Below, in pieces: positions 1-64,000 of a stretch of DNA of 64,000 bases; position 1 is the stretch's first letter, and each line of letters begins with the position of its first letter. Made by a program: the position numbers and the translations under genes. The notes under the pieces are model-generated. The model did no database searches and was not told the DNA's origin. It was given only the letters and a program-made list of their open reading frames with translations. The DNA comes from an uncultured Bacteroidales bacterium (lineage in GTDB: Bacteria > Bacteroidota > Bacteroidia > Bacteroidales > F082). The stretch covers positions 62,001 to 126,000 of the forward strand of contig CAMZEK010000001.1 in the NCBI GenBank assembly GCA_947305795.1, in the 5' to 3' direction.

Positions 1-477
1 CATACCCTTGGAAAGGCACTTTGTAGGCTGGTAGCCAGGCTGAACGAAAGAACGTCCCAGCTCGATGGTATAGGGCAAATAATCCTTCACAAACGACTCG
101 GAATAGAGGAAAAGTTCGCTAGTGGGCGTGTCAGGCTGACCGTTTTCATCCAAAGGCAAGTCTTTGCAAAACAAGAATCTATAGCCGCCCACGATGGCCT
201 TGTCAATGGGATTCCAAACAATCAACTGCTTGAAGCAATGCTCCTCGCGGGTATCGAAATCATCAATGTCGCAATCGAGGCCCGTGCCACCACCCGCATT
301 GCGGAAACTGATTTCGCGCAAACGCCCAATTTCGCGCATCGTGTTGGGTGAATCGTGAGCCGAAAGGATATAGATTTCGTTGCCGACATTGTTCGTCTTG
401 CGGAAAAACTTCTCCATCGTCAACTCTTCCAAGATGGCCTCCACCGGGACCGGGTCTATGATTTTCTGGATGTTCAT
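1..477 (-). CDS. glsB: GlsB-like N-acyltransferase (glycine lipid synthesis), partial at the left edge
   Basis: Reading leftward from an ATG at 475-477, an open frame of 159 codons runs off the window. It begins MNIQKIIDPVPVEAI and contains IGRLREISFRNAGGGTG, KQLIVWNP and LPYTIELGRSFV, which I recognise as the GNAT/hemolysin-like N-acyltransferase GlsB of Bacteroides, which joins a 3-hydroxy fatty acid to glycine (commendamide). The C-terminus is missing. The ATG overlaps the glsA stop in an ATGA, so the two are probably translationally coupled. GlsB and GlsA together make the glycine lipids of Bacteroidota membranes; that step is family knowledge, not visible here. The main alternative is an ornithine-lipid type acyltransferase (OlsB), a close relative. 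Confidence 0.85.
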   Translation of the reverse strand, partial: MNIQKIIDPVPVEAILEELTMEKFFRKTNNVGNEIYILSAHDSPNTMREIGRLREISFRNAGGGTGLDCDIDDFDTREEHCFKQLIVWNPIDKAIVGGYRFLFCKDLPLDENGQPDTPTSELFLYSESFVKDYLPYTIELGRSFVQPGYQPTKCLSKGM

Positions 478-1349
478 ATCTTGTATTCGGTATTTGGGTC
501 AAACGTCAGGTTGCAGTCATTGCCGAGCTGGTAGGAGAACGTGCGAAGCTTCTCCGCCCATTGCACGTCGGTAAAGCGACGGTCGAAGGTTTGGTAGGGG
601 ATCGGCTTGCCAAACGAGATGGTCAACTTCTTGTTGCGCTGGTTGAAGAACTCGTTGACGAGGAAAGCCATCTCAATATTCGCCTTAATTTTCAGCTTCT
701 TGCGCCATCGGGCAAGGTTGTAGAAGAAGTTGGAGTTGCGGCCTTCGATATGCACCGGAACAATGTCGCGTCCGTAATTCCTTGACTTGCTGACGAAGGT
801 TTTCTTCCACTCCAAGTCCTGGATTTTGCCGTCGTCGGTCTTGCGCGAACAGAGTCCGAAAGGGAAATAGCAAATCGTGGCATCGCCTTCAAAAGTCTCG
901 TTGAACAGGCGTAGGTTTTCTTCCTTATTAGCCGTCGCGCTACCTACCTTGTTCACTGGGATGAAGATAGGTTGTAGGTTCTTCACGAACATGAGGAAGT
1001 CGTTGACAGGCGTCAGGGTCTCTCCCCTATGATTGCCCACTGCACCGATGAGGGCAATGCCGTCAAGACCGCCAAGCGGATGGTTGGAGGCCACGAGGAC
1101 GCGTTCGCCACTCATCAGATTATCAACACCTTTCAGTTCCAGCTCAAGGTTGAAGTCATCTATCACCGCATTGACGAAATCCAAGCCTTGCTTGTCGGCA
1201 TACTTGGTCAGAATCTCGTTGATGTCACCTTCGTGGAGCAGACGCTGAATCTTGCGGAAGAGCCAATTGGGCATCCACTTCATCAGCTTCGGCACCTTGG
1301 CCGTGAAAATCTTCCTGAGGTCGATAAGGTTGTTCTGTTCCGTCTCCAT
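474..1349 (-). CDS. glsA: GlsA-like O-acyltransferase (PlsC family)
   Basis: A 291-residue protein of the PlsC/1-acylglycerol-3-phosphate acyltransferase family. The acceptor motif is NHPLGGLDG at residues 89-97, an H-x5-D spacing instead of the usual H-x4-D. A later CYFPFG segment corresponds to the family's FPEG-type block. No clear membrane segment is seen; it probably acts at the inner face of the cytoplasmic membrane. Its downstream partner is a glsB-like gene overlapping by four bases, so the likely role is adding the second acyl chain (O-acylation of the N-acyl-glycine hydroxyl) to form glycine lipid. It is transcribed away from the dcw cluster from its own promoter at 1378-1385. Assignment rests on motif plus neighbour; a phosphatidic acid acyltransferase role cannot be excluded. 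Confidence 0.82.
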   Translation of the reverse strand: METEQNNLIDLRKIFTAKVPKLMKWMPNWLFRKIQRLLHEGDINEILTKYADKQGLDFVNAVIDDFNLELELKGVDNLMSGERVLVASNHPLGGLDGIALIGAVGNHRGETLTPVNDFLMFVKNLQPIFIPVNKVGSATANKEENLRLFNETFEGDATICYFPFGLCSRKTDDGKIQDLEWKKTFVSKSRNYGRDIVPVHIEGRNSNFFYNLARWRKKLKIKANIEMAFLVNEFFNQRNKKLTISFGKPIPYQTFDRRFTDVQWAEKLRTFSYQLGNDCNLTFDPNTEYKI

Positions 1350-1377
1350 ATCTGAAAGATTGCTCTACAATGCGTTG

Positions 1378-1385
1378 CAAAAATA
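1378..1385 (-). promoter_or_regulatory. Bacteroidota -7 promoter element for glsAB
   Basis: TATTTTTG on the minus strand fits TAnnTTTG and lies about 28 bases upstream of the glsA ATG. The -33 element was not clearly identified. Confidence 0.5.
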
Positions 1386-1491
1386 AGAAAAAGAGAAATG
1401 CCAAAAGCCTTTTCCTCAAAAAAACCCAAAACGCTTCATTCCTCCCTTGTTCAAGAATGGTTTATTATATTGTTTTTCAAATGATTAACAA

Positions 1492-1516
1492 GTTATCAAC
1501 AACCCGTGTTGATAAC
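1492..1516. repeat. Perfect inverted repeat of DnaA-box-like sequence upstream of mraZ
   Basis: GTTATCAACA at 1492-1501 and its exact reverse complement at 1507-1516 flank the five bases ACCCG. Each arm contains TTATCAACA, one base from the classical DnaA box TTATCCACA. It lies in the 259-base divergent gap between glsA and mraZ, about 25 bases upstream of the MraZ operator. It could be a DnaA or other dimeric regulator site, or an RNA hairpin if transcription starts further upstream. There is no T tract, so it is not an obvious terminator. Confidence 0.55.
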
Positions 1517-1541
1517 TTTTTCATACAGAAGAGAAAAAAAG

Positions 1542-1576
1542 TGGGTGAAAGTGGCTCAAGGTGGGAGAAAATGCAC
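1542..1576 (+). promoter_or_regulatory. MraZ operator: TGG-type repeats with 10-base period
   Basis: TGGGT (1542-1546), TGGCT (1552-1556) and TGGGA (1562-1566) are spaced by exactly five bases, followed in phase by a degenerate TGCAC (1572-1576). Known MraZ operators are TGGGN repeats separated by five-base spacers, so this fits autoregulation of the dcw cluster by its first gene. A weak -7-like TAATTTAG follows at 1577-1584, one mismatch from TAnnTTTG. If it is the promoter, bound MraZ would block it. Confidence 0.8.
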
Positions 1577-1608
1577 TAATTTAGCAGCCTGAAAAACAGA
1601 CACGAAAA

Positions 1609-2055
1609 ATGAGTTATCCAGTAGGACATTTCAGTTGCAAATTGGACGCCAAAGGAAGGCTGATGATTCCTAGCGACTTCAAGGAGCAGATGGGCACGCA
1701 AGCCGAGGAAGGCTTTGTGTTGCGTCCAGGTTCCAACAAGAAGTGTCTGGAACTTTTCACACGAAAAGATTGGGACGAGGTGCAAGACAAGTTCCGCACA
1801 TCGCTCAATCCCTTCAACCCGCAACACGAGGCCGTCATCCGAAAGTACAACGCTGGCGCACGTCCCGTCAAACTCGACGCTTCTGGACGTCTCCAAATCC
1901 CCAAAGAGCTGATGGACAAGGGATTCCTTACCAAAGATGTCATCATCACCTCTGTGACAACCAAGATGGAAATCTGGGACAAGGCCCTCTATGAAACTGC
2001 AGTGGAAAGCCTCGACGACGAACTCTTCTTACAAATACTCAGCGACATCAAATAA
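1609..2055 (+). CDS. mraZ: Transcriptional regulator MraZ
   Basis: A 148-residue protein with two SpoVT/AbrB-type half-barrels, each with the signature DxxGR: DAKGR at residues 13-17 and DASGR at 90-94. MraZ forms a ring-shaped oligomer that binds TGGGN repeats in front of its own gene and represses the dcw operon. Matching repeats lie 33-67 bases upstream. It is the first gene of the cluster, 15 bases before rsmH. Length and position are normal for the family. Confidence 0.97.
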   Translation: MSYPVGHFSCKLDAKGRLMIPSDFKEQMGTQAEEGFVLRPGSNKKCLELFTRKDWDEVQDKFRTSLNPFNPQHEAVIRKYNAGARPVKLDASGRLQIPKELMDKGFLTKDVIITSVTTKMEIWDKALYETAVESLDDELFLQILSDIK

Positions 2056-2070
2056 CAGGAGGGCGAGGCG

Positions 2071-2964
2071 ATGTATCACAATCCGGTCATGTTGGAAGAC
2101 TGCATCAGGGGATTGAACATCAATCCCGACGGCGTATATGCCGACGTCACCTTTGGTGGCGGCGGACATTCTCGCGCCATTCTTGAACGTCTTACGACCG
2201 GGCACCTCTACGCCTTCGACCAAGACGAAGATGCCGCCCATAACGCCTTCGACGACCCGCGTTTTACCTTTATCCCGCAGAATTTCAAGTATTTCAAGAA
2301 CTTCATCCAATTGTATCACGGAGGTCCGATTGATGGCGTCATCGCCGACTTGGGTGTTTCTTCGTATCAGTTCGACACGCCAGAAAAAGGCTTCTCCACC
2401 CGCTTCGATGGTGTCCTCGACATGCGCATGAGCCAAAGCACGCCCAACGATGCCGCAACTATTATCAACACCTACAGTCTTGAGGAACTGACACACATTT
2501 TGGATGAATACGGCGAAGTGCAACAAGCCCGACTCGTGGCCTCCGACATCGTCATGACCCGCGAGGCTGAGCCTATCGAAACCACGACACAACTGAAAGA
2601 AGCTGTGAAAAGCCACCTGCCACACGGCAAGGAGAACAAAGTGCTAGCTCAAATCTTCCAGGCCTTGCGCATCGAAGTGAATCAAGAGCTGGACGCCCTG
2701 ACGGCTTTCCTCAGCCAATGCCCCGACACGCTCAAGAGCGGAGGTCGTATCGTGGTGATGTCGTACCATTCGTTGGAAGACCGACTCGTGAAGAACTTTT
2801 TCAAGACGGGTAACGCCGAGGGCAAGGAGGAGAAAGACTTCTTCGGCAACCCACTCACACCATATAGAATCATCACGCGCAAGCCGATTGTTCCTTCCGA
2901 GGAAGAAGTGGAAGGCAACAGTCGCGCCCGCAGCGCCAAGCTCAGGATAGCGGAAAGGAAATAA
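2071..2964 (+). CDS. rsmH: 16S rRNA (cytosine-1402 N4)-methyltransferase RsmH
   Basis: A 297-residue class I SAM-dependent methyltransferase. It shows the SAM-binding loop DVTFGGGGHS at about residues 25-34 and the RsmH hallmark DLGVSSYQFD followed by GFSTRFDG and LDMRM. It methylates N4 of C1402 in the decoding centre of 16S rRNA. The second dcw gene. It is preceded by a strong Shine-Dalgarno-like AGGAGG at 2058-2063, uncommon in Bacteroidota, which generally do not rely on SD sites. Only three bases separate it from ftsL. Confidence 0.97.
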   Translation: MYHNPVMLEDCIRGLNINPDGVYADVTFGGGGHSRAILERLTTGHLYAFDQDEDAAHNAFDDPRFTFIPQNFKYFKNFIQLYHGGPIDGVIADLGVSSYQFDTPEKGFSTRFDGVLDMRMSQSTPNDAATIINTYSLEELTHILDEYGEVQQARLVASDIVMTREAEPIETTTQLKEAVKSHLPHGKENKVLAQIFQALRIEVNQELDALTAFLSQCPDTLKSGGRIVVMSYHSLEDRLVKNFFKTGNAEGKEEKDFFGNPLTPYRIITRKPIVPSEEEVEGNSRARSAKLRIAERK

Positions 2965-2967
2965 GCC

Positions 2968-3342
2968 ATGGCAAAGAACGAGAAGAAAAAGAGCAAGAAA
3001 AACAGCGTGAACCTCATGGACGTGCTCGGCGGCGGATTCCTCGTCAAGGAAGAGTTCGCAAGGCAATTCCCTTTTATGGTTTATGTTACCGTGCTGCTGA
3101 TGCTGCTCATCAACAACACCTACACCGCAGAGAGACGCAACCGCGAGATTGCAAAAGCCACAAAGGAACTGAACGACTTAACCGTGGAATATGTGCAGTT
3201 GAAATCATCCATCATGCAAGCCTCGAAGCAAAGTGTCCTGACAAAGAAACTGTCTGGGACCGGCATCAAGGAACCCGTGGAGCCGCTGAAGAGAATCAAC
3301 GTGACAGAAGAGTCTAAAGGAGGAATGACCCATGAAAATTGA
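2968..3342 (+). CDS. ftsL: FtsL-like division protein
   Basis: A 124-residue bitopic membrane protein. It has a basic N-terminus (KNEKKKSKK), one transmembrane helix at about residues 34-52, and a periplasmic segment with coiled-coil character (RRNREIAKATKELNDLTVEYVQLK). This is the usual layout and position of FtsL, between rsmH and ftsI; it links with FtsB/FtsQ in the divisome. Sequence alone is weakly diagnostic and the call leans on position. Its end overlaps ftsI by 11 bases. Confidence 0.8.
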   Translation: MAKNEKKKSKKNSVNLMDVLGGGFLVKEEFARQFPFMVYVTVLLMLLINNTYTAERRNREIAKATKELNDLTVEYVQLKSSIMQASKQSVLTKKLSGTGIKEPVEPLKRINVTEESKGGMTHEN

Positions 3343-5380
3343 ACCCAAGACCGACACCCTGTGGAAAACCACTTTGGTATACATTCTCGTACTCGTTTTC
3401 GGCATTGCCATCATTGCCAAAATCGTGCTGATGATCACCAAGGACAGCAAGGAATACCAACAACTTGCTGAGAAAAAGGAATATCGCGTCAGAGAACTGG
3501 AAGCCTCGCGCGGCAACATCTTCAGTGCCGACGGCAACCTGATGGCCACCACCATACCGCTTTATGACATCTTTTTCGACTCCAAATCGGTCGACAGCAC
3601 CGTTTACCATGACAGCCTCGACCGACTCTGCTCCCAATTGGCCAATGCACTACCCAAAAGAAACGCAGAGCAATGGAAGGCGCACATCGAGCAAGGCAAG
3701 CGCAAAGGCAACAGACACAACCTGATAGCGAGAAACGCCAGCCTTGAGCTATGCCGAAAAATGGAGAAATTCGCCATCTTTAACCTTGGACAATACAGAG
3801 GGGGCTTCATTGCAGAGAAAAAGACCCGCCGCGACAAGCCTTACAAAGAACTGGCGGGATGCACCATCGGCTATTATATTAACGATACACTCATGGCGGG
3901 ATTGGAAGGCACCTATAACGAGCAGCTGAAGGGACAAAACGGGCACATGTTGGTCAGGTTGCTCCACCACAAAAGCGAGCTTCCCATTGGCTCTGAGGAC
4001 GACGTTGACGCACAAAACGGCAACGACATCTACACCACCTTCGACGTCAAATTGCAAGACATTGTGGAGAGCGCCCTCAACACTACCATGGTCAACAACA
4101 AAGCCGAACAAGGCTGCGCCATCCTGATGGACGTAGAGACCGGTTACATCCGCGCCATGGCCAACCTAAGTCTCAATCACGAAAGCGGCGTTTACGAAGA
4201 ATCAACCAACTTTGCCTTGGCCGAACGCTACGAGCCCGGATCGGTGTTCAAAATCGCCTCAATGATTGTACTGCTCAACCATAACCCCAACCTCAAACTC
4301 GACGACAAGGTAAACATTGGTGCAGGCGCCATTAAATTCTCAAACCGCACGATGAAAGACGACCACAGCTTTGCCAAGAACGGCATTTGTACCGTACAGG
4401 AGGTCATCGAGCAGTCGTCGAACAAAGGCACGGCCGTACTCATCACGAAAGAGTTTGTGACGCATCCCGAAAAATACGTCGACGGGCTGTATGCCTTGGG
4501 CTTGAACAAGAAAATCGGCACGGGCATCGCGAGGGAGGCCCAACCCTACATCAAACACCCGAGTGACAAGACTCGTGATGGAAGAAAACTTTGGTCGAAC
4601 GTTTCATTACCTTGGATGTCAATCGGCTACGAAGTCAATGTAACTCCTATGCACCTCATTACGCTTTACAATGCTATCGCCAACGGTGGTCGCATGATGA
4701 AGCCGCAGTTCGTCACCGAAATCCGCCGAGGCAACCAAACCATCGAGAAATTCGAGCCGATCGTCCTCAATGAGCAAATTGCCTCGCCCGAATCCATAGA
4801 AAAAGTCAAAACTATGCTGGAAGGTGTCGTCATTCGCGGCACGGCCAAACGGCAGTTCAAGGACTGCGTCGTGAAGGCTGCGGGAAAGACCGGCACAGCG
4901 CAATACTACGACCGCGTCCAAGGCTATGCGTACCATGAGCCAGGCATCGGGAGAAAACTTTACAACACCACTTTCGTGGGCTACTTCCCCGCTGACAAGC
5001 CCAAATACAGCTGCATCGTTGTCGTCAGTCGCGCCAGAGGTCCCTTCTGGGCAGCAGGTAGCGTTTCAGCACCTGGTTTCCGTGAAATCGCTGAAAAGGT
5101 CTATGCCATGCGCCTCGGCATACAAGAAGATGAAACCCTAATCGACACCATCAACCAACCCGATCCAAAACCCGTCATCGACATCCACAACTACAACTTC
5201 CAGTCAGCTCGAGTGCCCGATGTCACTGGCATGGACATCACCGATGCCGTCTACCTGCTCGAAAGCATGGGCGTCAAAACAAACTTCTGCGGTCAAGGCA
5301 GGGTAAAAGAACAATCGCTTCACGCAGGCGACACCCTTTTGGCCAACAGTGTCATGAACCTTAAATTGGAAAGACTATGA
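3332..5380 (+). CDS. ftsI: Septal transpeptidase FtsI (penicillin-binding protein 3 type) with PASTA domain
   Basis: A 682-residue class B penicillin-binding protein with an N-terminal membrane anchor (about residues 12-35). The active-site motifs are all present: SVFK with Ser304, SSN at 362-364 and KTG at 519-521. The last 60 or so residues (VPDVTGMDITDAVYLLESMG...) form one PASTA domain. It crosslinks septal peptidoglycan with FtsW as glycosyltransferase. The start overlaps ftsL and the stop overlaps the murE start as ATGA, indicating coupled translation through this part of the operon. Confidence 0.96.
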   Translation: MKIEPKTDTLWKTTLVYILVLVFGIAIIAKIVLMITKDSKEYQQLAEKKEYRVRELEASRGNIFSADGNLMATTIPLYDIFFDSKSVDSTVYHDSLDRLCSQLANALPKRNAEQWKAHIEQGKRKGNRHNLIARNASLELCRKMEKFAIFNLGQYRGGFIAEKKTRRDKPYKELAGCTIGYYINDTLMAGLEGTYNEQLKGQNGHMLVRLLHHKSELPIGSEDDVDAQNGNDIYTTFDVKLQDIVESALNTTMVNNKAEQGCAILMDVETGYIRAMANLSLNHESGVYEESTNFALAERYEPGSVFKIASMIVLLNHNPNLKLDDKVNIGAGAIKFSNRTMKDDHSFAKNGICTVQEVIEQSSNKGTAVLITKEFVTHPEKYVDGLYALGLNKKIGTGIAREAQPYIKHPSDKTRDGRKLWSNVSLPWMSIGYEVNVTPMHLITLYNAIANGGRMMKPQFVTEIRRGNQTIEKFEPIVLNEQIASPESIEKVKTMLEGVVIRGTAKRQFKDCVVKAAGKTGTAQYYDRVQGYAYHEPGIGRKLYNTTFVGYFPADKPKYSCIVVVSRARGPFWAAGSVSAPGFREIAEKVYAMRLGIQEDETLIDTINQPDPKPVIDIHNYNFQSARVPDVTGMDITDAVYLLESMGVKTNFCGQGRVKEQSLHAGDTLLANSVMNLKLERL

Positions 5381-6834
5381 AAATCAGCGAGATATTAGTC
5401 AATTGCAACTTAATGGAAATTGAAGGCAACAAGGATCTTGACATCCTTAGCCTTACTTTCGACTCGCGTAAAGTTGAAAAAGGCAGCCTATTCTTTGCTG
5501 TGAGAGGTACCCAAGTGGACGGCCACGACTACATCGACAAGGCCATTGAAAAAGGTGCCACAGCCATCGTTTGTGAGAAAATGCCTAAAGTCAAGGTGGA
5601 AGGTGTGACCTACATCCAAGTTGACAACTCGGCTTATGTCTTGGGCGTGGGCGCGGCCAATTTCTTCGGCAACCCTTCCAAAGAGCTGAGACTGGTAGGT
5701 GTAACCGGCACCAACGGCAAAACCACCATAGCCACCTTATTATATAGGCTCTTTACCGACGCTGGCTATGCCTGCGGACTGCTTTCAACCATCGAGAACA
5801 TCGTCAGTCATGAGGTCATCCCTTCTACCCATACCACTCCCGATCCAATTGAGCTTAATTCATTGCTGCACAAGATGGTGGAAAGTGGCTGCGAATACGC
5901 ATTCATGGAAGTCAGCTCACATAGTATCGACCAAGACCGCATCGCCGGACTGCATTTCGCGGGCGGCATCTTCACCAACCTCACCCACGACCACCTGGAC
6001 TACCACAAGACAATGGCCAACTACAGGAACGCCAAGAAAAAATTCTTCGATAACCTTCCTGAAACGGCCTTTGCCCTCACCAATTTAGACGACAAGAACG
6101 GTGCTGTCATGCTTCAAAACACGCGGGCCAAAAAGCTCAGCTACGCCTTGAAGCACGATGCCGACTTCAAAGGTATCATCATGGAGAGCCACTTCGACGG
6201 CATGTTGCTCAAAGTGAACGGCACAGAAGTGTACACCCAACTGGTCGGCAGATTCAACGCCAGCAACTTGTTGGCGATTTATGGTGCAGCGCTGTCATTG
6301 GGCTTCGACAAAGACGAGTTATTAGTGGAAATCAGCAAGTTGCATGGTGCCAACGGTCGCTTCGACATGGTGTATTCCGATAACGGCATTGTCGGCATCA
6401 TTGACTATGCCCACACACCCGACGCCTTGCAGAACGTGTTGGAGACCATCAATGAGGTACGTTGCCACAAGGAAACGCTGTTCACCATCGTGGGCTGCGG
6501 TGGCAACCGCGACACCACAAAACGCCCCGAAATGGCTGCCGTGGCCGTGAAACTCAGCGATCGTGTCATCCTCACTAGCGACAACCCGCGCAACGAAGAC
6601 CCCGACGAAATCATCCGACAGATGAAAGCCGGCATTACCACTGAGGACAGCCGCAAAGTCCTTTCCATCACCAACCGCCACGAAGCCATCCGCACTGGAG
6701 TGGCCCTTGCCAAGAAAGGCGACATCATTCTGATTGCCGGAAAGGGGCACGAGAACTATCAGGAAATCAACGGAATAAAAAACCATTTCGACGACAAGGA
6801 AGAGTTGTCGAAAGCATTTAAGGAGGCTCTCTGA
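5377..6834 (+). CDS. murE: UDP-MurNAc-tripeptide synthetase MurE, meso-DAP type
   Basis: A 485-residue Mur ligase that adds the third amino acid of the stem peptide. The ATP loop GTNGKTT is at residues 111-117. The substrate motif DNPRNEDP at 402-409 has the Arg typical of enzymes using meso-diaminopimelate rather than lysine. All three Mur domains are present, unlike the murD remnant downstream. The start overlaps ftsI by four bases and the stop shares one base with the mraY start (TGATG). Confidence 0.97.
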   Translation: MKISEILVNCNLMEIEGNKDLDILSLTFDSRKVEKGSLFFAVRGTQVDGHDYIDKAIEKGATAIVCEKMPKVKVEGVTYIQVDNSAYVLGVGAANFFGNPSKELRLVGVTGTNGKTTIATLLYRLFTDAGYACGLLSTIENIVSHEVIPSTHTTPDPIELNSLLHKMVESGCEYAFMEVSSHSIDQDRIAGLHFAGGIFTNLTHDHLDYHKTMANYRNAKKKFFDNLPETAFALTNLDDKNGAVMLQNTRAKKLSYALKHDADFKGIIMESHFDGMLLKVNGTEVYTQLVGRFNASNLLAIYGAALSLGFDKDELLVEISKLHGANGRFDMVYSDNGIVGIIDYAHTPDALQNVLETINEVRCHKETLFTIVGCGGNRDTTKRPEMAAVAVKLSDRVILTSDNPRNEDPDEIIRQMKAGITTEDSRKVLSITNRHEAIRTGVALAKKGDIILIAGKGHENYQEINGIKNHFDDKEELSKAFKEAL

Positions 6835-8111
6835 TGTTATACTATCTGTTCAATTATCTGCAACAATGCAACTTCCCGGGTGCGGGTGTGTTCAATTACG
6901 TCACCTTCCGCGCGGCGATGGCGGTTATTCTAGCTCTCATTGTGTCGGTATGGTTCGGCAGCTGGTTCATCAACTTGTTGAAACGCAAGAAAGTCGTTGA
7001 GACCCAACGCGATGAGAAGACAGACCCGTACAACACGCAGAAAAAAGGCGTGCCCACCATGGGCGGCGTCATTATCATCACCGCCATCCTGATTCCCGTG
7101 CTTTTGGTGGCCAAACTCCATAGCATCTACACCATTCTGATGATTGTTACCACCCTGATTCTCGGCATTTTAGGTTTCTCCGACGACTATATCAAGACCT
7201 TCAAGCACCGCAAAGACGGCCTGAAACCCAAGGTAAAATTGGGTGGACAAATCCTGTTGGGCTTGATTGTCGGATTGACCTTGCGTTTTAGTCCTGCCGT
7301 GCAAATCAACGAAACGGTGCATTTAAAAATCGAGAACAACAAGGAAGTGGTTGTGAAAAGCCCTGACGTGAAATCGACGCGGACGACCATCCCCTTCTTA
7401 AAAAACCATAACCTCAACTACGCCGACTTGTTCCGTTGGGCCGGCCCGAAGTGGATGTACAACCTCGCATGGATTTTCTTCGTGCTGCTCACCGTGTTCA
7501 TCGTGGCGGCAGTCTCCAACGGAAGTAACCTCAACGACGGCATGGACGGCATGGCCTCGGGCAATTCTGCCATCATAGGGATAACTTTGGTCATCTTGGC
7601 TTACATATCAAGTAATGCAGTGACCGCCAGCCACTTCGACCTGATGTTCATCCCTGGAAGCGAGGAACTGGTGGTCTTTTTGGCCGCCTTTGTAGGCGCG
7701 CTCATCGGCTTCCTGTGGTTCAACTCCTACCCCGCCCAAATCTTTATGGGCGACACGGGCAGCCTCACCATCGGCGGCATCATCGCGGTGTCGGCCATCA
7801 TCATGCACAAGGAGTTGCTGCTGCCTTTGCTCTGCGGCGTCTTCCTCTTCGAAATCCTTTCCGACCTGGATGTGAAACTCTTCCTCAAGCGCGGCAAGAA
7901 GCACCGTGTTTGGAAGAAAGGCCCTTTGCACGACCATTTCCGTACCAGCTACGACAGCTTCAAGAAGGCCTGGCCCAACTCGACCGTTACCTTCAAGGGT
8001 CGTGGCGAGGGCTACAACACCGTCCATCACGAAGTGAAAATCACCCTCCGTTTCTGGATCGTGACCATCCTCCTTGCAGCATTTACCCTTTTAACCTTCA
8101 AAATCAGATAA
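6834..8111 (+). CDS. mraY: Phospho-MurNAc-pentapeptide translocase MraY
   Basis: A 425-residue polytopic membrane enzyme that transfers phospho-MurNAc-pentapeptide to undecaprenyl phosphate, giving lipid I. Motifs seen: DEKTDPYNTQKKGVPTMGG, GFSDDY, NLNDGMDGMASG, FMGDTGSLTIGG and a PLHDHF loop in place of the HHH found in many phyla; I believe the HDH form is common in Bacteroidota. It is longer than the usual 360 residues because of a hydrophilic insert around 155-200 and a C-terminal loop insert. It is followed by the only loose gap of the cluster, 102 bases. Confidence 0.95.
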   Translation: MLYYLFNYLQQCNFPGAGVFNYVTFRAAMAVILALIVSVWFGSWFINLLKRKKVVETQRDEKTDPYNTQKKGVPTMGGVIIITAILIPVLLVAKLHSIYTILMIVTTLILGILGFSDDYIKTFKHRKDGLKPKVKLGGQILLGLIVGLTLRFSPAVQINETVHLKIENNKEVVVKSPDVKSTRTTIPFLKNHNLNYADLFRWAGPKWMYNLAWIFFVLLTVFIVAAVSNGSNLNDGMDGMASGNSAIIGITLVILAYISSNAVTASHFDLMFIPGSEELVVFLAAFVGALIGFLWFNSYPAQIFMGDTGSLTIGGIIAVSAIIMHKELLLPLLCGVFLFEILSDLDVKLFLKRGKKHRVWKKGPLHDHFRTSYDSFKKAWPNSTVTFKGRGEGYNTVHHEVKITLRFWIVTILLAAFTLLTFKIR

Positions 8112-8117
8112 ATAGAA

Positions 8118-8159
8118 TTCAAGATTCAAAATTCAAAATTTAAAATTTAAAATTTAAGA
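8118..8159. repeat. Six tandem 7-base units in the mraY-murD gap
   Basis: Six consecutive heptamers of pattern ATT[C/T]AA[A/G]: ATTCAAG, ATTCAAA, ATTCAAA, ATTTAAA, ATTTAAA, ATTTAAG. They fill the start of the 102-base gap where the N-terminal part of murD would be expected. AT-rich tandem strings of this kind occur between Bacteroidota genes. Here the repeat coincides with the missing gene segment. The 54 bases between it and the next start show no recognisable murD sequence. Confidence 0.9.
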
Positions 8160-8213
8160 ACTCAATACAGTTGACAACCGCATCCTGTTTGTAATAGAAA
8201 AACCCAAAATGAT

Positions 8214-8771
8214 ATGACTTACTTGGAAAAACTAATCAATACACGACAGAGGCCACAGAGCATGGTTGAAGGTATTTCATCCATGATCCTCCAAATCAGG
8301 AAGGAGAACATCAAGCAATGCCTCAGCGACCTCGACACCATGAGGCATCGGCAGGACTATATCGCCACCATTGATGGCGTGATGTACTACGACGACTCGA
8401 AGGCTGAGAATGTCAATGCCACATGGTTCACCTTTGAGAACATCGTCAAGCCCGTGGTGTGGATTGCTGGAGGCAACGACAAAGGCACCGACTTCAGTGA
8501 CCTGAAGCCTTCGGTAAGAGAAAACGTCAGGGCCCTTATCTGCATAGGACCCAACAACACTAACCTGAGAAAGGCATTCAAAGGCGACATCAACGAAATC
8601 CGTCAAGCCGAAAGTATTGAAAAAGCCGTGGAAATGGCTTCACAAATCGCACAAGAAGACGATATCGTGCTGTTTTCGCCCGCTTGCCATGCTGAAAGCG
8701 AGAACAACGAGGAAAGAGGCAACCGCTACATTGAATCCGTGAGGAGACTGGAAAATGAACGTAATCAATAA
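8214..8771 (+). pseudogene. murD: MurD remnant: C-terminal domain only
   Basis: A 185-codon open frame matching only the end of MurD (UDP-MurNAc-Ala:D-Glu ligase, normally about 450 residues). Similarity begins near SMVEGISSMILQIRKENI, the end of the central domain, and continues through RHRQDYIATIDGV, DDSKAENVNAT, AGGNDKGTDFS and SPAC...EERG. The UDP-binding domain and the whole ATP-binding domain with its GKTT loop are absent. The D-Glu-side loop, SPACASFDxF in most MurDs, reads SPACHAESENN: two residues shorter and lacking the Phe. The DDSK lysine survives. It cannot work alone as a ligase, yet the frame is open and overlaps ftsW by 17 bases. A two-codon frame ATG-ATA-TGA at 8209 overlaps the start. 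It could be a decaying gene, a repurposed domain or an assembly artefact. Confidence 0.8.
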
Positions 8772-10044
8772 AATATTGCGTGGTGACAAAGTTGTATGGG
8801 TAGTGGCGCTCTTGTTGGGAACCATTTCCTTGATTGTGGTTTACAGTGCGTCAAGTGCCTTGGTAGTCAAGAACTACGGTGGCAACACAGGCCGTTTGCT
8901 TCTGAAGCATTCCGGCACGCTGCTCATCGGCTATGCCATGATGTTTGCCGCCTACAAGATTGATTACCGGCGTTTTGCCAAATTCGCATGGTTCCTGCTG
9001 ATACCTTGCCTTGCATTGCTTCTCTATACGTTGGTTTTCGGAAAGCATATCAACGCCGCAAGCCGTACCATTAACATCTTCGGCATCTCATTCCAACCGA
9101 GTGAAATCGCCAAAATCATCCTCATCACCTACTTGGCGCGACAATTGGTGATGATGGGCGACCGATTGACCCGCTTCAAAGATGTCATCCTCTATCTAGG
9201 GCTGCCTATTTTGCTTACCGCTGCGCTCATTTTCCCTGAAAACCTGTCAACGGCAGCCATCTTGTTAGTCGTTTGCATGGTGTTGCTGTTCATCGGAAGA
9301 GTTAAGTTCCTGCACATCCTCGCCATCGTTGGCATCGGTGTGGTGGGATTGGGCTTCTATATCGCCTTTGACGCGGCCAAAACCGAAATCGGAAACAAAC
9401 GAGCAGAAAAGGAAAGTCGGAAAAGCGACCGAGAAGTGGTCTTCGTCCCAAAAAAAACGCGTATCAAGACGTGGGCCAACCGCCTCGACGCCATGGGCGA
9501 AAGCAAAGAAGAAGGCTTCGACCCCTTCGATGACCACCACTACCAGCAAACCTACGCCAAAATCGCTGTGGCCACTGGCTCAGTGTTCGGCAAAGGCCCC
9601 GGCAAGAGCGAGCAACGCAACTTCCTGCCCCACCCTTACTCCGACTTCATCTATGCCATCATCATCGAAGAATACGGCCTCATTGGCGCTATTATCGTAC
9701 TGCTACTCTATGTCATCCTGTTCACGAGGGTTATCCGAATCGTCCACAAACGACCACTTACCTTCGGGGCACTCATGGCGTTCGGACTGGGATTCCTCAT
9801 CATCCTTCAGGCCATGATCAACATGGGTGTTTCCATCGGGCTGTTGCCCGTCACGGGACAGCCGCTACCCTTCATCAGTATGGGTGGTTCCTCCATGATG
9901 GCCACTGGATTTATCCTTGGCATGATTCTGAGCGTCACCCGAAATATCGAGGAAGAGACTGAGCAAGAACAAATTGAACAAGAAACAACAACCGAAGAAG
10001 TAATTGAAGATACCTATGAAAACGAACCCGAAAATCGTGATTAG
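8755..10044 (+). CDS. ftsW: Septal peptidoglycan glycosyltransferase FtsW
   Basis: A 429-residue SEDS-family membrane protein that polymerises lipid II at the septum together with FtsI. It has multiple hydrophobic helices, the family block GPGKSEQRNFLPHPYSDFIYAIIIEEYG, and the end motif PFISMGGSSMM. A hydrophilic loop rich in charged residues occupies about 205-255. The C-terminus is an acidic tail of Glu, Gln and Thr (about residues 400-429) whose coding sequence overlaps the start of murG by 29 bases. Its ATG lies inside the murD remnant, so ftsW translation may depend on ribosomes reading that remnant. Confidence 0.95.
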   Translation: MNVINKILRGDKVVWVVALLLGTISLIVVYSASSALVVKNYGGNTGRLLLKHSGTLLIGYAMMFAAYKIDYRRFAKFAWFLLIPCLALLLYTLVFGKHINAASRTINIFGISFQPSEIAKIILITYLARQLVMMGDRLTRFKDVILYLGLPILLTAALIFPENLSTAAILLVVCMVLLFIGRVKFLHILAIVGIGVVGLGFYIAFDAAKTEIGNKRAEKESRKSDREVVFVPKKTRIKTWANRLDAMGESKEEGFDPFDDHHYQQTYAKIAVATGSVFGKGPGKSEQRNFLPHPYSDFIYAIIIEEYGLIGAIIVLLLYVILFTRVIRIVHKRPLTFGALMAFGLGFLIILQAMINMGVSIGLLPVTGQPLPFISMGGSSMMATGFILGMILSVTRNIEEETEQEQIEQETTTEEVIEDTYENEPENRD

Positions 10045-11122
10045 CGGCGGCGGCACTGGAGGCCACATTTTCCCTGCCATCGCCATCGCCGATGCCTTGA
10101 AGCGCAAGTTTCCCGAGGCTGACATCCTCTTCATCGGTGCCCAAGGCCGCATGGAGATGGAGCGCGTGCCCAAAGCAGGCTATCCCATAGAAGGCTTGTG
10201 GATCAGCGGGTTCACCAAGGATCTGAGAGCACTTAGCCTGCCTTTCAAGCTCATCAGCAGCCTGACCAAAGCACGGCGCATCCTGAAGAATTTCCAACCC
10301 GATGTGGTCATCGGCGTTGGCGGTTTCGCCAGCGGTCCCACCCTGAAAGCCGCCAACTGGCTCGGCATTCCAACTGTCATCCAAGAGCAGAACTCCTATC
10401 CAGGCAAAACCAACCGCAACGTAGGTCAAAAAGCCAAAGCCATCTGCGTAGCCTACGACCACATGGAGCAATGGTTCCCCGCCGAAAGGATTCACCTGAC
10501 GGGCAATCCTCTGAGAGCCAACATCGCCGCAAGTGGAACACGTGAAGAAGCCGCTGCCTACTTCCACGTTGACGCTAAGAAGCCCGTGGTACTTTTGGTC
10601 GGCGGAAGTCAAGGCGCGTTGGGCATCAACAAAGGCATCAGCGCGCAACTCAACCTGTTCAAGGACAACGACCTACAACTCATTTGGCAAACTGGAAAAA
10701 CATACATCACACAAGCCCAAGAGGAAGTAAAAGCTTTGGACCTTGGGGACAAAGTGAAGCCCACCGTCTTCATCGACCGCATGGACTTGGCCTACACCCT
10801 TGCCGACGTGGTCATCTCGCGTGCCGGCGCCATGTCGATCTCGGAACTCGCCTTGGTGCAAAAGCCCGTCATCTTCGTGCCGCTCCCCACCGCCGCTGAA
10901 GACCACCAGACCAAGAACGCACAACGCCTCGTGGATGCCGAAGCTGCCCTCATGGTAAGGAACGTCGAGACAGAAACGGAGCTTGTTCCTACCTTGTTGA
11001 AGCTTGTCAACGACCCCATCAAACAAGAGAAAATGAAAGTCAACATCGGCAAGTTCGCCCGTCCGAACGCCGCTGAAGACATCGTTCAAATCATAGTTAA
11101 TAGTTTTAGTTTAGTTGATTAG
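10016..11122 (+). CDS. murG: UDP-GlcNAc:lipid I N-acetylglucosaminyltransferase MurG
   Basis: A 368-residue GT-B enzyme that makes lipid II from lipid I on the cytoplasmic membrane face. The N-terminal glycine loop ISGGGTGGHIFPA is at residues 9-21, GVGGFASGP and HxQNSYPG-type EQNSYPGKTN follow, and the second loop is VGGSQGALGIN. I chose the ATG at 10016 over an in-frame TTG at 10004 because it places the glycine loop at the usual distance from the start. It lies inside the ftsW reading frame by 29 bases and is nine bases upstream of murC. Confidence 0.96.
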   Translation: MKTNPKIVISGGGTGGHIFPAIAIADALKRKFPEADILFIGAQGRMEMERVPKAGYPIEGLWISGFTKDLRALSLPFKLISSLTKARRILKNFQPDVVIGVGGFASGPTLKAANWLGIPTVIQEQNSYPGKTNRNVGQKAKAICVAYDHMEQWFPAERIHLTGNPLRANIAASGTREEAAAYFHVDAKKPVVLLVGGSQGALGINKGISAQLNLFKDNDLQLIWQTGKTYITQAQEEVKALDLGDKVKPTVFIDRMDLAYTLADVVISRAGAMSISELALVQKPVIFVPLPTAAEDHQTKNAQRLVDAEAALMVRNVETETELVPTLLKLVNDPIKQEKMKVNIGKFARPNAAEDIVQIIVNSFSLVD

Positions 11123-11131
11123 TTAATAGTT

Positions 11132-12472
11132 ATGAGCGACAGGAAAGGACATACCATTTATTTTTTGGGCATCGGCGGCATCGGCATGAGCGCCTTGGCA
11201 CGGTATTACCGCAGCCTCGGCTACGCCGTCGCTGGCTATGACCTTACCCCTTCCCCGCTCACACAACAGCTAGAAAATGAGGGCATGGCAATCCATTATG
11301 AAGACAATCCAACTTTATTGCCTGCCCTCATTAGCTTTGTGGTTTACACCCCCGCTGTGCCGAAAAACCTCAAAGAATTCGAGGCATTGCGGAAACGAGG
11401 CCTCCCCATTCTAAAACGCGCCGAAGCCTTGGGGCGCATCTCAAAAGATCACTTCACTATCGCCATTGCGGGCACACACGGCAAAACCACCACCACCGCC
11501 ATGGCCGCCCACATCCTGAACGCTAACGGCAAGGACACCACTGCTTTCATCGGCGGCATCGCCAACAACTTCGGAAGCAACCTGCTACTCGGCAAAGGCA
11601 CAGGCAGCCTCTTGGTCGTGGAAGCCGACGAGTTCGACCGCTCCTTCTTGCAACTGCGCCCCGCCATCAGCGTCATCAACTCCATCGACGCCGACCATTT
11701 GGACATCTACGGCGACCGACAGCACTTGGTGAAGAGTTTCAACGAATTTGCGCAACTAACCGAAAAACAACTTATTGTAAAAGAGCATCTTGAAATTGAA
11801 GGCAAAGGCATCCTTCGTTTCGGCTTTGACAAAGACAACAACTACCGCGCCGAAATCGTCAAGACAGAAAACGGCTTCACCGACTTCGTGGTTTATAGCG
11901 AGGGCACAAAGACCGAAATCCGTCTGCCGATGGCAGGCCGCCACAATGTGCTGAATGCCACGGCTGCCTTTGCAACTGCACGTCAGGCTGGAATCTCAGC
12001 TGAAGAAATCGCAAAAGCATTATCCACCTTCAAAGGGGTAAAGCGTCGTTTTGACATCCGCATAAACAACGAAAAATATTGTTATATCGACGATTATGCC
12101 CATCATCCTGAAGAAATCAGGGCCTGCTTGCAAGCCGTCAGAGACGCTTTCCCGAAACAGAAACTCACCTTGGTCTTCCAGCCTCACTTGTTCAGCCGAA
12201 CCCGCGATTTCATGGACGACTTCGCACAAATTCTGGGTATGGCCGACGAGCTGATCCTGCTCGACATCTATCCGGCCCGCGAGAAGCCCATCGAAGGCAT
12301 CACCTCAAAAACTTTGTTGGACAAAGTGCAATTGAACGACAAGAAGCTCTGTCCTAAGTCTGAGCTTATCAGCTTGATTGACAGCGAGAAGCCCGAACTA
12401 TTAGTCACAATGGGTGCTGGCGACATCGACCGTTTTGTTGAACCCTTGGAAAAACTGATTGCGACATGGTAA
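11132..12472 (+). CDS. murC: UDP-N-acetylmuramate--L-alanine ligase MurC
   Basis: A 446-residue full-length Mur ligase that adds L-Ala, the first stem-peptide residue. The dinucleotide-like loop FLGIGGIGMSALA is at residues 11-23 and the ATP loop GTHGKTTTT at 114-122; DDYAHHPEEI lies in the C-terminal half. The intact MurC and MurE on either side of the murD remnant show that the truncation is specific to murD. Its end overlaps ftsQ by seven bases. Confidence 0.97.
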   Translation: MSDRKGHTIYFLGIGGIGMSALARYYRSLGYAVAGYDLTPSPLTQQLENEGMAIHYEDNPTLLPALISFVVYTPAVPKNLKEFEALRKRGLPILKRAEALGRISKDHFTIAIAGTHGKTTTTAMAAHILNANGKDTTAFIGGIANNFGSNLLLGKGTGSLLVVEADEFDRSFLQLRPAISVINSIDADHLDIYGDRQHLVKSFNEFAQLTEKQLIVKEHLEIEGKGILRFGFDKDNNYRAEIVKTENGFTDFVVYSEGTKTEIRLPMAGRHNVLNATAAFATARQAGISAEEIAKALSTFKGVKRRFDIRINNEKYCYIDDYAHHPEEIRACLQAVRDAFPKQKLTLVFQPHLFSRTRDFMDDFAQILGMADELILLDIYPAREKPIEGITSKTLLDKVQLNDKKLCPKSELISLIDSEKPELLVTMGAGDIDRFVEPLEKLIATW

Positions 12473-13236
12473 AGAAAATTTTCAGCATATTGGCATGGGT
12501 CGTCACAGGAGCCGCATTAGTCGCCCTGTTCATCTTCGCGCGAGAGAATTATCTTGACACACCCATTCGCTCCGTCAACGTGGACATTGACAGGAACGCC
12601 GACAGCGGTTTTGTCAAGAAAGAAGTCGTCCTTGCCGACATCAATACGTTATGTGCCACAGCCAAAATCGGCACGGTCAACATGGCTTCCATCAGCAAGC
12701 AACTGAAATCCAACCCGTGGATTGAGAGTTCGTCCTCTTTCGTTGACCTCGATGCCAATCTGAACGTCAAACTCAAGGAATATGAGCCCGTGATGCGTGT
12801 TTTCGGAACCAACGGACAATCAGCCTACGTTACTGCCGAGGGAGTGCTACTCCCTGTAAGTCGCAGTCACACGCCACACGTTCTCATTGCCAGCGGTAAT
12901 TTCAATCTGGACTCCATACAGTTCAACCACAAGCTCTGCGACAGCATTGAGGTCGAACGCAACATCTTGAATGCCAAATATGTGCTGGAAGCCATCGAGC
13001 GCAACAGCTTCATGAAAAACAACGTCGGGCAGATTTATTGTAATGGAAGAAACGAGTTTGAGATTGTAGCCAAAGGCATTGGCTCACGAATCGTCATTGG
13101 TGACACCTGTAGCATTGACGACAAGCTGAAACGCTTGGAAATTTTCATCGAACAGAAAGCCAACAGCCTTGAAATCAAGAGCTTCAAAACAATCAATCTG
13201 AAATATAAAAATCAAATAGTTTGCACAAAAAGATAA
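12466..13236 (+). CDS. ftsQ: FtsQ-like cell division protein
   Basis: A 256-residue bitopic membrane protein with one N-terminal transmembrane helix (about residues 5-25). The periplasmic part starts with a POTRA-like stretch (PIRSVNVDIDRNADSGFVKKEVV), followed by the FtsQ-type region with NPWIESSSSFVDLDANLNVKLKEYEPVMRV. FtsQ recruits later divisome proteins through FtsB and FtsL. The call rests on topology, length and position between murC and ftsA. It is four bases upstream of ftsA. Confidence 0.88.
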   Translation: MVKKIFSILAWVVTGAALVALFIFARENYLDTPIRSVNVDIDRNADSGFVKKEVVLADINTLCATAKIGTVNMASISKQLKSNPWIESSSSFVDLDANLNVKLKEYEPVMRVFGTNGQSAYVTAEGVLLPVSRSHTPHVLIASGNFNLDSIQFNHKLCDSIEVERNILNAKYVLEAIERNSFMKNNVGQIYCNGRNEFEIVAKGIGSRIVIGDTCSIDDKLKRLEIFIEQKANSLEIKSFKTINLKYKNQIVCTKR

Positions 13237-13240
13237 AGCC

Positions 13241-14608
13241 ATGAGTGAAGGAAAAATTATCGTCGGATTAGACATCGGCACCACCAAGGTGGCCTGCATC
13301 GTAGGCAGGAAAGCCAGCAACGGGAAAATCGAAATCTTAGGATACGGCAAGACCGTCTCCACAGGTGTAAAGCGTGGGGTGGTCACCAACATCTTTGAGA
13401 CTGTCGACGCCATCAAGCAAGCCGTGGCGCAGGCCTCTGAGCAATCGGGCGTGGAAATCAACCGCGTCAGCGTCGGCATCGCCGGACAGCACATCAAGAG
13501 TCTGCAGCACCGAGGCGTGATGATGCGCGACAATCACCTGACCGAAATCACGGAAGCCGAGCTAGAAAGGCTGCGCAACGACACGTTCAAAATCAACATG
13601 ATGCCAGGTGAGGAAATCATCGACATCATCCGCCAAGACACTTACGTGGACGGTGAACTGGCCAATAACCCTGTGGGCATGTTGGGAAGCAAAATCGAAG
13701 CCAACTTCCATGTCATCATCGGACAGACCTCAGCGGCGAAAAACATCATCAGGTGCATCGAAAATGCTGGCCTTGAAATGGACTACATGATTCTTGAGCC
13801 TATCGCTTCGGCACAAGCCGTGCTCGACGAAGAGGAAAAAGATGCGGGTGTGGTCCTCGTCGACATCGGCGGCGGCACCACCGACATCGCCATTTTCAAG
13901 GAGAAGAAGATACAACATACAGCTGTGATTTCCATCGGCGGTAACATCATCACCAACGACATCTGCACAGGCTGCTCCATCATCAGGCACTATGCAGAGG
14001 AAGTAAAAGTGAAATTCGGTTCTGCCTTAGCCGAACAGAACCGCGACGATGAGGTGGTCTCCATCCCTGGCATCAAGGGCCGTCCACCCAAGGAAATCTC
14101 GTTCAAGAACTTAGCCGGCATCATCCAATCACGTCTTGAAGAGATCTTCGAGATGGTGAACTACGAAATCCAAAAAGCGAAAGCCAGCAACAACCTGATT
14201 GCCGGCATTGTACTTACTGGAGGTGGAGCCCTGATGAAGCACATCCAGCAGTTGGCCGAGTTCAAGACAGGCCTTGAAGTGCGCATTGGCTATCCCAACG
14301 AGCATCTTGCCGAAAGCTCCATGAAAGAAATGTCAAGCCCCATGTATGCCACTGGCATAGGACTCGTCATCGAGACCATCGCTCGCATGGAACACGATGA
14401 TCAGCTATATGAGTCACAGCAGGCCGAACGCGAGAAAGAACTAAGTTCACAGCCTATTGAAACCACCCCAACTGTCGAAATAGAGGATCCCGAAGGCAAA
14501 GAAGAGGACAAAGATGGTAGAAGAAGAAAAAAAGAGCGCAAAGGCCTTGACCTGACAGAGATCGTCACCTCGTTGTCTAAAATTTTCAATCCCGATGATA
14601 TCAAATAA
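13241..14608 (+). CDS. ftsA: Cell division protein FtsA
   Basis: A 455-residue actin-fold ATPase that tethers FtsZ to the membrane. The phosphate-binding loops GLDIGTTKVACIVG (about residues 8-21) and VLVDIGGGTTDIAIF (about 205-219) and the adenosine motif GIVLTGGGALM are visible. The C-terminal 60 residues are charged and low in complexity (DGRRRKKERKGLDLTEIVTSLSKIF) and end in a helix suited to membrane binding. It is longer than the roughly 420 residues of E. coli FtsA because of this tail. FtsZ starts 14 bases downstream. Confidence 0.96.
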   Translation: MSEGKIIVGLDIGTTKVACIVGRKASNGKIEILGYGKTVSTGVKRGVVTNIFETVDAIKQAVAQASEQSGVEINRVSVGIAGQHIKSLQHRGVMMRDNHLTEITEAELERLRNDTFKINMMPGEEIIDIIRQDTYVDGELANNPVGMLGSKIEANFHVIIGQTSAAKNIIRCIENAGLEMDYMILEPIASAQAVLDEEEKDAGVVLVDIGGGTTDIAIFKEKKIQHTAVISIGGNIITNDICTGCSIIRHYAEEVKVKFGSALAEQNRDDEVVSIPGIKGRPPKEISFKNLAGIIQSRLEEIFEMVNYEIQKAKASNNLIAGIVLTGGGALMKHIQQLAEFKTGLEVRIGYPNEHLAESSMKEMSSPMYATGIGLVIETIARMEHDDQLYESQQAEREKELSSQPIETTPTVEIEDPEGKEEDKDGRRRKKERKGLDLTEIVTSLSKIFNPDDIK

Positions 14609-14622
14609 AAACCAATAAAATC

Positions 14623-16353
14623 ATGGAAGATCAATACAATTTCACCCCACAGGGACAGGACGAACTGTTCAAACCCGTCGATGCGGAGATGCCCAACTAC
14701 ATCAAGGTCATCGGCGTAGGCGGCGGCGGCGGTAATGCCGTCAGCCACATGATGGAGGAAGGCATCACTGGTGTCGATTTCATCCTCTGCAACACCGATT
14801 ACCAAGCCTTGATGAAAAGCTGCGTCAAAACTAAAGTTCACCTCGGCCAACGCGACCTTGGAGCCGGCAACGACCCCAACAAAGGCCGTGAAGCCGCTGA
14901 AATGAGCAAGGACGAAATCCAAGCCCTGCTCGACGACAACACCAAGATGCTCTTCGTCACGGCGGGCATGGGCGGCGGCACTGGCACTGGCGCGGCTCCC
15001 GTCATCGCCAAATTAGCCAAGGAGAAAGGCATCCTTACCGTCGGCATCGTCACCTTGCCCATGGAACGCGAAGGCCGTCGCCGCAAGATGCAAGCCCTCG
15101 CTGGCATTGACGAACTCAAAAAATGTGTCGACACGCTCATCCTTATCAGCACCGACAAATTGCGCGACCAGTACGGCGACCTGAAGCTCTCCGAAGCCTT
15201 CCGCAAGGCCGACGACGTGCTGACCACCGCTGCCAAGGGCATCGCCGAGATCATCACGGTGCCTGGTTATGTCAATGTCGACTTCGAGGATGTCACCACT
15301 GTGATGAAAGACAGTGGCAAAGCCATCATGGGTTCAGGTATAGCCGAAGGAGATGGCCGCGCCGAAAAAGCCATCAAGGCTGCCATCCACTCGCCTTTGC
15401 TCAACGACTCCAACATCGAGGGTGCCAAGAACATCCTGCTCTACATCACTTCCGGCACCAATGAGGTATCATTGGACGAGGTCGACGAAATCCTAGAAAT
15501 TGCGCAAGCCTCTTGCGGCAACAACTCCGACGTCATTTGGGGTAACGGCACCGACGAAAGTCTCGGTGAGGCCCTCTGTGTGACCCTCATTGCCACTGGC
15601 TTCAACCACGAACAAAAGATTATCCACAGCCCAAAACCTGATGGAACCATGAAGAAAGACGACAAGGCCCAAAGCGTGGGGAAAGTCATCTACGACATAG
15701 ACGGCAACGTGGTTTCGGGCCCTGTCAACGTCCCAGAGCAGCCCAAGACCGAAAATGTCATCAAAGAAAAAGCCGAGCCGCTTCCTGAAGCAGAAATTGC
15801 TCCAAAAGTAGAAGACACAAAACCCGCTCCGGAACCTGTGCCCGAGAAGAAGGAAGAAAAAATCACGCACATCCTGTTCGATGACGAACCATTGGACGAG
15901 GCACCTGTAGAGTTAGACCTGCCCCAACCGCAACCCACAGCAGAACCTGTCCCTGAGAACACGACCGTCGTACCGCACGATGAGCCGAAGCCTTATGTCA
16001 AGGTGTACCAAAACCCCTTCTCGTCCGTTTCCGACGACGACAGCTTCGAAATCACCTCGCGTATCATGACCAAGGAGGAAGTCATGGCCAAAGCACAAGA
16101 AGTTGCCGTTATGGAAGCCAAGAAAATCAAAGAAATCGACCCAAAAGAAGAGCTGCGCAAGCAAAGGCTTCGTGCGTTGAGCATGAATTTCATGACGCAA
16201 CGCGGATTGGAAGAGATTGAAAACCAACCCGCTTACTTACGTCGCAATGTGGACTTGAGCGACCATGATGCTGACAACGGCATGTCGCATTACTCGACCT
16301 CAAGCAAGGGCATCAGCGGCGAAAATAGCTTCTTGCACGACAACGTAGACTGA
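14623..16353 (+). CDS. ftsZ: Cell division GTPase FtsZ with long C-terminal linker
   Basis: A 576-residue tubulin homologue. The GTP signature GGGTGTG is at residues 117-123, and the synergy region DSNIEGAKNILLYITSG follows in the GTPase core (about 25-335). A roughly 220-residue linker rich in Pro, Glu and Lys separates the core from the final NSFLHDNVD, the conserved tail that binds FtsA and other partners in Bacteroidales. The total length is well above the 380-430 residues of most FtsZs and fits this phylum's long-linker type. It is the last gene of the dcw cluster. Confidence 0.97.
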   Translation: MEDQYNFTPQGQDELFKPVDAEMPNYIKVIGVGGGGGNAVSHMMEEGITGVDFILCNTDYQALMKSCVKTKVHLGQRDLGAGNDPNKGREAAEMSKDEIQALLDDNTKMLFVTAGMGGGTGTGAAPVIAKLAKEKGILTVGIVTLPMEREGRRRKMQALAGIDELKKCVDTLILISTDKLRDQYGDLKLSEAFRKADDVLTTAAKGIAEIITVPGYVNVDFEDVTTVMKDSGKAIMGSGIAEGDGRAEKAIKAAIHSPLLNDSNIEGAKNILLYITSGTNEVSLDEVDEILEIAQASCGNNSDVIWGNGTDESLGEALCVTLIATGFNHEQKIIHSPKPDGTMKKDDKAQSVGKVIYDIDGNVVSGPVNVPEQPKTENVIKEKAEPLPEAEIAPKVEDTKPAPEPVPEKKEEKITHILFDDEPLDEAPVELDLPQPQPTAEPVPENTTVVPHDEPKPYVKVYQNPFSSVSDDDSFEITSRIMTKEEVMAKAQEVAVMEAKKIKEIDPKEELRKQRLRALSMNFMTQRGLEEIENQPAYLRRNVDLSDHDADNGMSHYSTSSKGISGENSFLHDNVD

Positions 16354-16383
16354 GCTCAACTCGCTGCATAATCCATTGCAGGG

Positions 16384-18684
16384 ATGAAGATTCTTGTCAG
16401 GACAATATTGCTGCTGACTATGTTCTTGATGTCGGGACTCGCCAATGCGCAAAGTTTTACCAACGATTTCGAGAACGAAAACGAATGGCTTCTGCCATGG
16501 TTCAACATCCATATTGTTTCTGATGGCGATTCCCTTGCGGGGAACCATGTATGCCTCTGCGACTCCATCCATGAATATGGTCTCGGCTTCGGCATCGATG
16601 CAGGGAAAGAGTTCGTGCAACAGAACATCCGTTGCCGATATGAATTCGACTTCCGTGCGCCCGACAGCCTCATCGACGCCCTCATTGTATTCAGCATCAA
16701 TGAGGGTAACAAGCCCTATTGGAACGCCTATTCGCTCAGCGATTTCCACTCTGATTCAACGGGATGGGCACGAGCCAAGTTTGACCTCAGTTTCCCTTTC
16801 GACTACATCGGCGAGGGAAAGGTCCTTTCATACCTATGGAACAGAAGCAAAGAGATCCTATATTTCGACAATGCCAAACTGGAAATCGAAGCCTGGCGCT
16901 CTTCAAGCTATCAACCTGAAATTGAGCACAAACCTGATTCCACATCCCCCGAATTTGGATTACAGTCTCCCTATCTCATGATGTTCCCCACCTATCTCAT
17001 TCCAGTTGTGGAATACATCGACGCGCATGGTGACACCCTATCCGATCCGTCGGTGGTGGAAATCAAGTTTGACGATGGCTGGATTGAGTATTATGGACAG
17101 CCACATTCTTCGATAATTGCCAAATTTGTGGACATTGAAACCACTTTCAAGAAAGATGTCAAGTTGCTGCGTTTGGCCTTGGTTTGGCCTTTGCCCGAAG
17201 GCAAACTCACCATTTATCGTAGAAACCAGCGCGTCGACACCACTGATTTTCAGTATAGTTATTATCTTGACAGAGAGGGCTTTTCTTTCAAAAACGATAG
17301 CCTGAGATTCAGCACCTATCATAATACTGGCATTTCGTCGTTGCAACTCAATATGGAGGACAGAACCGCCTGTTTCAACATCGACTATTGGCGTGACCAT
17401 CCGCTGCTGCACTATCCCATGCGAACGGACACAACGGATTATTTTGAGGACATCTCCTATCGCGAAATCAAGGCGGGCGAAACACTGAAAGGCCATATCA
17501 CCATTTATAACTCCGCACCAGAGGAATTGCCACGCATCATGCCCGTCTGGAACGGCTACCTTTCCGCATTCATTTTCACCGAACACGCCGACTGGACCGA
17601 CCTGCGCACCCATCGCGCCGTACTCTTTGGAAATGAGCATATTACCAAACCCGAAGAGGCTGTTGGCGGTTTCTGCTATTTCGGCATTCCCGTTACGAAA
17701 AGCGTGTTCTACTGGAATCCCGACAACATCACCAATGAGAAAACCAGCAAAGAGCTTTTCACCAGCCCCATCACTTCTATCAAGACGGACAAGGAGTTCT
17801 ATAAACTACTGAAATCCATTAAAAAAGAAGGTTTCGAAATCTGTCTGCACTCGCCTGAAATCTATACCACCATACCGAGCGAATTCCCGAAAGCCATGCG
17901 TTTCATGCGGCGGCAGTTCGGCACAAAAAGCTGGATTGACCACGGCTACAACAACGGTCCCGACAAGAACCGCGAGGATATGGTTTGCGACGGTCTCCTC
18001 CCCGACTCGCCCCAATATGCCGCCACGTTGTGGAAAAAGAACGGCGTGCGCTATTTGTGGAACGCCTATTACGAGGAAAACCGCATGGAAGACCTGATTT
18101 TCGACGGGCATTTCGTGCAGCCCTATGACGGCTTCGGCGACGCACTACCCAACCGACAAATCACCACCCTGCCCAATGGCGACAAAGACTTTTTGCTTTG
18201 GTCGACACCATCCACTTTGGAGGTGAACGAAGACCGCGAATGGTATTATTACTTCGATTCCGTTCGCCTGCAACGCCTTGTAGACCAGCACAATGTTTTC
18301 ATTACCCACACTTACCCCGCTTGGACCGATCCGTGGCGCGCCTTCTGGCAATACAACGAAAACGGCACCGCCGTGGCCATGCCCGGATTCAACTTCGCCT
18401 TGAGCCAACTCGCTCGCTTCCGTGACGAGAAAAAAATTCTGCCGACCACCGTGGAGCAATACCTCAGTTATTACGAAAAGCTCCTCAATATTGATTACCA
18501 AATACTTGACAACTACAGCATAGCCCTCACCAACCGAGGCGATGCCATCAACGGCCTTACCTTGCTTTGCACTAGACCCATCATTGCGGACAAGCCTATC
18601 GACTTCCGCAAAGTAGACGAAGGTTATTTGGTGTGGTTCAATTTGGGCAAAAACGAAACCGCCATCATAAAATACAGACAATGA
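16384..18684 (+). CDS. Large secreted protein of unknown function, possible metal-dependent deacetylase fold
   Basis: A 766-residue protein starting with a signal peptide (MKILVRTILLLTMFLMSGLANAQ). The first 170 or so residues look like a beta-rich binding or jelly-roll domain (FTNDFENENEWLLPW... FDNAKLEIEAW). Further on are possible metal ligands: TEHAD (His401, Asp403), GNEHI (His419), EICLHSPE (His489) and WIDHG (Asp519, His520). The order TxHAD...H-S...DHG resembles NodB-like polysaccharide deacetylases, but the classical TFDDG motif is absent, so this is a suggestion only. It starts 30 bases after ftsZ and overlaps purN by four bases (ATGA). I do not recognise the family. Confidence 0.75.
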   Translation: MKILVRTILLLTMFLMSGLANAQSFTNDFENENEWLLPWFNIHIVSDGDSLAGNHVCLCDSIHEYGLGFGIDAGKEFVQQNIRCRYEFDFRAPDSLIDALIVFSINEGNKPYWNAYSLSDFHSDSTGWARAKFDLSFPFDYIGEGKVLSYLWNRSKEILYFDNAKLEIEAWRSSSYQPEIEHKPDSTSPEFGLQSPYLMMFPTYLIPVVEYIDAHGDTLSDPSVVEIKFDDGWIEYYGQPHSSIIAKFVDIETTFKKDVKLLRLALVWPLPEGKLTIYRRNQRVDTTDFQYSYYLDREGFSFKNDSLRFSTYHNTGISSLQLNMEDRTACFNIDYWRDHPLLHYPMRTDTTDYFEDISYREIKAGETLKGHITIYNSAPEELPRIMPVWNGYLSAFIFTEHADWTDLRTHRAVLFGNEHITKPEEAVGGFCYFGIPVTKSVFYWNPDNITNEKTSKELFTSPITSIKTDKEFYKLLKSIKKEGFEICLHSPEIYTTIPSEFPKAMRFMRRQFGTKSWIDHGYNNGPDKNREDMVCDGLLPDSPQYAATLWKKNGVRYLWNAYYEENRMEDLIFDGHFVQPYDGFGDALPNRQITTLPNGDKDFLLWSTPSTLEVNEDREWYYYFDSVRLQRLVDQHNVFITHTYPAWTDPWRAFWQYNENGTAVAMPGFNFALSQLARFRDEKKILPTTVEQYLSYYEKLLNIDYQILDNYSIALTNRGDAINGLTLLCTRPIIADKPIDFRKVDEGYLVWFNLGKNETAIIKYRQ

Positions 18685-19250
18685 AAAGATTATCCATATT
18701 TGTCAGCGGCAACGGCACCAACCTACAACGCATTGCCGAATATTTCTTAGAAGATTTTGAAGTCAAAATTGAGAATGTAGTGTGCAACAACCCTAAGGCC
18801 TATGCCATCGAAAGAGCGAAAAAATTGGGCATCCCTGTGCGAATGATTACCAAGCAAGACTTCAACAGCGAAGCCTTCACTCAAGAGTTGAAAAGCCTTG
18901 GCATCGATCTGATTGTGCTGGCTGGCTTCCTTTGGAAACTGCCAGAGAGCCTCGTCAAAGCCTTCCCCAAAAAGATTGTCAACATCCACCCTGCCTTGCT
19001 ACCCAAATACGGTGGAAAGGGCTTCTATGGCGAGCATGTTCACGAGGCCGTAGTGGCGGCCAAGGAGCCTTATTCGGGAATTACCGTCCACTATGTCAAC
19101 GAGTTATACGACAGCGGAGAAATCATCCTTCAGGCCCGTGTCAGCTTAGACGAAAAAGAAACGCCCGACTCCTTGGCGGCCAAAATCCACCAGTTGGAGC
19201 AGGCGTATTTCCCTGTGGCGATTGAACAAGTACTCAATGCTATTCAGTAG
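18681..19250 (+). CDS. purN: Phosphoribosylglycinamide formyltransferase PurN
   Basis: A 189-residue enzyme that transfers a formyl group from 10-formyltetrahydrofolate to GAR in purine synthesis. It has SGNGTNLQ at residues 8-15, NIHPALLPKYGGKGFYG with the catalytic Asn and His, and SGITVHYVNELYDSGEII with the catalytic Asp. The start at 18681 was chosen because it begins right at MKRLSIFVSGNGTN and forms an ATGA overlap with the upstream secreted-protein gene. The 3' end overlaps the convergent yitT-type gene by 11 bases. Confidence 0.96.
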   Translation: MKRLSIFVSGNGTNLQRIAEYFLEDFEVKIENVVCNNPKAYAIERAKKLGIPVRMITKQDFNSEAFTQELKSLGIDLIVLAGFLWKLPESLVKAFPKKIVNIHPALLPKYGGKGFYGEHVHEAVVAAKEPYSGITVHYVNELYDSGEIILQARVSLDEKETPDSLAAKIHQLEQAYFPVAIEQVLNAIQ

Positions 19251-20184
19251 GCAAAGACTTAAACCCGTTACCCATAATCTCAGAGCTTTCGATCACGTTG
19301 ACGAAAGCGTTGGGGTCAAGGAAACGGAGGTTGGCCTTCAGCTTCACCAAGTCGCTACGGTTCAAGGTCACATAAATCATCTTGCGCTCGGCACCTTGAT
19401 AAAGGCCGCTTCCAGCAAAGACGGTACCACTGCGGTCGAGATCCTTGATGATAAAGTCGCGCACTTCGTCAATCTTGTCGGTAACGATGAAGGCCGTCTT
19501 ATAACTCTTCACGCCCTCCACCACGAGGTCGATAATCTTGCTCTCGATGAAAATCAAGATGACCGAATAGATGGGCAGGCGGATATCTTCGAAGGCGACA
19601 AGGGTGGTCAGTGAGATGATGCTATCGACGATAAGCACAAGTGTTCCGAGGCTAATTTTGGTGTACTTGTGGGCAATCATAGCGATGATGTCGGATCCTC
19701 CCGAAGTGGCGCCAGAGCGGAAAATCACACCGATGGCCAAGCCATAAATGAGACCCGAAACGACCGTGTTCAAGAAGAAGTCAGGCATGAAATAGCGCTG
19801 GACATCCCCTTCCATGAAGAACAACGACGACTGCAGTTCCGTGTCGAAGAACGCACCGTCGTGGATGACAGGGGCATACCCCCACCATGTTTCAAGAATA
19901 TAGGTAAACACGGGTATCAAAATGACCGAAATGACCGTCTTGACGCCAAACTTGGGCCCCAAAATGATGGTGCCAATGATGAGTAGCGGGATGTCCATGC
20001 AAATACCCGCCAAGGAGATTTTCCATCCCCACAGTGCGTTAAACACGTTGGCCAAACCGTACACACCACCTGGCGCCAAGTGGTAAGGATTCACGAACAT
20101 CACATCGCCAACGGCGAACAATGCCGAGCCAAACACCAAGTAAGCGTAGGCCAGAATTTGTTGTCTCAATTTCTCGTTCTTCAT
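19240..20184 (-). CDS. YitT-family membrane protein (DUF161/DUF2179)
   Basis: A 314-residue protein with about five or six hydrophobic helices in the first 200 residues and a soluble C-terminal DUF2179 domain (KSYKTAFIVTDKIDEVRDFII...GSGLYQGAERKMIYVTL). Family hallmarks seen are NPYHLAPGGVYGLA and FRSGATSGGSDIIAM. The substrate of this family is not established. A promoter at 20241-20248 and the terminator just beyond it indicate its own transcript. The gene is convergent with purN, sharing 11 bases at the 3' ends. Confidence 0.9.
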   Translation of the reverse strand: MKNEKLRQQILAYAYLVFGSALFAVGDVMFVNPYHLAPGGVYGLANVFNALWGWKISLAGICMDIPLLIIGTIILGPKFGVKTVISVILIPVFTYILETWWGYAPVIHDGAFFDTELQSSLFFMEGDVQRYFMPDFFLNTVVSGLIYGLAIGVIFRSGATSGGSDIIAMIAHKYTKISLGTLVLIVDSIISLTTLVAFEDIRLPIYSVILIFIESKIIDLVVEGVKSYKTAFIVTDKIDEVRDFIIKDLDRSGTVFAGSGLYQGAERKMIYVTLNRSDLVKLKANLRFLDPNAFVNVIESSEIMGNGFKSLPTE

Positions 20185-20240
20185 AGTCTAAACAAATAAA
20201 AACCAATGATTTGAACTAAATTTACCTCTTATTGAAGCGG

Positions 20241-20248
20241 CAAAGGTA
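20241..20248 (-). promoter_or_regulatory. -7 promoter element for the YitT-family gene
   Basis: TACCTTTG on the minus strand matches TAnnTTTG and lies about 57 bases upstream of the ATG, directly beside the terminator of the preceding tdh gene. Confidence 0.65.
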
Positions 20249-20250
20249 CG

Positions 20251-20283
20251 AAAAAAGGAGAAATCAAAGATTTCTCCTTTTTT
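20251..20283 (-). terminator. Intrinsic terminator after tdh
   Basis: A perfect 15-base inverted repeat, 20251-20265 against 20269-20283, with an AAA/TTT loop and a GGAGAAATC core, bounded by T runs in the minus direction. It lies 20 bases after the tdh stop. Confidence 0.85.
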
Positions 20284-20303
20284 GATTTTTCAAAATGGCT
20301 ATA

Positions 20304-21251
20304 TCACAGCAGTTTCTTCTTCAAAGTCTCAATCATATCGACCGTCATCCTGTCGAGGTCGTACTTAGGATTCCAGCCCCACTCCTTGCGGGCGCAACTG
20401 TCATCCATCTTGTTCGGCCAACTGTCAGCAATGGCCTGACGAATCGGGTCGAACTTGTACTCCATTTCGAAGTTCGGATAGTACTTCTTGATGGCGTTGT
20501 AGATGATCTCAGGGTCGAAACTCATGGCCGTCACGTTGAACGAGTTGCGGTGTACCAGCTTGGTCGGGTCAGCTTCCATGATGTCGACCATGGCATCCAG
20601 AGCGTCAGGCATATACATCATGTCCATGTAAGTGCCTTTGCTGATGGGGCAATAGAATTTCTCGCCTTTCACGGCGGCATAGTAAATCTCCACGGCGTAG
20701 TCGGTGGTGCCACCGCCAGGCAACGTCAAGTTGCTGATGAGGCCTGGGAAACGGACGCTACGCGTGTCGACGCCAAAGCGGGTAAAATAATAGTCGCTCA
20801 ACAATTCGCCTGTCACCTTGGTCACGCCGTAAATGGTGTTCGGGCGCTGGATGGTGTCCTGCGGTGTGTTGTCGTGCGGCGTACTGGCACCGAAAGCACC
20901 AATGGAGGATGGCGTGAAGACGGCGCAGTTGAAGATACGAGCCGTCTCAAGGCAATTCACCAACGAGCCGATGCCGACATTCCAACCCAGCATGGGATTC
21001 TTCTCGGCTGTTGCCGAAAGGATGGCTGCGAGGTTATAGATGGTGTCGATGTTGTAGCGTTTCACCACCTCGACGATTTGCATGATCTGTGTCGAGTCGA
21101 TTCTCTCAAAAGGACCGGTCTCGGCAATCTCACCAGTCAAAGGGCGAAGATCGCTCGCAACCACGTTTTCGTTTCCGTAGGTGCGGCGAAGCTTCTTCAC
21201 CAATTCTGTTCCGATTTGTCCACCAGAACCGATTATCAATATCTTTTTCAT
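20304..21251 (-). CDS. tdh: L-threonine 3-dehydrogenase, short-chain (epimerase-like) type
   Basis: A 315-residue extended short-chain dehydrogenase. The NAD loop is GSGGQIG (residues 8-14), the catalytic pair is Tyr141/Lys145 in YGVTK, and TPSSIGAFG precedes it. RFPGLIS and GTTDYAVEIYYAAV are characteristic of the GalE-like threonine dehydrogenase family, not of true epimerases. It oxidises L-threonine to 2-amino-3-ketobutyrate. The gene for the next enzyme, kbl, lies immediately upstream on the same strand, which strongly supports the call. A REP-like element fills the 179-base gap between the two. Confidence 0.92.
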   Translation of the reverse strand: MKKILIIGSGGQIGTELVKKLRRTYGNENVVASDLRPLTGEIAETGPFERIDSTQIMQIVEVVKRYNIDTIYNLAAILSATAEKNPMLGWNVGIGSLVNCLETARIFNCAVFTPSSIGAFGASTPHDNTPQDTIQRPNTIYGVTKVTGELLSDYYFTRFGVDTRSVRFPGLISNLTLPGGGTTDYAVEIYYAAVKGEKFYCPISKGTYMDMMYMPDALDAMVDIMEADPTKLVHRNSFNVTAMSFDPEIIYNAIKKYYPNFEMEYKFDPIRQAIADSWPNKMDDSCARKEWGWNPKYDLDRMTVDMIETLKKKLL

Positions 21252-21304
21252 TTTTACTTAATTTATATTTCAAAGCTGGGAAACCTTACATTAACACCTT
21301 TTAT

Positions 21305-21392
21305 CGTCATGGCGGAGGAACATCCGCCATCTCCCAAACGCGAAGACAAATCCTTTCCGCACAGGGGATTGCGGGTCAAGCCCGCAATGACG
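21305..21392. repeat. REP-like element with two hairpins between kbl and tdh
   Basis: An 88-base stretch bounded by CGTCAT (21305-21310) and its reverse complement ATGACG (21387-21392). Inside are two hairpins: ATGGCGGA/TCCGCCAT (21309-21316 and 21323-21330) and ATTGCGGG/CCCGCAAT (21368-21375 and 21381-21388). The second hairpin resembles a widely dispersed extragenic repeat family. No open frame of note lies within. A copy count in the genome would settle its nature. Confidence 0.7.
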
Positions 21393-21430
21393 GTAAAGGT
21401 CTAGTGTAGTGTCCCAAGGTCTCGTGTCTA

Positions 21431-22618
21431 TTACTTCAGGATACCTAATTCTTTACCAATCTTCACGAAGGCAGCGATGCACTTGTCGAGGTGCTCACGC
21501 TCGTGGGCAGCGCTCACCTGCACGCGGATACGGGCCTGTCCCTTCGGCACCACAGGATAGTAGAATCCCGTGACGAAGATGCCTTCTTCCTGCAACTTGG
21601 CAGCGAACTTCTGTGACAGCGGGGCGTCGTAAAGCATCACGGCGCAAATGGCAGATTGTGAAGGCTTGCAGTCGAAGCCAGCCTCGGTCATCTTCTTGAT
21701 GAAATATGCCGTGTTTTCGTGGAGCTTGTCTTGCAAAGCATTGGTCTCGCTCATCATCTCGAACATACGGATGCCAGCAGCCACAAGACCCGGAGCCATC
21801 GAGTTGGAGAACAAATACGGACGCGAACGCTGACGCAGCATGTCGATGATTTCTTTACGACCTGTAGTGAAGCCACCCATAGCACCACCAAAGGCCTTGC
21901 CGAGGGTACCGGTCAAGATTTCAATCTTGCCACGGAGGTTGTAGTGTTCGGTGACACCACGACCCGTGCGGCCGACCACGCCAGCGGAGTGGCTCTCGTC
22001 GACCATCACCATGGCGTTGTATTTCTGTGCCAATTCATAGATCTTATCGAGCGGGCAGACATTGCCGTCCATCGAGAACACACCGTCGGTGACGATGAGG
22101 CGGAAGCGGCAGCCTTGTGCATCTTGCAGTTGCTTCTCAAGGTCGGCCATGTCGGCATTGGCATAGCGGAAACGCTGGGCCTTGCAAAGGCGCACGCCGT
22201 CGATGATGGAAGCGTGGTTCAAAGCATCGGAGATGATAGCGTCATCGGGACCAAGCAATGGCTCAAACACACCGCCATTGGCATCGAAGCAAGCAGCATA
22301 AAGGATAGTGTCTTCCGTGCCGAAGAACTCAGCAATCTTGGCTTCCAACTTCTTGTGGAGATCCTGGCAACCGCAGATGAAACGGACGGAGGCCATACCA
22401 AAGCCACGGGCATCCATGCCGTCCTTGGCGGCCTGAATCAATTCGGGATTGTCAGCCAAACCAAGGTAGTTGTTTGCACAGAAGTTGAGGCACACCTTGC
22501 CACCAACCATGATTTCAGCGCCCTGGGCGCTCTCGATGATGCGTTCACGTTTATAAAGGCCATCAGCATCAATCTGAGCCAATTCCTTTTTCAGATACTC
22601 TTGAAAATCTGCGTACAT
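21431..22618 (-). CDS. kbl: 2-amino-3-ketobutyrate CoA ligase (glycine C-acetyltransferase)
   Basis: A 395-residue PLP enzyme of the alpha-oxoamine synthase family. It cleaves 2-amino-3-ketobutyrate with CoA into glycine and acetyl-CoA. NFCANNYLGLADNPEL lies at about residues 45-60, MVDESHSAG at 205-213, and the PLP lysine is Lys241 in TGTLGKAFGG. The ATG at 22618 was chosen over an upstream in-frame start because MYADFQEYLKKEL is the usual family N-terminus. The promoter at 22736-22743 leaves a leader of over 100 bases containing a long inverted repeat. Confidence 0.95.
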   Translation of the reverse strand: MYADFQEYLKKELAQIDADGLYKRERIIESAQGAEIMVGGKVCLNFCANNYLGLADNPELIQAAKDGMDARGFGMASVRFICGCQDLHKKLEAKIAEFFGTEDTILYAACFDANGGVFEPLLGPDDAIISDALNHASIIDGVRLCKAQRFRYANADMADLEKQLQDAQGCRFRLIVTDGVFSMDGNVCPLDKIYELAQKYNAMVMVDESHSAGVVGRTGRGVTEHYNLRGKIEILTGTLGKAFGGAMGGFTTGRKEIIDMLRQRSRPYLFSNSMAPGLVAAGIRMFEMMSETNALQDKLHENTAYFIKKMTEAGFDCKPSQSAICAVMLYDAPLSQKFAAKLQEEGIFVTGFYYPVVPKGQARIRVQVSAAHEREHLDKCIAAFVKIGKELGILK

Positions 22619-22631
22619 TTTTATTAGTTTT

Positions 22632-22726
22632 AAGTTGTTAGTTATCAGTTTGCAGTTAATCAATTGTTCAATTGGTTAGGCTTTCAGAGGCAAAACTGAC
22701 AACTGCAAACTTCCAACTGACAACTG
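22632..22726 (-). repeat. Long imperfect inverted repeat in the kbl leader
   Basis: 22632-22657 and 22701-22726 are inverted copies matching at 21 of 26 positions, with a perfect 11-base core AGTTTGCAGTT/AACTGCAAACT (22647-22657, 22701-22711) and a 43-base loop. It lies between the promoter and the ATG of kbl, so it would form a hairpin in the leader RNA. Confidence 0.6.
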
Positions 22727-22735
22727 ATTTCGGCG

Positions 22736-22743
22736 CAAAGGTA
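22736..22743 (-). promoter_or_regulatory. -7 promoter element for kbl-tdh
   Basis: TACCTTTG on the minus strand, a full match to TAnnTTTG, 118 bases upstream of the kbl ATG. Confidence 0.65.
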
Positions 22744-22807
22744 CAAAAAGGATTGTTAGGTTGTACAACATTTCTTGGATTTTGTTTGTCAAAATGCACA
22801 CGATACC

Positions 22808-24055
22808 TTATCTTTTCAAGATTTTCCGCCCAAAACGCTGGCCGTTCTGCTCAACTTGCAAGAAATAAACGCCCGAAGGCCATTGCGAGACATCTAAGTG
22901 AAACCCCGAACTTGAGATTAAACCAGTAAACATTTTCCTCCCCATCACATCAACGACGTTAACATTCAAAGGTTTTGATGACAAGGCCTCACCAACACAG
23001 ATGGTCAGCAAGTTTGTAGCAGGATTGGGATAGACCTCAATCAACATCACAGCACTTTCAGCCACCGAAGTCGGAAAGCTCAGGTGATTGAATAAAAAGT
23101 CTCGAGTGATGGCGAAGCAAACATTGAATTTCTCCTCGTTCAACTGGCCAATCGTATTAAGGTAAAAAGCATGACCTTCGCCCTCAAACGGGTGGAACTC
23201 GTAATCAGTAATGCCAATTTCATCGAGGTAATTAGCGATGGCGTGAGAGCCGTACATGAAAGGCATCAGATTAGGCATAACCCCAGCAAAACAATAGCCC
23301 GAGTCGTAGGGTACAGTATTGTCGTCAGTACCGTGAATCATGCACAACGGCACATATTCCTCCGTGCTGATAACGTCCAAGTCCATCACACCGCCCCAGT
23401 GCGGAATGGCTCCAGCCACCGCTGGCGAGCAACCAGCGTACTCGTCGAAACCCGAGCTATGCATCGAACCTAAATCAGGATCCTCAAAGGTCTCTACAGG
23501 ACGCTCATCCTCGTCCATGAAAAGCTCGCACAAAATGGCGATGGAGCCTGCCGAGTTGCCGAGCAAAAAGACCTGTTTCGAGTCAATCCGGTATTCATCG
23601 CAATGATATTTGAAAAACCGAATCGCAGAACTGACATCCTGAGCCGCCATGTAAGCATCTCGAATCAGCGACGTGGAATTAAGATTCCAAAACGAAAGCA
23701 GACGATAGTCGATGGAGGCCGCCACATAGCCATGTTTGGCCAAACGGGTGCAATACTCTACCATGTCAACATAATCGCGGCTGCCTGCAACAAAAGCACC
23801 ACCAAAAACTGTTATCACCAATGGACGCGCCGAAAGGGTGTCGCCCGCCGGCTCGTAAAAGTCGAGATACAATGTAGTTGGTGCTGTCTCCCCTTCCTTA
23901 ATGGCACTGCTGAAAGGGACGGCTGATGAAATGGTCACCTCATCGAAAACAGGTTCAGCATAACGCACACCCGACTGCGCTTTCATCGCATTCACAAACA
24001 AGCCACATGTCAATATAATGGTCAAAATCAACCTTAAGTTTTTGGATGTCTTCAT
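22808..24055 (-). CDS. Secreted alpha/beta-hydrolase (esterase) with type IX sorting domain
   Basis: A 415-residue protein with a signal peptide (about residues 1-27). The hydrolase domain has an oxyanion-type FGGAF (84-88), the nucleophile elbow GNSAG with Ser168, HGTDDNTVPYDSG carrying the likely acid, and EGEGHAF with the likely His. From about residue 335, VYPNPATNLLTICVG...SGVYFLQVEQNGQRFGRKILKR is a type A C-terminal sorting domain of the type IX secretion system, so the enzyme should be exported to the surface or medium. The substrate is unknown; a feruloyl or acetyl esterase is plausible. I chose the ATG at 24055, directly before the signal peptide. It shares a mirrored promoter region with cysS. 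Confidence 0.88.
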   Translation of the reverse strand: MKTSKNLRLILTIILTCGLFVNAMKAQSGVRYAEPVFDEVTISSAVPFSSAIKEGETAPTTLYLDFYEPAGDTLSARPLVITVFGGAFVAGSRDYVDMVEYCTRLAKHGYVAASIDYRLLSFWNLNSTSLIRDAYMAAQDVSSAIRFFKYHCDEYRIDSKQVFLLGNSAGSIAILCELFMDEDERPVETFEDPDLGSMHSSGFDEYAGCSPAVAGAIPHWGGVMDLDVISTEEYVPLCMIHGTDDNTVPYDSGYCFAGVMPNLMPFMYGSHAIANYLDEIGITDYEFHPFEGEGHAFYLNTIGQLNEEKFNVCFAITRDFLFNHLSFPTSVAESAVMLIEVYPNPATNLLTICVGEALSSKPLNVNVVDVMGRKMFTGLISSSGFHLDVSQWPSGVYFLQVEQNGQRFGRKILKR

Positions 24056-24085
24056 TTTACTAATTGTTTGATTATTTACTAACGG

Positions 24086-24093
24086 CAAAATTA
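24086..24093 (-). promoter_or_regulatory. -7 promoter element for the secreted esterase
   Basis: TAATTTTG on the minus strand, 31 bases from the ATG. It is the left half of a perfect 10-base inverted repeat with the cysS promoter. Confidence 0.6.
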
Positions 24094-24104
24094 CAGTTTT
24101 TTTG

Positions 24105-24112
24105 TAATTTTG
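24105..24112 (+). promoter_or_regulatory. -7 promoter element for cysS
   Basis: TAATTTTG on the plus strand, 29 bases before the cysS ATG. It is the right half of the inverted repeat 24086-24095/24103-24112, so the two divergent promoters are mirror images. Confidence 0.65.
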
Positions 24113-24141
24113 CGCCCGATAAACACAAAAACACCAGTAAA

Positions 24142-25632
24142 ATGAACGGCACCTTATATATTTATAACAGCCTCTCGCGCTGCAAACAACCTTTCAAACC
24201 CTTGAATGCCCCGCACGTGGGCATGTATGTCTGCGGTCCCACCGTCTATGGTGATGCGCACCTCGGCCATGCAAGGCCAGCCATCACTTTCGACTTGGTT
24301 TTCAGGTATTTGAAGCATCTCGGCTACAAAGTGCGCTATGTGCGCAACATCACCGACGTGGGCCATCTGGAGCATGATGCCGACGAGGGCGAGGACAAAA
24401 TCGCAAAAAAAGCCCGTCTTGAAAACCTTGAGCCGATGGAAGTGGCGCAATACTACACCAACCGATACCACGCCGCCATGGACAAGCTGAATGTGCTGCG
24501 TCCGTCAATTGAGCCGCATGCCTCGGGACACATCATCGAACAGATTGCGATGGTGCAGAAGATTCTCGACCACGGCTATGCCTACGTGGAAAATGGCTCG
24601 GTGTATTTCGACATTGAGAAATACAATAAGGAGCATCCTTACGGCATCCTTTCAGGGCGCAATTTCGAGGAAATGCTCAACACCACCCGCGAACTGAGCG
24701 GTCAGGAGGAAAAGCACAACCCCGTCGATTTCGCTTTGTGGAAAAAGGCTGAGCCGAAGCACATTATGCGCTGGCCTTCGCCTTGGAGCGATGGCTTCCC
24801 GGGCTGGCACATGGAGTGCTCGGCCATGGGTTGCAAATACTTAGGCGAGACCTTTGACATCCACGGCGGCGGCATGGATCTCATGTTTCCCCACCATGAG
24901 TCGGAAATCGCGCAAAGCGTGGCAGCCAATGGCAAACAGCCTGTCGTCTATTGGATGCACAACAACATGATTACCATCGGCGGACAGAAGATGGGCAAGT
25001 CGTTGGGCAATTTCATCACACTTGACGAGTTCTTCAACGGCAGCCACATCAACGCCAAGGGCGAAGAGATGATTGCGCAGCCTTACAGCCCCATGACCAT
25101 CCGCTTCTTCATCCTGCAAGCCCACTACCGCAGCACCTTGGACTTCAGCAATGAAGCCCTGCAAGCCGCCGAGAAGGGCTACAACCGCCTGATGGAAGCC
25201 GTGAAAACCGCCAAAGGCCTGAAAGCCACCGAAGGTGCAGCAAACCTTGACATCCAAAAGATTGTGGATGCCTGCTACGAAGCCATGAACGACGACTTCA
25301 ACAGCCCCATCGTCATCGCCAACCTGTTTGAGGCTGTGCGCATCGTCAACACCATCAAGGACGGCAAGGCGCAAATCAACGCTGAGGAGTTGGCTTTGCT
25401 CAACAAACTCTTCAACGATTTCGTCTTCGACATCCTCGGTCTGGTGGAAAGCAATGCCTCCGAAGGCAACGGTGCCCTCGTCGATGGCCTGATGCAAACC
25501 ATCATCGGCATCCGCAAACAAGCCCGCGCCAACAAGGACTGGGCCACCAGCGACCTCATCCGCGACGAGCTGGCCAAATACGACATCGTCCTCAAGGACG
25601 GCAAGGAAGGCACTACCTGGAGCTTGAAATAA
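24142..25632 (+). CDS. cysS: Cysteinyl-tRNA synthetase
   Basis: A 496-residue class I aminoacyl-tRNA synthetase that charges tRNA-Cys. [17 protein letters not shown] holds the zinc-binding Cys31 and the HIGH-type HLGH at 40-43. [27 protein letters not shown] supplies the other zinc and substrate residues, and KMGKS at 284-287 (with Lys283 before it) is the KMSKS-type loop. The ATG at 24142 was chosen as the one that puts these motifs at normal spacing; upstream in-frame sequence belongs to the promoter region. Length is normal. Confidence 0.97.
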
Positions 25633-25667
25633 GTTAGAAGTTAAGAGTTAAAAAGTTAGGAACTAAA

Positions 25668-26795
25668 ATGAGGGGACGCTGTCTCTTGGTTTTGTTTTGC
25701 GCCTTAGGCTTTTCCTCGATTTGCATAGGACAGTCTTTGTATTATGAGCCTGGCTTCGACGTGGGTCATTACACCCCGTTCAGTGAGCGGCACAAGTACA
25801 TTTCGGATTACATGCAATACGGCTTCGACCTCCGAATTGGACTCCAAACCAAGGGCGAAAAACAGTGGCAACAGAAATACGCTTACCCCTCTTATGGACT
25901 GCTGCTTGGCTTTACTCACAATACCTTAGACAGCGTCATTTATTACACGCATGACGGAAACCAATACGGTCCCATCGGGGAGTGTTTTTCGTTGGCCGGC
26001 TTCATCAATGGGCCGTTTTATCGTGGCAAGAATTGGTCGTTCGATTACGATATCATCTACGGTGCCGACCTTTGGACTCGACACGGCAACGAAATGTTAG
26101 GCTCGGCACTGAATTTTCACGTCAGCTTCGACGTTGGCCCAACCATCAAACTCACAGAGCATTTGGATTTGGCTGCACGTTATCTCTATTACCACTCCTC
26201 CAACGGTGCCACTTTCCTTCCCGACAACGGCGTCAACAGCCACAGTTTCAGGCTGGCGTTGCGCTATCATCCGAAGGGACGGCTGGACTTCATCCGCGAC
26301 GACCGCGAGTCTTTCGTGAAGCAAAACAACTTCTTCGTCTCGGAAGGCATTGGCTGGCTGCAAACCTACACCAAACAAGAAGGCCAGTTGCCCAACGAAA
26401 CGCCTTTTTTCATCGGTAACACGTTGCGTTTTGGTTTTTCGCGACAGTTCAACCCAATGTTTCGTTGGGATGTCGCTATTGACCTGCTGTGGACTGGAGA
26501 AACCCGTTATTGTCACAAGCTTGCCAATGAACAATACAACTTTTGGAACTCATCACACATAGCCACCTCTGCCGATTTTGAAATTCTTTTCGGGCGGTTC
26601 GCCTTCAACGCCGGAATGGCCTATTACCTTTACCACGGTTCGAAATATCTTCCTGAATTCTACACTCCCTACTATGAGCGGGTTGGCTATAAGTTATACT
26701 TTGGCAAGGCCAACCGGATGTTCATAGGCACATTGATGAAAATCCACCTTAATTCCATCGATTATATCGAATGGACTTATGGACTATTGTTTTAA
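25668..26795 (+). CDS. PagL-like outer-membrane lipid A 3-O-deacylase, copy 1
   Basis: A 375-residue protein with a signal peptide (to about residue 22) and alternating hydrophobic strands suited to a small outer-membrane beta-barrel. YYHSSNGATFLPDNGVN has His176, Ser177/178 and Asn179, matching the H-x-SN core of PagL/acyloxyacyl hydrolases, in which His and Ser are catalytic. PagL removes the 3-position acyl chain from lipid A. The protein is about twice the length of PagL, with an added C-terminal region (from about residue 215) also containing strand-like segments. A close paralogue follows three bases downstream. The function is inferred from one motif and the topology. Confidence 0.72.
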   Translation: MRGRCLLVLFCALGFSSICIGQSLYYEPGFDVGHYTPFSERHKYISDYMQYGFDLRIGLQTKGEKQWQQKYAYPSYGLLLGFTHNTLDSVIYYTHDGNQYGPIGECFSLAGFINGPFYRGKNWSFDYDIIYGADLWTRHGNEMLGSALNFHVSFDVGPTIKLTEHLDLAARYLYYHSSNGATFLPDNGVNSHSFRLALRYHPKGRLDFIRDDRESFVKQNNFFVSEGIGWLQTYTKQEGQLPNETPFFIGNTLRFGFSRQFNPMFRWDVAIDLLWTGETRYCHKLANEQYNFWNSSHIATSADFEILFGRFAFNAGMAYYLYHGSKYLPEFYTPYYERVGYKLYFGKANRMFIGTLMKIHLNSIDYIEWTYGLLF

Positions 26796-26798
26796 ATC

Positions 26799-28145
26799 AT
26801 GAAAAAATCATTTTTACTACTATTTGGGCTTTTACTCGCACCTACTTTCATTTTTTCACAAACCCAAACCAAACTTTGGAACGACCCACGCAACATCTGG
26901 GAAGCTGACACTCGTCTGGGAAAATACTTTCCTTTTGAAGAGCGTCACGCTTACATGAAGGCGCTTCCTCAATACGGCATCGACCTGCGTGTAGCCCGAC
27001 AAACCGACGGTCGCAAACAATGGGAAAAAGATTTCAACTACCCTATCTTCGGCGCTTTTCTGCGTTTCGAAAAAAACAACGTGGATAGTGTCGAATATAT
27101 TGGCCGCGATGGAAACGGCTATGAGAAAGTGACTTGGCGTGCGCTCGGCGACTGCATCTCGACGGGTGGCTTCATCAATGGACGTCTTTATCGCGGCAAA
27201 TACTGGTCGTTCGACTATGACCTCATGGGCGGACTCTCGTTCTGGACCAGACACGGCGATGAGTTTATCGGCTCTGTTGTCAACGTGCATCTTGCCATCG
27301 ATGCTGGCCCGACCTTTATGATTGAAGACAATTTCGACCTATTGGTGCGTTATCAGTTCTCGCACTCTTCCAATGCAGCCTTGCGTCTGCCCAACTGCGG
27401 CATCAATGTGTTCAGTTGGTTGGTGGGCTTGCGTTACCATCCCAATGGGCGACCAGAACTGATTCCCAAGGAGAAGCCTCGTCCCAAGTTCCAAAAAAGC
27501 ACGGCCCTCTTTGCCACCGAGTCGTTCGGCCTCTTGCAAACCAACGAATGGATGCGGAGCTACCAAACCGCCGACGGCACCATGGTCAGCGACCTGCCCA
27601 ACGAACGGCCTTATTATTTCGCCGATGTCATTCAACTCGGCGTGCACCGTCAGTTCCATCCCAAATTCAGCTACGACGTGGCTTTGGACTTCGGCTGGAC
27701 TGGCGAGACCAAGCGCATGTTCGAAAAGGCACACCAAATGTATGCCGAAGGACATGAGTACTTTTCTGGCGATGATGCCATTCCCTTGATGGAATACAAT
27801 TTTGCACGGGGTCTGCATCTTGCTCCTTCGGCGATGTTTGAGATCAATTACAACCGTTTTGCGTTTTGTATCGGTGGTGCCTACTACCTTTGGCATGGCA
27901 TCTACTACGGCACTGACCAGAAGAAGACTTGGGGCTTGGCCGAGTCATCAGAAAGTAACTTCGAGGACACCTACCTGCCGCCTTGCTACCGCACTTTCTA
28001 TGGCCGTTTAGGATTCAAGTATTATTTAGGCGAGAGCCACAACATGTTCGTCGGCTCATTCATGAAAGTCCACGAGGTCGTCATCGACTACGCCGAATTC
28101 ACTTTCGGAATGAATCTTTTCAGTTGGAAGGACAAGCAGCGGTAA
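26799..28145 (+). CDS. PagL-like outer-membrane lipid A 3-O-deacylase, copy 2
   Basis: A 448-residue paralogue of the preceding protein, clearly similar through ERHAYMKALPQYGIDLRV, GGFINGRLYRGKYWSFDYD, WTRHGDEFIGSVVNVHLAIDAGPT and FSHSSNAALRLPNCGIN (His189, Ser190/191, Asn192). It has a signal peptide ending near residue 20. It is longer than copy 1 through inserts in the C-terminal half (for example around EYFSGDDAIPLMEYN). The pair is one transcription unit with a three-base spacing. The retained catalytic-type motif in both argues that both are active. The gene is convergent with a MORN lipoprotein gene three bases away. Confidence 0.72.
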   Translation: MKKSFLLLFGLLLAPTFIFSQTQTKLWNDPRNIWEADTRLGKYFPFEERHAYMKALPQYGIDLRVARQTDGRKQWEKDFNYPIFGAFLRFEKNNVDSVEYIGRDGNGYEKVTWRALGDCISTGGFINGRLYRGKYWSFDYDLMGGLSFWTRHGDEFIGSVVNVHLAIDAGPTFMIEDNFDLLVRYQFSHSSNAALRLPNCGINVFSWLVGLRYHPNGRPELIPKEKPRPKFQKSTALFATESFGLLQTNEWMRSYQTADGTMVSDLPNERPYYFADVIQLGVHRQFHPKFSYDVALDFGWTGETKRMFEKAHQMYAEGHEYFSGDDAIPLMEYNFARGLHLAPSAMFEINYNRFAFCIGGAYYLWHGIYYGTDQKKTWGLAESSESNFEDTYLPPCYRTFYGRLGFKYYLGESHNMFVGSFMKVHEVVIDYAEFTFGMNLFSWKDKQR

Positions 28146-28148
28146 GCC

Positions 28149-28565
28149 TCATTCGCCGTAATCGACTTCATTGAGGAAATTGCCCATCTCGTCGTAGTAT
28201 TTCCACTTACCACAATGTTTGTCGGCCTTGTAGAAGCCTTCCCACCGTAAATTGCCATTTTCCCAATACACCGTGGTGGCACCATCCATCTTGCCTGCCT
28301 TGAAGAAACCTATGCTTTGGGGACGTCCGTCTGGGAGATAGGCCTTCCATTCGCCCTCGCGTTTGCCATCCTTCATGAAGCCTTCCATTTTCACCTGACC
28401 AGATTCATAATACTCAATTTCCTTCACGCAATCGCCTGATTTATTGAACACCTTCACATATTGTGGCTGACCGTTTGGGAATGACCCCTCCACCTTTTCC
28501 GTCAACTTGGGCGTACACGCCGCCATCGCCAAAACCGTGGCCAAAAACAAAAACAATTTTTTCAT
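28149..28565 (-). CDS. MORN-repeat (YwqK-like) lipoprotein
   Basis: A 138-residue protein with a lipoprotein signal ending at Cys17 (VLAMAAC). The mature part is a row of MORN-type repeats: YYESGQVKMEGFMKDGKREGEWKAY, LPDGRPQSIGFFKAGKMDG and YWENGNLRWEGFYKADKHCGKWKYY. Such YwqK-like repeats are common in Bacteroidota envelope proteins and their function is usually unknown. It lies tail to tail with the PagL-like genes, three bases apart. Confidence 0.85.
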   Translation of the reverse strand: MKKLFLFLATVLAMAACTPKLTEKVEGSFPNGQPQYVKVFNKSGDCVKEIEYYESGQVKMEGFMKDGKREGEWKAYLPDGRPQSIGFFKAGKMDGATTVYWENGNLRWEGFYKADKHCGKWKYYDEMGNFLNEVDYGE

Positions 28566-28609
28566 ATTCGTTGAATTCTAATTACAAATCATCTGTCGTC
28601 CCTATGGAA

Positions 28610-29956
28610 CTATCTGTTGAAAATCAATCTTTCCCCTCTATTCTCCTCGTGGAAAATTCCGTTCTCGTACACCAAATTGCCGTTCACAAAGGTGTGAGTC
28701 ACCAGCGAATGGACTTCTAAACTATCGTATGGCGTCCAACCGCATTTGGAATACTCGTTTTTGTTTGAAATACAATGGTTTGCGTTCATTTCCACCAACA
28801 CCATATCAGCATGATAGCCTTCGCGAAGGAAACCACGACGGACAATTTGGTACAAAATGGCAGGATTGTGGCACATCAATTGCACCAACAACGGCAAACT
28901 CTCCTTTCCCAACACGTTCACCATGACATCAAGCGAATGCTGAATGGACGGGAATCCCGACTTACTCGTGAAATAATCGCCCGTGAGCTTCTCCTCAAGC
29001 AAATGCGGTGCGTGGTCGGTGCCGATGGTGTCAATCAAACCCGTTCTCAGTGCGTCCAACAAAGCCTTCTTGTCGCGGCTCGACTTGATGGCCGGATTGC
29101 ACTTGATGGCGAAACTCTTGTCCTCGTAATCGTGCTCGTCGAACCACAAGTAATGAGGACAAGTCTCTGCCGTTATCTTTTTGTCTTTCAAAGGAATGTC
29201 GTTTCTAAACAACGGCAATTCTGCTTTCGTCGAGATATGCATCACATGCAGTCTTGCGCCAAACTTTTCGGCCATGTCGACGGCCTTGGATGACGACTTA
29301 TAGCAAGCCTCCGAAGTGCGCACAAAAGGATGGATTCCCGCGTCGGCGATGACTTCCCCCTTGGCCGCCAAGTCCTTGCAACGCACCGTGTTGGCATGAA
29401 TCATTTGCTCGTCCTCGCAATGTGCGGCAATCAAACATGGCGACTCCCTGAACAAGCGCACTAAAACCTCATTCTGGTCAACGAGCATATTACCCGTGCT
29501 TGACCCCATGAACAGTTTGATGCCACACACCTGCTTGGGATCAGTCTTCACCACTTCGGCGAGGTTGTCGTTGGTCGCACCAAGATAGAAGGAATAATTG
29601 GCCAAAGACTTCTCTGCAGCGAGGTCAAATTTCTGTTGCAGAAGCTCTTGCGTAGTTGTCTGCGGATTGGTGTTGGGCATGTCCATGAAAGAAGTCACGC
29701 CACCCGCCACGGCTGCGCGGCTCTCAGTGTAAATGTCGGCCTTGTGTGTCAAGCCTGGCTCACGGAAATGCACATGCTCGTCGATGATGCCCGGAATGAG
29801 GTATTTCCCTTGAGCATCAATGATTTGAGACGAACCTGTATCGAAAGTCTCGCCTTCGCGCACAATCTTGGCAATCTTGCCATCCGAAACAAAAACACTT
29901 GCCACAAAGGTCTGACCTTCGTTGACAAGTGTCGCATTTTCAATATAATAGTTCAT
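28610..29956 (-). CDS. pyrC: Dihydroorotase
   Basis: A 448-residue amidohydrolase-fold protein of the multifunctional class I dihydroorotase type, which closes carbamoyl aspartate to dihydroorotate in pyrimidine synthesis. Metal ligands are visible in DEHVHFREPG, and MDMPNTNPQT, IAAHCEDEQM, HVMHISTK and GTDHAPHLLEEK are family blocks. Hydantoinase/allantoinase is the alternative, but MPNTNP and GTDHAPH with this length favour dihydroorotase. Its ATG shares a base with the upstream gene's stop (TAATG), so it is translationally coupled to the glycosyltransferase. Confidence 0.92.
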   Translation of the reverse strand: MNYYIENATLVNEGQTFVASVFVSDGKIAKIVREGETFDTGSSQIIDAQGKYLIPGIIDEHVHFREPGLTHKADIYTESRAAVAGGVTSFMDMPNTNPQTTTQELLQQKFDLAAEKSLANYSFYLGATNDNLAEVVKTDPKQVCGIKLFMGSSTGNMLVDQNEVLVRLFRESPCLIAAHCEDEQMIHANTVRCKDLAAKGEVIADAGIHPFVRTSEACYKSSSKAVDMAEKFGARLHVMHISTKAELPLFRNDIPLKDKKITAETCPHYLWFDEHDYEDKSFAIKCNPAIKSSRDKKALLDALRTGLIDTIGTDHAPHLLEEKLTGDYFTSKSGFPSIQHSLDVMVNVLGKESLPLLVQLMCHNPAILYQIVRRGFLREGYHADMVLVEMNANHCISNKNEYSKCGWTPYDSLEVHSLVTHTFVNGNLVYENGIFHEENRGERLIFNR

Positions 29957-30693
29957 TAGACTTTTTTTGGTTTGATTTTTCCTGTCAGGCCGCGCCAGCG
30001 CAAATTGATGACACCAAAAACGGCCTCGCGGAAGATGCCCTTGCTCATCTTCGACTGCCCTTCGCGACGGTCGGTGAAAATAATCGGCACTTCCTCAATC
30101 TTGAATCCTAGCTTCCACGCGGTGTATTTCATCTCAATTTGGAAGGCATAACCTACGAATTTGATTTTGTCTAAATCTATGGTCTCAAGCACTTTGCGAG
30201 TGTAGCACACGAAACCCGCCGTAGTGTCGCGCACTTTCATCCGCGTGACAAAACGCACGTAAGCCGAGGCATAATACGACATCAGCACGCGACCCATGGG
30301 CCAGTTGACCACGTTGACACCTGTTTTATAGCGCGAACCAACCGACAAATCCGCACCATTGGCGCAAGCATCGTGAAGGCGCGCCAAGTCGTCGGGATTG
30401 TGGGAGAAGTCAGCATCCATCTCGAAAACGTATTGGTAATCACGCTCCAAAGCCCACTTGAAGCCCGTGATGTACGCCGTTCCGAGACCCAACTTGCCCG
30501 ACCGTTGAATCATGAACAAGCGGTCACTGAACTCCGTCATCAGACCCTTCACAATGTCGGCGGTACCATCGGGACTGTTGTCGTCGATAATGAGGATATC
30601 AAACGCCATCGGCAAGTTGAAGACGTAACGGATGATGTTCTCGATGTTTTCCTTTTCCTTATAAGTGGGTATGATGACTAAATTCTCTGACAT
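29956..30693 (-). CDS. Polyprenol-phosphate mannosyltransferase-like GT2 enzyme
   Basis: A 245-residue family 2 glycosyltransferase of the dolichol-phosphate mannose synthase (DPM1) type: IIPTYKEKENIENII, IIDDNSPDGTADIV, MDADFSHNPDD and GSRYKTG. These proteins move a sugar from a nucleotide donor to polyprenyl phosphate for later use in the periplasm, for example in protein O-glycosylation. There is no clear transmembrane tail. The ATG at 30693 was taken rather than an in-frame TTG at 30699. It is first in a two-gene unit with dihydroorotase. Confidence 0.88.
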   Translation of the reverse strand: MSENLVIIPTYKEKENIENIIRYVFNLPMAFDILIIDDNSPDGTADIVKGLMTEFSDRLFMIQRSGKLGLGTAYITGFKWALERDYQYVFEMDADFSHNPDDLARLHDACANGADLSVGSRYKTGVNVVNWPMGRVLMSYYASAYVRFVTRMKVRDTTAGFVCYTRKVLETIDLDKIKFVGYAFQIEMKYTAWKLGFKIEEVPIIFTDRREGQSKMSKGIFREAVFGVINLRWRGLTGKIKPKKV

Positions 30694-30719
30694 GGACAAA
30701 TTGTTTTCTTTTCAACGTG

Positions 30720-30727
30720 CAAAGATA
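30720..30727 (-). promoter_or_regulatory. -7 promoter element for the GT2-pyrC unit
   Basis: TATCTTTG on the minus strand, full TAnnTTTG match, 27 bases from the ATG. Confidence 0.65.
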
Positions 30728-30763
30728 GTGGAAAATTGCGCATTGTGACATACGATGACGAAA

Positions 30764-30789
30764 AAAAGCCCGCCCGAAGGCAGGCTTTT
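30764..30789 (-). terminator. Intrinsic terminator after the DUF5689-type lipoprotein
   Basis: An 11-base stem with one mismatch (30764-30774 against 30779-30789), tetraloop CGAA on the plus strand, followed in the minus direction by a T run. It lies 23 bases after the gene's stop. Confidence 0.85.
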
Positions 30790-30811
30790 CAGTTTCATGG
30801 CTCAAGGAGCT

Positions 30812-33800
30812 TTATTCTTCCACGACGAAGTTCTTCACTTCCCAAGTGGCAGAAGCACTGGTATTGCTCGTATACTTGAACGCAATGGTAACATTCTGTC
30901 CGATATACGAAGTCAAGTCGGCGGTGGAATTGATGAAAGTCCAATCGCTACCTGAAGGCCATTGGCTGAGACTCAGTTCAGTCCAAGTGGCTTGGAGGAC
31001 TTCACCGCTATAATCGGTAGAAATCATCACGAACAAGGCACCTTGCGGCGAGGCGTAGTTGACAGCTTGTTCAAAACTCAACTTAGCAGCACTGACACCT
31101 GTCAAATTGATGGCAGGTGACACAAGCCAGCTCTCAGCGTAATAGGCCTGACCAACATAAGCACTGGCTTTCATGCAAGAATACGACGGAGCATGTTGCC
31201 AAACGTAAGCCAACTCAGAAGGTATCAACACATCTTGAATCGTAAAGTTGCCTTGACCGTTCGCGAAAGACTCAGAGAAAATCTCATCGCCCTGAGGAGG
31301 TGGCGTCACTCCACCTTCCAAAACGAAGTCATTCACAGTGCCACCGCTGTCACGCAGACCAGCCTGACCGAAATACTTGCGAAGCTTGCCGTTCACAGCC
31401 AGATGTTTACCCAAATTGTCAGGATTGTCCATCAAGTTGACTTCTGTACGAAGCGGTTTACCCGCAGGCAGATTGACGATGATGCATTGGCTGATCTCTC
31501 GGCAAGTAACCTCATCGGCAATAACCACATTGGTGGCCAAGTCGAACGGCGCATTCCAGTTAACGTCGGAATTGCTCGTGACCGAGCTCAGACCCGACTT
31601 CACCGCTCCCACAATATAGCCATGCACCCAAGCAATGGGTTCTGCGCTCTGTTGACCAATACCAGCTGCTACATTGTATGGGTCACTAGCTGTGCCACTA
31701 CCTTCTGGGATTCCTGGTGTAGGCGGATCGGGCGGAGTCACGCCACTGCCTTCCTCAATGGTGATGCTCTGAATCTCCATTGTGCCAGCCTTACTGTCGG
31801 TAGAAAGATATTTCACAGCGAAAGTGACCGTCTGACCAACATAATCGGTCAGCGAGATCTCCGTAGCGATGAAGTCATTCCAGTTGCTGCCCTCCGTCAA
31901 AACGGCAGGCACCTGTGTCCATCCGGCCATATTTGGATTTGCACCCCAAGTGTAATTAGTTGAAGCCCAAATGGTCACTTCTTCATTGATATTGTTGAAG
32001 TAACGGCCAATATACACCATGGTCATCTTGGCATCATTCACGCCCGTAATGGCAACAGGTGAGGAAATGAGCCAATCTTGGTTAGCATAGTAGCTACCAC
32101 CGACATAACCCGTCATCTTTGCTGTGTTGTAATCGATTTCCCACGATTGGCCTCCCAGTACATCGTAAGTCATGTATGTACCAAATTCAGAAGTAAAGCT
32201 TTGTGCATAAGGCAAACTTTGCACCTCACCTCCTGTAGGAGGCGTCGATCCACCACCTTCTTCAATCGTGATGCTCTGCACTTCCATTGTGCCAGCCTTG
32301 CTGTTGGAGGAAGTGTAGACCAACGCTAAAGTGACCGTCTGGCCAACAAATTGCGTCAACGAAATCTCAGCCGCAATGAAGTCGTTCCAATTGCTGCCTT
32401 CCACCAATGAAACTGGAAGTTGAATCCAAGAAGCCGTTGTTGGGTCGCTGCCCCAAGAATAATTCGAAGAAACACAAATTTTGATTTCTTCGTTAATATT
32501 GCTGAAATAACGACCAATATAGTATATGGTCATCTTAGCCTCACTCACGCCCGTGATTGCTACTGGAGAAGAGATGAGCCAATCCTCATTGGCATAATAG
32601 CTGCCACCAACATAACCCGTCATCTTGGCCGTGTTGTAGTCGATTTCCCAAGATTGGTCACCATAGGCATCATAAGTCATGTAAGTGCCAAACTCAGAGG
32701 CAAAGCTCTGCGTGTAAGGCATGCTCTGCACCTCACCACCCGTTCCTGGAGGTGGCGTCGGGCCGCTACCCTCTTGGATGAGGATGCTCTGTACCTCGAT
32801 GGTACCAGCTTTCTGGTCGTCAGAAAGGTATTTCACAGCAACAGTGACTTTCTGTCCTGCAAACTGCGAAAGGTCAAGTGTGGTATTGCTGAAAGTGCTC
32901 CAGTCACTGCCTGAGGTCCACGAAGCAGGCACTTGTGTCCATGTGGCCAACGTCGGGTCACCAGAAGTATAGTCGGTGGAAACCTGAATGGTGATATCGT
33001 CATTCAAATTATTGAAATAACGAGCAATATATGACATCGTCATGCTTACATTCGTCACACCTTCCAAAGAAACCTGTTTTGAAATCAGCCAGTCCTCATT
33101 GGCGTAATTGGTATTGTTCACATAACCCGTCATCTTAGCCGTGCTATAGTCAATCTCCCACGACTGCGAGCCTAACACATCATAAGTCGTGTAAGTACCA
33201 AATGAAGAGGTGAAGTCTTGATAATAAGGCAAGTCAGCATCACCACCAGGAACATAGCCTTCAAACTCCAATTCCCTCGCTGAACGGATGTAAAGTTGCC
33301 AAGTGCTGTTGTAGACAGAAGCGATGGCAACCAAGTTGCCTGTGCCTTGCGGCAGCGAATCGTTGGCGAAATTGGCATAGTTACTCGTGCGCACGATAAC
33401 AGTCTGTGAATAATCGGTCGGGTCAGCCAAGGTGCGATTTCCGTATGTGTTCGGGTCGGCGAAGGTATTCTGCTCAGTGAATTTCACATTCTCCAAGCGG
33501 ACCAAGCCTGCTAAGTGTTGACCAGCGTTGATATTGGCAATGGTGGTCAGTTTGGGTTCAATCGGCTTGTTGTTGGCCAGAATGATGATGTGGCCGTCAG
33601 CCTCAAAGTTGCTCAACTGGGGTAGATTGTTGTACATGGCATAGGTGACATCCTTCAAATAGATGCGGACGGAGTCACCGATGCGGACGCCGCTGACAGC
33701 ATTGAGGTATAGCTCAATAGCGGCACCCGTGGCGCGGTCCTGCATGAAGGCGGCTTTGTAAAGATTGCCCGACTGCTCATCGGCAGTAATGATGCCATAC

Positions 33801-33979
33801 ACCGAGGCGTCTTCCGAGAACACAGTGCCCGGCTCCATCGCAAGGATTTGGTCAATGGTGTAAACCGTGCCTATCGGAAGATCCTGGATAGGCGGTTGCG
33901 GATACTCTTTCTTGCAGGCAGTGAACATCACGCCCACCATAGCAAGAAGCAGAAATGCGTTTAATACTCTGTTTTTCAT
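30812..33979 (-). CDS. Repeat-rich surface lipoprotein: DUF5689-like domain and choice-of-anchor-type repeats
   Basis: A 1,055-residue protein with a lipoprotein signal (VMFTACKKE). Residues about 30-245 look like DUF5689, an OB-like domain (SVYGIITADEQSGNLYKAAFMQD...AIELYL). Three tandem repeats follow at about 249-415, 420-583 and 588-743, each with (Y/Q)xFxSxFGTYxTYD, QSWEIDY, TAKMTGYV, DWLIS and KAGTxEVQSIxI. They resemble choice-of-anchor J-type jelly rolls and are separated by Pro/Gly linkers. Residues about 758-890 form another OB-like module (AWVHGYIVGAVKSG), and 903-1055 is a diverged fourth repeat. The lipid anchor and repeats suggest display on the cell surface as a binding partner of the TonB receptor encoded 110 bases upstream. 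Confidence 0.8.
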   Translation of the reverse strand: MKNRVLNAFLLLAMVGVMFTACKKEYPQPPIQDLPIGTVYTIDQILAMEPGTVFSEDASVYGIITADEQSGNLYKAAFMQDRATGAAIELYLNAVSGVRIGDSVRIYLKDVTYAMYNNLPQLSNFEADGHIIILANNKPIEPKLTTIANINAGQHLAGLVRLENVKFTEQNTFADPNTYGNRTLADPTDYSQTVIVRTSNYANFANDSLPQGTGNLVAIASVYNSTWQLYIRSARELEFEGYVPGGDADLPYYQDFTSSFGTYTTYDVLGSQSWEIDYSTAKMTGYVNNTNYANEDWLISKQVSLEGVTNVSMTMSYIARYFNNLNDDITIQVSTDYTSGDPTLATWTQVPASWTSGSDWSTFSNTTLDLSQFAGQKVTVAVKYLSDDQKAGTIEVQSILIQEGSGPTPPPGTGGEVQSMPYTQSFASEFGTYMTYDAYGDQSWEIDYNTAKMTGYVGGSYYANEDWLISSPVAITGVSEAKMTIYYIGRYFSNINEEIKICVSSNYSWGSDPTTASWIQLPVSLVEGSNWNDFIAAEISLTQFVGQTVTLALVYTSSNSKAGTMEVQSITIEEGGGSTPPTGGEVQSLPYAQSFTSEFGTYMTYDVLGGQSWEIDYNTAKMTGYVGGSYYANQDWLISSPVAITGVNDAKMTMVYIGRYFNNINEEVTIWASTNYTWGANPNMAGWTQVPAVLTEGSNWNDFIATEISLTDYVGQTVTFAVKYLSTDSKAGTMEIQSITIEEGSGVTPPDPPTPGIPEGSGTASDPYNVAAGIGQQSAEPIAWVHGYIVGAVKSGLSSVTSNSDVNWNAPFDLATNVVIADEVTCREISQCIIVNLPAGKPLRTEVNLMDNPDNLGKHLAVNGKLRKYFGQAGLRDSGGTVNDFVLEGGVTPPPQGDEIFSESFANGQGNFTIQDVLIPSELAYVWQHAPSYSCMKASAYVGQAYYAESWLVSPAINLTGVSAAKLSFEQAVNYASPQGALFVMISTDYSGEVLQATWTELSLSQWPSGSDWTFINSTADLTSYIGQNVTIAFKYTSNTSASATWEVKNFVVEE
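31750..33245 (-). repeat. Three direct repeats of about 500 bases inside the lipoprotein gene
   Basis: Three consecutive coding repeats start near 33231, 32718 and 32215. Corresponding segments, such as 32071-32148 and 32579-32655, are close in DNA sequence as well as protein, so repeat number may change by recombination. The first copy is the most diverged of the three. Confidence 0.85.
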
Positions 33980-34023
33980 TGTATTTGGTGTTTATTGTTA
34001 TTATTCAAGATTAGGTTGGGCTT

Positions 34024-34080
34024 TCGACAGGCTCAGGCACCTTCAACCTCTGTTTGAGCAAAGGTCCCTGAGCTTTTCGA
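34024..34080. repeat. REP-like inverted repeat between the receptor and lipoprotein genes
   Basis: 34024-34043 and 34061-34080 are inverted copies matching at 17 of 20 positions around GCTCAGG/CCTGAGC with a 17-base loop. The TCGAcAGGCTCAGG-type core is a frequent extragenic repeat in many bacteria. Lying between two co-directional genes, it could stabilise or process the mRNA. Confidence 0.65.
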
Positions 34081-34089
34081 TGGGCGTAT

Positions 34090-36720
34090 TTACTTCCTCA
34101 CAGTCAAACTGATGAAATAATTAAGTCCGTACATATAGGAATATTTCTCTGGGAACATATCGGGATTGTTGGCGTTGAAGCGCAGTTGCTCGTAACCGTA
34201 AAGAATGGTGTTTTTGTTGTTGAGCAGGTTGTTGATGCTCAAGTTGAACAGGAAATAATAGCCTTTGTAACGCTTTGAGAAACCGCCGTAGAAGTCAAGG
34301 GTAAAGGCAGGCTTCATCGGAGTTTGAGTCAGCACATCTTCAATGCGGATGTCGCCCTGGGCGTAATGCAACATGCCTTCCTCGGTGTGGTTGTAAGGGT
34401 TCACATCGAAGTACATGTTGGCCAAATAGTTACCGTTCAGGCTCACCCACCAATATTTCGGCGAATTATACTTGATGCCCAACGAGGCCACCGTCTCGGG
34501 ACCCGAGGAAACGTGATAGTCTTTCAGGTAGGCCACACTGTTTTGGATGTAGGCCGTGGCATTGTTGTCGTCGTAGACCGAGAAGAAGGGGTTGTTGTTG
34601 TACACATGTATGCCGTTGGCCGCCGCCGCTTGCAGGGTGATGGTCGGGGTGACATTCCATTCCGCTCCCATTTCCACGCCAAGGCTCTTCTGGTTGATGT
34701 TCGTCATGATGAAGTTGATGAACTCGCTCGTATAGGAATTGGCACTGGTCGTCGTGTTCTGATAAACATTCTCGCAATAGAAGCTACGGTTCCAAATGAG
34801 GTTCCGGTAAGTGTAATAATATCCTGTCAGGCGGAACTTGAAGTTTGGCGAGCGGTAGAGGTAGCTCAAGTCAATGGCATTAATACGCTCGCTCTTCAGG
34901 TCGCCCTCCACAACCGTGTTACGGGTGCGCGGTGACACATAAATATCCCTGAACTGAGGAGCCTGCATCATGTAGGCCATGTTCAACACGATATGGTTAC
35001 GCCCGTTGATGGCATAAGTGACGCCGGCCTTCACACTCGGGTCTAAGAAGTTGTGCATTTGGTCGTTGCCTAAAGAATTGTCGACGAAGGAGCCACTCTT
35101 CCAAAGACCCTCGCGCCAAATCTGCGTGAACGAAAGTTGTGCGCCCAAATAGAGGTCGAAGTTACCTATGAGCCAATCCAATTGATCCCAAATGCGGCCG
35201 TAATTACGATGGGCGTAATAGTTATAGCTGATGATATCGCCAACCTTGGCCACGTGGTTGGGGTTGTTGAGATCGGTTTGACATTCTTCGGCACCGTTTT
35301 CAAGGTTTTCGGCATACTTATTAATATCAAAGTAGTAATCGCCACCAAGAAGGTCATTCACGCTCTCGTAATAATGTGTCCGCGAAGAGCTTACGTTGAA
35401 GCCTCCTGTCATGATGAGGTTAGGCTTGAACTCATGCTTGAAGTAGGTGGCATTACCCATCTGCAGCTTGTCATAATGGCGTTCAGCGAGGATGTATTTG
35501 GAAGCGTTTCCCGTGATGGTGTTGCCTTCTTGTCCATTAGCGTTTTCCACGGTGAAGAGGTGGTTACGGTTGGCGGTGTAGAGACCGTCCCAGTCAATTT
35601 GGGTGACTTTTGGGTCTCGGTTACGCCATGCCTCAAACTGAGCCTCGATTTCAGCAGTGCTATGGGCGTTGGTCATATAATAGCTCGGCAGGTTTTTGTA
35701 ATAGTCGGGACGCGGATCGGGAGCTTCACCCCATTCCAGCGAAGTCTGGCCAGCCTTGCCAGCAAAATAGTAGGCCGTGGTCTGGAAGGATGTCTTCTTA
35801 TTCGGTGTCCAATACCATGTGAGACTGGCGAAAGGTTGGTGATAGGTGCTCACACGTGAGTTGCGGACAACCTGCGTGCCGTTTTCGTCGATGGTCTGAT
35901 AGCCCCAGTTGGGATTGTAATAGTTGGAACCGACAAGGTCAAAGGCTTCCTGCACCACGGGTGCCGAGCCACCGCGCTGCGAGGGCGCACCGAACACGGT
36001 GAGGTCGAGGCTGTGCTTGTCGTTGAACTTCTTCTCCACGGAGAGGAAATAACTGTAGGCTTGGTAGAAAGAACCTTCCGTGTAGCCCGTCACGGTGCTA
36101 TACAAGTTGTTCTTCCAATTGGAATCGTAATTGCCATTGGAATGAATTCCTGAATAGCGCCCACTAGCGGCAGCCATCAAATACCAGCCCTTCCCTATCT
36201 CGCCTGTGCCGATGGAGGCCATGGCACGGTGGTTGTAGGAACGGTTGCTGAAAGCATAGCTCAGGGAGATTTGTTTGCGGTACTCCGAGGCTCGGGTCGA
36301 GTAGGCCGTCAGGCCACCTAGGTTGCCGAAGCCAGCGCCAGTCTTGCCAAGGCCTTCTACAAGGACTGAGTTACGGAAAGCGTCGTTCAGTCCGCCCCAG
36401 TTGGAGAACACGGGGCGACCCGTCTCAGGATCATTCATTAGGATGCCGTTGATCATCACATCGCTGTACTTCGAATCGTTGCCGCGCACACGGTAGCGCA
36501 ACGAGCCGAAGTTGTAGGCCGCGATGCTATTGAACACGTCACGCGACGAGTTCAACAAGGTGGAGGCATCGTTCACCGAGGTGGAGTTGTCATCGAAGTC
36601 GGAATCCAACAGAATCACCGTCGGCACGTCTTGTTGGTTAAGGTCGGTGGTATCGATGATCTGGGCCGTCATTCGCCCGACCAACAACACCGCGACCGTT
36701 AGGAATAGAAATTTCTTCAT
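34090..36720 (-). CDS. TonB-dependent outer-membrane receptor
   Basis: An 876-residue receptor with a signal peptide (to about residue 19). The plug domain (about 50-160) contains RVRGNDSKYSDVMINGILMNDPE and GGLTAYSTRASEYRKQ. A 22-strand-type barrel follows, ending in YGLNYFISLTVRK with the aromatic-rich C-terminus of outer-membrane proteins. The N-terminal carboxypeptidase-like domain typical of SusC is missing, so this is not a classic SusC. No SusD follows; a DUF5689-type lipoprotein gene takes that place. The ligand is unknown. Two tandem promoters lie upstream, and a divergent exported nuclease-like gene shares the region. Confidence 0.92.
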   Translation of the reverse strand: MKKFLFLTVAVLLVGRMTAQIIDTTDLNQQDVPTVILLDSDFDDNSTSVNDASTLLNSSRDVFNSIAAYNFGSLRYRVRGNDSKYSDVMINGILMNDPETGRPVFSNWGGLNDAFRNSVLVEGLGKTGAGFGNLGGLTAYSTRASEYRKQISLSYAFSNRSYNHRAMASIGTGEIGKGWYLMAAASGRYSGIHSNGNYDSNWKNNLYSTVTGYTEGSFYQAYSYFLSVEKKFNDKHSLDLTVFGAPSQRGGSAPVVQEAFDLVGSNYYNPNWGYQTIDENGTQVVRNSRVSTYHQPFASLTWYWTPNKKTSFQTTAYYFAGKAGQTSLEWGEAPDPRPDYYKNLPSYYMTNAHSTAEIEAQFEAWRNRDPKVTQIDWDGLYTANRNHLFTVENANGQEGNTITGNASKYILAERHYDKLQMGNATYFKHEFKPNLIMTGGFNVSSSRTHYYESVNDLLGGDYYFDINKYAENLENGAEECQTDLNNPNHVAKVGDIISYNYYAHRNYGRIWDQLDWLIGNFDLYLGAQLSFTQIWREGLWKSGSFVDNSLGNDQMHNFLDPSVKAGVTYAINGRNHIVLNMAYMMQAPQFRDIYVSPRTRNTVVEGDLKSERINAIDLSYLYRSPNFKFRLTGYYYTYRNLIWNRSFYCENVYQNTTTSANSYTSEFINFIMTNINQKSLGVEMGAEWNVTPTITLQAAAANGIHVYNNNPFFSVYDDNNATAYIQNSVAYLKDYHVSSGPETVASLGIKYNSPKYWWVSLNGNYLANMYFDVNPYNHTEEGMLHYAQGDIRIEDVLTQTPMKPAFTLDFYGGFSKRYKGYYFLFNLSINNLLNNKNTILYGYEQLRFNANNPDMFPEKYSYMYGLNYFISLTVRK

Positions 36721-36752
36721 ATTGAACTTGTTATAATTTGCACAAATCTGAC

Positions 36753-36775
36753 CAAAGTTAGAAGTGGCAAAGTTA
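36753..36775 (-). promoter_or_regulatory. Two tandem -7 promoter elements for the receptor gene
   Basis: TAACTTTG occurs twice on the minus strand, at 36753-36760 and 36768-36775, 33 and 48 bases upstream of the ATG. Both match TAnnTTTG exactly. Confidence 0.6.
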
Positions 36776-36820
36776 GAAAAAGTTATTTTACATTGAATGG
36801 TTTTTGACGGATTTTTTTCC

Positions 36821-36828
36821 TACTTTTG
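36821..36828 (+). promoter_or_regulatory. -7 promoter element for the exported EEP-family gene
   Basis: TACTTTTG, full TAnnTTTG match, 33 bases before the ATG at 36862. A TTTG at 36803-36806 is closer than the usual -33 spacing. Confidence 0.65.
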
Positions 36829-36861
36829 CAGCGTTCATCAACGCAAACACCTCAATTAATT

Positions 36862-37908
36862 ATGAATAAGCATTTCCTTTTCGCACTTGTTTTTTTGGCC
36901 TTAGGCTTCAATATTTCCTGCGCGTTAGCACAAGAAAAGCAGGCCTACAAGGTCGGCCTGGTCGGCTTCTATAACCTTGAGAACCTGTTCGATACCATCA
37001 ACGACCCGAACAAAAACGACGAAGAATTCCTACCCCAAGGCACCAACCAGTGGAACACCGAGAAATACTTGAACAAGCTCCACAATATGGCCTACGCCAT
37101 CTCCACCATCGGCACAGACTGGTCGCCCGACGGCGTGGCTGTCCTCGGCATGTCGGAGATGGAAAACCGTCGTGTGCTTGAAGACCTCGTGGCCCAGCCC
37201 GAGCTTGCAGACCGTAACTACCAAGTGGTGCATTACGACTCACCCGACCGCCGCGGTGTGGATGTGGGTCTGATTTACAATCCCAAGTATTTCAAACTGA
37301 CGAGCAGCAAATCCTACCGCACCATCGTTCCCGACGACCCCGAGTTCATCACCCGCGACCAATTATTGGTCAGCGGCCTGTTTGACGGCGAAATGATGCA
37401 CTTCATCGTCATGCACTGGCCTTCGCGTGCAGGTGGCGAGAAACGCTCGATGCCCGGCCGCAAAGCCGCTGCTACCTTGTGCCGCCACATTGCCGACAGC
37501 ATCTTGCGCGAGGACCAAAATGCCAAAATCATCATGATGGGCGACTTCAATGACTATCCAGACAACAAAAGCGTGACAGAATACCTGCGTGCTTCAGGCG
37601 ACATGAAAGACCTGCGCGACGGCGAATTCTACAATCCCATGTATGACCTCCACAAAAAAGGCTATGGCACCAACTACTACCGCGACGTGCCTGGCGTACT
37701 CGACCAGACCGTGCTCAGCCCTGCCCTGCTGCCCACCGACTACAGCTCCTACCAATTCAAGAACGCGAAGGTGCACAACAAGGAGTTCCTGAAACAGCAT
37801 GGCGGCAAGTACAACGGCTATCCCTTCCGCACTTTCGGCAGCGGCGTGTGGATGGGCGGCTACAGTGACCACTTCCCCGTGTATGTGATTCTGCTAAAGA
37901 AAGCTTAA
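36862..37908 (+). CDS. Exported endonuclease/exonuclease/phosphatase-family protein
   Basis: A 348-residue protein with a cleavable signal peptide (MNKHFLFALVFLALGFNISCALAQ). It keeps the catalytic set of the family: Asn in FYNLEN, Glu in GMSEMEN, His in MHWPSRAGG, Asp/Asn in MGDFNDYP and the final SDHFP. These are Mg-dependent phosphodiesterases acting on DNA, RNA or phospholipid head groups. Being exported and divergent from a TonB receptor gene suggests degradation of extracellular nucleic acid or another phosphodiester. I chose the ATG at 36862, placed right at the signal peptide. The stop overlaps the convergent maf gene by four bases. Confidence 0.9.
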   Translation: MNKHFLFALVFLALGFNISCALAQEKQAYKVGLVGFYNLENLFDTINDPNKNDEEFLPQGTNQWNTEKYLNKLHNMAYAISTIGTDWSPDGVAVLGMSEMENRRVLEDLVAQPELADRNYQVVHYDSPDRRGVDVGLIYNPKYFKLTSSKSYRTIVPDDPEFITRDQLLVSGLFDGEMMHFIVMHWPSRAGGEKRSMPGRKAAATLCRHIADSILREDQNAKIIMMGDFNDYPDNKSVTEYLRASGDMKDLRDGEFYNPMYDLHKKGYGTNYYRDVPGVLDQTVLSPALLPTDYSSYQFKNAKVHNKEFLKQHGGKYNGYPFRTFGSGVWMGGYSDHFPVYVILLKKA

Positions 37909-38486
37909 AATCCCTTCAAAACCTGATACAGTCTCCGCGTGGGCAGACCCATCACATTATAGAATGAGCCTTCCAAGCCGCTGATACCCACATAGCCGAT
38001 CCACTCTTGGATGCCATACGCCCCAGCCTTGTCGAAAGGCTTGCAATGCGCTATGTAATAGTCGATTTCGTCCTTTTCCAAAAAAGCAAACGTCACTTGC
38101 GAAATGGCTGAGAATGACTCGCTTTTTTTCGCCGTTCGTACTGTGACACCCGTCACCACATGATGCACCCTGCCCGAAAGCTGCTTTAGCATCCTGAAAG
38201 CATCTGCAGCGTCTTTTGGCTTGCCCAAAATCTCCCCTTCGGAAATCACCACCGTATCGGCAGTAATCAACAGATAATCAGCGGGAATCTCGTCATCAGT
38301 GAAAGCCAACGACTTTTGCAGGCTCAGGTATTGCGGAACCTCGTCCAAAGGCATGTCGGTGGGAATGTTTTCGGGCGTTTCCTTGGTTAAAATCGTGAAA
38401 TCCACGCCCATGCCACGCAGCAATTCCTGTCGGCGCGGCGACTTGGAGGCCAAAATGACCTTGTATTTCTTCAAATTGGAAAGCAT
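37905..38486 (-). CDS. maf: Maf-like nucleoside triphosphate pyrophosphatase
   Basis: A 193-residue protein with the Maf signature ILASKSPRRQELL near the N-terminus, TADTVV, LGKPKDAADAFRML and KAGAYGIQEW. Maf enzymes hydrolyse non-canonical or modified NTPs such as dTTP/UTP (YhdE type) and keep them out of nucleic acid. The ATG at 38486 gives the typical N-terminus MLSNLKKYKVILAS. An ATG at 38504 would add six residues and overlap kdsC by seven bases. Co-directional with kdsC. Confidence 0.92.
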   Translation of the reverse strand: MLSNLKKYKVILASKSPRRQELLRGMGVDFTILTKETPENIPTDMPLDEVPQYLSLQKSLAFTDDEIPADYLLITADTVVISEGEILGKPKDAADAFRMLKQLSGRVHHVVTGVTVRTAKKSESFSAISQVTFAFLEKDEIDYYIAHCKPFDKAGAYGIQEWIGYVGISGLEGSFYNVMGLPTRRLYQVLKGF

Positions 38487-38497
38487 AGCCAAACCAT

Positions 38498-39016
38498 TTA
38501 CCATGAATACGCCTCAGCGGTCATCCACTTGCCCTGCACCTTCAGCACTTGCTCAATCACATCACGCACGGCACCTTTGCCGCCTTCTTTCGAACTGATG
38601 TATACGCTGATTTCACGCACCTCAAGCGCGGCATCGGCGGGACAGGCCGGCAAACCCACAGCCTGCATCACACGAAGATCGGGGATGTCGTCGCCCATGA
38701 AGACGATTTCCTCTGGTTTAAGGCCTTTTTCCTCCATGTATTCTTTGAGTTTCAGGAGTTTGTGAGGAATGCCCGTAAACACGTCAGTCACACCGAGGCT
38801 GTTCATCCGCACTTCCATTGAGGGACAAATCGCACCCGAAATGACCGCCACATTGTAGCCCAATTTGGTGGCCAATTGCAAGGCAAAGCCGTCTTTCACG
38901 TTGGTGGCACGCCACGGATGGCCGTCGTGGTCGGAATAGACCTTGCCGTCGGTCATCACACCGTCATAATCGAAAATGAAGGTCGTTATTCTCTGAAATC
39001 TGTTGTTGATGTCCAT
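38498..39016 (-). CDS. kdsC: KdsC-like HAD phosphatase (KDO 8-phosphate phosphatase)
   Basis: A 172-residue HAD phosphatase of the C0-type tetrameric group. The catalytic DYDGVMTDG has Asp nucleophile and acid, the SG motif is AVISG, and MGDDIPDLRVM completes the site. It probably releases KDO for lipopolysaccharide core synthesis. The usual DVDGV has Tyr in place of Val, a minor change. A TATTTTTG promoter at 39039-39046 would place the transcript start at or past the ATG at 39034, so I prefer the ATG at 39016; the alternative adds six residues. Confidence 0.85.
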   Translation of the reverse strand: MDINNRFQRITTFIFDYDGVMTDGKVYSDHDGHPWRATNVKDGFALQLATKLGYNVAVISGAICPSMEVRMNSLGVTDVFTGIPHKLLKLKEYMEEKGLKPEEIVFMGDDIPDLRVMQAVGLPACPADAALEVREISVYISSKEGGKGAVRDVIEQVLKVQGKWMTAEAYSW

Positions 39017-39038
39017 AGTATTGTCTGTATTCATGGCC

Positions 39039-39046
39039 CAAAAATA
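39039..39046 (-). promoter_or_regulatory. -7 promoter element for kdsC-maf
   Basis: TATTTTTG on the minus strand, TAnnTTTG match, 22 bases from the preferred kdsC start at 39016 and only 4 from the alternative at 39034. Confidence 0.45.
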
Positions 39047-39141
39047 GGGAAAACTTTTGTTTCAACGGCACGAAGTGAGTCAAATCTTTGAATCAACGGA
39101 GTTAAATTTTGTGAAATTAAGCACCATTAAGCAAAAAAGCG

Positions 39142-39149
39142 TAATTTTG
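39142..39149 (+). promoter_or_regulatory. -7 promoter element for rsfS-ftsH
   Basis: TAATTTTG, full TAnnTTTG match, 21 bases before the rsfS ATG. Confidence 0.65.
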
Positions 39150-39170
39150 CACCTTATTTAATATGGAATT

Positions 39171-39548
39171 ATGAGAGTCAGACACCAAACGGATAATGCC
39201 GAAGAAATTGTGGCCGCAACGATAGAGGCCATGGAATCAGTGAAAGGAAAGGAAATCGTCACGTTGGACTTGCGCGAAATCACCACTGCCGTGACGGATT
39301 ATTTTGTCATCTGCCACGCCGCTTCCAAGACGCAGGTAGATGCCATTGCGGACAAGGTTGAGGAGTTGGTTCTAGAGAAAACTCAGGTCAAGCCCTACCA
39401 CGTCGAGGGCCGTGAAAATACGGAATGGATTTTGATTGATTTTGTGGATGTCGTTGTCCACATCTTTTTGGAGTCGAAACGGAGCTTCTACAAATTGGAG
39501 GAACTTTGGGCCGATGCCGAAAGGATTGTCAAGAAAAACGAAGACTAA
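39171..39548 (+). CDS. rsfS: Ribosomal silencing factor RsfS
   Basis: A 125-residue RsfS/Iojap protein. It has the family block DLREITTAVTDYFVICHAASKTQVDAIA and ends with DFVDVVVHIFLESKRSFYKLEELWADA. RsfS binds ribosomal protein L14 and blocks subunit joining under starvation. Length is normal. It is the first gene of a unit with ftsH 18 bases downstream, a gene order I know from other Bacteroidota. Confidence 0.95.
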   Translation: MRVRHQTDNAEEIVAATIEAMESVKGKEIVTLDLREITTAVTDYFVICHAASKTQVDAIADKVEELVLEKTQVKPYHVEGRENTEWILIDFVDVVVHIFLESKRSFYKLEELWADAERIVKKNED

Positions 39549-39566
39549 CAAAATCAGAAACTTACA

Positions 39567-41588
39567 ATGAACGACAACAACAATAACGGCGGCGGACAGC
39601 CTCAGCAACCTGCCTCCCAAAAACAACCCAACCATAATCCCAAAGGTAAACGGCGTTTCAACCTCTATTGGATTTATGCCATCTTGTTCGCCGTGCTGAT
39701 CGGGATACAATTCATCAGGCGCGACAAGAACGCCGAGAAAGAGGAAATCGACCAAGGGCAGTTTATCGAACTGCTTCAAAACCAAGAGATTGCGAAGATT
39801 GAGTTGATCAACAGAGAAGATGCCGAAATCTATCTCAACGAGAAGGGCTTGAAGAAGAACTTCCCTGACTCGCAAGTGGTGAGCGGTCCCTCCTTGAAAC
39901 CCAACTACACCTATAAAATCGGCTCGCTCGACCGTTTCGAGGAGAAGGTAGAAAACGTGCAAGAAGGCATCGACGAGAGCGAGCGCGTGCATATCAAGAA
40001 CGTACGACGTAGCAACTGGATGTCGGATATCGTCGGCTGGCTCATTCCCATGGCCCTGCTCATCGTGTTTTGGATTGTCATCATGCGTGGCATGGGCAAC
40101 AACATGGGCGGTGCAGGAACCATCTTCAACATCGGCAAGTCACGTGCCCAACTCTACGACAAAAACAGCAATACCGTCAATGTCACTTTTAAGGACGTGG
40201 CGGGCTTGGAAGAGGCCAAGGTGGAAATCATGGAAGTCGTTGATTTCCTGAAGAATCCGGAGAAATACACCAAATTGGGCGGCAAGATTCCGAAGGGCGT
40301 GCTCCTCGTTGGCCCTCCCGGAACAGGTAAGACCTTGTTGGCTAAGTCGGTGGCGGGCGAAGCCAACGTGCCGTTCTTCAGCCTGTCGGGTTCCGATTTC
40401 GTGGAGATGTTTGTCGGCGTGGGAGCCTCGCGCGTCCGCGACCTGTTCGGCAACGCCAAGTCGAAGGCTCCGTGCATCATCTTCATCGACGAAATAGATG
40501 CCATAGGACGCGCCCGTGGCAAGAGTGCCATCACCGGAGGCAACGACGAGCGCGAAAGCACATTGAACCAACTACTTACGGAGATGGACGGTTTCGGCAC
40601 CAACTCAGGTGTCATCGTCTTGGCTGCCACCAACCGCGCTGACATACTCGACAAGGCATTACTCCGTGCTGGCCGTTTTGACCGTCAAATCTATGTGGAA
40701 TTACCTGACATTGTGGGGCGTAAGGAAATCTTTGAAGTCCACATGCGTGGCCTGAAGCTCGGCAACGATGTCGATAAGGAGTTTTTGGCCAAGCAGACTC
40801 CTGGTTTCTCGGGTGCTGACATCGCCAACGTGTGCAACGAAGCCGCACTGATGGCCGCCCGAAAAGGCAAGGAAATCATTGAGAAACAAGACTTCCTCGA
40901 TGCCGTCGACCGCATCATCGGCGGTTTGGAGAAAAAGAATAAGATTATCACCGCTGAGGAGAAGAAGGTCATCGCTTATCACGAGGCTGGTCACGCCACC
41001 ACGAGTTGGCTGCTGCAATACGCCCATCCGTTGGTCAAGGTGACCATCGTGCCGCGTGGCAAGTCGCTGGGTGCCGCCTGGTATCTGCCTGAAGAGCGAC
41101 AAATTACGACCAAGGAACAGATGTACCACGAGATGATTGCCACCTTGGGCGGTCGCGCCGCCGAGCAGGTCGTCTTCGGCCAAATCTCCACCGGTGCCCT
41201 CTCCGACCTCGAAAAGGTGACCAAACAAGCCTTTGCCATGGTGACCTATTACGGTTTGGACGAGGAAATTGGCAACCTAAGTTATTATGACTCAACGGGT
41301 CAGCAAGACTACAGCCTGACTAAACCCTTCAGCGAGAAGACCGCCGAGACCATCGACAAGCGCGTGAGTGTCATCGTCGAGAAGGCCTATCAAGACGCCA
41401 TCGCCATCCTCAACGAGCACCGCGACGGCCTCAGCCAGTTGGCCAACAAACTCATCGAGGAGGAAGTCATCTTCGGCGAAGACCTTGAACGCATCTTCGG
41501 CAAACGGCCTTGGGGCAACTCGGAAGACGAAAAGCTGAAGGATGCCGCTACGAAACAAATTGAAAACCAACAAGAAACAAACGCATAA
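39567..41588 (+). CDS. ftsH: ATP-dependent zinc metalloprotease FtsH
   Basis: A 673-residue membrane-anchored AAA+ protease. Transmembrane segments lie at about residues 29-48 and 152-173, flanking the periplasmic part. Walker A GPPGTGKT is at 249-256, Walker [10 protein letters not shown] follows, and the zinc site HEAGH is at 472-476. It degrades misfolded membrane proteins and short-lived regulators. The N-terminal 25 residues are low in complexity (Asn, Gly, Gln), and the C-terminal tail is short and charged. A LUD-domain gene starts three bases after its stop. Confidence 0.97.
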
Positions 41589-41591
41589 ACC

Positions 41592-42266
41592 ATGGCATGG
41601 GGTAACAAAGGAGACAACAAGGACACCACTTACAAAGAACAGATTTTAGCCAAGGTGCGCAATGCCCTCATCGAGAAGCAGGAAGCGCTTTTCAAGGACG
41701 TTGACCAGCGTACCGAGACCTGGGTGCCCATCAAGGAGGAAGACGGCACGGCCATCACCTTCGCGCAAAACTTCAAGGAAAATGGTGGCATTTTTATCTA
41801 TTTGGAAAGCGAGCGCGAGTTTGCCGACTGCCTCAAACAACTTGCCCCCGAAAACGGCTGGGAGCCACTGTGGTGCACCAGCCCCGCCATGCAAGCGTTG
41901 TTCGACAAATACGGGATTTCCTACACTACCTCGCCAGAGCGCGAGCCGAAGCAGAAATTGGTGAGCCTGACTGATTGTGAATGTCTCATCGCAAAAACTG
42001 GCAGCGTCCTGATCTCCGATGCGCTGACACAAACCCGCGAAGTCTACGCCCTGCCCGACATCCTACTCGTATTTGCCACGACAGAGCAAATCGTAGGCGG
42101 ACTGAAAGACGCCTTCCTCACCGTGGAGAAGAAATACAAAGAAAACAAGCCTTCGCAACTCAGCATCATCACAGGCCCAAGCCGCTGCTCCGACATTGAG
42201 CAGACCTTGGTCATCGGTGCTAGCGGCATACGGCAGTTTGCGGTGTTTTTGGTGGATGAGGAATAA
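41592..42266 (+). CDS. LUD-domain protein (LutC/YkgG-like)
   Basis: A 224-residue protein with a LUD domain. The C-terminal IITGPSRCSDIEQTLVIGASGI is the characteristic GPSxTxDIE block, and TGSVLISDALT lies in the middle. In lactate-utilisation operons LutC works with LutA and LutB, but those genes are absent here; this stand-alone form after ftsH has no established role. It shares the rsfS-ftsH transcription unit and is followed by a hairpin. Confidence 0.88.
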   Translation: MAWGNKGDNKDTTYKEQILAKVRNALIEKQEALFKDVDQRTETWVPIKEEDGTAITFAQNFKENGGIFIYLESEREFADCLKQLAPENGWEPLWCTSPAMQALFDKYGISYTTSPEREPKQKLVSLTDCECLIAKTGSVLISDALTQTREVYALPDILLVFATTEQIVGGLKDAFLTVEKKYKENKPSQLSIITGPSRCSDIEQTLVIGASGIRQFAVFLVDEE

Positions 42267-42273
42267 TAAATCC

Positions 42274-42302
42274 GTAGGGCTGCCATACTATGACAGCCCT
42301 AC
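42274..42302. terminator. Hairpin between convergent genes, likely bidirectional terminator
   Basis: Perfect 9-base arms GTAGGGCTG (42274-42282) and CAGCCCTAC (42294-42302) with an 11-base loop, in the 42-base gap between the LUD gene and moxR. The T tracts on either side are weak. Confidence 0.6.
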
Positions 42303-42308
42303 AAGCAT

Positions 42309-43274
42309 TTATTTCAATGTGTCAATTATGTTTTCGATACTGACCCCTTCTGCTTCGGCTGTATAGTTCCTGATGATGCGGTGGCGCAGAATCGGGACAG
42401 CCACGCGCTGCACGTCTTCGATGTCGGGTGAATACTTGCCTGTCAGCAGGGCGTTGGCCTTGGCTCCGATGATGAGGTATTGCGAGGCACGCGGGCCTGC
42501 ACCCCAACTGAGATAACGGTTGGCCCAATCATGGGCTTTCGCAGTGTGCGGACGGGTCTTTGCCACTAAATTCACGGCGTAATCGTACACATTATCCGGC
42601 ACAGGCACACGACGCACAAGCTGTTGGAAATAAAGGATTTCCTCAGGCGACAGCACGGCGTTTACCTCCATCTCCTTCCCTACCGTCGTGTTCTTCACGA
42701 TGTCGATTTCCTCCTCATAGGAAGGATAGTCGAGCATGAGGTTGAACATGAAACGGTCCAATTGTGCCTCGGGCAAGGGATAGGTGCCTTCCTGCTCAAT
42801 GGGGTTTTGCGTAGCGAGGACGAAAAACGGCTCCTGCAATTTGTAAGTCTTTCCCGAAACGGTAATGCACTTTTCCTGCATGGCTTCTAACAAGGCGGCC
42901 TGCGTCTTGGGCGGCGTGCGGTTGATTTCGTCGGCGAGAACGATGTTGGCGAAAACAGGGCCTTTGATGAACTTGAACTGCCGCGACTCATCGAGAATCT
43001 CGGTGCCCACAATGTCGGAAGGCATCAGGTCGGGAGTGAACTGGATGCGGCTGAAACTCAAGCCCAAGGCCTTGCCTATCGTGTTCACCAACAAAGTTTT
43101 GGCCAAGCCCGGCACGCCGACAAGCAGCACATGACCCTGGCAAAAGATGGAAAGGATGGTATTGTGGATGATGTCTTGCTGTCCAACGATGACCTTCCCG
43201 ATTTCCTTGCGAAGGGCCTCGTATTTCTCCACAAGGGCTTTGGCACCGTCAATATCTGAATTAAAGTTTGTCAT
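42309..43274 (-). CDS. MoxR-family AAA+ ATPase
   Basis: A 321-residue MoxR/RavA-type ATPase: IVGQQDIIHNTILSIFCQGHVLLVGVPGLAKT with Walker A GVPGLAKT, the Walker B-type ADEINRTPPKTQAALLEAMQE, and FVLATQNPIEQEGTYPLPEAQLDRF. MoxR proteins act as chaperones for enzyme or envelope complexes, often with VWA-domain partners, none of which is encoded here downstream. The ATG at 43274 overlaps the upstream PpiC-type gene's stop in an ATGA, so it is coupled to periplasmic foldase genes. Confidence 0.93.
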   Translation of the reverse strand: MTNFNSDIDGAKALVEKYEALRKEIGKVIVGQQDIIHNTILSIFCQGHVLLVGVPGLAKTLLVNTIGKALGLSFSRIQFTPDLMPSDIVGTEILDESRQFKFIKGPVFANIVLADEINRTPPKTQAALLEAMQEKCITVSGKTYKLQEPFFVLATQNPIEQEGTYPLPEAQLDRFMFNLMLDYPSYEEEIDIVKNTTVGKEMEVNAVLSPEEILYFQQLVRRVPVPDNVYDYAVNLVAKTRPHTAKAHDWANRYLSWGAGPRASQYLIIGAKANALLTGKYSPDIEDVQRVAVPILRHRIIRNYTAEAEGVSIENIIDTLK

Positions 43275-44644
43275 TTGATGTTCCAATCATAATAAAATTC
43301 ACAGTCAGAGAAATTCTCGTCGAGGCGGATGTAGGCTTTGGCGGCCTTGTCCGACACCCATTGGCCAATGGCCTGTTGTTTTTTCATGTTTAAGGCCCAA
43401 CCTTGGATGAGATTGTAGTCGTCCTTGAGGTTGGCTTGGTGTGGATCGATTTTCTTCTTCACCATCACAAGGCGGAACGCGTCCTTGTTCTCATTGGTCG
43501 TCATGGGCACGGGGTCGCTGACTTCGCCCACTTCCAAGCGGCTGATGACGAACGAAAGGTTCTTGAACTCAGGGAAATACGACTCCAGTTCAGACATGTC
43601 GGTCAAGCTGATACGATTGCCTCCCGATGCTGGATTGGTAAGGTAACCGCCGTTGCTTTTCGAGTCCTCGTCGCTGAATTTCTTACAAGCTTCCTCAAAG
43701 GTCATGTCACCATTGCGGATAAGCTGTGCCACCGAATCCAACTCGTTCTGCGCCTTTTCCAAAGCTTCTACCGGCACCTTGGCCTGAAGGAGGATATGAC
43801 GGCAGTTGACCATGTTGTCACGTTTTTCGATGAGTTGGATAATATGAAAGCCAAACTCTGTCTCCACAACGTCGGAGATTTCGCCGTCACGAAGGTTGAA
43901 AGCAACTGACTCAAATTCAGGAGTCCACTCGCCTCGACCTGTCCAACCAAGTTCACCACCTTTCGTGGCAGTAGGGTCTTCGGAATAGAGTACGGCCAAG
44001 GTGGAGAAGCTCTCACCCTCAAGAATGCGCTTGCGAATCTGGTACAGACGGTCTTTCACGCGGAGCTTCTCGTCAAGGCTGACGGGCGGACGCTTCACGA
44101 TTTGGCAAATCTCATACTCGGTTCCCACCATCGGGATGCTGTCTTGAGGCAAGTTGCGGAAGAAAGTCTTGACTTCACTAGGAGTGACGACAACGTGTTC
44201 CATGATTTTGCTCTGCACCTGTTGTTGCAGCAAGTTTTCCTTGGCAGCACGGCGCACCTCGTCCTTGATTTCCAAGATGGACTTGTTGAAATATTCCTCC
44301 AATTTCTCCTGTGAGCCCATCCTGCTGACGAAATACTGGATACGGCGGTCCAACTCGGCTTCCACTTGCTCGTCGGTGACGGTGATACTATCCATTTCCG
44401 CTTGGTTGAGCATGAGCTTCTGTAACAGCAACTCTTCCAAAACCTGACATTGCATCGATTTTGCCGTACCCGTAGCACCGCCTTCAAGCCGCATCTGCAA
44501 ATACTGGTTCTCAATGTCAGACTGTAGAACGATGTTCTTTCCCACCACCGCAACCACCTTGTCGATTACTTGAGGCTGGCGGTTTTGGGCAAACATAGGC
44601 AATGCCAACAGAAAACAGGCCATTAATATTGAATTCCGTTTCAT
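43271..44644 (-). CDS. surA: SurA-like periplasmic peptidyl-prolyl isomerase
   Basis: A 457-residue protein with a signal peptide (to about residue 19), an N-terminal SurA-type helical domain (VIDKVVAVVGKNIVLQSDIE), and two parvulin (PpiC) domains. The first spans about 170-275 (YEICQIVKRPP...GGELGWTGRGEW...FGFHIIQL) and the second about 280-395 (NCRHILLQAKV...GGYLTNP). It helps outer-membrane proteins across the periplasm to BamA. It is the third of three foldase-like genes in a row. Confidence 0.9.
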   Translation of the reverse strand: MKRNSILMACFLLALPMFAQNRQPQVIDKVVAVVGKNIVLQSDIENQYLQMRLEGGATGTAKSMQCQVLEELLLQKLMLNQAEMDSITVTDEQVEAELDRRIQYFVSRMGSQEKLEEYFNKSILEIKDEVRRAAKENLLQQQVQSKIMEHVVVTPSEVKTFFRNLPQDSIPMVGTEYEICQIVKRPPVSLDEKLRVKDRLYQIRKRILEGESFSTLAVLYSEDPTATKGGELGWTGRGEWTPEFESVAFNLRDGEISDVVETEFGFHIIQLIEKRDNMVNCRHILLQAKVPVEALEKAQNELDSVAQLIRNGDMTFEEACKKFSDEDSKSNGGYLTNPASGGNRISLTDMSELESYFPEFKNLSFVISRLEVGEVSDPVPMTTNENKDAFRLVMVKKKIDPHQANLKDDYNLIQGWALNMKKQQAIGQWVSDKAAKAYIRLDENFSDCEFYYDWNIK

Positions 44645-44657
44645 CTTGGTTCAATTT

Positions 44658-45548
44658 TTATTCATTATCATTCTGATTATTAAAAGCAGGCATCCCCACA
44701 TACACCTCAAAGGCTTGGTTCTTTTTGGCTTTTTCGTATAGTGAAGCCTTCATCCGATCAAGCAGTTCCTTTTTCCTTCGCGTGAGAATGATGCTTCGTA
44801 TGTTGTCGCGTTCCATCTCCAATGGCGTGACACTTTCTTCGAGCAGATAATCCTCGAAACGCACCATGCAGGTGTACTCGTTCCAATCGAAACACACGAA
44901 CTTGTTCTTTTTCAAGAAGCTTTCCACGTTGAAAATCTCTATCGGGACAATGCTGGTCAACTCATCCAATCGAATCCAGTTGTCAACATCCAAATAGCTC
45001 TTCACAGCGTAATAGGTCGACAAGACATCAAGGTTTTGCAACATCAGCGTGTCGCGGTCGCTCATCAACTTGTTGAACAGGTCTTTCTGCTTGCAGTTCT
45101 CGTCGAGGATGACATAAGCCACCTTCACCATGGTCGTGTGCAACTGGAAACTGTCCTTGTTTTCTTCATAATATGCCTCAATCTCTTCCTCACTGACGAT
45201 CGTATCAAGCCGTTGGTCAATGAGCTTCGTCTCATAGGTGTAAATGACAAGCGAATTGCGGTATTCTTCCACCTGTTTCTTGAGGTCAAGATCCTCCTTG
45301 CTCAAATTGTTCTCGGCCTGATGGAGCAGCACCTGCCGTTGAATCCACGAATCAATGAAGGCATTCACTCGATGCACGCTATCCATGATGCTGGTGTTTT
45401 TCGGCACAACCCCTTGAAGGTCAGATTCATAAAGATACTTGCCGTAACATTCAGCCACCACGACCTCCTTCGATTTCTTCTCAAAGAAGTCGCAGCCCTG
45501 CAAAAGCACTAGGAAAGCGAGACCGATAAGAACGCCTAATCTCTTCAT
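44658..45548 (-). CDS. Lipoprotein related to SurA/PpiC foldases
   Basis: A 296-residue lipoprotein (VLLQGCDFFEKK, Cys19). The rest is mostly helical with an N-terminal SurA-like segment (YLYESDLQGVVP...RVNAFIDSWIQRQVLLHQAE). No clear parvulin signature is present, so it may be a catalytically inactive, membrane-anchored chaperone. Its neighbours on both sides are true PpiC proteins, and its start overlaps the upstream gene by four bases (ATGA), which supports a shared role in outer-membrane protein folding. Confidence 0.75.
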   Translation of the reverse strand: MKRLGVLIGLAFLVLLQGCDFFEKKSKEVVVAECYGKYLYESDLQGVVPKNTSIMDSVHRVNAFIDSWIQRQVLLHQAENNLSKEDLDLKKQVEEYRNSLVIYTYETKLIDQRLDTIVSEEEIEAYYEENKDSFQLHTTMVKVAYVILDENCKQKDLFNKLMSDRDTLMLQNLDVLSTYYAVKSYLDVDNWIRLDELTSIVPIEIFNVESFLKKNKFVCFDWNEYTCMVRFEDYLLEESVTPLEMERDNIRSIILTRRKKELLDRMKASLYEKAKKNQAFEVYVGMPAFNNQNDNE

Positions 45549-47563
45549 TTATAAAGATTTCTAACTTTTTCCAAGACCTTCTCGTCGATAGTGACGGGAT
45601 ATTTCTTGTGCAGTGCTTCCATCCAATTGTTCTCCAACTCAACTTGATAGTCAGAGGTAACAAGCCCCTTGGCTTCCTTCAGCGTCTTTTGCTCAGGTCC
45701 GCGCAGTTCGCGGATGCAAACAATAACAGTGGATTGGTCGACGGTAGACGGAATCTCATTGATTGTTCCTACTTTCCATTCGGTCTGGTCAACATATTGG
45801 TTTTCACCTTTTTGATAATATCCTTTGCGAACATAGGCGTAGTTGATGCTGTCTCTCATCAGAATGCTACGGAGGCTATCCAAATGCGTTCCATTATTAA
45901 TCAGCTCCTTCACTTTAGGCAACGACTCAGGCCGCGTCACAGTGACGATGGTAGCCATAGCACGGTCGCTCCACATGTATTTGTCGGCATTGCGGGCATG
46001 GAACTGCTGTAGGCCTACCGTGTCTTTCACAGCCTTATCCCACACTTCACGATCCATCAGGTCAAAGAGAAGGATGCCGTCGCGGTATTCCTGAACCATC
46101 GCCTTGAACTCGGGGTACTTGTCCTCAAGGTGCGAATCGGCATAATCCAACATCTTCTCGTTGGAAAAGGTCTCGTAAAGCTGATAGGCGTATGTGGCTG
46201 GCGTGACGTACCTCTGTGGAGTTTGTTTCTCCTTGATGTAGCTGACGAATTCACTCACCTTGGTAGGTTTTCCATCGATAGTGAACAACGTAGCATCCAT
46301 ATTGACATTGGCGGCAGGTTCGTAGGCCTTGCGGAGGATGGAGCTGTCCACAGTGACCATGAAAGCCTCAATGTTTTTGTCGTTAGCCACAAAACTGTAC
46401 TCCTTCCTTATCTGATTGAGTACCAACTCCTCTGACTTCTTCGAACGTGAGTCTTTCTCAATGCGTTCGCTCAAGCCCTTGGATTCCTTCTCGAACGAAC
46501 CGACGCCCGTCTTGCTCAATAGCTTAATAATATGATAGCCGTACATGGTCCGCACCGGCTTCCCGATTTCATTAATTTCCAACGACTTACACACCTCGAT
46601 AAATTCAGGTACGATACGGCTCACGGTAAAGTTGCTCAAAGCGCCACCACGTGAAGCTGTACCTCTATCATCTGTGTATTTGCTGACTGCTTCGTTCCAG
46701 TTCTTGCCGTCTTGTTCCATCAGTTCCTTGTAGATGTTATCTGCTTTTTGCTTCATGGCGGCTTCTTCCTCGACGGATGCGTCAAAAGGCAGTTGTAGGA
46801 AGATGTGCGCCGCTTGGATGGTACCCATGGCGTCGGTGATGCTATTCACTTTGATGACATGGTAGCCAAAATCGCTGCGAACGGGCATCGAAATCTCTCC
46901 TTCCTTGGTGTTGTAGGCACCTGTCTCGAAAGGATACACCATATCAAAGACAGTGAAATAGCCCAAATCGCCACGATTGCCTTTACGAGCGGGCGACTGC
47001 TCGGTGGCTTTCATGTCCTTTGCCGAAGGGTCATCGGAATAGCGCACGGCAAGATCACCGAAATCCTCTCCATTCAAAGCCTTCTTACGGATATCCATCG
47101 CCTTGTTATAGGCTTTCAATGTGTCCGACGGCAAGGCGTGCTTGTCGCAGCGGATTAGGATATGCGAAGCACGGATATCCTTCAACTTGCGCTGGTAGGC
47201 CTCTTGCAACAATTCGTCCGTTATGTCATCGCTGCTCATGAAAGGCTTGGCCAGTTGTTTACGATAGCCTGCCAGCTCCTTTTGGAATTTCTTGGAGGTG
47301 TCCAATTGCTGGGCCTCGGCCTCCATCACTTTCATGCGAAAGTTGATGAAAAGGTCAAGGTATTCATCGACGGTTTTCTTCTCAATCACCTCGCTCTTGA
47401 GGTTGTTTTTGTAGTACACGTCCGTAAAATCCTTCACGGTGATTTTCTCGTTGCCGATGGTCATCAAAACTTCCTTGTCGAGTTTCGACTGGGCATTCAG
47501 GCATAAGGCTGGCACCATCATCGATGCCAACACAAAGGTTTTCAAAAAGTTAGTTTTTCTCAT
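45545..47563 (-). CDS. Periplasmic PpiC-type peptidyl-prolyl isomerase
   Basis: A 672-residue exported protein with a signal peptide (to about residue 25). Two parvulin domains lie in the first 360 residues: DIRASHILIRCDK...RGDLGYFTVFDMVYPFE...FGYHVIKV and QAAHIFLQLPFD...RGGALSNFTVSRIVPEF...YGYHIIKL. The C-terminal 300 residues have no motif I recognise. It heads a run of three foldase-like genes and moxR. Upstream, TAATTTTA at 47611-47618 (minus) is one base from TAnnTTTG and may be the promoter. Confidence 0.9.
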   Translation of the reverse strand: MRKTNFLKTFVLASMMVPALCLNAQSKLDKEVLMTIGNEKITVKDFTDVYYKNNLKSEVIEKKTVDEYLDLFINFRMKVMEAEAQQLDTSKKFQKELAGYRKQLAKPFMSSDDITDELLQEAYQRKLKDIRASHILIRCDKHALPSDTLKAYNKAMDIRKKALNGEDFGDLAVRYSDDPSAKDMKATEQSPARKGNRGDLGYFTVFDMVYPFETGAYNTKEGEISMPVRSDFGYHVIKVNSITDAMGTIQAAHIFLQLPFDASVEEEAAMKQKADNIYKELMEQDGKNWNEAVSKYTDDRGTASRGGALSNFTVSRIVPEFIEVCKSLEINEIGKPVRTMYGYHIIKLLSKTGVGSFEKESKGLSERIEKDSRSKKSEELVLNQIRKEYSFVANDKNIEAFMVTVDSSILRKAYEPAANVNMDATLFTIDGKPTKVSEFVSYIKEKQTPQRYVTPATYAYQLYETFSNEKMLDYADSHLEDKYPEFKAMVQEYRDGILLFDLMDREVWDKAVKDTVGLQQFHARNADKYMWSDRAMATIVTVTRPESLPKVKELINNGTHLDSLRSILMRDSINYAYVRKGYYQKGENQYVDQTEWKVGTINEIPSTVDQSTVIVCIRELRGPEQKTLKEAKGLVTSDYQVELENNWMEALHKKYPVTIDEKVLEKVRNLYK

Positions 47564-47698
47564 TGTCGTTATAATTGTTAATTATTCATTATATCGTCCG
47601 AAATGGGCGGTAAAATTACATAAAAACCGCCAAACTTCACCCAACATTTTTGTATAACGATGAAATTTGGCGGATAGTATGTCTCGCGACAGCGAGAA

Positions 47699-48109
47699 TC
47701 AAGACTTCAAGACGCCTTCCACTTGGAGTCCGTCCTCAAGTACTTGGAAGTCGTTCACGGTAATCGCGTCGAACACTGACTTCACCTGCTCGATTTGACC
47801 CAAATGAATCAGGAAATAATTGTCGGGTTGCTTCTCCAACAAACCTTCCGGAATCTTGTTTTTCAACAAGCTGAGGGCGGTATTAATCAGTGTCTCGGTA
47901 CCCTTACCTGCCGAAATCTGCACCAACAAATCGCTACCCCTCAACTCCTCGACAATCAAGTCGGCAGAAAGATCTTTCTTGATGACACCTAGATTGAGCG
48001 GATAGGTGACGTGAATAGTCTTTTCATCGACGCTAGCAAAGTAGATGGTTTGATTTGCCTTTTCTTGCAGGATATTCTGCAGTTCAGGGAAAGAAATGGA
48101 TGCTTTCAT
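47699..48109 (-). CDS. Conserved small protein of unknown function
   Basis: A 136-residue soluble protein without signal peptide or membrane segment: MKASISFPELQNILQEKANQTIYFASVDEKTIHVTYPL, then alternating strand and helix segments. Not recognised. It follows guaB by 35 bases on the same strand and is probably on the same transcript. A small 6-base hairpin near 47683-47698 after its stop is too weak to call a terminator. Confidence 0.75.
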   Translation of the reverse strand: MKASISFPELQNILQEKANQTIYFASVDEKTIHVTYPLNLGVIKKDLSADLIVEELRGSDLLVQISAGKGTETLINTALSLLKNKIPEGLLEKQPDNYFLIHLGQIEQVKSVFDAITVNDFQVLEDGLQVEGVLKS

Positions 48110-48144
48110 TGTATCTAGGATTAGCAGTAATTAGAACTTCATTT

Positions 48145-49617
48145 TCAACTTCTTTTGCTATAATTCGGTGCTTCCTGCGTAATGGTCACATCATGCGGAT
48201 GGCTTTCAAGGATGCCCGAGTTGGTGATGCGGATGAACTTGGCTTTCTTTAGGTCGTCAATGGTACGTGAGCCAGTGTAACCCATGCCTGAACGCAGTCC
48301 ACCGACCATCTGATAGATGACTTCGGAGAGTGTGCCCTTGTACGGAACACGCCCTGCGATGCCTTCAGGAACGAGTTTCTTTGCGTCCTCAACATTGTCT
48401 TGAAAATAGCGGTCTTTCGAGCCTTGCTGCATGGCTTCTATGGATCCCATTCCCCTGTAGGTCTTGAACTTACGACCTTCATAAATTATTGTGTCGCCAG
48501 GTGATTCATCTACGCCAGCAAAAAGTGAACCCGCCATAATGGACGACGCACCTGCGGCCAAGGCCTTCACAATGTCGCCCGTATAGCGGATACCGCCGTC
48601 GGCGATGACAGGGATGCCTGTGCCTTCCAAGGCTTTGCAAACATCCATGACAGCAGTGAGTTGTGGCACGCCGATGCCAGCTACCACGCGCGTCGTGCAG
48701 ATGGAACCAGGGCCAATGCCTACCTTGATAGCGTCAGCACCAGCCTCGGCTAGAGCTTTGGCAGCCTCAGCAGTGGCCACATTGCCCGCCACAATATCAA
48801 TGTCAGGATAGTTATTCTTCAGGTTGCGCACCATATCGATGACGCCTTGCGAATGTCCATGAGCCGTATCAACGACCAAGGCATCCACTCCCGCATCCAC
48901 GAGAGCTGCGGCACGTTCGAGGGTATTGGAAGCAATACCCACGGCAGCGGCCACACGTAGGCGGCCCCGTGAGTCTTTGCAAGCGTTGGGACGCGCCTTC
49001 ACCTTGATAATGTCCTTATAGGTAATGAGGCCGACAAGGTGGTTGTCCTTATCAACGACGGGCAGTTTCTCAATCTTGTGCTCTTGCAGGATGTCAGCGG
49101 CCTTCTCGAAAGAAACTTCCATCGTGGTGATGAGGTTTTCCTTCGTCATCACCTCGGCGATGGGACGCTCCAAGCCACGCTCGAAACGAAGGTCACGGTT
49201 GGTAACGATGCCAACCAGCACATTGCTGCTGTCCACTACCGGAATGCCGCCGATGTGGTACTCGCTCATCAGGTTGAGGGCATCTTTCACGGTAGCATCC
49301 ACATGGATGGTCACGGGGTCGCTGATCATGCCGTTTTCGGCGCGCTTCACCTTGCGCACCTCGGCGGCCTGCTTGCCAATGGTCATGTTCTTATGCAACA
49401 CGCCAATGCCACCTTCCTGCGCGATGGCGATGGCCATCCGCGACTCCGTCACGGTATCCATACCAGCCGAAACCACAGGGATATTGAGGTCGATATTGCG
49501 TGAGAATTTGGTCTTCAGGCTTGTCTCGCGGGGGAGCACATTACTATAGGAAGGCACCAGAAGGACGTCATCGTAGGTCAGGCCTTCACCAACAAATTTT
49601 TCGTTATCGAGTGACAT
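48145..49617 (-). CDS. guaB: Inosine-5'-monophosphate dehydrogenase
   Basis: A 490-residue IMPDH, the NAD-dependent step from IMP to XMP in guanine nucleotide synthesis. The catalytic loop [11 protein letters not shown] holds the active Cys, [18 protein letters not shown] binds phosphate, and [15 protein letters not shown] is the flap region. A pair of CBS domains is inserted after about residue 90 ([18 protein letters not shown]...). Length is normal. It has a promoter at 49641-49648. Confidence 0.97.
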
Positions 49618-49640
49618 AATGTGTAGATTTAATTAATCTG

Positions 49641-49648
49641 CAAAGGTA
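49641..49648 (-). promoter_or_regulatory. -7 promoter element for guaB
   Basis: TACCTTTG on the minus strand, full TAnnTTTG match, 24 bases from the ATG. Confidence 0.65.
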
Positions 49649-49687
49649 GAAAAATAATCTCAATACGTGTGGAAATGGGCAAAAAAA

Positions 49688-49714
49688 TCTCCCCCGAAAG
49701 CCTTTCAGGGGAGA
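49688..49714 (-). terminator. Intrinsic terminator after the skp/ompH genes
   Basis: A near-perfect 13-base stem with one mismatch (49688-49700 against 49702-49714; a few inner bases must form the loop), followed in the minus direction by seven T. It lies 28 bases after the last skp-type gene and ends the envelope operon before guaB. Confidence 0.85.
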
Positions 49715-49741
49715 CTCGTGACAGCTTTGCTGTTTCTATGT

Positions 49742-50257
49742 TTACTTGATTCCCAACTTGGCCTTCACGTCTTTGGTGACGTCAATGGCGTCGTCGCCTA
49801 CATAGACGGCAGCACCCGTGGCCAAATCCAATATGTATGAGTAACCTTTCTCCTTGCCAACGTTATTGATGGCGGTTTGGATCTTCTCTAGGATGGGCGA
49901 CAACAACTCGGCGCGCTTGGCTTCAAATTCCTGCTCGGCATTGGCCTGGAATTGTTGGATTCGGTTCTGAATGTCGATAATTTCCTTTTCCTTCGACTGT
50001 TTCACCAAATTCGACATGGTGGCTTGGTTGGCCTCATAATCCTGCATCTTGGTCTGATACTCGGAGGCCATGGTTTGAAGCTGAGCCTGAAGCTCATTGT
50101 AATACTTTTCCAAGTCTTTTTCGGCCTTGGCCTTGTCAGGCATGACATCCAAGATTTCCGCCGTGTTGACATGGGCAATCTTCACTTGGGCGTTGGTCAC
50201 TCCACTCATCACAAAGAGGGCGACTCCCAAAAACAAAACTCTGAACAATTTCTTCAT
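49742..50257 (-). CDS. Skp/OmpH-family periplasmic chaperone, copy 2
   Basis: A 171-residue protein with a signal peptide (to about residue 23) and a long helical coiled-coil (KAEKDLEKYYNELQAQLQTMASEYQTKMQDYEANQ), the Skp jellyfish-arm pattern. KVKIAHVNTAEILDVMPDKAKAE is the family N-terminus. Skp holds unfolded outer-membrane proteins. It is a paralogue of the gene just upstream and has its own promoter at 50307-50314. Confidence 0.9.
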   Translation of the reverse strand: MKKLFRVLFLGVALFVMSGVTNAQVKIAHVNTAEILDVMPDKAKAEKDLEKYYNELQAQLQTMASEYQTKMQDYEANQATMSNLVKQSKEKEIIDIQNRIQQFQANAEQEFEAKRAELLSPILEKIQTAINNVGKEKGYSYILDLATGAAVYVGDDAIDVTKDVKAKLGIK

Positions 50258-50306
50258 TTTATTGATTTTTAATGATTTAACTCTATTTTTTCTCTGAATC
50301 AGGCTG

Positions 50307-50314
50307 CAAAGATA
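50307..50314 (-). promoter_or_regulatory. -7 promoter element for the second skp/ompH gene
   Basis: TATCTTTG on the minus strand, full TAnnTTTG match, 50 bases from the ATG at 50257, in the gap between the two skp copies. Confidence 0.6.
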
Positions 50315-50347
50315 AGAATAATTCGTGTCCGCTTGCCTATCATGACA

Positions 50348-50974
50348 TTATTTCTTGGTTTTTGTGCTACCGCCTGTCGTCGTTCCACTTCCCGTATTGC
50401 CTGCCTTACGGCGGTCTTCACGGCGCACAGTCTGCATGACGTTGCCCAACTGGTCAAGCACATCATCGCTCACGTCGTTCTTGTCATTGGCATAAAGGAC
50501 GGACGTGCCAGAAGCAAGGTCAAGAATAAAGGCATAGTTTTTCGTCTGAGCAAGTTCCTGCATGGCAGTGTAAATCTTCTCTTGGATGGGCTGTACCAAT
50601 TCGGTACGTTTCTGGTAAAGCTGGCCTTCCGAGCCGAAATACCGCATTTGCAAGTTCTTGGCTTCTTGCTCCTTGGCAATAATGGCCTGCTCGCGGGCAT
50701 TTTTCTGGTCCTCAGAAAGGAGCAGTTTTTCAGTTTGATACTTGGAGTACATCTCCTCCACCTTGTCGAAAGCAGCTTTCACTTCCTGCTGCCATTTGGT
50801 CGACAAGGCCTCGAGTTCTGCTTGAGCGTCGCCGTATTCAGGAATGTTTGCCATGATGTATTCCGAATCGACATAAACGATTTTTTGGGCGCCACCTACC
50901 AACTGGGCTTGGGCACACACAATGCCGCCAAAAACCAAAGCGGCGGCCAAAACTAAGGATTTAAATGCTTTCAT
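50348..50974 (-). CDS. Skp/OmpH-family periplasmic chaperone, copy 1
   Basis: A 208-residue Skp-like protein with a signal peptide (to about residue 24), QKIVYVDSEYIMANIPEYGDAQAEL, a long coiled-coil, and a C-terminal low-complexity tail rich in Gly, Thr and Ser (NTGSGTTTGGSTKTKK) absent from copy 2. It follows bamA by 91 bases on the same strand, the usual placing of skp in Bacteroidota. Confidence 0.9.
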   Translation of the reverse strand: MKAFKSLVLAAALVFGGIVCAQAQLVGGAQKIVYVDSEYIMANIPEYGDAQAELEALSTKWQQEVKAAFDKVEEMYSKYQTEKLLLSEDQKNAREQAIIAKEQEAKNLQMRYFGSEGQLYQKRTELVQPIQEKIYTAMQELAQTKNYAFILDLASGTSVLYANDKNDVSDDVLDQLGNVMQTVRREDRRKAGNTGSGTTTGGSTKTKK

Positions 50975-51065
50975 TTTTTCTATTATTTGTTTGTTCTGTT
51001 TTTCTTTATCAATAATCGTTCCAAATTTTCAAAGTGCAAAACCCATCACTGTTTCTATCTCCAAA

Positions 51066-53717
51066 CTAATCAATTGATCCTCCGATAGAGAAGTGGAATT
51101 GACTATGGTTGACACCCGTGGCACCGGGAACATCATCGAAGCCATAACCCCAGTCGAGACCAAGCAAGCCGAACATAGGCAAGTATATGCGCACACCAAG
51201 ACCAGCAGAGCGCTTCACGTCAAACGGGTTGAAATTCTTGAATCCGAGCCAGCAATTACCCGCTTCGACGAAGGCCAAAGCATAGATGGTGGCTTGTGGA
51301 TTGAGCGACAACGGGTAACGCAACTCCATAGTATATCTCGTCATCAGGTCGCCACCCGTTTCGGTGGTGTTGTAACCCGGCGTAAGTGAGTTGTCGGCAT
51401 AACCACGCATACCCACCAGTTCACGGCTATCCAAAGCCCAGTTGTTCAAACCAGAGCCTCCGAGGAAATAACGGTGGAACGGTGTAGCTCCGATTTGATC
51501 ATTGAAGTGTCCCAAATAACCAAATCGCACACGCGTCATCAGCACCAGTTTTTCATAAAGCTCATTATACCAAGCTGCCTTGAAGGTCCAGCGGTGCATC
51601 TCCACCCACTTATACTTCTCATTGTCCGAAAGGGTGCTGTAGTCCTTATCGGTGAATAGCGAATAGGGCGGCGTGATTTCAAGTCCCAATTGGAACTCGG
51701 AACCACTGCGCGGATAAAGCGGTTGACTCACGGAGTTACGGCTCAAAACGATATTGTAGCTAAGCACATTGAACCTACCATTGCCGTCACCTACGTTCAA
51801 ATATGCCGATTTATAGTTGTTCAATCTGTAATGCATCACATTGATTCCCTGGTAGATAGAGAAATAGTCGTCTGGCCATGTAAGACGGCGGCCCAAACCA
51901 GCTGTCACGCCCGTGCGATTGAACCAACCGTAGTCCTCTGAAGTCCTGTCTCGCATTTTGGCTTGGAACGACTGGAACACCGACACTGTCAGCGAGTTGG
52001 GTTTGCGGCCTCCCAACCATGGCTCCGTAAACGAAAATCCATAATAGATGTATTGCAAGCCATAAGTCATCACATTTAAGGACAATTTCTGACCGTCACC
52101 AGCGGGAATGGGACGCCACGCCTCCTTCTTGAACAGGTTGCGCAGGGAGAAGTTGGAAAACTGCAGTCCAGCCTGAAGTATCAGAGAACCAGCTGCATAA
52201 CCGCCGGAAAAACTGATCTGGTCGGCAGCCGCTTCCTCTACTTGATACTCGATGTCGACGGTGTTGTCACTGTAGTTTGGCTTCACATCAGGATTGATGC
52301 TCTCTTGGTTGAAGAAACCCAACGTGGCCAGTTCGCGCACGGAGCGCACCACGTCGCTACGGCTGTAGAGTTGGCCAGGACGTGAATACAGCTCACGGAG
52401 CACCACATGATCGTAGGTCTTCGTGTTGCCCACCAACGTCACATTGCTGATACGAGCTTGCTTGCCTTCGTTGAGGCGTATCTCAAGGTCGATGGAGTCG
52501 TTTTCCACCTGCACCTCAACGGGATCGACGCGGAAAAAGAGGTAGCCGTCGTCCATATACAAGGAGCTGATGTCAAGCGTAGTCTCACTATAGTTCAAGT
52601 TCTTGTCGAGCAACTCCTTATTATATACATCACCTTTCTTGATGCCAAGGATGGAGCTGAGCGTCTCGCTGCTATACTTGGTGTTGCCCGTCCAAGAGAT
52701 GTTGCGGTAATGGTATTTACTGCCTTCATCAACGACGAGGTCGATGCCAAGGTTCCTGTCGTCAATCCGATAGACGGAATCGCGCACGATGCGAGCGTCG
52801 CGATAGCCTTTGGAATTGTATTTGGCGATGACTTTCTGCTTGTCATCCTCGAAGTCCTTTTCGAGATAGCGTGAGGCCTTGAAGATACGCGGACGGTAAT
52901 TGTCGTAGAAATACTCCTCAATGCCCGTGATGGCTTTCAGCGGTTTCAGCGTAAACACATCGGCAACGGTGTTCACCACAAGCGGTCCCAACGGATCGAG
53001 CGGGTCGAAGTGTCCGCGCTGTTTTGTTTCCTTCATGGCAGCAAGAATCTGGGCTTCCGATAGGTTGTCGTTGCCCATCACGTTGATTTTACCGATTTTC
53101 ACTTTCTTTCCCTTGTCGATGTCGATAATCATGTCAACGTAGTTGTCCTTGGCAGTGTCGGCCACTTGCTGAATGTTAATATCGACATTAAGGAAGCCCT
53201 TGTCGTAGAAATAATTCTCAATGATGCGGCGCGTTTTGGTCAGCAGATGATCGGTGGCGATGTCACCGCGTGAAAGATTGATTTTGTTTCGGATGTCGTC
53301 GGCTTCGCTTTTCTTGATGCCTTTGAAAGAGAATCTTGAAATCCTCGCCCGTTCCCTGACAACAATTTGCAGGAAGACCTTGTCTCCCACAAAATCGGTG
53401 GCATTGATGGCCACATCCTCAAACATACCTTGCTCCCAAATCTTTCGGATGGCCGAAGCGATGCCATCGCCAGGGATGGAAATCGTCTCTCCCACCCTCA
53501 GCCCCGCAAGCATACTCAGCATGGAACCGTCAACATATTTCGCACCTTCCACAACGATGCCTCCGATTTCATAGTCCTTCGGATGCGAATAATCCACTTC
53601 CGAGAGGTCGTCACCGATCTGGATTTGGGCGTATGCACCATTCTCCCACGACAAAAGGAAAAAAAGAAAGACGATTATGAGTAAATATCTGTTTTTCATT
53701 AGGTTATTCATTGTCAT
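51066..53717 (-). CDS. bamA: Outer-membrane protein assembly factor BamA
   Basis: An 883-residue Omp85 protein with a signal peptide (to about residue 31). POTRA domains fill about residues 50-470 (IGGIVVEGAKYVDGSMLSMLAGLRVGE, ISRFSFKGIKKSEADDIRNKI, VKIGKINVMGNDNLSEAQIL and others), followed by the 16-strand barrel with the conserved loop around RYFLGGSGLNNWALDSRELVGMRGY. It inserts beta-barrel proteins into the outer membrane. The start at 53717 was kept because it forms an ATGA overlap with the uppS stop; ATGs at 53711 and 53699 are alternatives. Confidence 0.96.
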   Translation of the reverse strand: MTMNNLMKNRYLLIIVFLFFLLSWENGAYAQIQIGDDLSEVDYSHPKDYEIGGIVVEGAKYVDGSMLSMLAGLRVGETISIPGDGIASAIRKIWEQGMFEDVAINATDFVGDKVFLQIVVRERARISRFSFKGIKKSEADDIRNKINLSRGDIATDHLLTKTRRIIENYFYDKGFLNVDINIQQVADTAKDNYVDMIIDIDKGKKVKIGKINVMGNDNLSEAQILAAMKETKQRGHFDPLDPLGPLVVNTVADVFTLKPLKAITGIEEYFYDNYRPRIFKASRYLEKDFEDDKQKVIAKYNSKGYRDARIVRDSVYRIDDRNLGIDLVVDEGSKYHYRNISWTGNTKYSSETLSSILGIKKGDVYNKELLDKNLNYSETTLDISSLYMDDGYLFFRVDPVEVQVENDSIDLEIRLNEGKQARISNVTLVGNTKTYDHVVLRELYSRPGQLYSRSDVVRSVRELATLGFFNQESINPDVKPNYSDNTVDIEYQVEEAAADQISFSGGYAAGSLILQAGLQFSNFSLRNLFKKEAWRPIPAGDGQKLSLNVMTYGLQYIYYGFSFTEPWLGGRKPNSLTVSVFQSFQAKMRDRTSEDYGWFNRTGVTAGLGRRLTWPDDYFSIYQGINVMHYRLNNYKSAYLNVGDGNGRFNVLSYNIVLSRNSVSQPLYPRSGSEFQLGLEITPPYSLFTDKDYSTLSDNEKYKWVEMHRWTFKAAWYNELYEKLVLMTRVRFGYLGHFNDQIGATPFHRYFLGGSGLNNWALDSRELVGMRGYADNSLTPGYNTTETGGDLMTRYTMELRYPLSLNPQATIYALAFVEAGNCWLGFKNFNPFDVKRSAGLGVRIYLPMFGLLGLDWGYGFDDVPGATGVNHSQFHFSIGGSID

Positions 53718-54469
53718 TTCGTAACTTGCTCGCTAGTCTTGCCGAATCTGCGCTCACGGTGTTGATAGTTCAATATAGCTTCATAAAGGTCTGCTTTACG
53801 GAAATCGGGCCAATATTTTGGAGTGAAATAAAGTTCGGAATAGGCCAGCTGCCATAAGAGGAAGTTGCTGATGCGCTCTTCGCCGCTGGTGCGGACCAGC
53901 AGCTCAGGGTCAGGCATTCCTGCAGTGGAAAGATAAGATGAAACCGTGGCATCATTGATAGCTTCGGGAGCGAGTTCCCCATCTGCCACGTCTTGCGCCA
54001 TGCGGCGTGAAGCCTGCGTCAAGTCCCAACGGCCAGAATAACTCAAAGCCAAAGTAAGCGTCATACGGGTGTTGTGGCTCGTGTCGGCGATGGCCTGCAT
54101 TAGTTGGTCGTAATTCGACTTGGGCAAACTCTTCAAATCTCCGATAGCGTTCAGTTTGATGCTGTTCTTGTTCATCGTAATCACCTCAGCCTTGATGGTT
54201 TGTGCCAACAAAGTCATCAAGCCGCTGACTTCGGCGATGGGGCGGTTCCAGTTTTCGGTGGAAAAAGCGTAAAGCGTCAAATACTTGACGCCGAGTTCCG
54301 CCGAAGCCTCCGACACCTCACGCACCGACTGCACCGCACTCTGATGTCCGAAAATACGTTGCTTGCCACGTTCTTTGGCCCAGCGTCCGTTGCCATCCAT
54401 AATGATGGCAATATGCTGAGGAAGCCTTTCTATATCAATCTGTTGCTTAAGTTGTTCCTTCAGTTCCAT
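53714..54469 (-). CDS. uppS: Undecaprenyl diphosphate synthase (isoprenyl transferase)
   Basis: A 251-residue cis-prenyltransferase. IIMDGNGRWAKERG (Asp25 catalytic) starts the enzyme, LYAFSTENWNRP and the C-terminal LVRTSGEERISNFLLWQLAYSELYF are family hallmarks. It makes the C55 carrier used by MraY and MurG of the dcw cluster. It lies between porG and bamA with two bases to porG and a four-base overlap with bamA, a conserved order in this phylum. Confidence 0.97.
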   Translation of the reverse strand: MELKEQLKQQIDIERLPQHIAIIMDGNGRWAKERGKQRIFGHQSAVQSVREVSEASAELGVKYLTLYAFSTENWNRPIAEVSGLMTLLAQTIKAEVITMNKNSIKLNAIGDLKSLPKSNYDQLMQAIADTSHNTRMTLTLALSYSGRWDLTQASRRMAQDVADGELAPEAINDATVSSYLSTAGMPDPELLVRTSGEERISNFLLWQLAYSELYFTPKYWPDFRKADLYEAILNYQHRERRFGKTSEQVTK

Positions 54470-54471
54470 AA

Positions 54472-55344
54472 TCAGAATTTGCTTAGGTTACAGCCCCGTC
54501 CGTCGGGCAGGTTAAATTTCCAGGTCAATGACACGCGAGCCATGCCGAACCAGTCTTTGTAAGAAGAATTGCCTCGCTGCTGGTTGGCGAGATAGTTTCC
54601 CGTCGGGTCGGTCAAGTCGTAGTCAACGCCATCAATGGTGACAACAGCATGGTCGGCAGAAGCGGAATAGACACCTTCTACGTCGTCCAAATAGTCGGTG
54701 AAAGTCTTCTGCATCCGCCATTCCAGTGTAGCAGCAACATGTCTCGCCAAGGAGAATTTCACACCCACGCCGAATGGGATGGAGAAACCGACGGGCATCG
54801 ACTTATAAACGAGATATTCATACCACTTCGCATCGGCAGGCAATGGAGCTTCCGTATATCTCAAAGTCTTCGTTTCTTTATTAACGTACCGCAGATTTAC
54901 CAAAGAATCGCCCACATTCGCGTAAGGTGTGTACATAAACACCGAAATGCCTGCAAAAATGTAAGGCGACACGTTCCTTTTCGGGTTGCCGGTATAGTAT
55001 TCAAGGAAATTGAACTCGGCCTCAAGGCTGAAATCGTTGATTTTCGTCGTGAAATTCAGACCTCGTTCGGGTCGCCAATTGATAACTGCATCGTCCGCCT
55101 TCACCGTGGCATGGGCATAGTCAAAGCGGAACGTCCAGCGGCTGTCCCAATTGAACCGTACCACGCCGCCGTATTGCAGCTGCGACTGGGCAAAAGGTAT
55201 CATCGGGTTCAGGTCACCCATGTAATAACTCAGACCCACATGAGGCCCAACCTCTATGGTTTTGGGGTCGTCAAATTGGGCTTTGGCTTGGAAAAATGAT
55301 GCCAAGCAACACAATATCAATAAGAAACGAGTTTTTCTATACAT
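54472..55344 (-). CDS. porG: PorG/DUF6089-like outer-membrane protein of the type IX secretion system
   Basis: A 290-residue protein with a signal peptide (MYRKTRFLLILCCLASFFQAKAQ) and an OmpA-like eight-strand barrel: IEVGPHVGLSYYMGDLNPM at the start, VSPYIFAGISVFMYTPYA in the middle and a final Trp-Lys-Phe strand. This is the DUF6089 family, which includes PorG of Porphyromonas gingivalis, an outer-membrane partner of the type IX PorK/N ring. The neighbours uppS and bamA are the same as in P. gingivalis (from memory). The ATG at 55344 is placed directly before the signal peptide. Confidence 0.85.
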   Translation of the reverse strand: MYRKTRFLLILCCLASFFQAKAQFDDPKTIEVGPHVGLSYYMGDLNPMIPFAQSQLQYGGVVRFNWDSRWTFRFDYAHATVKADDAVINWRPERGLNFTTKINDFSLEAEFNFLEYYTGNPKRNVSPYIFAGISVFMYTPYANVGDSLVNLRYVNKETKTLRYTEAPLPADAKWYEYLVYKSMPVGFSIPFGVGVKFSLARHVAATLEWRMQKTFTDYLDDVEGVYSASADHAVVTIDGVDYDLTDPTGNYLANQQRGNSSYKDWFGMARVSLTWKFNLPDGRGCNLSKF

Positions 55345-55392
55345 AATTTGAGCTTGCAAATTTAGGAATTTTTCCAATGAAAACGCAAGAAA

Positions 55393-56265
55393 TCAGTTTC
55401 TATTGTCCTTTCCCCACATCAATTTGTTGCGGATGGTGCCGAAAAAGTCCTCGCCTCGCATTCTGACGAGATTGATGCAGAAGCCCGCCTTGCGTACTTT
55501 CAGTTGCACAGAAGTATCTAAGGCACAAGTTCTTGAGTCCATGCTGAACACAAACTTCTTCTCGCGGCCCTCCACTTGGATGCAGATTTCGCTATCGTCG
55601 GGGATGACGATGGGACGCACCGTCAGGTTGTGTGCTGCGATGGGCGTGATGACAAAACTCTTCGAGCTTGGTGCAATGATAGGACCGCCCGCACTCAGCG
55701 AATAGGCAGTGGAACCCGTCGGGGTGGCCAAAAGGATACCGTCGCCCCAATAGGTATTCAAGTAAACATCATCAACAAACACCTTGATAGCCAGCAGACT
55801 ATGCTCAGGATTTCGGATGACGTTCAGCTCATTGAGGGCATAACGCACATCGCCAAAGACATTCTCAGGAGAGACTAATTCGAGCAAGGTGCGCTGCTCT
55901 ACGACATAGTCACCCGATAGCACACTCTCCACAGCCTTCCCGATCTCGCTCTTCGAGATACTGGAAAGGAAGCCCAAGCGTCCCATGTTGATGCCCACCA
56001 CGGGCAGACCCGAATCGAGGACGAAAGGCACCGTATCCAAGATAGTACCGTCGCCGCCGATGGAAAACAACAGATCGGCTTTCAGGTCGGCGTGAGAGAG
56101 GAAAACGTCATATTGAATATCTTCGGGCACAAAGGCTTCGACAAGTTCCGAAAAAGGTTTATAAATCAATATATTCACCTGATGATCAGACAAATGCATC
56201 AGCAATTGGCGCATGTAAGCACCGTTTTCAGGCGAGAAGCTTTTTCCAAACAAGGCAATGGTCAT
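55393..56265 (-). CDS. nadK: NAD kinase
   Basis: A 290-residue NAD kinase that makes NADP. The GGDGT motif is at residues 70-74 in LLFSIGGDGTILDTV; NMGRLGFL and the second substrate block TPTGSTAYSLSAGGPI are present. Length is normal. It follows the MerR-type regulator gene by 12 bases and precedes porG by 48 bases, inside a run of envelope genes. Confidence 0.97.
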   Translation of the reverse strand: MTIALFGKSFSPENGAYMRQLLMHLSDHQVNILIYKPFSELVEAFVPEDIQYDVFLSHADLKADLLFSIGGDGTILDTVPFVLDSGLPVVGINMGRLGFLSSISKSEIGKAVESVLSGDYVVEQRTLLELVSPENVFGDVRYALNELNVIRNPEHSLLAIKVFVDDVYLNTYWGDGILLATPTGSTAYSLSAGGPIIAPSSKSFVITPIAAHNLTVRPIVIPDDSEICIQVEGREKKFVFSMDSRTCALDTSVQLKVRKAGFCINLVRMRGEDFFGTIRNKLMWGKDNRN

Positions 56266-56277
56266 GACGAATCTCGA

Positions 56278-56637
56278 TTAGGGTTTCAAGGCTTTTTGTT
56301 TTTCGGCCAACGATTTGTCGAGGCCAACGAGGAAATTACGTGTCTTGTCGAGTGTTTCCAACAAAATGATTCTTTCCTCGTAGTCGCTGAACTTCTCCTT
56401 GAGGGTGGTCTTGGCACCAGCCAAAGTGTAGCCTTTCACCTTGAGCAACTGATAGATGACGTGGACATAACGCACATCGCGCTCAGTGAAAAGGCGGTTC
56501 CCTTTCTTGTTCTTGCGTGGCCGCAGCACGTCAAATTCCCTTTCCCAGTAGCGGATGGTCGAGGTATTGACATTGAACATTTTGGCTACCTCGCCAATCG
56601 AGTAATAGTATTTTCCATTGGTTTTGTTCTCTTCCAT
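56278..56637 (-). CDS. MerR-family transcriptional regulator
   Basis: A 119-residue protein with an N-terminal MerR winged helix: YYSIGEVAKMFNVNTSTIRYWEREFDVLRPRKNKKGNRLFTERDVRYVHVIYQLL. A short helical C-terminus lacks the Cys residues of metal sensors, so the signal is unknown. Such short MerR proteins next to an M23 peptidase gene are common in Bacteroidota. Its start is two bases after the M23 gene's stop. Confidence 0.92.
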   Translation of the reverse strand: MEENKTNGKYYYSIGEVAKMFNVNTSTIRYWEREFDVLRPRKNKKGNRLFTERDVRYVHVIYQLLKVKGYTLAGAKTTLKEKFSDYEERIILLETLDKTRNFLVGLDKSLAEKQKALKP

Positions 56638-56639
56638 AG

Positions 56640-57611
56640 CTAATCCATTGTTTGCGTCGGCAGGGTCGACTGTTGCAGAATCTGTTCGTATTCGTCGGGG
56701 GTAAGGTCGTTGTAGAGGAAATTAATCGGGTCAATGGGGATGTCGTTTTTCAACACCTCGTAATGCAGGTGGACACCCGTCGTTTTTCCCGTGTTGCCGA
56801 TGTAGCCCACAAGTTGTCCCCGCTTGATTTTCTGCCCTTTGCAGACGGCGGCTTTCTGGAGGTGGGCATAGCGTGTCTTGTAGCCGAAGCCGTGGTCGAT
56901 GGTGACCATGTTGCCGTAACCCCACTCATTGTTTTCCACATCCGCAACTACACCATCGCCCGTAGCGTAAGCCTCCGTGCCCATCTGGGCCGAGAAGTCC
57001 ATGCCGCTGTGGAATTTCGTCACCTTATAAATAGGGTCGGGGCGATGGCCGAAATATGAGGAGATGTACTTGACTTCAGTCTCCTTCAGCGGGAAAATGG
57101 CTGGAATGCAGGCCAACATCGCCTCCTTGTTGCGCGCCAAGTCGAACAATTCGTCGTATGAAACAGATTGGTGATAGAGTTGGCTCGCAATCACGTCTAA
57201 CTTCTGGGCTGCCCCAACCACAGAGCCTGAGTTATGGTAACCGTAAAGGCTGGCGTATCGATCGGTACCCGAGAAGCCCGAACGCCGCACGGCAGCCGGA
57301 ATCGGGTCGGCCTCAAACATGACACGATAGAGGTCGTTGTCGCGTTGTTCCATGTCGATGAGCAATAGCTCCATGTTGTCCAACTTGTCGTTCAGGATTT
57401 CATATTGCAACTTCATGTATTCCAGCTCCCTTGCTTGCATTTTCTCGTTCGGCGACTGGAAAAACGTGTAAAGCAGAATTGCGAAGAGGAACGCGCCACC
57501 CGCTATCGATAGCAACACCAGTACTGCCCGCACAATGCGCTTCGAAATGGGCATCACAAACTTCTCAAATTCCAGCGTCTTATGGTTGAAAATGTATTTC
57601 TGTTTTGCCAT
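56640..57611 (-). CDS. Membrane-anchored M23 (LytM) family peptidase
   Basis: A 323-residue bitopic protein with a transmembrane helix at about residues 26-50, a coiled-coil (ARELEYMKLQYEILNDKLDNMELLLIDME) and a C-terminal LytM domain. HSGMDFSAQMGTEAYATGDG gives the zinc His and Asp, and VHLHYEVLKND the HxH. All zinc ligands are present, so it is probably an active peptidoglycan endopeptidase. It faces alaS across a divergent promoter region and heads the long minus-strand envelope run. Confidence 0.93.
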   Translation of the reverse strand: MAKQKYIFNHKTLEFEKFVMPISKRIVRAVLVLLSIAGGAFLFAILLYTFFQSPNEKMQARELEYMKLQYEILNDKLDNMELLLIDMEQRDNDLYRVMFEADPIPAAVRRSGFSGTDRYASLYGYHNSGSVVGAAQKLDVIASQLYHQSVSYDELFDLARNKEAMLACIPAIFPLKETEVKYISSYFGHRPDPIYKVTKFHSGMDFSAQMGTEAYATGDGVVADVENNEWGYGNMVTIDHGFGYKTRYAHLQKAAVCKGQKIKRGQLVGYIGNTGKTTGVHLHYEVLKNDIPIDPINFLYNDLTPDEYEQILQQSTLPTQTMD

Positions 57612-57663
57612 GCAAAAGTCAACTTTTAAACATTTTGAACGACTTAAATCAAATTCTATTGCG

Positions 57664-57671
57664 CAAAATTA
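57664..57671 (-). promoter_or_regulatory. -7 promoter element for the M23-merR-nadK-porG-uppS-bamA run
   Basis: TAATTTTG on the minus strand, full TAnnTTTG match, 53 bases from the M23 ATG. It stands 12 bases from the oppositely directed alaS element. Confidence 0.6.
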
Positions 57672-57683
57672 CAGTTTTTTGCG

Positions 57684-57691
57684 TAACTTTG
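57684..57691 (+). promoter_or_regulatory. -7 promoter element for alaS
   Basis: TAACTTTG, full TAnnTTTG match, 50 bases before the chosen alaS ATG at 57742. It rules out in-frame starts upstream of 57692. Confidence 0.65.
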
Positions 57692-57741
57692 CACGTTCTT
57701 TTGAAGTATTTTTAAAAATAGAATCACACAATCAACTGAAA

Positions 57742-60354
57742 ATGAACGCCTACGAAATCAGAAATAGCTTTTTGGACTTCTTCCGTTCAAAGCAACACAC
57801 CATCGTGCCTTCGGCACCCATCGTCGTCAAAAACGACCCGACTTTGATGTTCACCAACGCTGGCATGAACCAGTTCAAGGACATCTTTTTGGGCAACCAG
57901 CCCGCCAAATGGAATCGTGCCGCCGACACGCAGAAATGCCTTCGCGTCTCTGGCAAACACAATGATTTGGAGGAAGTTGGCCACGACACCTATCACCATA
58001 CCATGTTCGAGATGTTGGGCAACTGGTCCTTCGGCGACTATTTCAAAAAGGAAGCCATCTCCTACGCTTGGGAATACCTCACCGAAGTGGTGAAAATCGA
58101 CAAAAACAGGCTTTATGTCACCGTTTTCGGAGGTGATGAAAAGGACGGTCAACCCGCTGACATGGAGGCGTTTGGCTATTGGAAAGAACACGTTAGCGAA
58201 GACCGCATCATCTACGGCAACAAGAAGGACAACTTCTGGGAAATGGGTGAGACCGGTCCCTGCGGTCCCTGCTCCGAAATCCACATCGACCTGCGCGATG
58301 ACGAAGCCCGCAAGCAAATCCCAGGCCGCGACCTCGTCAACATGGATGACCCGCAAGTGATTGAAATCTGGAACCTTGTGTTCATGCAATACAACCGCAT
58401 GGCCGACGGTCACTTGGTGGAACTACCCGCCAAGCACGTCGACACGGGCATGGGCTTCGAACGCTTGGTGCGCGTGCTGCAAGGCAAGACCTCCAACTAC
58501 GACACTGATGTGTTCCAGCCGCTGATTCAAGAGATTGCTAAGATGTCGGGTATCGCCTACGGCAAGGCCGAGAAGTCCGATGTGGCCATGCGCGTCGTTG
58601 CCGACCACTGCCGCGCCGTGAGCTTCGCCATCGCCGACGGGCAACTGCCCTCCAACAATGGTGCTGGTTACGTCATCCGCCGTGTGTTGCGTCGTGCCGT
58701 ACGTTATGGCTTCACCTTCCTCGGCTTCGAAGAACCATTTGTTTATAAGCTGTTGCCGATTCTGGTGCAGCAGATGGAGCATAACTTCCCAGAAATCAAG
58801 GCACAACAGGAATTGGTCGGCAAGGTCATCCGCGAGGAGGAAGCCTCGTTCCTGCGCACCTTGGCCCAAGGCATCAAGCGCTTCGAGGGCTATGTGGAAC
58901 AGCATCCCAAGCAAGACATTGACGGCAACTTCGCCTTTGAATTGTTCGATACTTACGGCTTCCCCATCGACCTTACCCAACTGATGGCCAACGAGAAAGG
59001 CCTCAACGTCGACATGGATGGCTTCAAGGCCAACCTTGAAGAACAGAAAAACCGCTCGCGCAAGGCCGCCGAAAAGGCCAACGGCGACTGGGTCATTGTG
59101 AACGACAGCGAACAACCCACTGAGTTTGTGGGCTATACCGACTTCGAATGCCAAAGCCACATCCTGCGTTTCCGCGAAGTGGTGGCTAAAAACAAAAAGC
59201 ACTTTGAAATCGTCCTCGACAAGACACCGTTCTACGCCGAGATGGGCGGTGAGGTAGGCGACACTGGCATCCTGAACTCTGAAAACGAGACGATTAAGAT
59301 TGTGAATACCATCAAGGAAAACAACTTGGTCATTCATATTACGGAACAGTTGCCGCAAAATCCCGATGTGGTTTTCACAGCAGCCATCGACACGGCGCGC
59401 CGCCAGCGCATCGCCAACAACCACAGCGCGACGCACTTGATGCACGCCGCGTTGAGGCAGGTGCTTGGCACTCACGTTGAACAAAAGGGTAGCTTGGTTG
59501 ATGACCAACGCCTGCGCTTCGACTTCAGCCATTTTGCCAAGATGACGACTGACGAAATCCGGCAGGTGGAGAGAATCGTCAACCGCAAAATCCGCGAGAA
59601 CATCCCCAATGTGACTTACGCCGAAATCCCGATTGACGAAGCCAAGGCCATGGGCGCGACGGCCTTGTTTGGCGAGAAATACGGTGACAAGGTGCGCGTG
59701 GTGGTCTTCGATAAGGACTATTCCATGGAACTCTGCGGCGGCTGTCACACTTCTGCCACGGGCAACATCGGCTCATTCAAGATTGTCTCGGAAGGCGCGA
59801 TTGCAGCGGGTATCCGCCGTATCGAGGCCATCACGGGCGAAGCTGTGGAACGCTATATTGACGAGCAACTTGACCTCATCGGACAAATCAAGGAAACCGT
59901 CAAGTCGCCCGATTTGGTGAAAGGCGTGACTTCGCTCAGCGAACAAAACTCCGCCTTGAAGAAAGAAGTGGAACGCCTGATGCAGGAGCAAGCCCATACC
60001 GTGGCAGAAAAACTACTCGCCAACGCCATCGAAAACAACGGTTGCAAGCTTATCTTCGACACGTTGTGCTGCCCTGGCGACCAGCTCCGCAATATTGCCA
60101 CAATGCTCAAGCAGATGGATGAAAACGCCATCGCCATCCTCGGTTCAGTCGTTGAGGGCAAGCCTTCACTTTGCCTAATGCTGCCCACCAACATCGTGGA
60201 AACCAAAGGCTTGGATGCCACCAAGCTCGTCCGCGAGGTAGCCAAGGAAATCCAAGGCGGCGGCGGCGGACAAAGCACCCTTTGCGTGGCCGGTGGCCGG
60301 AATGCTGACGGTCTGCCCAAAGCCATGCAACTGCTGAAGGAAAAACTGGTTTAA
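57742..60354 (+). CDS. alaS: Alanyl-tRNA synthetase
   Basis: An 870-residue class II synthetase that charges tRNA-Ala. MNAYEIRNSFLDFFRSKQHTIVPSAPIV is the standard N-terminus, and the catalytic domain has GDDPTLMFTNAGM-type NDPTLMFTNAGMNQFKDIFLG. The editing domain has NNHSATHLMHAAL and CGGCHTSATGNIG, and the C-terminal DHHA1 segment has GGGGGQSTLCVAGG. The ATG at 57742 was chosen because the promoter at 57684 excludes earlier ones. Length is normal for the family. Confidence 0.97.
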   Translation: MNAYEIRNSFLDFFRSKQHTIVPSAPIVVKNDPTLMFTNAGMNQFKDIFLGNQPAKWNRAADTQKCLRVSGKHNDLEEVGHDTYHHTMFEMLGNWSFGDYFKKEAISYAWEYLTEVVKIDKNRLYVTVFGGDEKDGQPADMEAFGYWKEHVSEDRIIYGNKKDNFWEMGETGPCGPCSEIHIDLRDDEARKQIPGRDLVNMDDPQVIEIWNLVFMQYNRMADGHLVELPAKHVDTGMGFERLVRVLQGKTSNYDTDVFQPLIQEIAKMSGIAYGKAEKSDVAMRVVADHCRAVSFAIADGQLPSNNGAGYVIRRVLRRAVRYGFTFLGFEEPFVYKLLPILVQQMEHNFPEIKAQQELVGKVIREEEASFLRTLAQGIKRFEGYVEQHPKQDIDGNFAFELFDTYGFPIDLTQLMANEKGLNVDMDGFKANLEEQKNRSRKAAEKANGDWVIVNDSEQPTEFVGYTDFECQSHILRFREVVAKNKKHFEIVLDKTPFYAEMGGEVGDTGILNSENETIKIVNTIKENNLVIHITEQLPQNPDVVFTAAIDTARRQRIANNHSATHLMHAALRQVLGTHVEQKGSLVDDQRLRFDFSHFAKMTTDEIRQVERIVNRKIRENIPNVTYAEIPIDEAKAMGATALFGEKYGDKVRVVVFDKDYSMELCGGCHTSATGNIGSFKIVSEGAIAAGIRRIEAITGEAVERYIDEQLDLIGQIKETVKSPDLVKGVTSLSEQNSALKKEVERLMQEQAHTVAEKLLANAIENNGCKLIFDTLCCPGDQLRNIATMLKQMDENAIAILGSVVEGKPSLCLMLPTNIVETKGLDATKLVREVAKEIQGGGGGQSTLCVAGGRNADGLPKAMQLLKEKLV

Positions 60355-60369
60355 GATTGTAGTCATTTC

Positions 60370-60409
60370 ATTCCCTATTGCCAGACGCAAAAGCCTGACA
60401 ATAGGGAAT
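60370..60409 (+). terminator. Long hairpin after alaS, probable terminator
   Basis: Perfect 11-base arms ATTCCCTATTG (60370-60380) and CAATAGGGAAT (60399-60409), extended by three more pairs past one mismatch. It lies 16 bases after the alaS stop and 28 bases before the next gene. The T tract is short, so termination may be partial. Confidence 0.65.
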
Positions 60410-60437
60410 TTACTTTGTCACGAAAAAGAGATTCAAC

Positions 60438-61646
60438 ATGGACACCTACATCATCAGAAAACAAATCCACCGTTTGCCTGGCAAGGTCATCCACAACATC
60501 CCCCTGCCAGAGCCGCAGGTGGTGGAAGGCCACGCATCGCGCAAGCAAATTGGCGAAATTTGCCGTCAATGCGGCTATCGGCAAGTGCTGTTGGTCACCG
60601 ACAAGACCTTGAGCAAGCTTGGTTATGAGCAAGCCATCACACAAACCTTGACGGATGCGGGGGTAAACTATACCGTTTTCAATGAAATCAACTCCGAGCC
60701 TACCATCGCCCTCATCGAAGCGGGTCGCGAGGTGGCGTTGGAGTGCAATGCCGAGTGTATCATCGCCCTTGGCGGTGGTTCGGTGATGGACACCTGCAAG
60801 ATGGTGGCCGCCGGGGTGAGAATGCCACACCTCCCCGTTAAAGCCCTGCTGCTGAAGTTCTTGCCCGTTCCTGACAAGACCTTACCCATCATTGCTGTAC
60901 CTTCCACCGCCGGAACTGGTGCCGAGGTCACAGTGGGTGCCGTGGTGACCAACAATCATGGTACAAAAGGCTCCACGGTGCTCATCGGCCTTGACGTGAC
61001 CCATGTAATCCTCGACAGCGAACTCACTATCCACGCGCCCCAGCAGGTGACGGCAGCTTGCGGCATGGACGCGCTCAGCCATTGCATCGAAGGGGCCATC
61101 AGCGACGTGGACGTTGACGATGCCGACGAAGAAATGTCCGAGGAAGGCGTGCGACTGATTTTGCAACACCTCCCCACCGTGATGAAGGAGCCAGAAAACA
61201 TCGAGGCCCGGTTGGGCATGTGCCGAGCGGCCATGTACGGCGGTCACGCCATCAACACGCAATTGGCGGGCTATGTTCACGCCTTTGCCCACAGCATCGG
61301 AGCCAAATACCACCTCCCTCACGGACAAGCCATCTCCCTGATGCTCATGCCCGTCTTGGAATACCAGAAAAGTGCCTGCATAGAGAAATACGCCATGCTG
61401 GCCCGCTATTGCCAAATCGCCGAAGACGACGCCAACGACACCGAGGCCGCCAACCTCTTTCTGCAAGCCATTCGGGAGCTGATGGCACAATGCGGCATGG
61501 ACAAACTCTCCTCTCCCGTAAAGGCCTGTGACCACGAGGAACTGACCCACATGATTGCCAAGGATTCCATCAACTATTCCGCGCCTTTTACCTTCAGTAA
61601 CAACGACATAGAACAGGTTTTAATGACCGTTACCCAAAAAGAATAA
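60438..61646 (+). CDS. Iron-containing alcohol dehydrogenase
   Basis: A 402-residue group III alcohol dehydrogenase. The nucleotide loop GGGSVMDTCK is at about residues 113-122, PSTAGTGAEVT follows, and the metal ligands are in DALSHCIEGAIS and FAHSIGAKYHLPHG. It probably interconverts an alcohol and aldehyde with NAD(P). The next gene, an aldehyde dehydrogenase three bases downstream, suggests that the pair takes an alcohol to an acid or the reverse. The substrate cannot be told from the sequence. Confidence 0.93.
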   Translation: MDTYIIRKQIHRLPGKVIHNIPLPEPQVVEGHASRKQIGEICRQCGYRQVLLVTDKTLSKLGYEQAITQTLTDAGVNYTVFNEINSEPTIALIEAGREVALECNAECIIALGGGSVMDTCKMVAAGVRMPHLPVKALLLKFLPVPDKTLPIIAVPSTAGTGAEVTVGAVVTNNHGTKGSTVLIGLDVTHVILDSELTIHAPQQVTAACGMDALSHCIEGAISDVDVDDADEEMSEEGVRLILQHLPTVMKEPENIEARLGMCRAAMYGGHAINTQLAGYVHAFAHSIGAKYHLPHGQAISLMLMPVLEYQKSACIEKYAMLARYCQIAEDDANDTEAANLFLQAIRELMAQCGMDKLSSPVKACDHEELTHMIAKDSINYSAPFTFSNNDIEQVLMTVTQKE

Positions 61647-61649
61647 CCC

Positions 61650-63068
61650 ATGAACTATACCGAAAGCGACATCCGCAACATCGTGGCCGAGCAACGGAAA
61701 TTCTTCCGCACCGGCACCACCCTCGATTTGAAATGGAGGCTACAGCAACTCAAAAAACTGAAAGCCGCCGTCATCGCACACGAAACGGAGTTTGAAGAAG
61801 CCTTGGCCGAAGACCTTGGCCGAAGCCGTGTCGAAGCCTATCTTTGCGACATCGGTCCCATCATCACCGAGGTCAACGAGATGATTCATGGGCTGCGCCG
61901 TTGGGCGCGTCCCGAGCGGCATTTCAGCGGTTTGATGTGCTTCCCAAGCATGGTTACCAAAGTGTATAAGATGCCCTACGGCGTGTCGTTGGTCATCAGT
62001 CCGTTCAACTTCCCCATTCTGCTCACCATCGGCGTGGTGGCGGCAGCCATGGCTGGAGGCAACACCGTGGTTGCCAAGACAAGCTCCAAATCGGCGGCTT
62101 GTACAGCGGTACTCAAAAAGTTCTTTGCCGAAGTCTTCCCGCCCGAATACGTCACCCTCATCGATGGCGGACATGACGTGGCGGATATGTGCCTCGCCCA
62201 GCGTTTCGACAAAATCTTCTACACGGGTTCGCCTTCGGTGGGCAAGCATGTGCTGGCCGAAGCCGCAAAAAACCTCACTCCCGTGGCTTTGGAACTCGGT
62301 GGTGAGACCGGCAACTGGTGCATCGTCCGCAAGGATGCCGACCTGAAAGATGCTGCACGCAAAATTGCCTTCTTCAAGCTCTGCAACGCTGGACAAATCT
62401 GCATCAATATCAACCAAATTGCGGTGGCTGAGGAGATTGCCAAGCCTTTCATTGAGGAACTCAAAAACACATTCGTGAAGCAAATCGGGGAACACGCCGA
62501 AAGCAATCCCGAATATCCCAAGCTCATCACCGATGCCGCCTACGACAAATGCGCCAACCTCGCCGAGGAATATCGCGACCGCATCATATTTGGCGGTGTT
62601 GGCAACAAGGAAACGTGCCGCTTCGCCCCCACCCTCATCTATCCCGTCGACATCAACGAGCACATCGTACAGCACGAGTTATTTTGTCCGCTGCTGCCCA
62701 TCGTCCCCTACAAGGATGCAGAAGTTGACACCCTCATGGAAACTGTTGCCGACCGCGAGCATCCTTTGGCCATGTATCTGTTTACCAAGGACATGAAGTG
62801 GGCCAACCGCATCATGCAGACCCAGCAATACGGCGGAGGCTGCATCAATGAGGTGTGCATCCACATGATGGTCAAGGGCGTTCCGTTTAATGGCACCGGC
62901 CATTCTGGCATGGGCGCTTACCACGGCGAGTGGGGCTTCAGGGAATTCACCCATCCGCAGACGGTACTTAAGGGCAAGACGCGATTCAATTTGCCTTTGC
63001 GGGAGCATCCATACGGTGGTGAAACAGGTGAGAAAAAGCTGAAGATTTTGAGGGGTTTTGAACGGTAA
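61650..63068 (+). CDS. Aldehyde dehydrogenase (class 3-like)
   Basis: A 472-residue NAD(P)-dependent aldehyde dehydrogenase. SPFNFPILLTIG is the cofactor-adjacent block, FYTGSPSVGKHVL the nucleotide turn, LELGGETGNWCIV holds the general-base Glu, and NAGQICINI the catalytic Cys. The usual GGKSP reads GGETG. The length and lack of an N-terminal extension point to the class 3 (fatty or aromatic aldehyde) branch. It is co-transcribed with the iron alcohol dehydrogenase three bases upstream. Confidence 0.93.
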   Translation: MNYTESDIRNIVAEQRKFFRTGTTLDLKWRLQQLKKLKAAVIAHETEFEEALAEDLGRSRVEAYLCDIGPIITEVNEMIHGLRRWARPERHFSGLMCFPSMVTKVYKMPYGVSLVISPFNFPILLTIGVVAAAMAGGNTVVAKTSSKSAACTAVLKKFFAEVFPPEYVTLIDGGHDVADMCLAQRFDKIFYTGSPSVGKHVLAEAAKNLTPVALELGGETGNWCIVRKDADLKDAARKIAFFKLCNAGQICININQIAVAEEIAKPFIEELKNTFVKQIGEHAESNPEYPKLITDAAYDKCANLAEEYRDRIIFGGVGNKETCRFAPTLIYPVDINEHIVQHELFCPLLPIVPYKDAEVDTLMETVADREHPLAMYLFTKDMKWANRIMQTQQYGGGCINEVCIHMMVKGVPFNGTGHSGMGAYHGEWGFREFTHPQTVLKGKTRFNLPLREHPYGGETGEKKLKILRGFER

Positions 63069-63106
63069 TAGTAGTTCCAAAAAACGTATAGGAGCTTGGA
63101 TACTGG

Positions 63107-63376
63107 TTATTCCGCTAACTTGATAAGCGGTTCTCCAAGGGCGACAGAAAGTTGCGACAAGGAACGCAAAGTGAAGTTCGGAAAACCCGTTATCCAACGA
63201 GAAACCACAGCTTCACTTTTGCCCATCTTGTGAGCCAAGTCACGCTGCGTCATGTTTTTCTCTTTGAGAATAGCATCTATGCGGGCAATAATGTCAGCGG
63301 ACATTTGTACTTCCGACATTATTTCGGGTGATACTGCCGCAACCTTGCTTTCGAACCATTCCTGTTTGTTTTTCAT
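63107..63376 (-). CDS. XRE-family antitoxin (HigA-like)
   Basis: An 89-residue protein with a Cro/XRE helix-turn-helix in its C-terminal half: ARIDAILKEKNMTQRDLAHKMGKSEAVVSRWITGFPNFTLRSLSQLSVALG. The N-terminal 30 residues probably bind the toxin. It overlaps the upstream toxin-type gene by four bases (ATGA), with toxin first and antitoxin second, the HigBA order. It likely neutralises the toxin and represses the pair through the promoter at 63860-63867. Confidence 0.85.
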   Translation of the reverse strand: MKNKQEWFESKVAAVSPEIMSEVQMSADIIARIDAILKEKNMTQRDLAHKMGKSEAVVSRWITGFPNFTLRSLSQLSVALGEPLIKLAE

Positions 63377-63852
63377 ATCTCAAAAGTTATATCTTCAACG
63401 CCGTTTAAAACTTTCTCTTCAATGCTCACATAGCCTTTTTCAAGGTTTTCTTTCAGAATCTTATCGAAACGCTGTAAATCAAGAACGTAACCATACAGTT
63501 TTGGGTCTTTTTGATAGTTCTTGGTGACCTTTACACCACCATTTCCAAGAATCACAATTTGTTCCGATATGCGCAGGCAATACAATCTCAATTTTCCACC
63601 ACCAATCGGAATTGCTTGCACATCGTCATTCATTTTGCCTTCAGGACGGAAAAACCTTTCCAATGCACCTTTGTCCAATACTACCTGCAACGCTGCGATG
63701 ATACGTTGGTAATCACTATTATAGGTAGCATTCATTTCAAATTCGGCAACGAACTTCTCAAATTCAGTCGTCCCGTCCATCTCAAAACTGATGGAATAGA
63801 GAGCCGTTTTTTCTGACTCTTTAATAAGGTCTATGGTGGTTTTCTTCTTCAT
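63373..63852 (-). CDS. RelE/HigB-like toxin candidate
   Basis: A 159-residue protein whose C-terminal half resembles RelE/ParE-superfamily toxins: GALERFFRPEGKMNDDVQAIPIGGGKLRLYCLRISEQIVILGNGGVKVT, with the basic core strand KLRLYCLR and the following strand IVILGNGG. It is longer than most RelE toxins because of a 65-residue N-terminal part. Coupling to an XRE gene downstream is the main support. The target, probably mRNA on the ribosome, is inferred. Confidence 0.75.
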   Translation of the reverse strand: MKKKTTIDLIKESEKTALYSISFEMDGTTEFEKFVAEFEMNATYNSDYQRIIAALQVVLDKGALERFFRPEGKMNDDVQAIPIGGGKLRLYCLRISEQIVILGNGGVKVTKNYQKDPKLYGYVLDLQRFDKILKENLEKGYVSIEEKVLNGVEDITFEI

Positions 63853-63859
63853 AACGCTG

Positions 63860-63867
63860 CAAAGATA
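63860..63867 (-). promoter_or_regulatory. -7 promoter element for the toxin-antitoxin pair
   Basis: TATCTTTG on the minus strand, full TAnnTTTG match, only 8 bases from the toxin ATG, so the leader is very short. Confidence 0.6.
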
Positions 63868-63948
63868 GTAAGAAAATTGACATATATGCTAAACTGTGGC
63901 AAAAATACAGAAATTTTGGATTATGCAAGGAAAAAAGAAACAAATCCC

Positions 63949-63956
63949 TAACTTTG
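63949..63956 (+). promoter_or_regulatory. -7 promoter element for a gene at the right edge
   Basis: TAACTTTG, full TAnnTTTG match, 18 bases before an ATG at 63974, with no conflicting stop before the edge. Confidence 0.55.
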
Positions 63957-63973
63957 CGCCAAATTTTTGCTGA

Positions 63974-64000
63974 ATGACCCTCCTCGACTGGCTCCCAATA
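63974..64000 (+). CDS. Start of an unidentified gene, cut by the right edge
   Basis: Nine codons, MTLLDWLPI, follow the promoter at 63949-63956 and run off the window. Too short to identify. The spacing from promoter to ATG is the reason for listing it. Confidence 0.35.

Follow-up and report, generated by a model that had tools for sequence, protein, structure and literature searches.

A murD gene reduced to its C-terminal domain in Bacteroidales and its association with MurD2/MurL-type genes

The murD slot in the window and in related genomes

The DNA analyzed here, referred to as the window, is a stretch of 64,000 nucleotides from an uncultured Bacteroidales bacterium whose 2.56-Mb assembly consists of 88 contigs and is 80% complete. 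The murD slot of its otherwise intact dcw cluster encodes the C-terminal domain (CTD) of MurD only. MurD is a textbook example of an essential enzyme and a target of antibiotics. The features of the locus are as follows.

5377..6834, + strand: murE, complete, with a full-length family match
6834..8111, + strand: mraY, the upstream neighbor (ORF)
8112..8213, + strand: AT-rich spacer of 102 bases in the slot of the MurD N-terminal and central domains
8214..8771, + strand: CTD-only murD ORF of 185 aa, comprising the end of the MurD central domain and the CTD
8214..8216, + strand: start codon of the CTD ORF, aligned with an internal Met of full-length murD that is the putative nested start
8755..10044, + strand: ftsW, the downstream neighbor (ORF)
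11132-12472: murC, full length by ORF and family scan

In the family scan, the ORF at 8214-8771 matched TIGR01087 (MurD) at positions 286-440 of 441 only (E 4e-34), and its score of 118.4 bits is below the family cut-off of 211.95. Mur_ligase_C (PF02875) was matched at E 1.4e-12, with 49 bits against a cut-off of 28.4, and all sequence matches in the PDB were MurD. No MurD N-terminal or central domain was found in the window sequence upstream of 8214, where mraY ends at 8111 and the AT-rich spacer follows. These results bear out the initial annotation, which had described a murD cut to its C-terminal domain between mraY and ftsW, complete murE and murC genes, an altered loop reading SPACHAESENN, and an overlap of the remnant with ftsW, which amounts to 17 bases (8755-8771). 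Its span of 8112..8771 holds for the end of the ORF, but coding starts at 8214.

We compared the locus in related genomes, a check that had been proposed along with the annotation. Of 35 genomes from the genus, 32 have a CTD ORF of 176-195 aa, and the three that do not are 62-72% complete. ftsW lies downstream at 32 of the 32 loci and mraY directly upstream at 31; at the remaining one (G015), mraY is outside the fetched stretch and murE is next. The spacer between mraY and the CTD ORF measures 3-112 bases in the 31 genomes with mraY found upstream, so that the 102-base junction, noted at first as an outlier, is long compared with other junctions of the cluster but falls inside the genus-wide range. 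Several same-genus loci lack any overlap between the CTD ORF and ftsW.

A second collection gave the same arrangement, with the CTD ORF and ftsW at 76 of 76 loci and mraY directly upstream at 72. The N-terminal part of MurD was found upstream at none of the 76, four weak hits coinciding with the position of murE. Since 28 of the 76 contigs are the same size as contigs of the first set and 3 the same size as other same-genus contigs, these are probable repeats, leaving ∼45 additional contigs. The contigs of this collection are labeled mostly as uncultured rumen and gut Bacteroidales, one of them as Candidatus Limimorpha equi. At five loci (L100, which is that of G015, L172, L175, L177, and L179), mraY is absent between murE and the CTD ORF, which still precedes ftsW; mraY may have moved elsewhere in these cases. 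The contig of L177 is the same size as that of G015.

MurD2/MurL-type genes and their distribution

A search for Mur ligase middle domains identified seven places in the window genome. One of them, on contig C16, holds a full-length MurD-like ligase by its sequence and by family scans, and this MurD2-type gene adjoins a MurL homologue with an overlap of 8 bases. The neighbor matched positions 5-410 of 447 of the MurL model (E 5.8e-79) at 265.7 bits, below the strict cut-off of 700 of a model named for Xanthomonadales, and we infer that it is a homologue with the same job. In Xanthomonas oryzae, according to the available text of PMC8788868, MurD2 adds L-Glu, MurL epimerizes the added Glu, and the L-Glu preference of MurD2 is set by E197 and R358. 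At the columns of D182, K348, and K319, E, R, and I were present in 21 of the 21 MurD2 proteins read, which came from the window genome, 13 other CTD-only genomes, and 7 genomes with full-length murD. Canonical full-length MurD holds D and K at the D182 and K348 columns in both MurL-negative (29 of 29) and MurL-positive (42 of 42) genomes. No match to the glutamate racemase MurI was found in the window genome or its 35 same-genus relatives. Together, the MurD2 residues, the adjoining MurL homologue, and the lack of a MurI match indicate that a MurD2/MurL route has probably replaced MurI/MurD in the window genome. Of the possibilities raised in the initial annotation, a full murD at another place or replacement by another ligase fits: the genome search that it proposed led to a MurD-like ligase with MurD2 residues, beside a MurL homologue on another contig.

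MurL and MurD2 are fused in one frame of ∼885-1000 aa at loci L306 (G024) and L311 (G111), where the fusion was read as a single protein of 901 and 885 aa, respectively; judged by frame length, the fusion also occurs in G019, G021, G028, G031, G136, G200, and G274. Reading of the window genome (G000) also identified two MurF-like genes, on C22 and C25 (L002 and L003), one of them lone and the other longer, continuing into an alanine-racemase-like part.

In a first survey of 60 genomes (that of the window and 59 relatives), MurL was present in 39, one case being a weak fragment only (G023), and MurI in 17, with no overlap. An order survey covered 247 Bacteroidales, the window's genome and others at least 90% complete. 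MurL was found in 81 and MurI above cut-off in 154, and none of the 247 had both MurL and MurI above cut-off; 16 MurL-positive genomes gave MurI hits far below it. Full-length murD was called from the best TIGR01087 E-values and, in 80 genomes, also from frame lengths with a CTD profile (77 of the 81 MurL-positive genomes, the other four being already known, plus G048, G050, and G178).

Among the 81 MurL-positive genomes, 43 have a full-length murD and 34 are CTD-only, the CTD-only genomes belonging to 18 families. No CTD was found in the other 4. In three of these (G055, G085, and G156) the best FtsW hit was weak, so that this part of the dcw cluster was probably not assembled; in the fourth (G109) ftsW lies outside the cluster, and the genome seems to do without the CTD. 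A MurD2-level TIGR01087 score (1e-81 or better) was obtained in 31 of the 34 CTD-only genomes and a weaker one in G087, G091, and G165. The full canonical TIGR01087 score (1e-109 or better) was obtained in 163 of the 166 MurL-negative genomes; the rest are G050, with a CTD-like ORF, G178, with a murD apparently split over two contigs, and G157, with none. CTD-only and full-length genes thus stand at 34:43 in MurL-positive and 1:163 in MurL-negative genomes (Fisher p 8e-19, uncorrected for relatedness). G136 had first been counted as truncated and was rejected as a CTD-only case, as its frame runs off the contig and represents a full gene cut by the contig end.

A CTD without a convincing MurL occurs in G023 (97% complete) and G050 (98%). 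In G050 the ORF is divergent, encodes 170 aa (L112), and lies between mraY and ftsW; neither MurI, MurL, nor a MurD-level ligase was found in that genome. In a Bacteroidota-wide sample containing few Bacteroidales, MurL was convincing in the window genome only, with 2 weak hits among 296.

The catalytic residues that we checked are kept in the full-length MurD of MurL-positive genomes, apart from one protein with Ala at S415 and a gap at the P-loop column in 3 of 42. These proteins are therefore probably still enzymes, and two routes may coexist. The 43 genomes concerned hold canonical MurD with intact D-Glu residues and have no MurI above cut-off. In a hand count, class-IV aminotransferases (∼250-325 aa, TIGR01121 E up to 1e-11) were present in 31 of these 43 genomes versus 4 of the 34 CTD-only ones (Fisher p 8e-8, uncorrected for relatedness). 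Two of those counted exceed the size limit (451 aa in G038 and 370 aa in G061), and none reached the TIGR01121 family cut-off. Scans of 10 of the 20 fetched aminotransferase loci gave three PabC-like proteins and one IlvE over cut-off, the rest having no clear family. A class-IV aminotransferase might supply D-Glu where full-length murD stays.

The inner start site of murD

In the order survey, the 30 other CTD-only ORFs from beyond the genus are 176-199 aa long, 15 of them exactly 182. CTD-only ORFs start at or next to the Met of M-T-L/I-E-x-L-A-L-Q-G-K/R-H-N, which is the usual reading of this segment in MurL-positive full-length murD. The inner Met is found in 40 of 42 MurL-positive full-length proteins (41 of the survey's 43 plus that of G048) and in 22 of 29 MurL-negative ones; the two MurL-positive proteins without an aligned Met (G172 and G127) have one a codon or two earlier.

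We performed a start-signal test in which synonymous codons were shuffled within each gene. AT enrichment at the inner Met of MurL-positive full-length genes was z 1.41 ± 0.20 (Wilcoxon p 2e-7; 41 genes, 26 families), with a mean rank of 0.84 within the gene, compared with z 0.20 ± 0.13 in 28 MurL-negative genes (difference p 8.5e-6). In the averaged profile of the MurL-positive genes, the inner Met is the top peak (1.49), followed by peaks of 0.74, ∼15 codons upstream, and 0.56; the MurL-negative profile has no peak there (0.21). RNA structure at the inner Met was weaker than in the shuffles in MurL-positive (z 0.43 ± 0.14) but not in MurL-negative genes (−0.30 ± 0.21). No excess of Shine-Dalgarno-like motifs was found at the inner start (0.17 versus 0.15), which is usual for Bacteroidota. 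An internal promoter was rejected as the cause of the AT signal, because TAnnTTTG showed no excess upstream of the inner Met (0.02 observed versus 0.02 shuffled per MurL-positive gene). Synonymous A was in excess at −19, −16, −13, −10, +5, +8, and +14 in MurL-positive genes, with the opposite at −15, and only the excess at +8 is common to MurL-negative genes. According to the accessible part of PMC6847099, initiation in Flavobacterium benefits from A at −3, −6, −12, and −13. These data indicate that a start-like signal at the inner Met exceeds the demand of the protein sequence in full-length murD of MurL-positive genomes only.

Such a site could instead be an old feature of the lineage, or an element unconnected with initiation, at which truncations end as it offers the first usable Met. 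MurL-negative murD often has this Met too, and the MurL-positive genomes may be one clade, in which case the start signal and the associated residues may have arisen once and then been kept. We regard this explanation as rather unlikely, since the signal lies at synonymous sites, extends over 26 families, forms the peak of the gene, and is missing at other internal Mets in the same test (mean z −0.11). In addition, the raw AT content of the 21 bases upstream and the first nine codons is like that of real starts (0.75/0.65 at the MurL-positive inner Met versus 0.73/0.65 at real murD starts; 0.64/0.59 at MurL-negative internal sites). We therefore favor a nested, internally started, and presumably non-catalytic MurD-CTD protein that would outlive the ligase.

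CTD-only and full-length MurL-positive members occur together in eight families (f4, f6, f13, f27, f35, f49, f71, and f90), in three of them within one genus (g6, g35, and g49), and it is thus likely that truncation recurred in different families. A CTD-region tree, from which 20 same-genus rows were left out, gave a minimum of 8 changes with or without the four longest branches, and still 8 with G136 recoded as full length; its well-supported branches force only 2.

Constraint on the domain and its possible role

The codon-model omega of three CTD sets was 0.093 (15 sequences, the window's clade), 0.024 (7), and 0.103 (8), and that of the neighbors was 0.063 for ftsW and 0.040 for mraY (14 sequences each). 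Pairwise omega medians were 0.199, 0.124, and 0.123 for the CTD sets, compared with 0.121 for ftsW and 0.058 for mraY. In the window's clade, the rate of evolution is higher for the CTD than for the adjacent genes, yet the constraint on it is clear. The dN/dS check named in the initial annotation thus revealed purifying selection (omega 0.02-0.10), by which a pseudogene is rejected, in agreement with the suggestion that a new role had preserved the frame. A replacement ligase and a new role had been anticipated; the order-wide truncation and the inner start site had not.

MurD domain limits and the R302 hinge were taken from the accessible part of PMC4816537. The equivalents of T321 and F422 are lost in the window CTD and that of K348 is still K; within the genus, the K348 equivalent varies and the D317 equivalent is invariant. 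Six residues, namely T2, E4, A7, and Q9 after the inner Met and also R29 and W83, show conservation among full-length proteins from MurL-positive genomes and less of it among MurL-negative ones. Conservation in CTD-only proteins is 0.91 for R29 and 1.00 for W83 but only 0.53-0.64 for T2, E4, A7, and Q9; D61, like W83, is fully conserved in the CTD-only rows. Catalysis by the CTD fragment alone is unlikely. What the computations establish is that the fragment exists and is constrained, that it is linked to MurL, that its start point is shared, and that the start-like signal is present.

From these sequence comparisons, we propose that glutamate enters the stem peptide through MurD2/MurL, by ligation of L-Glu and subsequent ATP-dependent epimerization, with the genes outside the dcw cluster. 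That glutamate takes this way and that the MurI/MurD route is gone is, in our judgment, very probable. The dcw murD of MurL-positive Bacteroidales would have carried a nested product, a separate protein of the last ∼182 residues translated from an internal start. With the ligase no longer needed, ∼780 bases would have been deleted back to the internal start, probably repeatedly in different families. This course of events, a nested CTD product followed by deletion to its start, appears fairly probable. In MurL-positive species, full-length murD would make the CTD as a second protein, which would have rendered the deletions tolerable, and the CTD would serve MurD2/MurL, staying as a non-catalytic factor between mraY and ftsW. 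The most likely role that we can name is that of an adaptor that would tether MurD2/MurL, relocated as a pair, to the assembly of MurE, MraY, and MurG encoded in the dcw cluster; this is a tentative guess from the binding of Mur ligases to MurG and MreB reported in the available text of PMC6420597. Taken as a whole, with MurD2/MurL replacement, a nested CTD product, deletion to the inner start, and retention of the CTD, this is the best explanation, and we lean toward it with some confidence.

The CTD might act as a helper subunit in MurD2 or MurL, for example in nucleotide or dipeptide binding, instead of a tether. Two features, the CTD-only state and the inner-start signal, are associated with MurL, the residues taken as the equivalents of R302 and D317 stay conserved, and near-canonical loops persist in several families. 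We consider such a role improbable, as MurD2 has its own CTD and the losses and the variation at the T321, F422, and K348 equivalents described above argue against it. Still less probable is retention of the stretch as DNA or RNA, carrying promoter or translational-coupling signals for ftsW and later genes. The ORF always precedes ftsW at same-genus loci, and the two overlap at several, including that of the window, but the constraint acts on the protein, several relatives lack the overlap, and no TAnnTTTG excess precedes the inner Met. Retention solely for translation of ftsW, as first suggested, explains neither the conserved protein sequence nor the same-genus loci at which the two frames are separate. 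A decaying remnant, that is, a dead murD whose frame is open by chance, is hardly credible. Partial loss of the catalytic residues and the greater length of CTD-only branches relative to full-length ones would fit decay, but the low omega and the full conservation of D61 and W83 speak against it, as does the presence of an open frame, similar in length and position, in 32 of 35 same-genus genomes and across 18 families. Finally, an assembly that lost about 800 bases, an option raised at first and conceivable given the fragmented window genome and the contig-end cut in G136, is refuted by the identical structure of the relatives' loci in the genus and the second collection.

Returning to the nested CTD product retained beside a MurD2/MurL route, if this account is true, the D-Glu stem is made by another route in a large share of the Bacteroidales, uncultured gut lineages among them, and many of these would escape inhibitors of MurD or MurI. 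With the nested CTD, unusually, a second product in an essential gene would have been exposed by loss of the first, and a natural lone domain would allow non-catalytic roles of Mur ligase domains to be tested. In its most general form, the proposal is that about a third of the sampled Bacteroidales run peptidoglycan synthesis via MurD2/MurL, that their murD is a two-in-one gene whose nested CTD is a dedicated non-catalytic factor of this route, and that the gene was stripped to the CTD several times; we see the chances of this full statement as evenly balanced.

Compared with MurD2/MurL of X. oryzae, the window genome has the same L-Glu-type E and R beside a MurL homologue and no MurI found, but it belongs to Bacteroidales, which are absent from the list of taxa in the available text of the review (PMC8788868); moreover, MurL and MurD2 are fused in some Bacteroidales, and the old dcw murD is either CTD-only or whole. 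The Mur ligase assemblies on MurG and MreB provide a precedent for a non-catalytic role of a Mur ligase domain, and a lone Mur ligase C-terminal domain is not described in the accessible portion of that work (PMC6420597). A literature search of titles and abstract openings in openly accessible journals returned no report of MurL/MurD2 in Bacteroidales or of a lone MurD CTD. The window ORF resembles canonical MurD (TIGR01087) in its C-terminal domain and in its dcw location, flanked by mraY and ftsW, but it lacks the N-terminal and central domains, scores below the family cut-off, and has a partly changed D-Glu site. Shigella spa33 is reportedly a bacterial gene with an in-frame internal start (PMC6925163). 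Likewise, two proteins would come from one murD gene, a full-length one and a separate C-terminal one, whereas in Bacteroidales, where initiation at the inner site is deduced from sequence, many lineages have lost the long form and the short form persists.
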